The notes under the pieces are model-generated. The model was not told the DNA's origin and searched no databases. It worked only from the letters and a program-made list of their open reading frames with translations. The position numbers and the translations under genes were made by a program. A stretch of DNA of 41,067 nucleotides from Solidesulfovibrio fructosivorans JJ] (GTDB lineage Bacteria; Desulfobacterota; Desulfovibrionia; Desulfovibrionales; Desulfovibrionaceae), in NCBI RefSeq assembly GCF_000179555.1, contig NZ_AECZ01000036.1, positions 1-41,067 on the forward strand, written 5' to 3'. Positions 1 through 41,067 of this stretch are shown piece by piece; position 1 is the stretch's first letter; each line of letters starts with the position of its first letter.

Positions 1-69
1 TCTTCCATCAATGTTTTCCCGGGCCACGGCTCTAGGCAGCACTCCGGCGTCGTGGTAGGGGCAATCTCC

Positions 70-1029
70 ATGGAAACATGTCATGACGCCCTGTTGGAAG
101 GGCCCATTTACGTCGCCGGGCACAGGGGGCTGGTCGGGGCGGCCATCGCCCGGGAACTGACCGGTCTGGGCGCGACGCTCGTCACCAGGACCCACCGCGA
201 GCTGGACCTGACCAATCAGGCGGCGGTACGGGCCTTTTTCGACAGCGTACGGCCGGCGGCGGTGTTTCTGGCCGCGGCCAAGGTCGGCGGCATCCACGCC
301 AACGACACCTATCCGGCCGATTTCATCCGCGACAACCTGTTGATCGCCACCCACGTCATCGACGCGGCCAAGAACGCGGGCGTCAAGAAGCTCGTCTTTC
401 TCGGCTCCTCGTGCATCTACCCGAAGCTCGCCCCCCAGCCCATGCGCGAGGACTGCCTGCTCACCGGGCCGCTCGAGTCCACCAACCAGTGGTACGCCAT
501 CGCCAAGATCGCCGGCATCAAGATGTGCCAGGCCTACCGCCGCCAGTACGGGTTTTCGGCCATAAGCCTCATGCCGACCAACCTCTACGGCCCGGGGGAC
601 AATTTCACGCCCGTCAACTCCCATGTCATCCCGGGGCTCATGCGCCGCTTCCACGAGGCGAGGCTCGCCGGCAGCAAGCAGGTGGCCGTCTGGGGCACGG
701 GCAACGCCCTGCGCGAATTTCTCCACGTCGACGACATGGCCCGGGCGGCCGTGGCCTGCTACCTGCGTTACGACGACGCGGAAATCGTCAATATCGGCTC
801 GGGCCAGGAAGTCACCATCCGGGAACTGGCCACGCTCATGGCCAAGATAACGGGCTACCAAGGCGAAATCGTCTTCGATGCGTCCAAACCCGACGGCACG
901 CCGCGCAAGGCCCTGGACATCGGCCGCCTGCGATCCCTCGGCTGGGAGCCCACGTTTTCCCTGGAAACGGGACTCGCGGAAACCTACCGCTGGTTCTGCG
1001 ACAACATCGCCTCCGCCCGCATGGGGTAG
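70..1029 (+). CDS. fcl: GDP-L-fucose synthase
   Basis: This is a 319-residue short-chain dehydrogenase of the GDP-4-keto-6-deoxymannose epimerase/reductase family, which makes GDP-L-fucose for surface polysaccharide. The NADP-binding glycine motif GHRGLVG is at residues 17-23. The catalytic triad is visible as Ser113 (in GSSCIYPK), Tyr142 and Lys146 (in YAIAK). The 29-residue Ser-Tyr spacing equals that of the E. coli enzyme, and the length is typical. I chose the ATG at 70, which has a TAGGGG purine stretch upstream, over an in-frame GTG at 52 that has none. No GDP-mannose dehydratase is visible, but only 69 bases precede the gene, so its partner may lie outside the window. A hairpin element follows directly. 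Confidence 0.93.
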
Positions 1030-1042
1030 AAAGAAGAAGACC

Positions 1043-1217
1043 GGGGGGAAACCTTTCTTGCAGAAAGGTTCTCCCCCCAGGCCCCCTTTCCAAAGATTTT
1101 TAATAGGGACCGAATGTTAAGCGTACGGCTTCCGGAACGATAAAAAATTTAGGAAGGGGAGAGCGCGAGAGGGGACAACCCTTTTTAAAGGGTTTCCCCT
1201 CTCGCATCTTCCCTTCT
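1043..1217 (+). repeat. Composite two-hairpin intergenic repeat, copy 1 (A+B)
   Basis: Hairpin A (1043-1101) has GGGGGGAAACC and AGAAAGGTT arms closing on CCCCCC, followed by AGGCCCCCTTTCCAAAGATTTTT-like sequence that would work as a terminator on the plus strand. A spacer of about 40 bases follows. Hairpin B (1142-1217) has the arms GCGAGAGGGG / CCCCTCTCGC around an ACCC-AAAGGGT core, with its T-run on the minus strand. The same A-spacer-B order recurs at 16043-16214 and 35473-35640. Here it sits between two plus-strand genes, fcl and serS. Confidence 0.9.
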
Positions 1218-1232
1218 CCTGAAGGAGCACAC

Positions 1233-2522
1233 ATGCTGGACCTTAAATTCGTGCGCCAGAATCCTGAGGCCGTGGCCGAGGGCATGGCCAGGCGGCATTT
1301 TCCCCTGGACCTGCCGGCCTTCCTGGCCCTGGAAGAGGCCCGCCGCGAGACCTTGACCGCCGTCGAACAAAAAAAGAGCCAGCGCAACGCGGCCTCGGCC
1401 GAGGTGGCCAAGATCAAGCGCCAGGGCGGCGACGCCGCCCCCGTGCTGGAAGGCCTCGGCACGCTGTCCGCCGAAATAAAGGCCCTGGACGAAAAGACCC
1501 GGGACCTCGACGAGCAGGTGCGGCAGTGGCTGCTCGGCGTGCCGAACATCCCCAACGCCTCCACACCGGACGGCGCCGGGGAAGACGACAACCCCACCGT
1601 GCGCACGGTGGGCACGCCGCGCGTCTTCGATTTTCCCATCAAGGAACACCAGGACGTGGGCACGGCCTTGGACGGGCTCGATTTCGAGCGGGCGGCCAAG
1701 CTGTCCGGCGCGCGGTTCGTGGTGCTGCGCAAGGATCTTGCCCGGCTGGAGCGCGCCCTGGCCGCGTTCATGCTCGACACCCACATCGCCGACCACGGCT
1801 ACACCGAGGTGGCCACGCCCTACATCGTCAACGCCGAGAGCCTCACCGGCACGGGCCAGCTGCCCAAGTTCGCCGAGGACCTCTTCAAGCTCGAGGGCCT
1901 GGAGTCCTACCTCATCCCCACGGCCGAGGTGCCGGTGACCAACCTGCACCGGGGCGAGACGCTGCCTGAATCGGCCCTGCCCGTGGCCTATTGCTGCCAT
2001 ACCCAGTGCTTCCGGTCCGAGGCCGGCTCCTACGGCAAAGACACCAAGGGGCTCATCCGCCTGCACCAGTTCGGCAAGGTCGAACTCGTGCGGCTCGTGC
2101 ACCCGGACACGTCCTACGACGAGCTGGAAAAGCTCACCGGCCACGCCGAGGCCATCCTGCAAAAGCTGGAGCTGCCCTACCGCGTGGTGTCGCTTTGCAC
2201 CGGCGACCTGGGCTTTACCTCGGCCAAGACCTACGACCTGGAAGTCTGGCTGCCGGGGCAGGACAAGTACCGCGAAATTTCCTCGTGCTCGAATTTCGAG
2301 GATTTCCAGGCCCGGCGCGCCGACATCCGCTTCAAGCCGTCAGGCGCCAAGAAGACGGCGCTGGTGCACACCATAAACGGCTCCGGGCTGGCCATCGGCC
2401 GCACCATGGCCGCGATTCTGGAGAACTACCTGCAAAAAGACGGCTCGGTGACGGTGCCGCGGGCGCTCGTGCCCTATATGGGCGGCGTCGAGTCCCTCGA
2501 GCCCGAAGGGAACAAGGCATGA
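1233..2522 (+). CDS. serS: Seryl-tRNA synthetase
   Basis: This is a 429-residue class II aminoacyl-tRNA synthetase that charges tRNA-Ser (and tRNA-Sec). Residues about 30-105 form the charged helical arm expected to clasp the tRNA long variable arm. The catalytic core carries motif 2 ([16 protein letters not shown], then LHQFGKVE) and motif 3 ([16 protein letters not shown]). The length is normal for bacterial SerRS. The start codon has a strong GAAGGAG ribosome site 7 bases upstream. The stop overlaps the start of a small membrane protein gene by 4 bases, so the two are probably translationally coupled. The repeat upstream separates it from fcl, so it probably has its own promoter, though none is clear by eye. 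Confidence 0.97.
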
Positions 2523-2704
2523 GCGGGAGCAGACGCCAGGATTTCATGGACGCCCTCAAGCGGGGGCTCATCATCGGCGGGTCGATCGGCGTCATCGGCG
2601 GCCTTTTTTTCATGGATATCCGCCGAGGGCTCATTCTTGGCCTCGTGGGCGGCTTTTTCGCCGTGCTCACCCGCCGGGCCATCGACAAGCGCCGCAAGGA
2701 CTGA
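2519..2704 (+). CDS. Small membrane protein of unknown function
   Basis: This is a 61-residue protein that overlaps the serS stop in an ATGA arrangement. It has a basic N-terminus (SRRQ, LKRG), two short glycine-rich hydrophobic stretches ([15 protein letters not shown] and [13 protein letters not shown]) separated by MDIRR, and a strongly basic tail ending KRRKD. This pattern fits a two-helix hairpin in the inner membrane with both ends in the cytoplasm. I do not recognise a family. The coupling with serS is seen in the sequence; a functional link is not implied by anything else here. A clear hairpin terminator lies 37 bases after the stop. Confidence 0.75.
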
Positions 2705-2740
2705 TCGCCGCCGGCCGGACCGGCATCGCGACGCCACGCA

Positions 2741-2776
2741 AAAAAAGGGCGGGAGGCTTGCGCCTTCCGCCCTTTT
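2741..2776. terminator. Bidirectional intrinsic terminator between convergent genes
   Basis: The 11-base arms GGGCGGGAGGC (2747-2757) and GCCTTCCGCCC (2762-2772) pair with one G-T, flanked by A6 on the left and T4 on the right. It can therefore end both the serS operon (plus) and the tolC-like gene (minus). Confidence 0.88.
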
Positions 2777-2805
2777 CCATGTCGTGTCGTCGTCCGCGGC
2801 TCTGA

Positions 2806-4437
2806 CTAGTCGCCCCCAAGGTTCAGGTTGCGCACGCCCATGGCCACGTAGATGTCGGCCAGGGCGCTCTGATAGTCGGTCAGGGCCTGGGTCAGGTTGG
2901 TTTCCGCCGTGGTCAGCGAGGACTGGGCCGTCAGCACGTCCACGCTCGTGCCCACCTGGGCCTGGTACCGGGCAATGGCCATGCGGAACCCTTCCTTGGA
3001 CGCCTCCACGGCCGTGCGGGCCACGGAGATGCGCTTGGCCGCGTCCTGGATATTGAGGTAGAAGGTCTTGACCTGGTAGCCGACGTCCAGGCGCAGCTTG
3101 GCCAGATCGGCCTGGAGCTTCTTGACCGTCTCGCGGGCCGACTGCATGCCGAAGAAGGTGGAACCCCAGTCCCAGGCCTGCAAGGTGGCCGAGACGCCGA
3201 CGGCCGAAGACTCGGGGGTGGTGGCGCCGGACATGTCCTGAAGCGACAGGTCGGCGGAGTTGCCCTGCTTGGTATAGGTGTACTGGGCCTGAATCTGCGG
3301 ATACAGCGGGGCGGCCGCGATCTTGACGTCCTTTTCGGCCATCTGCACCGACTTGACGCCCATATACAGGTCCGGACGCTGTTTGTAGGCCGTATTCAGG
3401 CAGTCCTCGATGCTCATCGTAAACGGCAGGTAGGTCAGCTCGCCCACGTAATTCGTCTGCTGGTTGAGCGGCAGATTGAGCAGGGAATTGAGCTGGGCGG
3501 TTTGCACCAGCACCGTGTTCTGGGAGGAAAGCAGGGTCTGCTCCGCCGCCGCCAGATCGGATTCCGCCTGCAGGACGTCGAGGCGCGGCTTGAGGCCGAC
3601 GTCATAGTAGGCCTGAGCCACTTTGTACTGGGATTCGAGCCGGGCCACGGAGTCCTTGTTGCTCTTCACGTTGGCCCGGGCCTGCAGCAGGCTCAGGAAA
3701 GCCTGCTGGACGGACTTGATCAGGGAAAGCTCGGTATAATCGATGTTGGCGTTGCTGTACTCTTTGTTGAGGGCCGCCTTCTGGTAGCTGCTCAGCAGCT
3801 TGAAACCCGTGAAGATGGGCTGCGTGACCGTCAACTGGAGCTGGTAGAGGTTTTGCCAGTAGCCCTGCCGCGAATGGGTGTTGCGCGTGGTGGAAAGCGA
3901 GGTGCCGGCCATGGAGTTGATGATCTGGTTGCCGGGCAGGGACTGGCTAGCGATGCCGATGTTCTCGGCGTCGGTGCGCTGAAAGGTGTAGCTGACCGTG
4001 CCCACCGGAGCGAAGTTGGCCAGGGCCTGGCGACGGCTTTCCTCCGCGCCGCTGAAGGTCGCGCGCGCCGACTGCATCTGGGGGTTGGCGTCGAGGCCGC
4101 GCTTGACGCTCTCCGCCATGCTCAGGGGCTGCCCTTCAGGGGCCACCCCGGCCGCGCCGGGAGCGATCTGCTTGGCCACTTCCGTATCCGTCCGATCCGT
4201 ATTGACGAAATCGGGCAGCGGAATCTTTTCGATTTTCTGCTCGATGCCGCTCGACGGGAGAACGGGGGTGGCGGAGGCATCAGGGGCCATCACCCCTTTG
4301 GTGTAGCGCTTGGCCACGCGGTCCGACGCGGCGGGCGCGGCGGCGTCCTGGGCCAGGGCCGGGGCGGCCAGGGCAACAACGAGAAAAACACCGGCCACAA
4401 AGGCCAGAAAATGTTTTCGCTTGGACATTGCGGTCAT
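2806..4437 (-). CDS. TolC-family outer membrane efflux protein
   Basis: This is a 543-residue outer-membrane channel protein of the TolC/OEP family, which forms the outer tunnel of tripartite efflux pumps or type I secretion systems. An N-terminal signal peptide is evident: a basic start (SKRKH), a long hydrophobic core, and the cleavage-like site APALAQDA. The mature part has two long helical repeats. The tell-tale sequences include ARDVLTAQ-type motifs (GTSVDVLTAQSSLTTAETNL near the C-terminus and LKPRLDVLQAESDLAAAEQTL in the first half), which mark the two OEP repeats. I chose the ATG at 4437, preceded by GGAG nine bases upstream; ATGs at 4452 and 4428 are alternatives. No membrane-fusion or pump gene is adjacent, so its partners are elsewhere. 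It is divergent from polA. Confidence 0.9.
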   Translation of the reverse strand: MTAMSKRKHFLAFVAGVFLVVALAAPALAQDAAAPAASDRVAKRYTKGVMAPDASATPVLPSSGIEQKIEKIPLPDFVNTDRTDTEVAKQIAPGAAGVAPEGQPLSMAESVKRGLDANPQMQSARATFSGAEESRRQALANFAPVGTVSYTFQRTDAENIGIASQSLPGNQIINSMAGTSLSTTRNTHSRQGYWQNLYQLQLTVTQPIFTGFKLLSSYQKAALNKEYSNANIDYTELSLIKSVQQAFLSLLQARANVKSNKDSVARLESQYKVAQAYYDVGLKPRLDVLQAESDLAAAEQTLLSSQNTVLVQTAQLNSLLNLPLNQQTNYVGELTYLPFTMSIEDCLNTAYKQRPDLYMGVKSVQMAEKDVKIAAAPLYPQIQAQYTYTKQGNSADLSLQDMSGATTPESSAVGVSATLQAWDWGSTFFGMQSARETVKKLQADLAKLRLDVGYQVKTFYLNIQDAAKRISVARTAVEASKEGFRMAIARYQAQVGTSVDVLTAQSSLTTAETNLTQALTDYQSALADIYVAMGVRNLNLGGD

Positions 4438-4680
4438 TCCGTCCTTCTCCATGCCGGGTGTTTACCCAAGAATCAGGCAATTCCCGATAAAACAATTAAT
4501 CCGGAATGTATAGCGTTGTGAACAGGCATTAACCAAACAGACAAACAACCTTCCAATCCTATTATCCTATCCGCTTAAAAAGCTTTTGTCGAGACATACC
4601 CGCTCCCGGTTGCGCCCGAGTGCCCCGTGCCGTAAAACCGCCAAAGCGGGCGGAGAAAACGCCGCCGCGAAAGGAGCCCC

Positions 4681-7305
4681 ATGTCCCTGGCCACACGACT
4701 CGGCTTCACGGCCGACCCGGTTTTCCTCATCGACGGCAGCGCGTTTTTCTACCGCGGCTACCACGCCTTCCGCGACATCGCCCGCTCGGACGGTTTTCCG
4801 ACCAGCGCCCTGTTCATGATTTTTCGCTTGCTGTTTAAACTCGTCAAAGAACAACACCCGCGCCATCTGGTTTTCTTCCTGGACGGGCGCGGTCCCTCCT
4901 TTCGCAGCAAAATTTATACCGACTACAAAGCCAATCGCGAGGCCATGCCCGAACCCCTGGCCCGTCAGGTCGAGCCGCTCCTTGACGGCCTGCGCCTTTT
5001 CGGCGCGCGGGTCATCGTGCCCGAGGACGCCGAGGCCGACGACGGCATCGCCTCCCTGGCCGCCCGGTTTCGGGACCGGCTCCCCGTGGTCATCGTGGGC
5101 GCGGACAAGGACCTCAAGCAGTGCCTGGACGAGCGCGTGGTCCTCTACGACCCCTCGGGCAAGGCCGAAAAGCTCACCACCAAGGCCGAGTTCACCGCCG
5201 AGAGCGGCATCGAGCCCGCCTCCTGGCCGGACTTGCAGGCCCTGGTCGGCGACACCAGCGACAACATCCCGGGCGTTCCCGGAATCGGCATCAAGACCGC
5301 GCTTGGCATCCTGCGCGACCACCCCACCCTGGAGGACGTGCGCGACAACCTGCCGGACCTCAAGGCCACGGTGCGCAAAAAGATCGAGCCGGCCATCGAG
5401 GACGTCTTCACCTACCGGGAACTGACGCGCCTGCGCACCGACCTGTTGCCGGAGGTTTCCCTGGCCGATACCGCCTTGACGCCGCCGGACGCCGAAGGAT
5501 TACGCGCTTTCCTCGAATCCTATGAATTTCGCACCCTGGCCCGCGACATCCCGGGCCTGTCCAGCTTGGCGCCGACGGAATCCAAGCGGGAAACCGCAGC
5601 CAGCCGCCGGCTGTCGCTTTTCGACGATCCGCCGGCGGGGAATGCCGCCACGCCGGCGTCCGATCCCGCGCCGAAACCCGTGCCGGCCGGGGAACTGCCC
5701 GACCTGGCCGGACGCCGGGTCGCCCTCGTCCCGGTCGCGGCCGGCTTCACCCTGTCCCTGGGACCGGACGAGATCGTAACCGACGCCGCCCCGGCCGCCC
5801 TGGCCCCGCTTCTGGCCAAGGCGGACCGTGTGGCCGTGCCCTCGGTCAAGGAAATGCTGGCCATGGACGCGGCCTTTGCCGCCCTGCCGCTCTCCCTGTG
5901 GTTCGATCTGGGGCTCGCCGCCTATCTGCTCGATCCCGAGCAGCGCAACTACGGCTTCCCGCGCCTTCGCGACAGCCTTTTCGCCGATCCCACCGTGGAC
6001 GCCTCGGCCGTTTCTCCCGACGACACCGCCCGGGCGGCCGCGCTCTTGGCCGAGGTCTACACGGCCCGCCTGGACACGGCCGGGCTGACCGATCTGGTCG
6101 AACGGCTGGAGCTGCCGCTCATTCCGGTGCTGCTCGACATGGAGCGGGCCGGCATCGGCGTGGATTTGCGGTCCCTGGCCGCCTTCGGCGCGGAGGTGGC
6201 GACCGATCTGACCCGCCTGGAAAAGGAGCTGCACACCTTGGCGGGACACCCCTTCAACCCCCGCTCCAGCCAGCAGCTCGGCGAGATCCTCTTCACCGAA
6301 ATGGGGCTCACCCCCAAGGGCAAGACCCCGGGCGGCGCGGCCTCCACCTCCCAGGACGCCCTGGAGCGTCTGGCCGGCTCCAATCCCCTGGTCGACCGCA
6401 TCCTGGAATTCCGCAAGCTCGAAAAGCTGCGATCCACCTATCTCGACCCGTTGCCGAAACTGGCCGATGCCGACGGGCGCATCCACACCACCCTCAACAA
6501 CATGGCCACGGCCACCGGCCGGCTGTCGAGCTCCAACCCCAACCTGCAAAACATCCCCATCCGCGGACCCCTCGGGCGGCGCATGCGCGAATGTTTCGTG
6601 GCCGGTCCGGGCAAGACGCTGGTCGCGGCCGACTACTCCCAGATCGAACTGCGGGTGCTGGCCCATCTTTCCGGCGAACCAGCCCTGCTTTCGGCCTTCG
6701 CCGCCGGGGCCGACATCCACGCCCGCACCGCCTCGCTGCTTTTCGACAAACCCGAAGCCGAAATAGGCCCGGATGAGCGCCGCCAGGCCAAGACCATCAA
6801 CTTCGGCCTGCTCTACGGCATGGGGCCGCAAAAGCTCTCCCGCGACCTCGGCATCAAGCTCGACGCGGCCAAGGCCTTTATCGCCAAATATTTCGAGCGG
6901 CTCTCCGGGCTTTCCGCCTTTTACGACAACATCGTGGAGTCGGCCAAGACCCAGGGCTACGTCACAACCCTGGCCGGACGCCGGCGGCTTTTGCCCGACA
7001 TCGAATCGAAAAATTCCCAGCTTGCTTCCCAGGCCAGACGGCAGGCCATCAACACCGTGGTTCAGGGCGGCGCGGCCGACATCATCAAGATGGCCATGCT
7101 GGCCGCCCACAAGGACGCGGACCTCAAGCGGGCCGGCGCGGTCATGGTGCTGCAAATCCACGACGAACTGCTTCTGGAGACCCCCATGGACACAGCCGAT
7201 GCGGCCGGAAAGCGGCTGTCCGACCTCATGTGCGGCGTCATCAAGCTCGCCGTGCCGCTTGTGGTCGACTGGGGCACGGGCCACACCTGGGGCCAGGCGC
7301 ACTAG
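4681..7305 (+). CDS. polA: DNA polymerase I
   Basis: This is an 874-residue family A polymerase for Okazaki-fragment maturation and repair synthesis. Residues 1-275 are the 5'-3' (flap) exonuclease: IDGSAFFYRGYH, the EADDGIASLA metal motif, GADKDLKQ, and the helix-hairpin-helix VGDTSDNIPGVPGIGIKTA. Residues about 330-470 correspond to the 3'-5' exonuclease fold, but the DxE (Exo I) position reads VALVPVAAG and Exo II is also lost, so proofreading is probably absent, as in Taq polymerase. The polymerase domain has motif A (AADYSQIELRVLA), motif B (RRQAKTINFGLLYG) and motif C (QIHDELLLE). The ATG has AAGGAG six bases upstream. A long hairpin terminator follows. Confidence 0.97.
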   Translation: MSLATRLGFTADPVFLIDGSAFFYRGYHAFRDIARSDGFPTSALFMIFRLLFKLVKEQHPRHLVFFLDGRGPSFRSKIYTDYKANREAMPEPLARQVEPLLDGLRLFGARVIVPEDAEADDGIASLAARFRDRLPVVIVGADKDLKQCLDERVVLYDPSGKAEKLTTKAEFTAESGIEPASWPDLQALVGDTSDNIPGVPGIGIKTALGILRDHPTLEDVRDNLPDLKATVRKKIEPAIEDVFTYRELTRLRTDLLPEVSLADTALTPPDAEGLRAFLESYEFRTLARDIPGLSSLAPTESKRETAASRRLSLFDDPPAGNAATPASDPAPKPVPAGELPDLAGRRVALVPVAAGFTLSLGPDEIVTDAAPAALAPLLAKADRVAVPSVKEMLAMDAAFAALPLSLWFDLGLAAYLLDPEQRNYGFPRLRDSLFADPTVDASAVSPDDTARAAALLAEVYTARLDTAGLTDLVERLELPLIPVLLDMERAGIGVDLRSLAAFGAEVATDLTRLEKELHTLAGHPFNPRSSQQLGEILFTEMGLTPKGKTPGGAASTSQDALERLAGSNPLVDRILEFRKLEKLRSTYLDPLPKLADADGRIHTTLNNMATATGRLSSSNPNLQNIPIRGPLGRRMRECFVAGPGKTLVAADYSQIELRVLAHLSGEPALLSAFAAGADIHARTASLLFDKPEAEIGPDERRQAKTINFGLLYGMGPQKLSRDLGIKLDAAKAFIAKYFERLSGLSAFYDNIVESAKTQGYVTTLAGRRRLLPDIESKNSQLASQARRQAINTVVQGGAADIIKMAMLAAHKDADLKRAGAVMVLQIHDELLLETPMDTADAAGKRLSDLMCGVIKLAVPLVVDWGTGHTWGQAH

Positions 7306-7322
7306 GATGGATGAAGCGGGAA

Positions 7323-7390
7323 GGGTGCGAGAGGGGAAACCCTTTAAAAAGGGTTCTCCCCTCTCGCGCTCTCCCCTTCCCAAAGTTTTT
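7323..7390 (+). terminator. polA terminator made from a solo B-family hairpin
   Basis: The arms GCGAGAGGGG and CCCCTCTCGC enclose AAACCCTTT / AAAGGGTT, followed by GCTCTCCCCTTCCCAAAG and TTTTT on the plus strand. It is the B hairpin of the composite repeats in the opposite orientation and lies right after polA. A second copy of the right arm (GATTTCCCCTCTCGCACCC, 7461-7479) pairs with 7323-7341, so the region can also fold into a larger structure. Confidence 0.8.
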
Positions 7391-7595
7391 ACCTTTTAGA
7401 ATGTTACATCATAACGGACTGTGGAGATAGGCGGTTTGGGGAAAGCACTCTCAAAGATTGGATTTCCCCTCTCGCACCCGCTTTTCAAAACGAATCACGA
7501 GGACTTTTAATCGGGGCCAAAGTCCCGTATTGTGGATAAGAAATCACGGCCTGCCGGGACTTCTCCCGGCACGGCGCAACCCGAGGGATCGCGGC

Positions 7596-8420
7596 ATGCC
7601 GCCAACCGGAAAATCCATACGCGAGGACTTGGCCAGGGCCAAAGCGGCCTTTGCCAAAAACGAGGACCTGCGCACGGTCCAACTCATCGCCACGGCGCTC
7701 AAGGCGTTCGTTTCCGTCAAGCTGTCCTCTTCGGACCGCATCGCTGTGGAAGGCCTTTTGCGCGAGAACTTCGCCAACATCAGCAAGCTGCCCCGGGTCA
7801 AGAAATACGCGCCCCACGGCATCCCCTACACCAAGGGCCAAGAAAAAAAGCTGTGCGCCTTCCTGCTCCCCCTGGCCCAAAAAATCGCCGACGACATCAA
7901 TCGCGAAAGCCTCGACGCCATGCGCGAGCGCAAGCTGCGCATCGACCATGCCGTCATCAAGGGCAGCAAACTCCTTGGCGAAGGCAACCTGCTCGAAGCC
8001 CAGCGCAATTTCCGGGCGGCTGTGGAGGATTATGTCGACGAGAAAGGCCTTTTCCCGCTCATTGCCTCAAAGCTCATTGACGCCGGCCACTTCAAGGCGT
8101 CCTTTGAGTACATCAAGCGGGCCGTGGAAGAAGCTCCGGACAACCCGCGCGCTTACGATTTTCTCATGACCGCCGCCGGCAAGGCCAATGAATGGGTGCA
8201 TGCCGAACGCATCTTAAACGAGGCCGGCCCGAAACAGGGACCGCACCCCCTGCTCGACCAGGCCCTGGCCTTGGTCCACGCGCGGCTCGGCAACTGGCAG
8301 GAGGCCCAAAGCGCGGCCAAGCGGGCCCTGGAAGCCGACGAGCAACTGCTCGATGCCCGCAAGGTCCTGGCCGCGGCCGCCAAAAAGCTGGCCGCCGCGC
8401 CCTCGCCCCAGGCGTCCTGA
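7596..8420 (+). CDS. TPR-like helical repeat protein, unknown function
   Basis: This is a 274-residue soluble protein without signal peptide or membrane segment. The first 115 residues are charged and helical (SIREDLARAKAAFAKNEDL). Residues about 120-265 show loose tetratricopeptide-type repeats with typical spacing: GEGNLLEAQRNFRAAVEDY, AGHFKASFEYIKRAVEEAPDN, NEWVHAERILNEAG, and GNWQEAQSAAKRALEADEQ. Such repeats bind protein partners. I chose the ATG at 7596, preceded by GAGGGA. An upstream in-frame start at 7458 would add 46 arginine- and proline-rich residues that run into repeat DNA, so I rejected it. It ends 11 bases from the convergent gene at 8432. I do not recognise a characterised relative. 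Confidence 0.8.
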   Translation: MPPTGKSIREDLARAKAAFAKNEDLRTVQLIATALKAFVSVKLSSSDRIAVEGLLRENFANISKLPRVKKYAPHGIPYTKGQEKKLCAFLLPLAQKIADDINRESLDAMRERKLRIDHAVIKGSKLLGEGNLLEAQRNFRAAVEDYVDEKGLFPLIASKLIDAGHFKASFEYIKRAVEEAPDNPRAYDFLMTAAGKANEWVHAERILNEAGPKQGPHPLLDQALALVHARLGNWQEAQSAAKRALEADEQLLDARKVLAAAAKKLAAAPSPQAS

Positions 8421-8431
8421 GCCCTCCCCGC

Positions 8432-9520
8432 CTACAGCCCGCCCAGCCCCGCGACCAGAGCTTCGGCGTGTTCCGGCCAGGCGACGGCCAGCAGCTCCCG
8501 CTCCTCGGGCGGACAGGTCTCCATGAGCTGCGCCCCGGCTCCGGCCAACTCCTCGGCGGAAAAGGAGCCCAGAAAATCGAGCAGCCCCAGCCCGGCGTCG
8601 CCGCTGTCCGGACGCTCGCCCAGGGCCGTGGCGAAACCGGCCACAATGGACGGCACCACGGCCGTGTCGGCCAAAACGAGATCCCCCACGCCGTTGACCC
8701 GGTCCAAGCGCGCCCGCATCGTCATGTTGGCGAAAAAGGAAAGCCCGGCCAAACGCTCGGCCATGGGACCGGCTTCGGTAAAAGGCCGCGACGCTCCGTA
8801 TCCCCGCACCGTGATCAGTCTGGCCGAGACCGCGCCGTCGGCGATCCTGGCCACGAAATCCCCGGCCCCATGGTGCCACGGACCGATCGAGGCCCCGGTT
8901 TCCGTATCGTAATACCGGGTCAGAATACGCGCCGCCTCGCCGTACAGCGCCGCCGCCTCCCCAGCCGTCAACAGCCGTTCGCCGGCGTCGAAATCCCACA
9001 GCCGCACCCGGCCCGAACCGTCCTGGTGAAACTCGTGATAGCCGCCAAACCACTCCTCGAGCAAAAGCCCAAGCGCCCCCACCTTGCCATAGGCATAGGG
9101 ACACGGCAGAAACTCCGGCGTAAAACGCCCGCGTAAGGTTTCGAGGAGCCCGGCCTCGACCTCCAGACACCCCCGGCCCATTTCCGAGGCCGCCACATTG
9201 AGGCAGAACTTGGCCGCGTCGCCGTCGAAGCGCACCGTGCAACTAGCCGGATGATACAGCGCCCCATGCTTCTCGGCCCGAAGCACCACCGCTTTCGCCT
9301 CCGCCAGCCCTTCCGGCCGGCCCGAGGCGACCAGCGCCCGCATAAGCGGCGCGAAGCCCTCGCCGGAAACGAACGCCTCCAGCGCCTCGAAATAGGCCCC
9401 ATACGTGAGCCCCGTGTCGTCGCCCTCGACGGGCATGGAGGCGTGGTCGTGAGCGTCGTAGGCCATGGCCCCGTCGGGCGAGGCGATTTCCTTGATGATG
9501 CGGATGTTGTCGATGTCCAT
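8432..9520 (-). CDS. Conserved protein of unknown function
   Basis: This is a 362-residue soluble protein with no signal peptide and the codon usage of its neighbours. The start at 9520 (MDIDNIRIIKE) is chosen because the reading frame upstream runs into the 436-bp palindromic repeat and has no protein-like composition. Visible conserved-looking stretches are WFGGYHEFH near residue 185, VRLWDFDAGERLL, a histidine-aspartate cluster GPWHHGAGDFVAR near 236, and ITVRGYGASRP. These resemble the clustered polar residues of an enzyme core, and the middle part could be kinase-like, but that is speculation. It stands alone: convergent with the TPR gene, and separated from cbiA by the repeat. Confidence 0.7.
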   Translation of the reverse strand: MDIDNIRIIKEIASPDGAMAYDAHDHASMPVEGDDTGLTYGAYFEALEAFVSGEGFAPLMRALVASGRPEGLAEAKAVVLRAEKHGALYHPASCTVRFDGDAAKFCLNVAASEMGRGCLEVEAGLLETLRGRFTPEFLPCPYAYGKVGALGLLLEEWFGGYHEFHQDGSGRVRLWDFDAGERLLTAGEAAALYGEAARILTRYYDTETGASIGPWHHGAGDFVARIADGAVSARLITVRGYGASRPFTEAGPMAERLAGLSFFANMTMRARLDRVNGVGDLVLADTAVVPSIVAGFATALGERPDSGDAGLGLLDFLGSFSAEELAGAGAQLMETCPPEERELLAVAWPEHAEALVAGLGGL

Positions 9521-9548
9521 GGCGGTCGTGTGCCTTGTCTCGCTACGC

Positions 9549-9984
9549 CCAGGGGCTCCGCCCCTGGAACCCCGCCGGGGGGCTTGATGCCCCCCGGTCC
9601 CCCCTTTACCGGCTTGGGATGGCGGGTGGAGGTGTGGTTGGTGGTGCCTTGTTGCCGCAATCGGCCCGGCGGCACGAGGAGCTTCGCTCCTCGAAGCCGG
9701 ACACGATTGCGGCAACAACCGCGCCAGCGGCGAAGCGCCGCATTTCAAGAAAAATCGTACGCTCCGAATGTCGCCCTCTTGGGGCGACCGGCGTGGTGGA
9801 GGCGGGATTTGCTTGGGACGAGCTTGTCGCGAAGCGACATGCACCGTCCCGACAAATTCCGCCGCCATCTTCTCCGCACTCCGCCTTAGCGCCAACCATC
9901 CCCGCCCCCGCCCGGCCAAAGCACACCGGACGGGGGGCCGGGGGGCCCGTGGCCTCCCGGCGGGGTGCAGGGGCAGCGCCCCTG
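9549..9984 (+). repeat. 436-bp palindromic structured repeat element, copy 1
   Basis: The left end reads CCAGGGGCTCCGCCCCTGG followed by CCCGCCGGGGGGC...GCCCCCCGG. The right end read backwards gives CAGGGGCGCTGCCCCTG, then CCCGCCGGGAGGC...CCCCCCGG. The element therefore has terminal inverted repeats of about 55 bases, each made of two small hairpins. Inside, 9650-9717 is a strong hairpin with GTTGCCGCAATCG / CGATTGCGGCAAC arms. It is followed by GCCAGCGGCGAAGCGCCGCA, a GTCGCCC / GGGGCGAC hairpin, and a GGGACG / CGTCCC hairpin (9815-9851). The same modules recur in the same order, inverted, at 24104-24547. No protein-like reading frame fits it. Confidence 0.85.
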
Positions 9985-10009
9985 CTTCGCCTCGTCGCGT
10001 CCTGCTTCC

Positions 10010-11425
10010 CTACCCCCTACGCCGCGCCGCGTAGCGCCTGGCCGCCGCGACGAAGTTCGGCGCCCAGTGGGGCGCGCCCTCGGCGTGGATGTGGGTATAG
10101 GCGGCGAAGGTGTTGCCCGTCAGCAGGCCGTCGTGGCCCTCGCACATGCCCACGCCCCGCTCCATGGCCAGGGTGAAGGCTTCGGGACCGGGGAGCGGCG
10201 AGCAGTCGAGGGCCGCCTGGCAACGGGAGTAATGAAATTCGTGCCCATGGAGCAGGGTTCCGGCGGGGTGAAAGGGATTGTCCCGCACCACCCGGGCCAG
10301 GCTGTAGCCAAGTCCCTGGGGCCTGGCGCAAAGCGTGGTGGTGATGGGATACACACCGGCCATGGGGTAGGTGACGCCCCGCACCTCGAGCCCCTGGCAC
10401 AGGTACATGAACCCGCCGCACTCGGCGTAGATGGGGAGTCCCGAAGCGGAAAGGGCGCGCACCCGTTCCCGCACGACGCGATTGTCGGCCAGGGCCGCGA
10501 CCTGGGTTTCGGGAAAGCCGCCGCCGAGGTAAAGACCGTCGAGGTCGGGCCAAGGCGCCGGGTCGAGGATGCTGACGGAGACGATGCGCGCGCCGGCGCG
10601 CGTCAGCGCCTCGATATTTTCCGGATAGTAGAACCACAGGGCCGCATCGCGCACCACGCCGATGACCGGCGCGTCCGGGCCGGGCGGCGCGGGCGGCGGG
10701 GGAAGCTCCAGGTCTGGCAGCGGCGGCGCGGACTGGGCCAGGGCGACGAGCCGGTCGAGGTCCACATGTTCGCGCACGAGCGCGGCCAGACCGTCCAGGA
10801 TGGCGTCCACGGCGGCGTGCTCGCGGTTGGAGACCAGTCCCATGTGGCGCTCGGGAATGGGATTGTCGGAAATTTTGGGCAGCAGTCCCAGCACCGGCAC
10901 CCCGGCCAGGGTTTCGATGCTTTCGCGCACGATGGCCCGGTGACGCGGTCCGGCGGTACGGTTGGCCACCACGCCGGCAAGGCGCAGTCCGGGTTCGAAG
11001 CCGGCCACGCCCGCGACCAGGGCGGCGGCGGTGCGGGTCATCTTGGTGGCGTCGAGAATCAGGACGACCGGGGCGTCGAGCTGGCGGGCCAGCGCGGCGG
11101 TGGAGCAGGAGCCGGCCACGTCCATGCCGTCGAACAGGCCGCGATTGCCTTCGATGACGGCGATGTCGGCGTCTTGGGATTTTTCCAGAAAAAGGGAAGG
11201 GAGCCTTTCGGCGGGCAATAAGAAAGGGTCCAGATTGGTGGCGTCGCACCCGGCGGCAAGTCCGAGCCAAGCGGCGTCGATGTAATCCGGACCCTTTTTG
11301 AACGGACGGACGCGCAGCCCGGCGGCGGCCAGAGCCCGGCAAACACCAAGAGTCAGGATGGTCTTGCCTGCGCCCCCGGACAGCCCGGCCAGGACAAGAC
11401 GCGGGCGATCATTCACGGCGCGCAT
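10010..11425 (-). CDS. cbiA: Cobyrinate a,c-diamide synthase-type amidotransferase
   Basis: This is a 471-residue glutamine-dependent amidotransferase of the CbiA/CobB family. The N-terminal ATP-binding half starts with a P-loop (GLSGGAGKT). The C-terminal type-1 glutaminase half has the cysteine nucleophile in YAECGGFMYL and the histidine in GHEFHYS. The classical role is amidation of the a and c side chains of cobyrinate. In Desulfovibrio this gene follows dsrD, and the likely substrate is siroheme, giving the siroamide cofactor of sulfite reductase; that role is inferred from context. The start is uncertain: ATG 11425 is used, and an in-frame GTG at 11467 is possible; neither has a good ribosome site. 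The last gene of the dsr operon. Confidence 0.9.
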   Translation of the reverse strand: MRAVNDRPRLVLAGLSGGAGKTILTLGVCRALAAAGLRVRPFKKGPDYIDAAWLGLAAGCDATNLDPFLLPAERLPSLFLEKSQDADIAVIEGNRGLFDGMDVAGSCSTAALARQLDAPVVLILDATKMTRTAAALVAGVAGFEPGLRLAGVVANRTAGPRHRAIVRESIETLAGVPVLGLLPKISDNPIPERHMGLVSNREHAAVDAILDGLAALVREHVDLDRLVALAQSAPPLPDLELPPPPAPPGPDAPVIGVVRDAALWFYYPENIEALTRAGARIVSVSILDPAPWPDLDGLYLGGGFPETQVAALADNRVVRERVRALSASGLPIYAECGGFMYLCQGLEVRGVTYPMAGVYPITTTLCARPQGLGYSLARVVRDNPFHPAGTLLHGHEFHYSRCQAALDCSPLPGPEAFTLAMERGVGMCEGHDGLLTGNTFAAYTHIHAEGAPHWAPNFVAAARRYAARRRG

Positions 11426-11555
11426 CGTCGTTCGCGCCTGACGGCGCGGCTGGTTTACGTGTTCCACGGGGCGATCGCCGCCGTGGCGGCCGCGGCCTCA
11501 GGCGCATAGCGACGCGGCGGGCGCGTGGCCAGGCATACGCCGGACGCCTCGCGAA

Positions 11556-11783
11556 CTAGTCTTCCTCGGCCTGCTGCTTGCCCACGCCGGCCAGGCCGTA
11601 CATGGAGGTGGAGCCGCTGGACCAGAAGATGACCTTGCCTTCGTTGACCAGTTCGGTGAGGACCTTTTTGACTTCGCGGGGCTTTTTGTCCGGGAAAATC
11701 TTGCAGAAATCGTTGAAGTAGAACTTGCTCTTACCCGTTTTGCCCGTGAGGAACTCGAGCACCTGCTCTTTCTCGGAAGCCAT
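11556..11783 (-). CDS. dsrD: DsrD, activator of dissimilatory sulfite reductase
   Basis: This is a 75-residue winged-helix protein with the typical sequence of DsrD: FLTGKTGKSKFYFNDFCKIF, then PREVKKVLTELVNEGKVIFW and SSGSTSMYGLAG. In sulfate reducers DsrD binds DsrAB and raises its activity rather than acting as a DNA-binding repressor (family knowledge). The start has an AGAGGG ribosome site. It lies 63 bases after dsrB and before cbiA, the arrangement known in Desulfovibrio. Its presence is diagnostic of an organism that reduces, rather than oxidises, sulfur compounds. Confidence 0.97.
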   Translation of the reverse strand: MASEKEQVLEFLTGKTGKSKFYFNDFCKIFPDKKPREVKKVLTELVNEGKVIFWSSGSTSMYGLAGVGKQQAEED

Positions 11784-11846
11784 ACCGTTCCCTCTTTGTT
11801 TGATCCTGGCGGGGAGGAGTCCCTCCCCGCCAGGATTGGTTGATGC

Positions 11847-13010
11847 TTAGGCCTCGATGTGCTTCGTGAACTTGAACTGCGTACTCTGGCGCCACGTGTA
11901 GTAGGCCGGATCGCGGAAGTCGTCGATGCAGTGATGCGAGAACTCGAGGTCGCACAGCTCGAAGAACTTCTCCCAGCCGATGCGCTCGGCCCATTCGCCC
12001 AGGCGCTCGTACTTGTTGGCGTCTTTCGCGTAGACCTCGACGATGTGCTTGATCATCTTGGTCAGCGTCGGCCAACGCGGCGGCTCGTTGGGGATGTAGG
12101 CCACAACGACCTTGGAGAACTTCGGCATGGAGATGCGGTTGGACACCTTGCCGCCGACCATGAGCACGATGCCGTCACCCTCGCCGGAAGCGAGCGGCAT
12201 GGCCGGGCACATGGTGTAGCAGTTGCCGCAGTACATGCAGCGCGAGGCGTTGACCGCGACGGAGTTGACCTTCTTGCCGTCGATCTCGACCTTGGTCGGC
12301 TTGATGGCGCCGGTGGGGCAGGCGGAGATGGCCAGCGGGATTTCGCAGATGTTGTCCAGGCGGTCGTGTTCGACGATCGGCGGCTTGCGGTGGATGCCGA
12401 CGATGCCGATGTCGGAGCAGTGCACGGCGCCGCACATGTTCAGGCAGCAGGCCAGGGAGATGCGGACCATGGCCGGCAGGGTCATGGACTGGAAGTACTC
12501 GAACATTTCGTCCATGACGGCCTTGACCGGGCCGGAGGCGTCGGTGGCCGGGGTGTGGCAGTGCACATAGCCCTGGGTGTGGACGATGTTGGACACGCAG
12601 GCGCCGGTGCCGCCGATGGGGAACTTGTAGCTGCCGCCGGCGAACTTGCGGGACTCGAGGTCGGCGATGAGGCCGTTCAAGGCCTCTTCGGTCTCGACCA
12701 TGAACTCCACGTTGTTACGCGTGGTAAAGCGCAGGTGGCCGCCGCAGTGCTTGTCGGCGATCTCGCAGATCTCACGGACGTGGGTGACGCTCATGAGGCG
12801 GGCGCCGCCGACACGCACGGTGTAGACCACGTCGCCGGAGAGCGCGGCGTGCTTGAGCACGCCGGGCTTGACGATCTCGTGGTAGTCCCACTGGCCTTTA
12901 TTCTTCTTGATGACCGCCGGATAGAACTCCTCGTAATGCCGAGGGCCGATATCCGTGATGCGGCCTTCCATGGGTTTGTCGGGATTGTATCCGGAAGAGA
13001 TGAATGCCAT
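11847..13010 (-). CDS. dsrB: Dissimilatory sulfite reductase beta subunit
   Basis: This is a 387-residue beta subunit of the cytoplasmic alpha2beta2 siroheme sulfite reductase that reduces sulfite in respiration with DsrC. The sulfite/nitrite reductase core includes [13 protein letters not shown]. The siroheme-[4Fe-4S] cysteines are in [16 protein letters not shown] ferredoxin-like insert has CPTGAIKP and [17 protein letters not shown] for a second [4Fe-4S] cluster. The length matches Desulfovibrio DsrB. The ATG has GGGAGGA upstream. It follows dsrA by 16 bases and is cotranscribed with it. No key residue appears to be missing. Confidence 0.99.
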
Positions 13011-13026
13011 GTCAGTGTCCTCCCAC

Positions 13027-14340
13027 TTATCTCATGTGTCTCTGGCGATAGGCCTTTTCGTCGTGGGCAAAGCCGCCGGGCACCTCATCTTCCTTGAAGA
13101 AGATGTAGGGGTTGGCACGGGGGGATTCCACATGCTGCGGGATAGCCTTGGTGTTGGTGACCTCGAGCAGCTTCTGGAAGGAGAGACGTTTGATGGTCTC
13201 GCCCACGCGCTCGCGGTTCTTGCCTTCTTCCATCCACCAGTCCCAGATGTTCTCGATGATTTCCTTGACCTCGTCGTAGGGGTTTTCCACCACGACGAAG
13301 GGCACGAGCAGGGAGGACATCTGCGCGCCGTCGAGAATCGGGGCCTTGGCGCCGACCAGGATGGACGCGCCGGTTTCCTTGCCGATCTTAAGGGCGGCCG
13401 GCATGGTGTTGATGCAGTGCATGCAGCGGGTGCAGTTGCTGTTGTCGATGGACAGCTTGGCGCCGTCGTAGCTCATGCAGCCGGTGGGGCAGCGGTCCAC
13501 GACTTCCTTGACGACGTCGAAGGCGCCCCAGTCACGGCCGGCGTGGGAGCCGCCGCCCGGCTTGAACTCGCCGCCGACATAGGCTTTCACGCGGTCCTGG
13601 TCGATCTGGATATCGTCCTTCCAGGTGCCGATGACCGAGAAGTCGGAGCGGGCGATGGAGGCCACGCAGCCGTTCGGACAGCCGTCGAACTTGAACTTGA
13701 ACTTGTAGGGGAAGGCCGGGCGGTGCAGCTCGTCCTGATAGTCGTTGGTCAGGGTGTGGCACACGTCCTGGGTGTCGTAGCAAGCGAATTCGCAGCGGGA
13801 CTGGCCCAGGCAATCGGCCGGGGTGCGCAGGTTGGAGCCCGAGCCGCCAAGGTCCGTATTCAGATTGTGGGTCAGGTCGTGGAAAATTTCCTCGAGCTGC
13901 GGGGTGGTGGTGCCGAGCAGCACGATGTCGCCGGTGGAACCGTGCATGTTGGTCAGGCCCGAGCCGCGCAGATCCCAGATGTCCATGATCTGGCGGAGAT
14001 ACTCGGTGGTGTAGTACTTGCCGGAGGGCTGGGCCACACGAACCGTATGAAAATGGGCCACGCCGGGGAACATCTCGGGCTGGTCACAGTAGCGGCCGAT
14101 AACGCCGCCGCCATAGCCGAAAACGCCCACGATGCCGCCGTGCTTCCAATGCGTCTCCTTATCCTTAAAGGAGAGTTCCAGCACGCCGAGCAGGTCGTCG
14201 GCGCAATCGACCGGGATCTGGTAGTCCAGCCCCTTGGGATTGGCGGCCCGGTGCGCGGCTTCCTGTTTGATGTCGGACACGAAGCTGGGCCACGGCCCGG
14301 TTTCGAGCTGGTCCAACATGGGGGTTTGGTGTTTCGCCAT
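13027..14340 (-). CDS. dsrA: Dissimilatory sulfite reductase alpha subunit
   Basis: This is a 437-residue alpha subunit of dissimilatory sulfite reductase, partner of DsrB. Siroheme-coupled [4Fe-4S] cysteines lie in [18 protein letters not shown] and in [14 protein letters not shown]. The ferredoxin domain has [15 protein letters not shown] followed by [16 protein letters not shown]. The start is well fixed: [13 protein letters not shown] is a typical DsrA N-terminus and GGAGGAAG lies 7 bases upstream. It heads the dsrA-dsrB-dsrD-cbiA operon. A promoter with a consensus TTGACA and an overlapping palindrome lies about 175-200 bases upstream, giving a long untranslated leader of about 170 bases. 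Confidence 0.99.
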
Positions 14341-14488
14341 TTGCTTCCTCCAGTGGGGTTGAAGAGTTACCGCCTTAACCAGTTAAACACGCGCCCCGGG
14401 CGACGTCCGCCGCCTTTCGGCGCCTCCCCCCCGACCGACCCTGCTCGCCGGCGGGCGGGGCGTTATTCACGCGGGAGGTCTTGAAAAA

Positions 14489-14516
14489 ACGTGAACGAAT
14501 GCACAATCGCTCACGT
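14489..14516. promoter_or_regulatory. Inverted repeat over the predicted dsr start point
   Basis: Arms ACGTGAACGA (14489-14498) and TCGCTCACGT (14507-14516) are complementary with one mismatch, separated by 8 bases. On the minus strand it covers the predicted -10 edge and the first transcribed bases of the dsr operon, the classic position for a repressor site. A run of six T follows it on the minus strand, so a hairpin-attenuator reading is also possible if transcription starts further upstream. Confidence 0.5.
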
Positions 14517-14543
14517 CCTAAGATGACTAAAGCCTTATGTCAA
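14515..14543 (-). promoter_or_regulatory. Predicted sigma-70 promoter of the dsr operon
   Basis: On the minus strand a perfect -35 TTGACA (14543-14538) is followed after 17 bases by TAGGAC (14520-14515) as a weak -10. The start point would be near 14508. The rest of the 330-base gap between dsrA and the next plus-strand gene holds a GC-rich stretch with a CCGCCTTTCGGCG mini-hairpin and no gene. Confidence 0.5.
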
Positions 14544-14670
14544 CGGGAAAACGGCCTTTGGCCGGTTCCGCGCGCATCCAGGACCCATAGCATTTTGCCC
14601 CGGTCGTTGCAAAGTCCTTTTGTCCCCGGCCGGCCTCTCGCCCCCCTTGCCAACGGCCCAAAATTCCCCC

Positions 14671-15336
14671 ATGCACGTCGCCATGCCCGACGCCGCCCCT
14701 TCCTGCCGCCGCTGCGGGGCCTGCTGCCGCGACGGCGGCCCGGCCCTGCATGTCCGGGACCTGCCCCTTCTCGGGGACGGCGTCCTTGCCCTTGCCGACC
14801 TCATGACCCTGCGCCGCGGGGAATACGTCACGGACAACGTGGCCGGCACGATCGGCCCCTCCCCGGTGGAACTGGTCAAGATCCGCCCGGTTCCGGGCGG
14901 CCGGACCTGCCGGTTCTACCTGGCCGGCCCGCCCGGAGCCTGCGCCATCCACGAACGCCGCCCGGCCCAGTGCCGCGTCCTCTTCTGCGAAGCCCCGCGG
15001 GCTCTGGCCGCCATGTACCGGACGGAACTGCTCACCCGGCGCGACATCCTGGGAGCGCAAAGTCCCCTGGCCGAGTTGTGCGCCCACCACGAAGCCGAAA
15101 CCGGGCTGCTCGACCTGGCGCGACGGTGCCGGCAAGCCCTGGCCGGGGACCGCGACGCCCGCGAGGCCGTCATCCGGGCCGACCGTCTCGACGCCGCCCT
15201 GCGCGACCTCGTGCCCGAACGCGCCGGCGTCCCGCCCGAGGTCCTGCCCTTTCTTTTCGGCCGCCCCCTCCGGCAGGCCCTGCCCGCCTGCCGCGCCGCC
15301 CTGGCCGCCCTTTACAACGACGGCTCCAGCGCCTAA
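14671..15336 (+). CDS. YkgJ-family cysteine-cluster protein
   Basis: This is a protein of about 221 residues with the YkgJ (CxxCGACC) signature: CRRCGACCRDGG near residue 11, followed by LHVRDLPLL, then a second cysteine group in GACAIHERRPAQCRVLFCEAP. Proteins of this family bind a metal or Fe-S cluster through these cysteines; the biochemical role is unknown in most cases. The second half is alpha-helical and alanine-arginine rich. The start is uncertain: ATGs at 14671 and 14683 are both possible and neither has a strong ribosome site; both start just before the cysteine motif. It is divergent from dsrA, which may be coincidence or may mean it shares control with sulfite reduction. Confidence 0.85.
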   Translation: MHVAMPDAAPSCRRCGACCRDGGPALHVRDLPLLGDGVLALADLMTLRRGEYVTDNVAGTIGPSPVELVKIRPVPGGRTCRFYLAGPPGACAIHERRPAQCRVLFCEAPRALAAMYRTELLTRRDILGAQSPLAELCAHHEAETGLLDLARRCRQALAGDRDAREAVIRADRLDAALRDLVPERAGVPPEVLPFLFGRPLRQALPACRAALAALYNDGSSA

Positions 15337-15381
15337 ACAGACGACGCCATCATAAGAAGTAGCAACGTCTGCGAGGTTTTC

Positions 15382-15882
15382 ATGAAACGTCTTTTGCTCG
15401 CCTTTGTCTTCGTTTGCGCCACCGCAGTCGCCGTCCATGCCATGGATATCCGTCAAGGCTTCGGAAAACATCGCTACGGCGAAAGTTGCCAGACCCTTTT
15501 CTCCGGCCCCTCTTTCGCCGTGGAGCGCGCCCGGCCCGTCTGGAACCGCCAGCTCCAGATGTTCGGCCTGGCCTACGACCCCGATGTGGTGGCCAAAAGC
15601 CCCTTCATCCTGCACTACGACAAGGACGAAAAGCCCCAGTTCCAGGGCATTCCCCTCAATCGCATCTATTACGGCTGCGACAAGAAAACCGGCCGTTTCT
15701 CCCTGGTGGTGCTCGTCCACGACCTGCTCACGGTCAAGGACCTCGTCAAGAAAACCACGGCCCTGCTCGGCGAGCCGACCGACACCACCATGATCCAGAC
15801 CATCTGGGTCCTGCCCGACCTCTACGTCCAGATCGACCAAGTCTATATGATCATCTACGACCGCCGGGCCGGTAAGATTTAA
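15382..15882 (+). CDS. Secreted protein of unknown function
   Basis: This is a 166-residue protein with a clear signal peptide: MKRLLLAFVFVCATAVAVHA, with cleavage predicted after residue 20. The mature 146 residues contain two cysteines (in GESCQTLF and YYGCDKK) that could form a disulfide, and aromatic-rich strands such as LVVLVHDLL and YVQIDQVYMIIYD, suggesting a small beta-rich periplasmic domain. GAGG lies upstream of the ATG. It follows the YkgJ-type gene by 45 bases on the same strand and could share its transcript. I recognise no family. Confidence 0.8.
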   Translation: MKRLLLAFVFVCATAVAVHAMDIRQGFGKHRYGESCQTLFSGPSFAVERARPVWNRQLQMFGLAYDPDVVAKSPFILHYDKDEKPQFQGIPLNRIYYGCDKKTGRFSLVVLVHDLLTVKDLVKKTTALLGEPTDTTMIQTIWVLPDLYVQIDQVYMIIYDRRAGKI

Positions 15883-15895
15883 CCACGGCCCATGA

Positions 15896-16042
15896 CCGCC
15901 GCCACGTCCGGTTCGCGTCACCGGCTGGACGCTGGCCGGACTGGCCGCCACCATCGCCTTCTACGCGCTCTCGGACATTCTTTACCTCGTGTCGCCGCCC
16001 CGCCTCTGGACGCGCCTGCTTTTCAGGGGTGTGTGGAGAGCC
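15896..16042 (+). pseudogene. Possible remnant of a small membrane protein
   Basis: Right after the secreted-protein gene one frame reads VTGWTLAGLAATIAFYALSD followed by ILYLVSPPRLWTRLLF, a convincing single transmembrane helix with a basic flank. It has no usable start codon in frame: a TGA at 15893 closes it. An ATG at 15892 lies in the neighbouring frame. It also has no stop before running into the composite repeat at 16043. It may be a small gene broken by a frameshift and by repeat insertion, or chance. Confidence 0.25.
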
Positions 16043-16214
16043 GGGGGGAAACTTTGTCTTACGAAAAGTTTCCCCCCAGGCCCCCCTTCCAAAGACTTCA
16101 ATAATCGCACCGGGTATGGTTGTCGCATCCCTTCTATTATAAAATTTAGGAAGGGGAGAGCGCGAGAGGGGAGAACCCTTTCTAAAGGGTTTCCCCTCTC
16201 GCATGCTTCCTTCT
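16043..16214 (+). repeat. Composite two-hairpin intergenic repeat, copy 2 (A+B)
   Basis: Hairpin A (16043-16104: GGGGGGAAACTTT / AAAAGTTTCCCCCC, then CCAAAGACTTC), an AT-rich spacer, and hairpin B (from AAAATTTAGGAAGGGG to CCCCTCTCGCATGCTTCC) are in the same order and orientation as copy 1. Both flanking genes are on the plus strand. Confidence 0.88.
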
Positions 16215-16231
16215 TAAAACGCATTCTAATT

Positions 16232-16250
16232 GACAATGATTTTCATTTTC
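16232..16250. promoter_or_regulatory. Fur box upstream of the DUF2325 gene
   Basis: GACAATGATTTTCATTTTC matches 15 of 19 positions of the classical Fur consensus GATAATGATAATCATTATC. It lies 47 bases before the start codon at 16297, in the promoter region. It predicts iron-dependent repression. Confidence 0.65.
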
Positions 16251-16296
16251 GTGTAGATCCGTTCCATACGGTCCCGCCCGGGGCCGGGGAGGAGCC

Positions 16297-17601
16297 ATGC
16301 AGCGCAAGACCCTGCACGAAAACGCCGAATTCGCCTGCCCCATCGTGGGCACCTGCCTGACCATTTCCGAACTGCGCCGGATCTGCCGCAAATGCGGTGA
16401 CGCCGTGCCCGACGAGGCTTCGGACTACGACGCCCACGGCTTCCTGGTGGGCCAGGCCAAGGTGGCCGGAGGCGCGCCGGCCAAGTATCTGCAACGCTTT
16501 CTGGACAAGAAATACCGCAAGGACCTGCGCGCCTTCCTGCGCGTCGACGACCCGGAAAAACTGCGACGCATGTGGCGGGAACGGGCCGACGCCGGCGACG
16601 TGCCCGGCCCCTTCTGGGCGATCATGTCCCATCCGAACGTGCCACAATGGCTCATGCGCGAAGTCTACGGCGAAGTGCACATGCTTTCCCACCGGGTCGG
16701 CGCGGCCAACCGGGCCGACCTGTCGCGCCTGGCCTGGCTCGAGGAGAAGCTCTCCGAAGCCGCCGCCGCCCTGGAGGATCAAAAAAGCGTCCTGCGCCAA
16801 GCCGTCGGCGTCTGGAAGAACCGCTGCCGGGAGGCCATGGAGGAGCTGGCCGAGCAGCGGCGGCAACGACATGCGGCGGAACGCGAACGCATCTCGCTCA
16901 AGGCCGCCATCGAAAACTCGGCCGTGGCCGCCGTGCGCCGCGACCGCGACATCCTGAGCCGCCAGCTGGCGGAAACGACCAAGCAGCTGGAGGCGACCGA
17001 AGCCGAGGCCGGCCGGCAAGCCTTGGCCCTGGAAAAGATGCACGCCGAGCTGACCACGGCGCGGCGCGACCTGGACGACCGGAACAGCGAAGTGACGGCC
17101 CTGGAGGCATCGCTTTTCGCGGCCCTCGGCGACGCGGCCGCGGCCCATGCCGCCCATGCCGAGCACCACCAGGACGATATCGAGGCCCTGCAAGAAGGGC
17201 ATGTCTGCCCCTGCCGGGAACAAGGGCTGCCCGAAGGGGTCTGCGGCGGGGACTGCCCCTGTCCGGCCGCGCAAACCCACCCGGGACTGGCCGGCAAGCG
17301 GGTGCTCTACGTGGGCGGGCGCTGCTCGCTTGTGGCCCACTACAAATTGCTGGCCTCCAAATTCGGCTGCGAGCTGATGCACCACGACGGCGGCCGGGAA
17401 CAGTCGGCCCACCGCCTCTGGGAACTGCTTGGCTCGGCCGACGCGGTGGTGTGCCCGGTGGACTGCGTGAGCCACGAGGCCTGTTCCCTGGTCAAGCAGG
17501 CCTGCCGGGGCTGCCTCAAACCGCTGATCCTGGCCCGGTCCTCGGGCCTTTCCAGCCTGGCCCGGTCCCTGGCCGAACTCGACGCGCCCCCGGCGCAATA
17601 A
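16297..17601 (+). CDS. DUF2325 domain protein with long coiled coil
   Basis: This is a 434-residue protein in three parts. Residues 1-140 have a CPIVGTCLTISELRRICRKC cysteine motif. Residues about 145-275 are a charged heptad-rich coiled coil. A short cysteine-dense linker (CPCREQGLPEGVCGGDCPCP) leads into a C-terminal DUF2325 domain, marked by GKRVLYVGGRCS, MHHDGG, ADAVVCPVDCVSHEAC, and RSSGLSSLARSL. DUF2325 is an uncharacterised Rossmann-like domain. The cysteine content suggests metal or Fe-S binding, and the Fur box 47 bases upstream suggests a role when iron is scarce; both are inference. The ATG is preceded by GGGGAGGAG. It is not followed by a close gene. Confidence 0.85.
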   Translation: MQRKTLHENAEFACPIVGTCLTISELRRICRKCGDAVPDEASDYDAHGFLVGQAKVAGGAPAKYLQRFLDKKYRKDLRAFLRVDDPEKLRRMWRERADAGDVPGPFWAIMSHPNVPQWLMREVYGEVHMLSHRVGAANRADLSRLAWLEEKLSEAAAALEDQKSVLRQAVGVWKNRCREAMEELAEQRRQRHAAERERISLKAAIENSAVAAVRRDRDILSRQLAETTKQLEATEAEAGRQALALEKMHAELTTARRDLDDRNSEVTALEASLFAALGDAAAAHAAHAEHHQDDIEALQEGHVCPCREQGLPEGVCGGDCPCPAAQTHPGLAGKRVLYVGGRCSLVAHYKLLASKFGCELMHHDGGREQSAHRLWELLGSADAVVCPVDCVSHEACSLVKQACRGCLKPLILARSSGLSSLARSLAELDAPPAQ

Positions 17602-17644
17602 CACGTCCGCGCGGGCGGTTGCGTCGCGAAGCCTTCCCGGCTAT

Positions 17645-17681
17645 CCTTTGGTCGCCGGTGTCACGCCGGCCCCGCCAAAGG
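17645..17681. other. Nested hairpin downstream of the DUF2325 gene
   Basis: CCTTTGG (17645-17651) pairs with CCAAAGG (17675-17681), enclosing a second stem GCCGG / CCGGC. There is no T-run directly after it, so it is at best a weak terminator. The rest of 17602-17921 holds no gene; a T8 tract at 17761 and a TTGTGA-N6-TGTCAA sequence near 17890 are the only other visible marks. Confidence 0.3.
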
Positions 17682-17921
17682 AGACGGCGTCGCCGCCCCC
17701 GCGCCAACGCCGATTCCGTTTCCGGGCATGTCCCTCTTGCGCCCGCGCCCCTCATCCTTATTTTTTTTCGACAACAGGGCGTTTCGGGAGCCGGATCGCG
17801 GCGTTACCGGCGCATGGGGACCGCCGGCTGCATTTTTGCATCAATCGGACTATTTTGGGCTTGCGAGGCGTGTCGATGGCGGGTAACTTGTGAAAAAAGT
17901 GTCAACGTGAGGCCCGCTGCC

Positions 17922-18164
17922 ATGAAACATGAAATCGTCATTTGCATGGGCAGTTCGTGTTTCGCCCGAGGCAACAAGAAGCATCTGCTGATGATCGAGC
18001 AGTACCTTGCGGACCATGGGCTTTCCGAGAGCGTGGTCCTCACCGGCAGCCGGTGCGAGGACCAGTGCACGACAGGCCCCAACATCCGCATCGACGGACA
18101 GCTTTACGGCGAAATCAACGGCGAACGCCTGATGGAACTATTAAGTCGCCACCTTTCCGCGTAA
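17922..18164 (+). CDS. Thioredoxin-like [2Fe-2S] ferredoxin
   Basis: This is an 80-residue protein of the thioredoxin-fold [2Fe-2S] ferredoxin type (as in NuoE and HydA-partner subunits). The four ligands are Cys8 and Cys13 (ICMGSSCFARG) and Cys45 and Cys49 (GSRCEDQCTTGP), with the family spacing. It probably delivers or senses electrons for the hydrogenase-like protein encoded 105 bases downstream. Its length is that of the isolated ferredoxin domain, so nothing is missing. The ATG at 17922 is the only sensible start; the upstream reading frame is not protein-like. Confidence 0.92.
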   Translation: MKHEIVICMGSSCFARGNKKHLLMIEQYLADHGLSESVVLTGSRCEDQCTTGPNIRIDGQLYGEINGERLMELLSRHLSA

Positions 18165-18269
18165 GGGTTCCCTGATGCCCGACCGTTTCCCCCTTTCTCC
18201 TTGCCTTCGCAGCTCATGAAGCCGACAATATCCCTTGCAGCGTTCCATGTCGGAACCAAGGGAGATGGC

Positions 18270-20018
18270 ATGCTCAAGCACTATCCCATCTATACCATTG
18301 AAACCGAATGCCAGGACTGCTACCGTTGCCTGCGGCATTGCCCGGTAAAAGCCATCCAGGTGGAAAACGGCCGGGCCACTGTGGTGCCGGAACTGTGCAT
18401 CGCCTGCGGCCAGTGCGTGGCCGCCTGTCCGGCCCACGCCAAGCAGGTGCGCAGCGACCTTTTCGCGGTCTTCAAGCTGTTGCGGTCCCAGCGGCCGGCC
18501 TACGTCTCCCTGGCCCCGTCCTGGGTGGCGGAATTTCCCGACGTCTCGCCCCAGGCCCTCATCGCCGCCCTGCGCAAACTGGGCTTTTCCGGCGTGTCGG
18601 AAACGGCGCTCGGCGCCCAGGAGGTCTCGGCCGGCGTGGCCAAGGCCCTGTCCCAGGGCGCGCCCCGGCTCATGCTCTCCACGGCCTGTCCGGCCTCGGT
18701 GGATTTCATCCGGGGCTACATGCCCGAGCTCGTGCCCAACCTCACCCCGCTGCTCTCGCCGCTTCTGTCCCACTGTCGCATGCTGCGCCGGGCCTACGGC
18801 CAACACATCGGCGTGGTTTTTTTCGGCCCGTGCGTGGCCAAGAAAACCGAAGCCGACAACCACCCGGGACTGCTCGACGCGGCCATGACCTTCACCGACC
18901 TGCGGGCCATGCTGCGCCAGGAAAACATCAACCCCGCGAACCTCGTCCCCGGACCGGCCGACGTCTTCATACCCCATGCGGCCAAGGAGGGAGCGCTCTA
19001 CCCCATCGAAGGCGGCATGACCGACACGGTCAAGGCCTATACCGGCAACAAGAACGTCTGTTTCACCACCCTCTCCGGCATCCAGACCATCCAGGAGGCC
19101 TTGGAAGGCATCCAAAACCACGTGCTGCCCCAGCCGGTCTTCGTGGAGATGCTCGCCTGCGTGGGCGGCTGCGTGCGCGGACCGTGCATCTCGAGCCGCC
19201 GGCCGCGCCTGCTCGACCAGCTCGACGTCTTCACCCGCGCGGTCAAGCCCGCTCCCGACGAGCCGGTGCGCACCCCGGCCGTGCCCATAAACGAGCGCAA
19301 AAACCCCGCGCCCGTGGACCTGCCCGTCTACAGCGAGGACCAGTACGTGCGGGTGCTGCGGCTGATCGGCAAATTCACGCCCGAGGACGAAATCAACTGC
19401 GGCGGCTGCGGCCACGAGACCTGCCGGGGACTGGCCAGGGCCATGCTGGAAGGGCTGGCCGAGCCGTCGATGTGCGTCCATTTCCTGCGCAAGCGCGCCA
19501 CCCGCAAGGCCAACGCGCTTTTGCGCTGCATCCCGGCCGGGGTGGTCATCGCCGACACCAGGCTCCACATCATCGAATGCAACGAGCATTTCGCCCGGCT
19601 TTTCGGCGAGGAGACGCTCACGGCCTATGAGGCGAGTCCGGGCATGGAAGGGGCGGCCCTGGAAAAGATCGTGCCCTTCATCGGGCTGTTCCGCCGGGCG
19701 CTCGAATCCGAAACCGACATCCACCGCGACGCGCTGCGCCAGGACGACCGGGTCTTTAGCGTCACCATCTTCACCATCGAGCCGCGCAGCGTCATCGGCG
19801 GCGTGATCTTCGACGTCACGGGTTCGGAACTGCGCCGCGAGGAAATCGCCCAGCGGGCCCGGGAGATCATCCGCAAGAACCTCGAGACCGTGCAGGAGAT
19901 CGCCTGCCGCCTGGGCGAGAACATGGCCGACACGGAAATCCTGCTGCGTTCCCTTTCGGAAGGCTTTTCCAGCGCCGCCAAGCCCATCTCCGAAAAAGAC
20001 CTGCGGGGGCGGCGCTAA
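18270..20018 (+). CDS. Putative sensory [FeFe]-hydrogenase with PAS domain (HydS-like)
   Basis: This 582-residue protein has, in order: two [4Fe-4S] ferredoxin motifs (Cys14/17/20/24 and Cys43/46/49/53); an [FeFe]-hydrogenase H-cluster domain (about 75-310); a CGGCGHETC [4Fe-4S] domain (Cys377/380/385/402); and a PAS domain (about 415-535) with a helical tail. The four H-cluster ligands are present: Cys140 (STACP), Cys188 (GPCVAKK), and Cys297 and Cys301 (ACVGGC). The residue before Cys140 is Ala139, where catalytic enzymes have the proton-transfer cysteine; this loss is a mark of sensory (group C) hydrogenases. The ATG at 18270 has AAGGGA upstream. The stop overlaps the next gene's start by one base, pointing to a sensor-phosphatase unit. 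Confidence 0.9.
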   Translation: MLKHYPIYTIETECQDCYRCLRHCPVKAIQVENGRATVVPELCIACGQCVAACPAHAKQVRSDLFAVFKLLRSQRPAYVSLAPSWVAEFPDVSPQALIAALRKLGFSGVSETALGAQEVSAGVAKALSQGAPRLMLSTACPASVDFIRGYMPELVPNLTPLLSPLLSHCRMLRRAYGQHIGVVFFGPCVAKKTEADNHPGLLDAAMTFTDLRAMLRQENINPANLVPGPADVFIPHAAKEGALYPIEGGMTDTVKAYTGNKNVCFTTLSGIQTIQEALEGIQNHVLPQPVFVEMLACVGGCVRGPCISSRRPRLLDQLDVFTRAVKPAPDEPVRTPAVPINERKNPAPVDLPVYSEDQYVRVLRLIGKFTPEDEINCGGCGHETCRGLARAMLEGLAEPSMCVHFLRKRATRKANALLRCIPAGVVIADTRLHIIECNEHFARLFGEETLTAYEASPGMEGAALEKIVPFIGLFRRALESETDIHRDALRQDDRVFSVTIFTIEPRSVIGGVIFDVTGSELRREEIAQRAREIIRKNLETVQEIACRLGENMADTEILLRSLSEGFSSAAKPISEKDLRGRR

Positions 20019-21196
20019 TGTCGGACGACGTATTCGTCGAGGTGGAAGCGGCCCAGCGCAACCGCTACGGCGAGGACATCTGCGGCGACGCCTTCAAGAC
20101 CCTGCGCCTGGCCGACGAGGGCCGCATCATCGCCGTGCTCTCCGACGGCCTGGGCCATGGGGTCAAGGCCTCCATCCTGTCGCTCATGACGGCCACAATG
20201 GCGCTCAAGTACACGGCCAGCGACATGGACATCGTGCGCGCGGCCGAGGTCATCATGGACGCGCTGCCCGTGTGCCAGGTGCGCAAGATCAGCTACGCCA
20301 CCTTCACCGTGATCGACATCCAATCGACCGGCGGGGCGCGGGTGATCGAGATGGACAACCCGCCGGTGACCCTGGTGCGCGACGGCGCGGTGGTGAACCT
20401 GGAATTCGAGGATGTTTCCACCCCGCGCTACAACGAGCGGGTGATCCGGGTCTACGACGTCAAGCTGCGCCCCGGGGACCGGCTCATATGCACCTCCGAC
20501 GGCATCACCCAGGCCGGGCTCGGCTCCGAGCGGCTGCGCCTGGGCTGGCGCATCAAGGGCTGCCGGGACTACGCCCTGGAACAGGTGGCGGCCGACCCCA
20601 ACATCTCGGCCCGGGCGCTCTCCCAGAAAATCCTGGGCATGGCCCTGCGCCAGGAGCCCTTCCAACGGGCCTACGACGACATGACGGCGGCGGTGATCTA
20701 CCTGCGCCGCCCGCGCCGGGCCATCGTGCTGACCGGGCCGCCCTACGCCGCCGGCCGCGACAAGGAATTCGCCGAAACCCTGGCCGATTTCGACGGCCGC
20801 AAAATCATCTGCGGCGGCACCACGGCCAACATCGTGGGCCGGGAACTGGGCCGCGCCATCCGCGACAACCTCATGGGCGCGGGCGGCGGCGACATCCCCC
20901 CGGCGGCGGACATGGAAGGGGTGGACCTCGTCACCGAGGGCATCCTGACGCTCACCCGCGTGGCCCAGCTTCTGGAAAGCGACGAGCCGCCCCGCGAGAA
21001 AAATCCGGCCACCGCGCTCTACGACATCCTGCTCGACAGCGATTCCATCGAATTCGTGGTCGGCGCGCGCATCAACGAAGCCCACCAGGACCCCAACCTG
21101 CCCATCGATCTGGAAATCCGGCGCAACATCATCAAACGCATCTGCCGCGTCCTCGAGGAGAAATACCTCAAGGAAACCAAGATGCAGTTTTTTTAG
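20018..21196 (+). CDS. SpoIIE/PP2C-type serine phosphatase
   Basis: This is a 392-residue soluble protein. Residues 1-230 are a PP2C-like SpoIIE phosphatase domain with the metal-binding aspartates in LSDGLGHG (Asp43), TSDGIT (Asp161) and YDDMTAAV (Asp220/221). Residues about 235-392 are a further domain of unknown type with GPPYAAGRDKEFAE and GGTTANIVGRELGRAI. SpoIIE-type phosphatases act on phosphorylated anti-sigma antagonists and similar partners; here the translational overlap with the hydrogenase-like sensor predicts that hydrogen or redox state controls the phosphatase. No kinase or STAS partner is encoded nearby. A clear terminator follows 20 bases after the stop. Confidence 0.9.
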   Translation: MSDDVFVEVEAAQRNRYGEDICGDAFKTLRLADEGRIIAVLSDGLGHGVKASILSLMTATMALKYTASDMDIVRAAEVIMDALPVCQVRKISYATFTVIDIQSTGGARVIEMDNPPVTLVRDGAVVNLEFEDVSTPRYNERVIRVYDVKLRPGDRLICTSDGITQAGLGSERLRLGWRIKGCRDYALEQVAADPNISARALSQKILGMALRQEPFQRAYDDMTAAVIYLRRPRRAIVLTGPPYAAGRDKEFAETLADFDGRKIICGGTTANIVGRELGRAIRDNLMGAGGGDIPPAADMEGVDLVTEGILTLTRVAQLLESDEPPREKNPATALYDILLDSDSIEFVVGARINEAHQDPNLPIDLEIRRNIIKRICRVLEEKYLKETKMQFF

Positions 21197-21216
21197 GAAA
21201 AGAGTCGAAACGCGGA

Positions 21217-21253
21217 AGGGGAGCCTCAGCCGCTCCCCTCTCCCCCATTTTTT
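21217..21253 (+). terminator. Intrinsic terminator of the sensor-hydrogenase cassette
   Basis: AGGGGAGC (21217-21224) pairs perfectly with GCTCCCCT (21232-21239), followed by CTCCCCCA and a T-run. Confidence 0.85.
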
Positions 21254-21811
21254 TCAAAGAGAAGCGCCGTAACGGGCCGCCCTTTGCAGCAGCGCCGGAT
21301 CGTTCCGAACATCCCCCGCCCGAAAAGCCGTGCCGTACACGGCCCCAAGCCAGTCGGCCCCGGCGTAGGCGCACATATCTTAAAGCGACTTGATGGCATT
21401 GGCGCAACCCGACGTCAGCACATCGGTATCCCCATAGCTGAAAACCGCGCCGATCTTCTTGCCCCGAAGCGGATTATGCTCCCTGTCGGGAGTAATGCCC
21501 TTCCAGCGGTCCAAACACTGTTTCATCTGGCCGCTTAGGTTGCACCAGGAGATGGGCGAGACGAGAATGACGCCGTCCGCGGCCAAAAGCGCCGGATACA
21601 CCGTGGCCATATCGTCCTTGATGGCGCAGCCGGCAGAGGAAGGCCCCTCGCAGGCGCCGCAATCCCGGTAGCCGTGGATCGTCATCCGGGCCAGATCCAG
21701 GACCGTCACCTCATGCCCCGTCTTCCGCGCTCCCGCCACCACCTCCGCCGCCAGCAGATTGGAATTTCCCTTCTTGCGAGAGCTGCTCGTCAAGACAAGA
21801 ATGTGCGTCAC
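21254..21811 (-). pseudogene. NADPH-dependent FMN reductase / iron-sulfur flavoprotein with in-frame stop
   Basis: The gene starts at a GTG (21811) with GGAGG directly upstream and reads VTHILVLTSSSRKKGNSNLL, the FMN-phosphate loop of flavodoxin-fold reductases. CGACEGPSSAGC (Cys51, 54, 62) resembles the cysteine cluster of iron-sulfur flavoproteins, and VSPISWCNLSGQMKQCLDRW is typical of the family. A TAA at 21380-21382 stops it after 143 residues (AIKSL). The same frame continues with DMCAYAGADWLGAVYG and ends at a TGA at 21254, giving the usual 185-residue length. One C-to-T change (CAA to TAA) explains the stop. The truncated product lacks the C-terminal helix. It overlaps the marR stop by 4 bases. 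Confidence 0.8.
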
Positions 21812-22319
21812 ATTTCCTCCCTTTTGGCATCCGCTTCCAGGCGACGGGAGAGCCGTTCGAACAGCCCATCCAACACGCGGGCCTCTTCGGCGGTGACATC
21901 GGAAAAAAGAGACGCGACCCAGTCCGTATGCGACCGGTACAGCCGCGCGGCCATATCGCGACCCGTTTCGGGAAGACAGACCCGTAGCTTCCACCTGTCC
22001 GACGAACAGGCCCGCCGCGTCACGATACCGTCGCGTTCGAGGTTGTCGAGCACCCCGGTGATGGTTGCCCGCGTCACTCCGGCCCGCCGGGCCAGTTCAT
22101 GCGGGAAAAGCCCTTCCCGCTCCTCGTGCAGCGGCAAAAGCAGGACGAACCGCCCCTCCGAAAACCCCATGGCCCCAGCCCTCGATCGCATGCCCCGTTG
22201 ATGGCCGCCGTCGCGCTCAACAACCCAAAACAACGGGCAATGGGCTCCAGATCGGGGTGTCCCACCCGGGTGATCTTTTCCAGGACGGAAGCATATTTTG
22301 GATGCAGTGTTTGCTTCAT
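21808..22319 (-). pseudogene. MarR-family regulator split by a -1 frameshift
   Basis: The N-terminal part starts at ATG 22319 (MKQTLHPKYASVLEKITRVG) and runs to CDRGLGPWGF. The conserved continuation FSEGRFVLLLPLHEE, the winged helix (GLFPHELARRAGVTRATITG, then DNLERDGIVTRR) and the C-terminal dimer helix are in the -1 frame, ending at 21808. Joining the two gives a normal MarR of 170 residues. The junction is at AAAACCCC on the plus strand (22161-22168), i.e. G-GGT-TTT on the coding strand, which is both a homopolymer pair prone to indels and a formal slippery heptamer. It heads an operon with the interrupted flavin reductase, so it would normally regulate that gene. Confidence 0.8.
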
Positions 22320-22412
22320 TTGCCGCCATACTCTAGGGCGACTTACTATTGCCAAGATAAAACAATCCCAGGCCGTGGCGCTGCGACCATGGCTTGAGGG
22401 AGGGGAATGGAC

Positions 22413-22449
22413 AAAAAAAAACCCCACCGTCTTCTCGCGGACGATGGGG
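22413..22449 (-). terminator. Intrinsic terminator of the TPR gene
   Basis: On the minus strand CCCCATCGTC pairs with GACGGTGGGG around an 8-base loop, followed by nine T. Confidence 0.9.
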
Positions 22450-22473
22450 CACAGCCGACAAGCGGATTGTCTT

Positions 22474-22833
22474 TTACGCGGCATCGCATTCGCAAAGCGG
22501 CGCCCGCGAAGGCATGACCTCGGCGAACTGCCCGAGGATCTTCCGGTACAGCTTGCTGCCGCATCCGGCCCGCTCCCGGACCAGCCAGAGCGCCTTCTCG
22601 AACTGCTCGGCCGCTTCGTCCTGACGTCCGGCCGCGTGCAGGGCCATGCCCAGCCTGTAGACCGAATGCGCCGTGGCCGTCGATACGCCGCCGCCGGCCT
22701 CGGACATGGCCACCGAACGCCGCAACAGCGCCTCGGCCCCGACCACGTCGCCATCGCGCAACGCATCCATGCCCGCCTCGCGCAGTTCGCGCACACTGCT
22801 CGCCAAGCGGCATTTTCCGTTCACACATGCCAT
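22474..22833 (-). CDS. Small tetratricopeptide-repeat protein
   Basis: This is a 119-residue soluble protein with two TPR-like helix pairs: AGMDALRDGDVVGAEALLRRSV and the better match YRLGMALHAAGRQDEAAEQF (residues about 58-80). Cysteines at both ends (MACVNGKC and PLCECDAA) and one in RERAGCGSKLY are unusual for a protein this small and could bind a metal. It has a strong GGAGGAT ribosome site and its own terminator. It follows the flavodoxin gene by 102 bases on the same strand, so it may be transcribed with it under Fur control. Its function is unknown. Confidence 0.82.
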   Translation of the reverse strand: MACVNGKCRLASSVRELREAGMDALRDGDVVGAEALLRRSVAMSEAGGGVSTATAHSVYRLGMALHAAGRQDEAAEQFEKALWLVRERAGCGSKLYRKILGQFAEVMPSRAPLCECDAA

Positions 22834-22935
22834 AAACCTATCCTCCGATACGGCCGCCGGGCAGCCGCCGATTGCTCCCGTATGCTCTCCGTCTCCTGCG
22901 CCCCGTCTCCCGCCGGGGTCGTAGCGCCAAAACGC

Positions 22936-23462
<527 letters not shown>

Positions 23463-23578
23463 AATATAATCTGGCAAAAACTCATCCCACCGCTCCGCCC
23501 GACTTTCAGCGTCCCAGGCGATCATGCTAGACAACGCCCCGGCATTGCCGCCATTCCCCAAAATACCAAGGAGCGCCC

Positions 23579-24094
23579 ATGCCCCGAAACGTGGAGATCA
23601 AGGCCAAGATCGACAGCGTCGACGCCATGCTGTCCCTGGCGGCAAAACTGGCGGATGCCGGGCCGACGGAACTTCTCCAGGACGATACGTTTTTTCCCTG
23701 CCCAAACGGCCGGCTCAAACTGCGCGCCTTTCCGGACGGAACCGGTGAGCTGATCTTCTACCAACGCCCGGACAGCCAGGGCCCCAAGACGTCCGAATAC
23801 ACCATCTCACCGACCCACGCACCCGACACCCTGCGCCAAACCCTGACCGCGGCCTACGGACAGGCCGGACGCGTGCGCAAAAAACGCACCCTCTTTCTCA
23901 TCGGACGCACACGCCTGCACCTGGACGCAGTGGAAGGACTCGGCGATTTCCTGGAACTGGAAGTCGTCCTCGAACCAACGGAATCCGCCACAGCCGGCGA
24001 AGCGACCGCAAAGGCCCTGCTCGTACAACTCGGCATCAGCCAGGAACAACTCGTGGCCAAGGCCTACGTCGATCTACTGGCGGGAGGAGGGTAG
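23579..24094 (+). CDS. CYTH-domain protein (class IV adenylate cyclase-like)
   Basis: This is a 171-residue protein of the CYTH (CyaB/thiamine triphosphatase) superfamily. The N-terminal strand has the charged signature NVEIKAKI (ExKxK form). Further tunnel-lining strands are GRLKLRAFPDGTGELIFYQR, RVRKKRTLFLIGRTRLHLD and GLGDFLELEVVLE. CYTH enzymes act on triphosphates with divalent metals; members of this subgroup are usually annotated as adenylate cyclases, but the substrate (ATP, ThTP or inorganic triphosphate) cannot be told from sequence. GGAG precedes the ATG. A palindromic repeat follows 10 bases after the stop. Confidence 0.88.
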   Translation: MPRNVEIKAKIDSVDAMLSLAAKLADAGPTELLQDDTFFPCPNGRLKLRAFPDGTGELIFYQRPDSQGPKTSEYTISPTHAPDTLRQTLTAAYGQAGRVRKKRTLFLIGRTRLHLDAVEGLGDFLELEVVLEPTESATAGEATAKALLVQLGISQEQLVAKAYVDLLAGGG

Positions 24095-24103
24095 ACGGGA
24101 GGA

Positions 24104-24547
24104 GGGTGGGGCGCTGCCCCACACCCCGGCGGGGGGCTTGATGCCCCCCGCGCCCCCCTACTCGCTCTGCCGGGTGGAGGCGAGGTTGGCCAGACGCTCA
24201 GGCGGATGCCTGGGGAGGGTCCGGAATTTTTCCTGACGATGCCGCCGCTACGCGGCAGGCGCGTCAGGAAAAATTCCGGACCCCCACGCCGTCGCCCCTT
24301 CGGGGCGAACTTTTAAAGAAAACTCTTGCTTTTAAATGCGGCGTTTCGCCGCTGGCGTGGTTGCCGCCGCAATCGTGTCCGGCGTCGAGGCGCAAAGCGC
24401 CTCGTGTCGCCGGGCCGATTGCGGCGGCAAGATCAAACCGCCTCGCCGTCAACCTGCCGTCGTCCCACCCGGCAAAGCGTAAAGGGGGGACCGGGGGGCA
24501 TCAAGCCCCCCGGCGAAGGGGTCCAGGGGAGGCAGAGCCTCCCCTGG
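24104..24547 (-). repeat. 444-bp palindromic structured repeat element, copy 2 (inverted)
   Basis: Read on the minus strand it gives the same series as copy 1: CCAGGGGAGGC...GCCTCCCCTGG, GCCGGGGGGCTTGATGCCCC, the long hairpin with TTGCCGCCGCAATCGG and GATTGCGGCGGCAA arms, GCCAGCGGCGAAACGCCGCA, and TCGCCCC / GGGGCGA. It then has a longer variable hairpin (arms GTCCGGAATTTTTCCTGACG and its complement, 24211-24283) and the terminal inverted repeat ending at 24104. It fills the gap between two convergent genes. Confidence 0.85.
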
Positions 24548-24575
24548 CCGCCGGAGGCGCCTCATCACTACTAAA

Positions 24576-25799
24576 CTAATGGCTGGCGTAATACGCTTCG
24601 GCGAACAGCTTGCCGGAAGCGGCGATGAGCGGCCCGAGGTCGTGTTCTTCGAGAACGTCCCAGCCGATGAAGCGCACGGAAGCCCCGTCGGGGAGCGGCG
24701 AGGACGCGGCGGGGCTTGTCGGGGGAATGAGGGCTCCGGAGGCGATGGCGGCGGTTTCCGGGCCGAGAAAAAAGTCGACCAGGGGGGCCAGGGCTTCGGC
24801 GGCTGTTTGTTTGACCATGACGAACAGCGGCGAGACGAGGCCGCCGTCGTCGGGCCAGATGATTTCCACGTCGTCCTGGCGCGGGGCGGCGTTGGCGAAG
24901 AAGTAGGGCATGACGCCGATGGGCGGCGGGTTGGCCCCGGGGCCGGGGCGGAAGATCTGGGACGGGTGGGTGTCGCAGATCATGGCCCGGCCCAGGGCGG
25001 CCAGGGCCTCGGGACCGTGCTTGAGGCGGATGTTTAGGAGCAGGGTCGAGTCGCCGGCGGTTTCCGGCGGACCGCACAGGCCGATCCTGCCGACGTAGGC
25101 GGGGTCCAGCAGGTCGTCGAAGGAGCGCGGCACCGGAAGGTCGCCGAGGCGCGAGCGCACGGCCACGATGACCAGCGGGTTGACGCCGTAGATGCGGCAG
25201 ATGCCGCGCGGATCGGCCAGTTTAGCGTCGGCCAGGGCCGGGTGCATATCCTGGGGAAGGGGCGCAAACAGGTCGCCGGTGGTGAAGCGGTCGCGAAAGC
25301 TTTTGGACAAAAAGCCGTTGAGCCCGGAGGAGACGATCAGGTCCGGGACCTCGGCCGGATCGGTCAGGGAGCTGGCCAAGTCGTTCAGCGTATGCTTGCC
25401 GCAGCTGTCCATGAAGATGCGCGGCCAGGGGGCGTCCGGGCCGAGGCGTTCCTTAAGGTTTTCAAGCGCGATGCCCATGGGGGCCTTGAGCGGACAGGGC
25501 AGGCTCAAAAACATGCGCAGGCCCGGCCCGGCGGCGTTGTAACCGTCGCAGAAAAGCGGCTGCATGCCGCTTGGGGCGGTGCGGTCCTGGCCGGCCAGGG
25601 CCTCGAGAAAAAGTTTTCCGGACAGGCCGTGGAGGGCGAGCAAGGTGCGCATGCTCAGAAACGGCGCGGCGGAGGCCAGAAATTCGGCATCGGCCACAGC
25701 GGCCACGCCCTGGGCGGCCAGGACGTCGCGGCCGGCGGGATGATGGGCCAAAAAACGGGTGACGGGCAGATCGAGGGAGGTTTCCTCCAAAACGGACAT
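24576..25799 (-). CDS. Signal-less ABC substrate-binding-like protein
   Basis: This 407-residue protein looks like a periplasmic solute-binding protein of the iron/anion type (MGIALENLKERLG, DLIVSSGLNGFLSKSFRDRF, YGVNPLVIVAVRSRL, SFDDLLDPAYVGRIGLCGPP). However, it has no signal peptide, so it should be cytoplasmic. Instead, residues 10-65 form a small helical domain with LPVTRFLAHHPAGRDVLAAQ that resembles DUF1858. The same PAGRD...QG pattern starts the ABC ATPase encoded just upstream. ATG 25799 has GGAG upstream and lies 7 bases after the ATPase stop. It is the last gene of a three-gene operon without a membrane permease. The ligand is unknown. Confidence 0.8.
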   Translation of the reverse strand: MSVLEETSLDLPVTRFLAHHPAGRDVLAAQGVAAVADAEFLASAAPFLSMRTLLALHGLSGKLFLEALAGQDRTAPSGMQPLFCDGYNAAGPGLRMFLSLPCPLKAPMGIALENLKERLGPDAPWPRIFMDSCGKHTLNDLASSLTDPAEVPDLIVSSGLNGFLSKSFRDRFTTGDLFAPLPQDMHPALADAKLADPRGICRIYGVNPLVIVAVRSRLGDLPVPRSFDDLLDPAYVGRIGLCGPPETAGDSTLLLNIRLKHGPEALAALGRAMICDTHPSQIFRPGPGANPPPIGVMPYFFANAAPRQDDVEIIWPDDGGLVSPLFVMVKQTAAEALAPLVDFFLGPETAAIASGALIPPTSPAASSPLPDGASVRFIGWDVLEEHDLGPLIAASGKLFAEAYYASH

Positions 25800-25806
25800 A
25801 CGGCGA

Positions 25807-26796
25807 TCACTCCTTGGGAAAGCGTACGGGCCGGCCACGGCGCAGGTCCTCGCGGGCGGCGGCGAGCTTTTCGTCCATGGCGGCCAGGGCGGTCAGGGCT
25901 TCGCGCTCGGCCGGCGAGGTTTCGATCACGGCGGCCACGGCCCCGGCGGCGAAGACCAGCCGGCGCGTGGCGAGAAGCGCGAGCAGCGGATCGTGGGTGG
26001 CCACGAGCACGATCTTGCCGCTGCCGGTCAAAAGGGAAATGGCCTTGCAGCGGTCGATGCCGGCGTTTTCGATCTCGTCGACGAGCACGATGGGCGAGGC
26101 GCAAAGGCGGGCCACGTCGGCGATCATGAGCGCCCGGCTCTGGCCGCCGGAAAGCGCGGTCAGGGGCGTTTCGGCGCTGAGCGGTTCGCCGGCGAGGTCG
26201 TTGGCCAGGGCGACCACCTCGGCCACAACGGCCGGGACATCGGCGGCCAGGCGGCTTTCGGCGTGGGCGGTCAGGAACTCGCCCACGGCCAGGTCCATGA
26301 CGAAATGCATGTTCTGGGACAGCTGGGCCACGAGCCGCCCGGACAAGGACAGCCGGGCCGTGGCGTCGGCCGTCGCGCCGTTTAAGAGCACCCGGCGTCG
26401 GGTGGGGGTGTCAGCGTCGGCCAGCCATTCCACGTCGGCCAGAAAGCGACTTTTGCCGGCTCCGGTGGGGCCGACCAGGGCCACGACGTCGCCCGGGGTG
26501 AGCGTCAGGTCCAGGGCTTCGGGCCGGCCGCGCTTGTCCGTGCCGCCGCGAATGGCCAGGGAGTCGACCCTGGGGCCGGAGACGTCCAGGTGCTCAAGCG
26601 CCTCGGCGAACCGGGCGAAGCGTTCGGCCAGCTCCTCGCGGGACAGCCCGACCTCGGCCAGGGCGGTTTCGGTCAGGGCGGCGAAGTAGGCTTCCGGCGT
26701 GATGGCGTCGACGGGGGGAGGCAGGCCCTGGACGCCGAAAAAATCGCGCCCGGCCGGCAGCTCGCGCCAGATGTCCCCGAAGGTGCGGCCGCTCAT
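25807..26796 (-). CDS. ABC-type ATPase with N-terminal DUF1858-like domain
   Basis: This is a 329-residue soluble ATPase. Residues 1-65 are a helical domain (TFGDIWRELPAGRDFFGVQG) related to the N-terminus of the neighbouring binding protein. The ABC core has Walker A GPTGAGKS (109-116), Q-loop SQNMHF, signature LSGGQ (215-219), Walker B IVLVDEIE with Glu241, and switch His268 in VATHDP. All ATPase residues are intact. The absence of any transmembrane gene in the operon argues against a normal importer; a soluble role such as cofactor or metal delivery is inference. Its ATG overlaps the stop of the upstream GTPase gene (ATGA). Confidence 0.85.
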   Translation of the reverse strand: MSGRTFGDIWRELPAGRDFFGVQGLPPPVDAITPEAYFAALTETALAEVGLSREELAERFARFAEALEHLDVSGPRVDSLAIRGGTDKRGRPEALDLTLTPGDVVALVGPTGAGKSRFLADVEWLADADTPTRRRVLLNGATADATARLSLSGRLVAQLSQNMHFVMDLAVGEFLTAHAESRLAADVPAVVAEVVALANDLAGEPLSAETPLTALSGGQSRALMIADVARLCASPIVLVDEIENAGIDRCKAISLLTGSGKIVLVATHDPLLALLATRRLVFAAGAVAAVIETSPAEREALTALAAMDEKLAAAREDLRRGRPVRFPKE

Positions 26797-27491
26797 GACG
26801 CCGCCTCGCCGAAATCCATCTTGCGCACGTTGCCCATCTGATGGTCCGCGCCCACGCGGCGTTGGCCCAGGCAGTAGGAGCACACGGCCGCCGGCATGGT
26901 GAAGCGCAGGCTCGCGCCGTCAAGCGTCGGGGTGTCCGGGGCGGCGGCGATGACGTGGGCCAGGGCGTCGGCCCCCTGGCCGGTCAGGCCGCTGACGAAA
27001 AGGACCGTGGCCCGGGGATTGACCCGGCGCACCCGGAAGGCGAACACCTCGCGCTCGGCCTGGGACACCACGTCGCCCTTGGTTATGGCCACCACATCGG
27101 CCAGACGCAGCATGGGGCCGATCTTGGCCGGGGTGTCGATGCCGGACAGGGCATCGACCACGCACACGGCCAAAACGCTTTCGAGGTGGGGGGCGCAGCG
27201 GTTGCACAGCCCGGCGCTCTCGATGGCCAGGATGGACACGCCCTGTCGCGTGCCCCAGGCGTGGGCGTCGGCGGCGTTGCACACGTAGAAATGGTCCGGG
27301 CAGAGCGCACCGGACAGGCCCTGCACGGCCGGCACCCCTGCCTTGGCATAGGCCTCGCGGTCGCGGCTGGCCAAGCAGTCGAACTTGACCACCCCGAGGG
27401 AAAGGCTCCGGCCGGCCAGGATGGAAGCGGTCTTAAGCAATACGGACGTCTTGCCGGAGGCGGGCGGTCCGGCCACGGTGACGCATTTCAT
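26793..27491 (-). CDS. G3E-type P-loop GTPase/ATPase (HypB/UreG/CobW-like)
   Basis: This is a 232-residue nucleotide-binding protein. The P-loop is GPPASGKTS (8-16). IESAGLCNRCAPH (90-102) corresponds to the HypB/UreG switch region and carries a CxxC pair. TKGD (137-140) replaces the usual NKxD base-recognition motif. A C-terminal CSYCLGQRRVG (204-214) is a second CxxC. Additional Cys and His occur in ALCPDHFYVCNAADAH. G3E GTPases drive insertion of Ni, Co or Zn into enzymes, and the cysteine pairs fit a metal role; the target is unknown. It is the first gene of the three-gene operon and follows trmO by 113 bases. Confidence 0.85.
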   Translation of the reverse strand: MKCVTVAGPPASGKTSVLLKTASILAGRSLSLGVVKFDCLASRDREAYAKAGVPAVQGLSGALCPDHFYVCNAADAHAWGTRQGVSILAIESAGLCNRCAPHLESVLAVCVVDALSGIDTPAKIGPMLRLADVVAITKGDVVSQAEREVFAFRVRRVNPRATVLFVSGLTGQGADALAHVIAAAPDTPTLDGASLRFTMPAAVCSYCLGQRRVGADHQMGNVRKMDFGEAAS

Positions 27492-27604
27492 GACGGAAAG
27501 GGTTCTCCTTTGCGCGGCTTCGGGCCACGGTAGGCCACGGCCGGCGTCAGGGCAACCCGACCGGAACGAAGCCGAAATCGCGAAAGATTTCCGGTTGCGG
27601 GCGA

Positions 27605-28099
27605 TCAGCGAAAGCGGTCGTCGGAAATATAGCCGTCGGCCTTGCGGGCCTTGGTGGCGAACCAGCCGACCTTGCCCGCCTCCCAGACGTCGAAGTGCGG
27701 CACGTAGGGTTTGATGTCGAGCACCGGCGTGCCGTCGAGGACGTCGACGTTGCGCAGGCGCACGGTCAGGCCCGAAACCTCCTCCAGCTCCAGCACGGAC
27801 AGGCCGATGGGATTGGGCCGCTTGGGCGAACGGGTGGCGAAGATGCCGTGGTCGGCGTTGTCCAGAAACGGCCGCACGGTCAGGTCGTACCCGCGCACCC
27901 GGTGCAGGTGGTAGAGCAGAAAGACGTGGGAGAACCCTTCCAGGTCGGCCAACCCCTCGGCGAAGTCGGGGTGCACCTCGATATGCCCTGTCACGCCCAG
28001 GGCTCCCACGGGCTGCACGGGCATGCCCTGGATGTCGGTGAACGGGGAACGCAGAATGCCGATGGGACGGTAGGCGATGTCTTCCGGGATTATGTTCAC
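27605..28099 (-). CDS. trmO: tRNA N6-threonylcarbamoyladenosine methyltransferase TrmO
   Basis: This 164-residue protein of the TrmO (TsaA/VirR) family methylates N6 of t6A37 in tRNA with S-adenosylmethionine. The beta-barrel signatures are clear: YRPIGILRSPFTD at the start, LEGFSHVFLLYHLHR, the SAM-site motif GIFATRSPKRPNPIGLSVLE, and DGTPVLDIKPYVPHFD. The length is that of single-domain bacterial and archaeal forms (E. coli TrmO is longer). The ATG is preceded by GAGCCACC, a moderate ribosome site. It lies upstream of the GTPase-ABC-binding protein operon on the same strand; cotranscription is possible, and no terminator is seen between them. Confidence 0.93.
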   Translation of the reverse strand: MNIIPEDIAYRPIGILRSPFTDIQGMPVQPVGALGVTGHIEVHPDFAEGLADLEGFSHVFLLYHLHRVRGYDLTVRPFLDNADHGIFATRSPKRPNPIGLSVLELEEVSGLTVRLRNVDVLDGTPVLDIKPYVPHFDVWEAGKVGWFATKARKADGYISDDRFR

Positions 28100-28299
28100 G
28101 GTGGCTCCTCGCGGGCGGTTGCAGGATACTTATCAAGATCCGGGCCACTTCTTCCGCCCCGTGATTACGGGATATTAGACACGGATGCCCGGCGTCCCGG
28201 ACAAATCCGTCGTGTAGCGATACAAACTTGTCGCGAGGAAGGCAACCGCCTTAAATGACACGAAAATGGTGAAAGGAGTGACTCTTGCGACAGCGAAAA

Positions 28300-29484
28300 T
28301 CAGGGCCGGGCCTCGGCCGTGCGGCCGGTGAGCTGGTCCGCATGCAGGACCATGTCCCGGGCCATGCCCTTGGCGGTGAGCAGGGCCATGTCGGCCAGAC
28401 GCATGAAGTCCTCGCCGTCGTCGGCTTCGCTGCCCTTGTGGCTGGACAGGCCGATGGTGACGGTCAGGCGCTGGGTCAGCCCGAGCGAGGTCCAATCGTT
28501 GGAAGCCACGGCCCGGCGCAGGCGCTCGGCCACAACCCCGGCGCGAAGCGGCGGCGTGCGGGAAAGCAGCACGCAGAACTCGTCCCCGCCGATGCGGGCC
28601 ACCAAATCCCCGCCCCGAAGCTCCCTGGACACGATCCGGGCCAGGGTGCGCAGCGCCTCGTCGCCCAACGCATGGCCATAGCGGTCATTGACGGTCTTGA
28701 AATGGTCGATATCGACCAGGGCCAGACTGGTCCAACTGCCGGCATCGGCGGCCTCCCGCAATTCCTTGGCAAAGGCCGCCTCGAACCCCCGACGGTTTTG
28801 CAGGCCGGTCAGGGGATCGATGTCGGCCAACTGGCGGACCTCGTTTTCCACGCGTTCCCGGTGCAGAAGGACAAAGCCGAAGGAGCAGGCGATCAGGCTC
28901 GGCACGGAAAGCACCATGGCGATGTCCTGGGACATGCTCGGGGCAAAGGGGTCGGGGTTGGCCAGCGGGTCGAAAAACACCGCCAGGCCGCGCACCATAA
29001 ACGACAGGGCGGCCAGGACATAACCCGAAGCGAGGATGGCGATCACCCGCAGCCGGAATTCGCGACGTCTGACCACGATGGTGCCGGCGATGGCCAGACT
29101 TTGGAGCATGTACAGCGTGGTCAACGACAATGACCGGACCTTGACCGCATCGAGAAGGCCGGCGGCAAGAACCATCGCCAGAAAAATCGGCAAGCCCCGT
29201 TGCCAGGGCGGACGGCGATTGCCGTAAAAGGCGTCGAAGGAAGCCTGGAAGAGCACCCAGGCCAGGGCGAACAGGCCATTGCCGAGGACAATGGCCACGT
29301 CGGGGGGAATGACATCCCGCAGAGCGAAAAACGGAGTCGAAAAGATCAACGTGAAAAGCCCGGCGATCCACAGGCGCGTCCCCCTGACCCGGCTGTCGGC
29401 AAAGGCCACGGCCAGCAAACTGGCAATGCAAAAATTGCTGACGACATAAATGGCGGAGGCCGTCTTGAAATCGAAATTCTGCAT
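28300..29484 (-). CDS. Membrane diguanylate cyclase (GGDEF)
   Basis: This is a 394-residue protein with an N-terminal membrane sensor of about seven helices (residues 8-215, for example YVVSNFCIASLLAVAFA and LIACSFGFVLL) and a C-terminal GGDEF domain (about 228-385). The domain has LADIDPLTGLQNRRGFE, the metal Asp in LVDIDHFKTVNDRYGH, and an intact active loop ARIGGDEFCVL. An RxxD inhibitory site (RGGD) lies five residues before GGDEF. It should therefore be an active, feedback-inhibited c-di-GMP synthase. The seven-helix sensor has no recognisable ligand site. It is alone on its transcript. A c-di-GMP riboswitch lies 11 kb away. Confidence 0.93.
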   Translation of the reverse strand: MQNFDFKTASAIYVVSNFCIASLLAVAFADSRVRGTRLWIAGLFTLIFSTPFFALRDVIPPDVAIVLGNGLFALAWVLFQASFDAFYGNRRPPWQRGLPIFLAMVLAAGLLDAVKVRSLSLTTLYMLQSLAIAGTIVVRRREFRLRVIAILASGYVLAALSFMVRGLAVFFDPLANPDPFAPSMSQDIAMVLSVPSLIACSFGFVLLHRERVENEVRQLADIDPLTGLQNRRGFEAAFAKELREAADAGSWTSLALVDIDHFKTVNDRYGHALGDEALRTLARIVSRELRGGDLVARIGGDEFCVLLSRTPPLRAGVVAERLRRAVASNDWTSLGLTQRLTVTIGLSSHKGSEADDGEDFMRLADMALLTAKGMARDMVLHADQLTGRTAEARP

Positions 29485-29793
29485 TGCCGGCCTGGATATC
29501 GCGTTTTCAGAACAGGAGCAAACATTTCTTCGATCATTTCATGTCGTAACGCAAAATATGGACCCATTGTGCAAAATATCAATCCGTGACAGGGGTGTGT
29601 AATTCTGTCTCTCCAACCGCAGTGAGCGGCCGCAACGTCCGGCACCGCGAGGCGCAACCGAGAGAAAACAATCCCTATCGCGCCAGGGCTATCCATTTTT
29701 CCACAATACCGCCGGCATATCGCCGCGACACACACCGGCCAGCGACATCCCCTGCGTTGAAAAACAACGCCCTCACCCCAATCCCCAAAAAGA
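29485..29793. other. Gene-free stretch upstream of the diguanylate cyclase
   Basis: No convincing gene, operator or hairpin is visible here. Its base composition is lower in GC than the neighbouring genes, which is consistent with promoter DNA for the cyclase. Confidence 0.4.
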
Positions 29794-29835
29794 AGCCGGG
29801 AGACACCCTTTCGCATGACAGGGCATCTCCCGGCT
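29794..29835 (-). terminator. Hairpin downstream of ahcY, possible second terminator
   Basis: AGCCGGGAGA (29794-29803) and TCTCCCGGCT (29826-29835) are perfect arms, with an inner CCCT / AGGG pairing. On the minus strand TCTTTTTGGGG follows. It lies 140 bases past the ahcY stop, behind the B-family hairpin, and could be a backup terminator or the end of an unannotated small RNA. Confidence 0.5.
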
Positions 29836-29892
29836 CTTCTCAAAAACTTCCACAATAATAAAATGTTACCTACCCAAACCATCCCAAGGATC

Positions 29893-29966
29893 ACTTTTGG
29901 GAAAGGGAGAGCGCGAGAGGGGCCACAGCCCTTTTAAAAGGGTTTCCCCTCCCGCGCCTTCCCCCC
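29893..29966 (-). repeat. Solo B-family hairpin after ahcY
   Basis: GAAAGGGAGAGCGCGAGAGGGG pairs with CCCCTCCCGCGCCTTCCCCC around CAGCCC...GGGTT, in the same orientation as the B half of the composite repeats, but there is no A half. It starts 9 bases after the ahcY stop and probably serves as its terminator. Confidence 0.8.
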
Positions 29967-29974
29967 AACATTCC

Positions 29975-31379
<1,405 letters not shown>

Positions 31380-31399
<20 letters not shown>

Positions 31400-32348
31400 G
31401 TTCGTCTCCTTTGGCGGATGTGTTTTGGAGGGGCCGGGCGACAAGGCGCGCCACGACAAGCCCCTTGTTGGCGGGATGTTCGGAATACGCTTCCAAATCG
31501 AAGCCGGCCCGGGCAAACCAGGCGGCGAATTTCTCCCGGGAAAAGCCCAGCCAGCGGTCGCCGAAACGGCGGCGCATGGCCTCGTCCCCGTGGGGGGTGA
31601 AGTCGATGACCGCCAGCCGGCCCTTTGGCGCAAGCACGCGCCGGGCCTCGGCCAGGGCGGCGGCCGGATCGGGCAGGTGATGCAGCGTCAGGCAGATGAC
31701 GGCGAAATCGGCCTCGCCGTCGGCCATGGGCAGGTGCTCGAGTTCGCCCATGCGCATCCCGACCGGCAAACCGGCCGTGCGGCGCTCGGCCAGGGAGAGC
31801 ATGGAAGGGGAACTGTCGACGCCGATGACGGTCGCGGCGCGCTCGGCCAAAACGGGCAGCATCTCCCCCGGGCCGCAGCCGAGATCGGCGGCCAGGGACA
31901 CGCGCCCGGGCATGACCTCGCGCACCAGCGCGGCCGGGTCCACCGGCCCCAGCACCTCGCGGCGAAGCCGGGCCCAGTCCGGGGCGATGGCGTTGAAAAA
32001 GCGCCGCGTCTCCTGGCGGCGTTCGCGCAGCACCGCGTCCACGGCGGCCAGATCGGCCTCGGGCCCGGCCACGGCCAGCCATGGGGCCAGCGCCGTCAAA
32101 AAATCCTTTTGCGGTCCGCCCCCGGCCAGGCTGTAAAAAGTCCAGGCCCCGTCCCGACGGCTCGCAAGCAGCCCGCAACCGACCAGGATGCCGAGATGGC
32201 GCGAAATGCGCGACTGGCCCATGCCGAGCGCGGCCACGATCTCGCCCACGGACAGCTCATGGCGGCCCAGGATGCGGATCAGGCGCAACCGGGTCTCGTC
32301 GGCCAGGGCCTTGAACCAGGGCAGCGGTGTTTCGACGTTTTTCAGCAT
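31380..32348 (-). CDS. sahR: ArsR-methyltransferase fusion regulator, SahR-type
   Basis: This is a 322-residue protein with an N-terminal ArsR winged helix ([40 protein letters not shown]) and a C-terminal class I SAM-methyltransferase fold ([51 protein letters not shown]) that in SahR is thought to sense S-adenosylhomocysteine. SahR is the SAH-responsive regulator of ahcY and methionine-cycle genes in Proteobacteria including Desulfovibrionales (family knowledge). The overlap with ahcY supports this identity. The ATG at 32348 is chosen so that the palindromic operator lies upstream of the coding region; a GTG at 32372 would put the operator inside the gene. Confidence 0.88.
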
Positions 32349-32368
32349 ATCAAGATATCCTGATATGC
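32345..32368. promoter_or_regulatory. Palindromic operator of the sahR-ahcY operon
   Basis: GCATATCA (32345-32352) and TGATATGC (32361-32368) are perfect complements around AGATATCC. It touches the sahR start codon and is the natural site for autoregulation by the ArsR-type protein. Confidence 0.7.
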
Positions 32369-32440
32369 TCACCTACTGATTTCGTTTCACCCCGTCAAGC
32401 CGTTTGTTCCCTCCCTGTCGCCTCAAGCGCCTCAAAACCT

Positions 32441-32461
32441 ATTGACCGACGGTCGGTCAAT
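32441..32461. promoter_or_regulatory. Perfect 21-bp palindrome, TetR operator
   Basis: ATTGACCGAC (32441-32450), a central G, and GTCGGTCAAT (32452-32461) are perfectly complementary. It lies 40 bases before the TetR gene and has the GACCGAC...GTCGGTC form common for TetR-family autoregulatory sites. Confidence 0.8.
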
Positions 32462-32500
32462 GAATACTGTTCCTGAAACAGACCAGTCACGGGGCATAGC

Positions 32501-33115
32501 ATGCGTACCGTCAAAACGCCGCAAGACAGGCGCGAGGATTTTCTCGAGGCCGCGCGGGCGCTGTTCGAAGAGCGCGGTGTGGACGAAACCTCGGTTAGCG
32601 ACATCATCGCCAAGGTCGGCGTCGCCAAAGGCACCTTCTATTGGCACTTCAAATCCAAGGAAGCCCTGCTCGAGGCCCTGGCGGAACGCCGGATCGGCCT
32701 TTTTCTCGAAACGATCGAGCCCATCCTGGCCGACCCGGGACGAAACGCCCTCGAGAAACTGCGCGACCTTTGGCGCGTCCACGAAAAAGAGCGCCATACC
32801 CGGACAAGCCTGCAATGCCATGTCCACAAACCCGAAAACCTGCTGCTGCATCAAAAGGTTCGCGACATCGAGGCAAAAGCCCTTGTCCCGCTGCTGGCGG
32901 AAGTGATCGGCCAGGGGAACCGCGAGGGTCTGTTCACCACGGTCGATCCCGAAACGACCGCCGCGTTTCTGATCATGGCCCAGGGCCTGCGTCTCCGCCA
33001 GGCCGAGATCACAGGCAAGCCGGAAGCGGATACCCGCGAGGACGCCGCCCAGGATATCCTGGAACGGGTCCTCGGCGCCGCGCCCGGGAGCCTGGCCTTT
33101 CTGTCACACGGCTGA
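32501..33115 (+). CDS. TetR-family transcriptional regulator
   Basis: This is a 204-residue repressor. The DNA-binding domain fills residues 8-55: REDFLEAARALFEERGVDET, SVSDIIAKVGVAKGTFYWHF (the recognition helix), then KSKEALLEAL. The C-terminal ligand domain is helical with no recognisable specificity; it contains RTSLQCHVHKPENLLLHQ, with one Cys and several His. The gene is preceded by a perfect 21-bp palindrome and followed after 60 bases by a methyltransferase gene, which is the likely regulated partner. The ATG at 32501 has a weak ribosome site (GGGGC). The ligand is unknown. Confidence 0.92.
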   Translation: MRTVKTPQDRREDFLEAARALFEERGVDETSVSDIIAKVGVAKGTFYWHFKSKEALLEALAERRIGLFLETIEPILADPGRNALEKLRDLWRVHEKERHTRTSLQCHVHKPENLLLHQKVRDIEAKALVPLLAEVIGQGNREGLFTTVDPETTAAFLIMAQGLRLRQAEITGKPEADTREDAAQDILERVLGAAPGSLAFLSHG

Positions 33116-33175
33116 AAGGGGCATGCGCCAACCAACCATGCCCGGCATCATGATCCCCAAAACACGGAGCATCCC

Positions 33176-33751
33176 ATGAGCGAAAATACGTCGGCAAAAA
33201 CGGAAAGCCCCCATATCTGCCCGGCGAGCCACGCCGGCTGGCTGGCCAGTTCCCTGCGCAGGCTGGTGCACCATCCCGAGGCGATGTTGCGCGGTCTGGT
33301 CCGGGAAGGCGATACGGCTGTGGACATCGGCTGCGGCCCGGGCTTTTTCACGCTTCCCCTGGCCAGGCTGGTCGGCCGCAACGGTCGCGTGATCGCGGTG
33401 GATCTCCAGGAAGAGATGCTGGGGATGCTGCGCCGCCGGGCCGAGCGCGCCGGGCTCGCCTCGCGCATCATCAGCCATCGCTGCGAAGCCGCGTCCATCG
33501 GCCTGACCACGCCGGCGGATTTCGCCCTGGCCTTCTACATGGTCCACGAAACGCCGGACATCGCCGCCTTCCTGGCCGAACTCCATCGTATCCTCAAACC
33601 CGGCGGCAAGCTGCTCTTGGCCGAGCCGCGCTTCCATGTCGCCAAGGCGGATTTCCAGCGCACGCTCGAGCTTGCCGCAAACGCGGGATTCCGGCTCATT
33701 GCCGCGCCCCGCATCCGGCTCAGCCTGTCGGCGCTTTTCGCGCGGGATTAA
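33176..33751 (+). CDS. Class I SAM-dependent methyltransferase
   Basis: This 191-residue methyltransferase has motif I DIGCGPGFFTLPLARLVG (residues about 50-67), acidic loop VIAVDLQEEML, and motif post-III ILKPGGKLLLAEPRFHV. The N-terminus contains HICPASHAGWLASSLRRLVH, a pattern seen in UbiE/arsenite-type methyltransferase relatives that act on small molecules. The substrate is unknown. ATG 33176 has GGAG eight bases upstream. It lies directly downstream of the TetR gene and is probably cotranscribed. Its stop overlaps that of the convergent NUDIX gene by four bases. Confidence 0.88.
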   Translation: MSENTSAKTESPHICPASHAGWLASSLRRLVHHPEAMLRGLVREGDTAVDIGCGPGFFTLPLARLVGRNGRVIAVDLQEEMLGMLRRRAERAGLASRIISHRCEAASIGLTTPADFALAFYMVHETPDIAAFLAELHRILKPGGKLLLAEPRFHVAKADFQRTLELAANAGFRLIAAPRIRLSLSALFARD

Positions 33752-34413
33752 CCGGCCCGGCCTCCGGACGCGGCGTTCCGGCTTCGGGCATAGTACCGGG
33801 CCGCCCGGTGGGCCACCCCGGTTTCCCGGGCGTCGAGGGGCCGCACCAGGCCCGTGGCCAGAAGCCGCTTGCGGAAATTGCGCACATCGAACGGCGCGCC
33901 GGCCACGGCCTCGTACACGGCCCGGGCCTCGGCCAGGGTGAAACGCTCCCCCAAAAGCTCCAGAGCCAGGGGCCGTTCCCACATGGCCGCGCGCACATGC
34001 TCCAATGCGGCCGTCACGATCGCCTCATGGTCGAAGGCCAATGCCGGCCGGTCCGACAGGTCCCACCAGCGGGCCTCCCCGGCGTCGGCCGTGGCCCGAA
34101 GCGTCAAATGCTCACGCCGCACAAGCCCGGCAAAGGCCACGGACACCACCCGGCCGCGCGGGTCCCTGTCCAGGGCGTCGAAACAACCGACCTCGATCAA
34201 CCGCGCCGCCGCGACACCCGTTTCCTCCGCCAATTCCCGCCCCGCCGCCGCAAGCAGCGTCTCCCCCGCCTCGACAAAGCCGCCGGGCAGCGCCCAACTC
34301 CCGGCAAAAGGCGGCACGCCCCGCCTGACAGCCAAGACACGCAAGCCCTCCCCGGCAAAGCCGAACACCGCGCAGTCCACGGCCAGACTCACCCGTCCCC
34401 GATCAAAAACCAC
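33748..34413 (-). CDS. NUDIX-winged helix regulator (NrtR-like)
   Basis: This is a 221-residue protein with a NUDIX domain (residues about 8-140) and a C-terminal winged-helix domain (about 145-205), the architecture of NrtR regulators. The NUDIX box reads GGFVEAGETLLAAAGRELAEETG, close to GX5EX7REUXEEXGU and apparently intact, so hydrolase activity is possible. The DNA-binding part includes FTLAEARAVYEAVAGAPFDV and RNFRKRLLATGLV. NrtR proteins usually bind ADP-ribose derivatives and control NAD genes. Here the only divergent neighbour is a queuosine-salvage gene with a palindrome between them, which suggests a different ligand. The ATG is preceded by GAGGCAAT. Confidence 0.88.
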   Translation of the reverse strand: MVFDRGRVSLAVDCAVFGFAGEGLRVLAVRRGVPPFAGSWALPGGFVEAGETLLAAAGRELAEETGVAAARLIEVGCFDALDRDPRGRVVSVAFAGLVRREHLTLRATADAGEARWWDLSDRPALAFDHEAIVTAALEHVRAAMWERPLALELLGERFTLAEARAVYEAVAGAPFDVRNFRKRLLATGLVRPLDARETGVAHRAARYYARSRNAASGGRAG

Positions 34414-34448
34414 ATTGCCTCCGCATTGACGCCCTCCCGTCGCCGTTG

Positions 34449-34469
34449 TTATTGTACTTTATACAATAA
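34449..34469. promoter_or_regulatory. Palindromic operator between NUDIX regulator and queuosine-salvage gene
   Basis: TTATTGTA (34449-34456) and TACAATAA (34462-34469) are perfect arms around CTTTA. It is the only AT-rich stretch in the 80-base divergent gap and can control both genes. Confidence 0.75.
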
Positions 34470-34493
34470 GTCAAAAAACAGCCAGGAGCCCCC

Positions 34494-35459
34494 ATGTCCG
34501 CATCCCTTTTCAGGCGCATCCGCGACGAAACGGCCCGGGTTTGCCGCACGGCCCGCTTCGTGACCATAAACGACGAGGCGATCCCCGCCTATGCCGCCGG
34601 GCTGGACCTGGCGGCCCTGGCCGCGCCCCGGCACGATCCGAAAAGCCATTACCTCGGCCATGGCGCGGACACGGCCCTTTTTTTCCTCATCCTCGACGCC
34701 GTCAATTTCGGCTCCGGCTACTTTCCCCACCTGCGCAAGGTGCCGGGGCGCTCGGGCTACTTCACCGTGGCCACCCGGCTGACCGAGCGCTTTACCGCCA
34801 AAGGCCCCCTTCACGCGGATGCGCTTTTGGCCATGACGCCGCACGCGGCGGCAAAGCTGTTCCAACAGGATGGCGCAAACCCCGTGGCCATGGAGCTCAT
34901 GGGGCTTTTCGCCCGGGCGCTTCAGGATCTGGGGCGGCTTTTGGAGCAGGAGTATGGCGGCAGCGCGCCGCGCCTTATCGAGGCGGCCTCGGGCAGCGCC
35001 CAACGCCTGTGCCGCATCCTGGCGCAAATGGAACTTTTCCGGGACGAGCAGCCGTATATGGGGCAAGCCACGGCCTTTTACAAGCGGGCCCAGCTCACGG
35101 CGGCGGATCTGGCCGTGGCCTTCGACGGCCAGGGACCGGGACGCTTTGACGACCTGGGGGAGCTGACCGTCTTCGCGGACAACCTGGTGCCCCACGTGCT
35201 GCGCCTCGACGGCATCCTGCGCTTCGAGGCCGGACTCGCGGCGCGCATCGCCGTCGGGGAGTTGCTGGAAAAGGATTCGCCGCAGGAGGTGGAAATGCGG
35301 GCGGCCACGGTCCAGGCCGTGGAGCGCATCGCGGCGGCACTGCGGGAGCGCGGCCAGGAAGCGAGCCCGTTGCAGCTCGATTTCCTGCTCTGGAACAAGG
35401 GCCAACGCCCCGCCTCCAAGGCCGTGCCCCGCCCCCGCTGCCGTACATGGTATTATTAG
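34494..35459 (+). CDS. Queuosine salvage protein (DUF2419, queuosine-nucleotide N-glycosylase)
   Basis: This 321-residue protein matches the DUF2419/Qng1 family, which releases the base queuine from queuosine nucleotides so that it can be reused for tRNA. Recognisable stretches are YLGHGADTALFFLILDAVNF, NFGSGYFPHLRKVPGRSGYF, FTVATRLTERF, FYKRAQLTAADLAVAF and DDLGELTVFADNLVPHVLR. The length is that of the whole family domain. AGGAG lies 6 bases before the ATG. The promoter region carries the palindrome probably bound by the divergent NUDIX-winged helix protein. Queuosine salvage fits an anaerobe that lacks or supplements de novo synthesis; no other queuosine gene is in the window. Confidence 0.88.
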   Translation: MSASLFRRIRDETARVCRTARFVTINDEAIPAYAAGLDLAALAAPRHDPKSHYLGHGADTALFFLILDAVNFGSGYFPHLRKVPGRSGYFTVATRLTERFTAKGPLHADALLAMTPHAAAKLFQQDGANPVAMELMGLFARALQDLGRLLEQEYGGSAPRLIEAASGSAQRLCRILAQMELFRDEQPYMGQATAFYKRAQLTAADLAVAFDGQGPGRFDDLGELTVFADNLVPHVLRLDGILRFEAGLAARIAVGELLEKDSPQEVEMRAATVQAVERIAAALRERGQEASPLQLDFLLWNKGQRPASKAVPRPRCRTWYY

Positions 35460-35472
35460 AGGAGGAAGAGTT

Positions 35473-35640
35473 GGGGGGAAACCTTTCTGAAGAAAGGTTT
35501 CCCCCCAAGCCCCCTTCCAAAGACTTTTGACGATAACGAATGAGTACTCGTTACTCATTTATATTATTAAAAATTTAGGAAGGGGAGAGCGCGAGAGGGG
35601 ACAACCCTTTTTAAAGGGTTGCCCCTCTCGCATTCTCTTC
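35473..35640 (+). repeat. Composite two-hairpin intergenic repeat, copy 3 (A+B)
   Basis: Hairpin A (35473-35529: GGGGGGAAACCTTTCT / AGAAAGGTTTCCCCCC, then CCAAAGACTTTT), a spacer with the inverted repeat AACGAATGAGTA / CTCGTTACTCATT, and hairpin B (AAAAATTTAGGAAGGGG to CCCCTCTCGCATTCTC). Here the element lies between convergent genes, so A can end the queuosine-salvage transcript and B the chemoreceptor transcript. Confidence 0.9.
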
Positions 35641-35661
35641 CACTCTTTTCTCTCCCCTCCT

Positions 35662-38055
35662 CTATTCCCGCATATCTTCAATCAAGCGCATGAGTTCGCC
35701 GGCCTGGCCGGCAAGGTCGGTGACGGAGCCGGCCGCCTCGTCCATGCCCATGGCCGTTTCCTCGGCCACCTCGCCGATGGTGGACACGGCCCGGTTGATC
35801 TCGTCGTGGGCGCTGGCCTGGGCCTTGGCCGAGGCGGCGATGGCGCGCACGGCCCGGGCCGCGTCCTCGCAGCGCGAGACGATCAAGGCCAGGGTTTCGC
35901 CCGAGCGGGACACCAGTCCGTCGGCTTCGGCCACGGCCTGGGTGGCGGAGGCCGCCTTGCCGGCGCTGTCGTCCACGGCCGAGAGCACGGCATGGACCGA
36001 GGAGGAAACCTCCTTGGTGGCGGACATGGTCTTTTCGGCGAGTTTGCGCACCTCGTCGGCGACAACGGCGAAGCCGCGCCCGGCCTCTCCGGCCCGGGCT
36101 GCCTCGATGGCGGCGTTTAAGGCGAGCAGGTTGGTCTGGTCGGCGATGTCGGAAATGACGGCGATGATGCCGCCGATGGAGGCGGCCCGATTGCCCAGGG
36201 CGTCCATGCTCTGGCGCAGGGCATCGGAAATGCCGTTGACCTGGGCGATGGCCCTGGCCGTGCGCTCCACGGCCTCCCGGCCGGCCCTGGCCTCGGCCAT
36301 GGCCGACTCGGCGCCCGAGGCCGCGCCCTCGGCGCCGGAGGCCACGTCATCGAGGGCCTGGTTGAGGCTTTCGAAGGCGGCGGCGGTTTCCTGCAACTGG
36401 GCGGTCTGGGACATGGCCCCGTTGGTCACGGCGGCGACCCGTCCGGAAAGCTCCTCGGCGTTGGCGGCGACATGGCGGGCGATGTCCTCGGCCTCCCCGG
36501 CCACCCGGCGCAGCACCTCGTTGCGCGAGACGATCATGGCTTCCTTGGATTTCACGTCGGACAGGTCGACCACCAGGGCGAAGGCCCCGATAAGTCCCTC
36601 GTCGAGGTCGTAGAGCGGCGCGGTGTCCATGCGCGCATGGCGCGTGGTCCCCTTGCCGTCGTCCAGCTGGAATTCCACGCCCAGCCGGCAGTTGTTGTCG
36701 TCGAGACAGGCGGTCATCTGGCCGGCGGCGGCGGCGTTGGCCCCGAAAATCATGGCCACCGGCCGGCCGAGCACGGCCTTGTAATCGGCGTCCAGGCCGA
36801 GAAGGCGCAAAAGCGGCGGGTTGACGAAGGTGACCTTGCCCGCCGTATCGACCACGAGGCAGGGGATGGTGACGGCCTTGAGGATGCTCGAGGCAAAGCC
36901 CAGCTTGTTTTTGATCTCGTCGACCATCTGGAGCAGGCCCGAGCGCAGATCTTCCAGCTCGCCCTTGCATTTCGCCGGCTTCCCGGCGGCGAAATCGCCG
37001 CGCGTCACGGCGGCCAGGTAGGTGAGGATGCCGGCCAGGGGTTTGAGGATCTCCCGGCGCAGGAAGACGGTGACGGCCAGCAGCACCAGGGCGGCCGTGA
37101 CGCCGGCCACGGCCAGGGACACGTTTCGCAGGCCATGGGCGGCGGCAAAGGCCTCCGAGGCCGGGGTGCGGGCCAAAAGCGCGAAAGTGACGTCGCCGAA
37201 GCGGACCGGCGCGAACGCGGTCAGGGCTTCATGGCCCGAGGCGTCCTTGTCGGTCAGGTTGCCGGTTTGCCCGGCAAGCGCCCGGGCCACGGCGTCGCCG
37301 GAAGGCACGGCGGCATCGGTATCGGAGGCGGCGGCTTCCACCCGAAGGCCCCCGTCGCCGCCGACCAGCAGGAAATCGCGGGTCACGCCCGTGCCCTCGC
37401 CCTGGCGCATGATGCGCGTCAGTTCGGACTTGGGCACGCGCAGGATGGCGGCGGCCTCGATCATAGTGCCGGTGTGGTTTTTGACCGGCGCGGCCACAAA
37501 GGCCGTGGGCTCGCCGCCAAGGGGCGGATAGGGGGTGAAATCTGCGAACACGATGCGGCCCTGCATGGCCCCGCGCCAGGCGGCGGCCAGGCTGGTGTTT
37601 TTAAGCGGCCCTTCCTTGACGTCCTCGCCCACCTCCTTGCCCTGGGCCGCGCCGAAAAGCACCCGGCCGTCGTCGGCCACGAGCAACGCGTCGGCAAAGC
37701 CCAGCACCTTGGTGAACGGACCGAAGGCCGGCCCCACGTATTCGTGGAGGTCCTTGTAGTCAGGGGTATCCACAGGGGCCCGCCGGCCGGGCTTGGTGCC
37801 CATGAAATAATCGCGGGTCATGCCCACGGCGTTGTAGACTTCCTTGACCGAGGCCATGATGGCGGCCTCGCGCAGCCAGGTGGCGGCGGCGGCTTCCAGG
37901 GCCTCCTTGCGGCTGTCCCTGGCGGCGGCCAGACCGCCGAAGGCTTGTTCGCCAAGGATGCCGGAGGCCTGGCGCACGCTGACGACGCCGGTGACGGCAA
38001 GGGGCAGGATGCTGATGGCCAGACAGAAACAGATGAGCTTGTACTTCAGGGTCAT
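35662..38055 (-). CDS. Methyl-accepting chemotaxis protein with PAS domain
   Basis: This is a 797-residue transmembrane chemoreceptor. Helix 1 (residues about 8-28) and helix 2 (about 308-332) enclose a large periplasmic sensor of the double-CACHE kind ([34 protein letters not shown]). After the membrane comes a linker (about 335-385), a PAS domain (about 390-505, [20 protein letters not shown]), and the signalling domain (about 540-797). The conserved hairpin tip is complete: [20 protein letters not shown], then [16 protein letters not shown]. There is no C-terminal CheR-binding pentapeptide. The ligand is unknown. No che genes are nearby, so it works with a system encoded elsewhere. Confidence 0.95.
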
Positions 38056-38338
38056 GCTACTTCTCGGGGATTAAGCGGTGCTCGCCGGCTGGCGGCATTT
38101 GCGCTCTGGTATATCCCGCTGGCGCACAACACAGTGAAATCCATGTGTCATTTCGGCGACGCCCCTTTTCCTTTGTTACAAGAGACGCGCGAAATCCGAT
38201 GCGGGCGCCAAACCAATACCGCGCAGCCGGTCATTCTTTCAAAATAACCACGGCCGGACGATACGCCATCGGCTTGCCCTGATCCTCACCGCTGTAACCG
38301 AACAGACACCTCCGCCCCGGCTTGCGTCCCCTCACCGC

Positions 38339-40171
38339 TCAAGCGGGCGGCGTCAGCTTGGCCTCGAGTTCGGCCCAGCGCGCGTAAAGCCCTTCCACGG
38401 TCGCCTCGGCCGCCTGGAAGACTTCCAGCCGGCGCGACAGTTCCGCCCCGTCCGAGGCCACGGCCGGATCCTCGAGCGCCGCCATGGCCGCTTGCTGGGC
38501 CGCCTCGGCCTCGGCGATGGCTTCTTCCATGCCGTCGTATTCGCGCTGTTCCTTATAGGAGAGCTTCTTGGCCGGCGCGGCCTGGGGTCGGGGCTTGGCC
38601 CTCGGCTCCCGTTTGGCCTTGGCCTCCCGGGCGCGCTCGCGCAGGTCGGCCTCGAACTCGCCCTCCCACTGGGCATAGTCGGCGTAGACTTCCGAACCGC
38701 CCGCGCCGTCGAGGCCCAAAAGCACCGTGGACACCCGGTCGAGCAAGGACCGGTCGTGGGTGATGAGCACCACCGCGCCGGGGAATTCCAACAGGCTTTC
38801 CTCGAGCATCTCCAACGTCGGGATATCGAGGTCGTTGGTGGGTTCGTCGAGCAGCAGCACGTCGGCCTGGCGCAGCATGAGCCGGGCAATGAGCACCCGG
38901 GCCTGCTCGCCGCCGGAGAGGAGTCCCACCGGCAAGTCGAGCTGTTCCGGACGCAAGGCGAAGCGCTTGGCCCAGGTCACCACGTGCACGGGGTTGCCCC
39001 GGTAGATGACGCTGTCCGCATCCGGGGTGAAGGCCTGGCGCAGGGTCCGCTCCGTATCGAGCTGTTCGCGCTTCTGGTCGAAGACCACGACCTCGAGTCC
39101 CGGGGCGCGCTTGACCGAACCCGCGTCCGGGCGCTCCTCGCCGGCCAGCACGCGCAGGAGCGTGGACTTGCCCGAGCCGTTGGGACCGGTCAGCCCCAGC
39201 CGCACTCCGGGCGAAAGCACCATGTCGAGACCCGAGAAAAGCGGCCGCCCCTCGTATGCCTTGGCCAGTCCTTCGGCCACGAGCAGGCGCTTGGTCTGGC
39301 GGCCGGTCCCGGAAAAATCGATGCCCGCCTTGGCGATCTGCCGGTTGCGGGACCGGGTCGCGGCCAGTTCGTCGAAAAGCTCCCCCGCCGCCTCGATGCG
39401 CGCCTTAGCCTTGGTGGCCCGGGCCTTGGGCCCGCGCCGCAACCATTCGATCTCGCGCCGGGCCTTGTTGGCGAGCGTCTGTTCCAACGCGCCCTGGTTC
39501 TCCAAAAAGGCTTCCCGGGTCTCGAGCAGCGCGCTGTAGGGGCCGTCCACGCTGAGGTATCCCTGGGGATAGGCGGCGGAGAGTTCGATGGTGCGTCTGG
39601 ACACCTTTTCCAGAAAAAAACGGTCGTGGCTGACCACCACGAAGGCGAAGGGCGCGGCGGACAAGAACCGCTCGAGCCAGAGAATGGAGGCCAGATCCAG
39701 ATGGTTGGTCGGCTCGTCGAGGAGCAAGACGTCGGGCTCGGTCACCAGGGCGCGGGCCATGGACAACCGCTTGCGCCAGCCGCCCGAAAGCGCGTCCACG
39801 GCCACATCCGGGTCCTCGAAGCCCAGCCGACCCAGGGTCACGGACACGCGGGCCAACTGTTCGGGATCGTTCTCGGGCCGGTCAAAGGCGGCCGACGCCG
39901 CCCGGGTCACGACTTTTTGCGCGGTCAGGCCGTCGGCGAAGCTGTCCTGCTGGGCGACATAGGCCAGGCGCACGCCCTGGCGCAGGGTCCGCTCACCCGC
40001 GTCCGGCGGTTCCAGGCCAGCCATGATTTTCAAAAGCGTGGACTTGCCCGAGCCGTTGGGGCCGATCAGCCCGATGCGTTCCTTCTCGGAAACGGCCAGG
40101 GAGATATCGGAAAACAGGCGACGGACGCCAAAGGCCTTGGCGATATTTCGCAGCGTGACGCATGTGCTCAT
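38339..40171 (-). CDS. uup: ABC-F family ATPase, Uup-like
   Basis: This 610-residue soluble protein has two ABC domains and no membrane segment. Each has Walker A (GPNGSGKST), signature (LSGGWRKRLSMARAL and LSGGEQARVLIARL) and Walker B (LLLDEPTNHLD and LLLDEPTNDLD). The linker between them is the charged P-site tRNA-interaction region of ABC-F proteins (LANKARREIEWLRRGPKARA). A C-terminal coiled coil (about 525-608, KLSYKEQREYDGMEEAIAEA and EATVEGLYARWAELEAKL) places it in the Uup subgroup, which binds ribosomes or branched DNA. The start MSTCVTLRNIAKAFG (40171) is chosen; an upstream ATG at 40309 would add 46 residues not seen in the family. Confidence 0.94.
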   Translation of the reverse strand: MSTCVTLRNIAKAFGVRRLFSDISLAVSEKERIGLIGPNGSGKSTLLKIMAGLEPPDAGERTLRQGVRLAYVAQQDSFADGLTAQKVVTRAASAAFDRPENDPEQLARVSVTLGRLGFEDPDVAVDALSGGWRKRLSMARALVTEPDVLLLDEPTNHLDLASILWLERFLSAAPFAFVVVSHDRFFLEKVSRRTIELSAAYPQGYLSVDGPYSALLETREAFLENQGALEQTLANKARREIEWLRRGPKARATKAKARIEAAGELFDELAATRSRNRQIAKAGIDFSGTGRQTKRLLVAEGLAKAYEGRPLFSGLDMVLSPGVRLGLTGPNGSGKSTLLRVLAGEERPDAGSVKRAPGLEVVVFDQKREQLDTERTLRQAFTPDADSVIYRGNPVHVVTWAKRFALRPEQLDLPVGLLSGGEQARVLIARLMLRQADVLLLDEPTNDLDIPTLEMLEESLLEFPGAVVLITHDRSLLDRVSTVLLGLDGAGGSEVYADYAQWEGEFEADLRERAREAKAKREPRAKPRPQAAPAKKLSYKEQREYDGMEEAIAEAEAAQQAAMAALEDPAVASDGAELSRRLEVFQAAEATVEGLYARWAELEAKLTPPA

Positions 40172-40495
40172 GGCCGCTTGCAGTAGTGCATGGGCCGCCC
40201 CGGCGTCAAACCATCGCTTCCCTTGACGCAACTCTCCGACGCAAAAGCCAGCGAAAGGTGACGTTTGTTTATTTACGAGAGAATAAAATAGTTGTAATCT
40301 CTTTTTCACCTATTGCATTGGACGATGGCGTCGCCCTCATATTCGGGCGCGCCGCCCCGCCTTGCGGGGAACGCGTCCACGGAAAAGGCCGGTCCGCATG
40401 CCGTGTTCCCGGCGACCGCGCGGTCCTTGTCGGTAACCACTAGGCCCCGACAACACCGCGCTCCGCGACGGTTACGATGTGCCGGACAACGAAAC
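40172..40495. other. Divergent promoter region between uup and the riboswitch
   Basis: No gene is seen here. The AT-rich part (40258-40320) probably holds promoters for uup (minus) and for the riboswitch transcript (plus); TTACGA-N16-TAATCT (plus) is a possible but weak match. The rest is GC-rich and without recognised features. Confidence 0.4.
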
Positions 40496-40587
40496 CGCAC
40501 TGAAAAAGGCAAACCCTTCGAAAGAAGGGGACGCAAAGCCACGGGCCTACGTCCCGCAAGGGATACGGTAGCCGGGCCGCCAATGCG
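40496..40587 (+). promoter_or_regulatory. c-di-GMP-I (GEMM-I) riboswitch
   Basis: The conserved GEMM core is plain: GGCAAACCC, a stem with CGAAAG tetraloop (CCCTTCGAAAGAAGGGG), the linker GACGCAAAGCC, the second stem starting CGGGCCTA with loop CCCGCAAGGG, and the receptor part ACGGTAGCCGGG. CGCA (40496-40499) and TGCG (40584-40587) can close the outer stem. The guanine of GGCAAA that contacts the ligand in c-di-GMP-selective members seems retained. Downstream, CCTCC (40594-40598) can pair with the GGAGG at 40625-40629, so control at translation initiation is plausible; no terminator hairpin with T-run is seen in the expression platform. Confidence 0.93.
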
Positions 40588-40636
40588 CCGCATCCTCCGA
40601 TACAGCGCCTTGGCCAGCGTGAAAGGAGGTACGGGT

Positions 40637-40654
40637 ATGCCACGCGACGCCTGA
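40637..40654 (+). CDS. Possible five-codon leader ORF
   Basis: AAAGGAGGT followed after seven bases by ATG opens an ORF of five codons (MPRDA) ending in TGA. It is the first translation start after the riboswitch and has the strongest ribosome site of the region. It may be a leader peptide, or the remains of a gene once controlled by the riboswitch. Confidence 0.3.
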   Translation: MPRDA

Positions 40655-40821
40655 TCCATTCCACCCCCATTCCCTATTTCGTCATGGATCGTCCCCGCTC
40701 GGGAGAGGGGCGCGGACTTTCCGCCTTTGCCGCTTACGGCCTGGCGCGCCTTTCACCTCGGCGGGAGAAAAGGCGAACCGGCCCTCAGGAGTGTTGCTCG
40801 AGATGAAGGAGAAGTACGGTC

Positions 40822-41010
40822 ATGAGCAATGTATCGGGGATCGGACTTTGCGGCAGCGACGCCACGGCGTCCGTCCTATCCAACAAGGAGATGCAATACT
40901 TTAAGCGTGTTTTCGCCGCGAATGCGGAGAACGCGCAGCAACCCGCCCAGCCGGCGCCGGTGCAAAACGCCAAGCCCGGGGTGGGCACACGCCTTGACGT
41001 GAAGGTCTGA
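40822..41010 (+). CDS. Small protein of unknown function downstream of the riboswitch
   Basis: This is a 62-residue hydrophilic protein with a GAAGGAG ribosome site before ATG 40822. The first half (MSNVSGIGLCGSDATASVLS, then NKEMQYFKRVFAANAEN) holds one cysteine and an amphipathic helix; the second half is rich in Gln, Pro and Ala (QQPAQPAPVQNAKPG). There is no signal peptide or membrane helix. I recognise no family. It is the first sizeable gene after the c-di-GMP riboswitch, 235 bases downstream, and a strong terminator follows, so riboswitch, short ORF and this gene look like one complete transcription unit. Confidence 0.65.
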   Translation: MSNVSGIGLCGSDATASVLSNKEMQYFKRVFAANAENAQQPAQPAPVQNAKPGVGTRLDVKV

Positions 41011-41033
41011 TCGGGTCCGCGTCGGCGTATGGG

Positions 41034-41067
41034 ACGGGTCCGCGTCTGCAAGATGACGCGGACCCGT
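41034..41067 (+). terminator. Hairpin at window end, likely terminator
   Basis: ACGGGTCCGCGTC (41034-41046) and GACGCGGACCCGT (41055-41067) are perfect 13-base arms with an 8-base loop. The window ends at the stem, so the expected T-run cannot be checked. Confidence 0.65.

Follow-up and report, generated by a model that had tools for sequence, protein, structure and literature searches.

Large modular palindromic elements of REP/BIME-like character in intergenic spaces of Solidesulfovibrio

What is known of palindromic repeats in bacteria mostly concerns short REPs, which are linked to RAYT enzymes. As summarised in a published account, a REP unit measures 20–40 bp, and REPs lie near the 3′ ends of genes, in convergent as well as co-directional spaces (PMC3733652). 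Summary descriptions of REPs present them as palindromes tagged with GTAG or CGTC, which stand in opposite orientation as dimers, often as heterodimers (PMC3733652, PMC2817692); BIMEs are described there as binding gyrase and IHF (PMC2817692). No account of repeats like those described below was found for Solidesulfovibrio or Desulfovibrio in the literature searched, at the level of abstracts, and PMC3733652 makes no mention of Desulfovibrio.

The element considered here lies in a 41,067-nucleotide stretch of DNA (the window) from Solidesulfovibrio fructosivorans, whose genome is labelled G000; the sister genome is labelled G004. The modules of the element are designated T, A, hp1, hp2 and B.

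Architecture of the element and of its second copy

Direct reading and folding showed the 436-bp stretch at 9549–9984 to be a nested palindrome with the left-to-right order T, linker, A, hp1 segment, AT-rich centre, hp2, B, linker and inverted T. The left T (9549–9604, + strand), delimited by sequence reading, BLAST and the module map, consists of two GC-rich hairpins and is about 30 bp from the start-codon side of the called gene 8432–9520 (−). The long hairpin A (9649–9718, +; sequence reading, alignment and covariation) has a 15-bp outer stem, a 6-bp middle stem, an 8-bp tip stem and two unequal internal loops. A constant segment (9719–9743, +; reading and cross-genome comparison) contains the small hairpin hp1, GCGGCGAAGCGCCGC at 9727–9741, and is followed by the fast-evolving AT-rich centre (9742–9769, no strand assigned; reading and orthologue identities). 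Beyond the centre are the small hairpin hp2 (9770–9788, −; reading, pair counts and covariation) and the long hairpin B (9798–9866, −; reading, module map, pair counts and covariation), which opposes A. The inverted right T (9932–9984, −; BLAST, module map and gene calls) is 27 bp from the stop codon of the called gene 10010–11425 (−).

The arms 9550–9603 and 9932–9984 are inverted repeats with 80% identity, in agreement with the inverted termini claimed in the initial annotation. The outer boundary is not sharp: extra small GC hairpins are stacked beyond T in some copies, the stacking varies, and some halves have no such inverted ends. The central long hairpin of that annotation is A, which is indeed self-complementary; the second large hairpin, B, had been overlooked. 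A and B share a common plan of long stem, internal loop, short stem, internal loop, tip stem, small loop and small hairpin. The covariance model of A (R1, 95 positions; the A hairpin itself has 70 nt) also detects B at a lower score (51 bits), and the B model (R2, 99 positions) detects A (46 bits); these cross-matches suggest that A and B are sister units, although GC-rich hairpins also cross-match on reverse strands. Folded as RNA, the whole element has a z of −12.6, with none of 100 shuffles equally low.

The second copy (24104–24547, −; reading, BLAST, gene calls and folding) consists of T, a B variant (hairpin at 24217–24283), hp2, centre, hp1, A (hairpin at 24361–24430) and T, and is situated between the convergent called genes 23579–24094 (+) and 24576–25799 (−). 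Folded as DNA, it has a z of −19.1, and again none of 100 shuffles is equally low. It had been reported as a copy with the same order; it is the same element, lying on the opposite strand and having a diverged B stem. With copy 2 reversed, the alignment confirms the compensated stem change described earlier, TTGTTGCCGC/GCGGCAACAA here versus TTGCCGCCGC/GCGGCGGCAA in copy 2; the change in the loop-side stem is likewise paired, CGAGGAGC/GCTCCTCG here versus CGAGGCGC/GCGCCTCG in copy 2.

Copies, pairing and position relative to genes

The genome of S. fructosivorans contains at least 47 A halves and at least 52 B halves (R1 and R2, rows with E below about 1e-13), both numbers being lower bounds because the best 53 (A) and 52 (B) candidates per genome were scored. 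BLAST within the same genome found full and half copies among the best 40 candidates of each search. In a multi-genome covariance search with stricter filters, both models match 13 of 14 Solidesulfovibrio genomes at E ≤ 1e-4; the lone genome of the genus with no match, G012, is an assembly of about 490 contigs. At the same threshold, neither model matches any of 65 genomes outside the genus (33 of the same family, 32 of the same order). Numbers of A and B model matches vary strongly among species. An exact search for 23 bases of the constant segment across 84,980 species (one genome per species) yielded 39 stretches, excluding the window's own record, and 38 of them are in records titled Solidesulfovibrio or Desulfovibrio sp. 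The remaining stretch (L166, 3933–3955) comes from a bin titled Selenomonadales, where it lies on a contig of 4 kb, and is perhaps contamination.

T by itself has matches in further genera of Desulfovibrionaceae as well, the T double hairpin being a repeat in its own right. Among plasmids, T ends alone match in two Pseudoroseomonas records; no match to the element was found in the phage sequences searched. Next to one A half of G001 (L121, 1660–1720), G occurs in stretches about 40 long, which may reflect an error of sequencing or assembly. Loci L031 and L057–L059, which duplicate other loci, were left out.

At the loci of G000 and G004, which share many sites, the large hairpins stand face to face about the AT-rich centre. 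The facing pairs in the loci examined comprise 54 A–B, 21 B–C and 3 A–C pairs, with no A–A or B–B pair among the loci examined in these two genomes; two A–B rows scored as tandem are truncated A fragments. Half elements and mixed elements are common. A opposes B in other species too, as on contig 15 of G003 (A at 31187–31283, +; B at 31316–31411, −) and on contig 8 of G001. C is a third hairpin type, and its model also detects a more abundant second family, in which D opposes E: 30 of the 31 facing pairs found with this model are D–E and one is E–C, according to reading of the sequences. In the window, members of the D–E family (about 160–220 bp) are present at 1043–1203, 16044–16200 and 35473–35629, and lone C-model matches at 7329–7390 and 29895–29953.

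The positions of the elements relative to genes refer to genes called by a purpose-written simple caller, unvalidated against annotation. The A/B clusters sit between called genes, with one (L093) overlapped by a called gene. Clusters with a called gene on both sides number 89 (45 in G000 and 44 in G004, two sets made dependent by shared sites), and 55 of them are convergent, 34 co-directional and none divergent; L050 and L053, without a neighbour on at least one side, are outside this number. Of the G004 gaps of at least 150 bp, 0/44 with A/B are divergent versus 66/153 without modules in the same regions (p = 9e-10). Most of the T modules detected are within about 60 bp of the end of a called gene, which means that an element between convergent genes occupies the whole interval between the two stop codons. 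Of 12 co-directional B–C elements, 10 have B turned toward the upstream gene's end (8 of 10 after two orthologous pairs are merged). Replication-strand bias was not detected (12 versus 9, p = 0.66), and a replication-strand role was rejected on that count.

As for C/D/E modules, the A/B-centred regions of G004 contain 61 gaps bearing them, none of which is divergent. Another 20 regions of G004, placed between known copies, have them in 11/20 convergent, 18/84 co-directional and 3/28 divergent gaps of at least 100 bp; absence from divergent spaces thus fails as a rule for C/D/E.

Conservation of the hairpins and their possible roles

The existence of a mobile or structured element had been tied to the presence of further copies and of covariation between them; copies are found in dozens, and covariation is present. 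In 30 A sequences, standard pairs occupy 97.5% of pair cells versus 94.2% in shuffles, with 8 double-changed pairs versus 2.6; in 29 B sequences the values are 95.9% versus 90.6%, and 12 versus 3.6. None of 500 shuffles reaches the observed A and B values, save one shuffle for one A measure. The A stems of 17 sequences from 13 genomes differ widely in sequence and keep their pairing, and the hp1 sequence is identical in 16 of these 17. A comparison of 50 orthologous module pairs of G000 and G004, with flanks of median 95% identity, gave 1678 stem pairs: 1605 are the same, 51 are changed on one side, 20 show double Watson–Crick changes and two show other double changes. Four of the module pairs are not clean orthologues, because the L078 element they involve joins the flanks of two G000 copies; without them, a hand count leaves 18 double and 48 one-sided changes.

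In DNA palindromes, copying from arm to arm also yields paired changes. The many double changes at low divergence may in part be due to such copying or to exchange between copies, so that covariation alone is no proof of selection; the covariation noticed at the outset is real, and the step from it to selection on the folded form was too quick. Purifying selection on the hairpins is the likeliest reading and is best argued from their slow change relative to the linkers at the same sites. At 16 orthologous sites of the two genomes, identity is 96.5% for A, 93.3% for B and 74.8% for the centre, versus 80.5% and 78.1% for the 60-bp linkers. Mean A distances are 0.0705 and 0.0732 within genomes, 0.0714 between genomes and 0.031 between orthologues; the respective values for B are 0.1058 and 0.0951, 0.1011 and 0.066. 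Since mean distances within genomes equal those between them and orthologues are closer, the distances give no indication that copies are homogenised inside either genome, and such homogenisation is unsupported as the cause of hairpin likeness. In G004, the closest copy, ties included, is the orthologue for 7 of 16 A and for 5 of 16 B modules; with the orthologue so seldom nearest, some exchange between copies is possible.

The reading proposed here, held with middling confidence, is that of a Solidesulfovibrio-specific family of giant modular REP/BIME-like elements, in which the paired unlike halves are gene-end units acting at transcript 3′ ends. Each half would represent such a unit, in the order stop codon, T hairpins, long hairpin (A or B), small hairpin and AT-rich centre; two unlike halves placed face to face would close two converging genes or fill the space between successive genes. 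Transcripts reading through past the stop codon would fold the hairpins one after another, and the folded hairpins would block 3′–5′ exonucleases and help RNA polymerase to pause or stop, probably with Rho, since there is no U-tract. Back-to-back halves would also keep convergent transcription apart. The halves may differ because equal halves would form a perfect palindrome of great length, and such palindromes are unstable. Multiplication of the family, by some enzyme, would predate the separation of the two sister species, and the family would now be inherited and decaying.

Several results weaken the gene-end reading. A terminator-like hairpin with a T tail was not found in 9400–10100 (0 versus 0.4 expected). 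Nor is there a trade-off with ordinary terminators, which stand at 8/69 gene ends with A/B, 14/99 with C/D/E and 29/202 without modules; replacement of ordinary terminators by the elements was rejected, there being no complementary distribution, even in convergent gaps alone. In the direction from gene to centre there are 19 G–T versus 43 A–C cells, or 15 versus 22 distinct events (p = 0.32 for events), in a comparison that omits 31 A–C cells of one B-tip pair, a loop variant; the mismatch counts thus show no G–U excess and give no support for sense RNA as the selected form. Convergent gaps are fold-rich in G004 (p = 0.0001), and mildly so in G043 (p = 0.02), a genome of another family that has no modules; in G011, which belongs to the genus, they are not clearly so (p = 0.38). 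A general long-stem or low-folding-energy measure fails as a mark of the genus for the same reason. The gene-end reading is helped by locus L088 of G004 (14652–14800), in the place of L006 of G000, where T and a short perfect B-like hairpin are followed by TTTTTT; this decayed B hairpin reads as an ordinary terminator.

An extended version of the gene-end reading is more doubtful. In it, paired unlike hairpins, with stems that vary between species yet remain paired and with the nearly invariant small hairpin beside them as a possible protein handle, would constitute a RAYT-independent, genus-wide system and a common two-way end of convergent genes, spread and maintained by a novel enzyme and a novel binding factor.

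The main functional rival, itself rather unlikely, assigns the role to DNA: the hairpins, readable without transcription, would extrude or would bind protein (gyrase, a nucleoid protein or another factor) at convergent supercoils. Palindromes on both strands, the lack of a G–U preference, the many copies between convergent genes and the conserved unequal internal loops of A all accord with this proposal, as does the binding of gyrase and IHF by BIMEs in the summary of PMC2817692. However, about 40% of the copies (34/89) are in co-directional gaps, replication-strand bias (12 versus 9) is lacking, and the binding is putative.

The history of the copies bears on the two proposals that follow. 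Fourteen G000 sites were unmatched among the first G004 regions, and 13 of them were then located by a joined query; L020 could not be located in G004, and L050 lay outside the set queried. Five of the 13 carry the element in G004 after all (L046, L051, L054, L055 and L056), and eight are wholly or partly without it (L002, L003, L010, L014, L017, L027, L028 and L049). All eight altered sites keep element-like hairpins with ragged breaks, as judged by reading the sequences, and other DNA follows the remnant at L002; neither a target duplication nor a clean empty site was apparent at these eight. The direction of change is taken from the remnants, in a comparison of two genomes without an outgroup. 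In the pairs L026/L081 and L042/L068, one member has most of an A hairpin that is missing from the other. The L078 element (12273–12723 in G004) has flanks corresponding to those of two different G000 copies, L015 and L040, and the locus is likely a recombination or rearrangement point at repeats. The transposase search covered PF01797 (Y1_Tnp) in six genomes: there is one match in G000, some in three of the other five genomes, and none in G004 and G011, both of which carry elements. The remnants at the altered sites, together with the lack of any Y1 match in G004 and G011, suggest that the compared copies have been inherited and are in decay.

It is also improbable that the family is a REP-type selfish repeat or relic, serving as a substrate for HUH (Y1) transposases in trans and tolerated at gene ends with no benefit to the host. 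Hairpins far more conserved than linkers would be unexpected for dead relics, the GTAG and CGTC tags are not conserved, and G004 and G011 have elements and no Y1_Tnp match; on the other side are the many copies, the dimer grammar, the extragenic placement as in REPs, the Y1_Tnp matches in G000 and three other genomes, and copy numbers that differ strongly between species.

A MITE-like non-autonomous transposon, suggested initially, would be a 436-bp unit moved via its inverted ends by a classical transposase, and these ends and the roughly 50 copies agree with it; it was nevertheless rejected as very improbable, since the make-up of the ends varies, half and mixed elements are common, and the eight altered sites have remnants and neither target duplication nor a clean empty site. 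The other early suggestion, a family of structured noncoding RNA genes acting in trans, is the least credible, for all its strong folding and covariation: 9400–10100 contains no promoter-like site, the element has no Rfam match beyond chance, two unlike halves are combined as modules, and there is no G–U excess. No Rfam family matches the element at gathering score, and the 12 weak matches at E up to 10, the best having an E of 0.017, are all far below gathering scores. The sole Rfam gathering-score match in the window is a c-di-GMP-I riboswitch at 40498–40584 (88.7 bits).

Comparison with described systems

An attC-type hairpin, suggested by the GTTGCC/GGCAAC feet, was dropped, as the attC core does not fit. 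BOX, ERIC and RUP are modular intergenic palindromes of other bacteria. By description, the elements are like them in their mosaic build, stable folds and intergenic position; they differ in that the hosts are unrelated. Two-way (bidirectional) transcription terminators occur between convergent genes. The elements likewise have hairpins for two converging genes, and the decayed B hairpin of L088 has a T run; the intact element, in contrast, has no T tail and is far longer.

With the two structure models, annotation could name intergenic spaces that are now blank. The family offers a natural test of whether such repeats function as structures of gene ends, and it prompts the question of what spread them.

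The likeness to REPs and BIMEs is that of extragenic, many-copy palindromic units in opposite orientation, often heterodimers, and the placement of the elements equals that reported for REPs, with few in divergent spaces, as summarised in PMC3733652. The unit here, however, measures 70 nt (hairpin) or about 95 nt (module), compared with the 20–40 bp of a REP in the same summary; T hairpins stand outside it, and in the searches made the family is confined to a single genus. Nor is there a conserved GTAG or CGTC tag: near the outer foot, GTAG is present in 5/70 A and 3/80 B modules, and CGTC in 7/70 A and 0/80 B modules. At the foot of hp2, CGTCGCC is found in 37/82 cases. GACG, the reverse of the CGTC tag, occurs at A in 39/70 A modules of G000 and G004, which is too loose for a tag; GACGTT-like letters often precede the A hairpin, for example at L120, L122, L123 and L127. 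A cognate RAYT (Y1, PF01797) is not a constant companion of the elements, G004 and G011 carrying them without a match.

The giant REP/BIME-type unit of the initial annotation remains the nearest kind. Because unit size, tag and RAYT were tested and do not agree with those of REPs, the element is not filed as a REP; it is REP/BIME-like. Beside the short REPs, it is a large two-part version, common in a genome without a Y1 match, that combines a strict pairing rule with sequence constraint and placement at gene ends.
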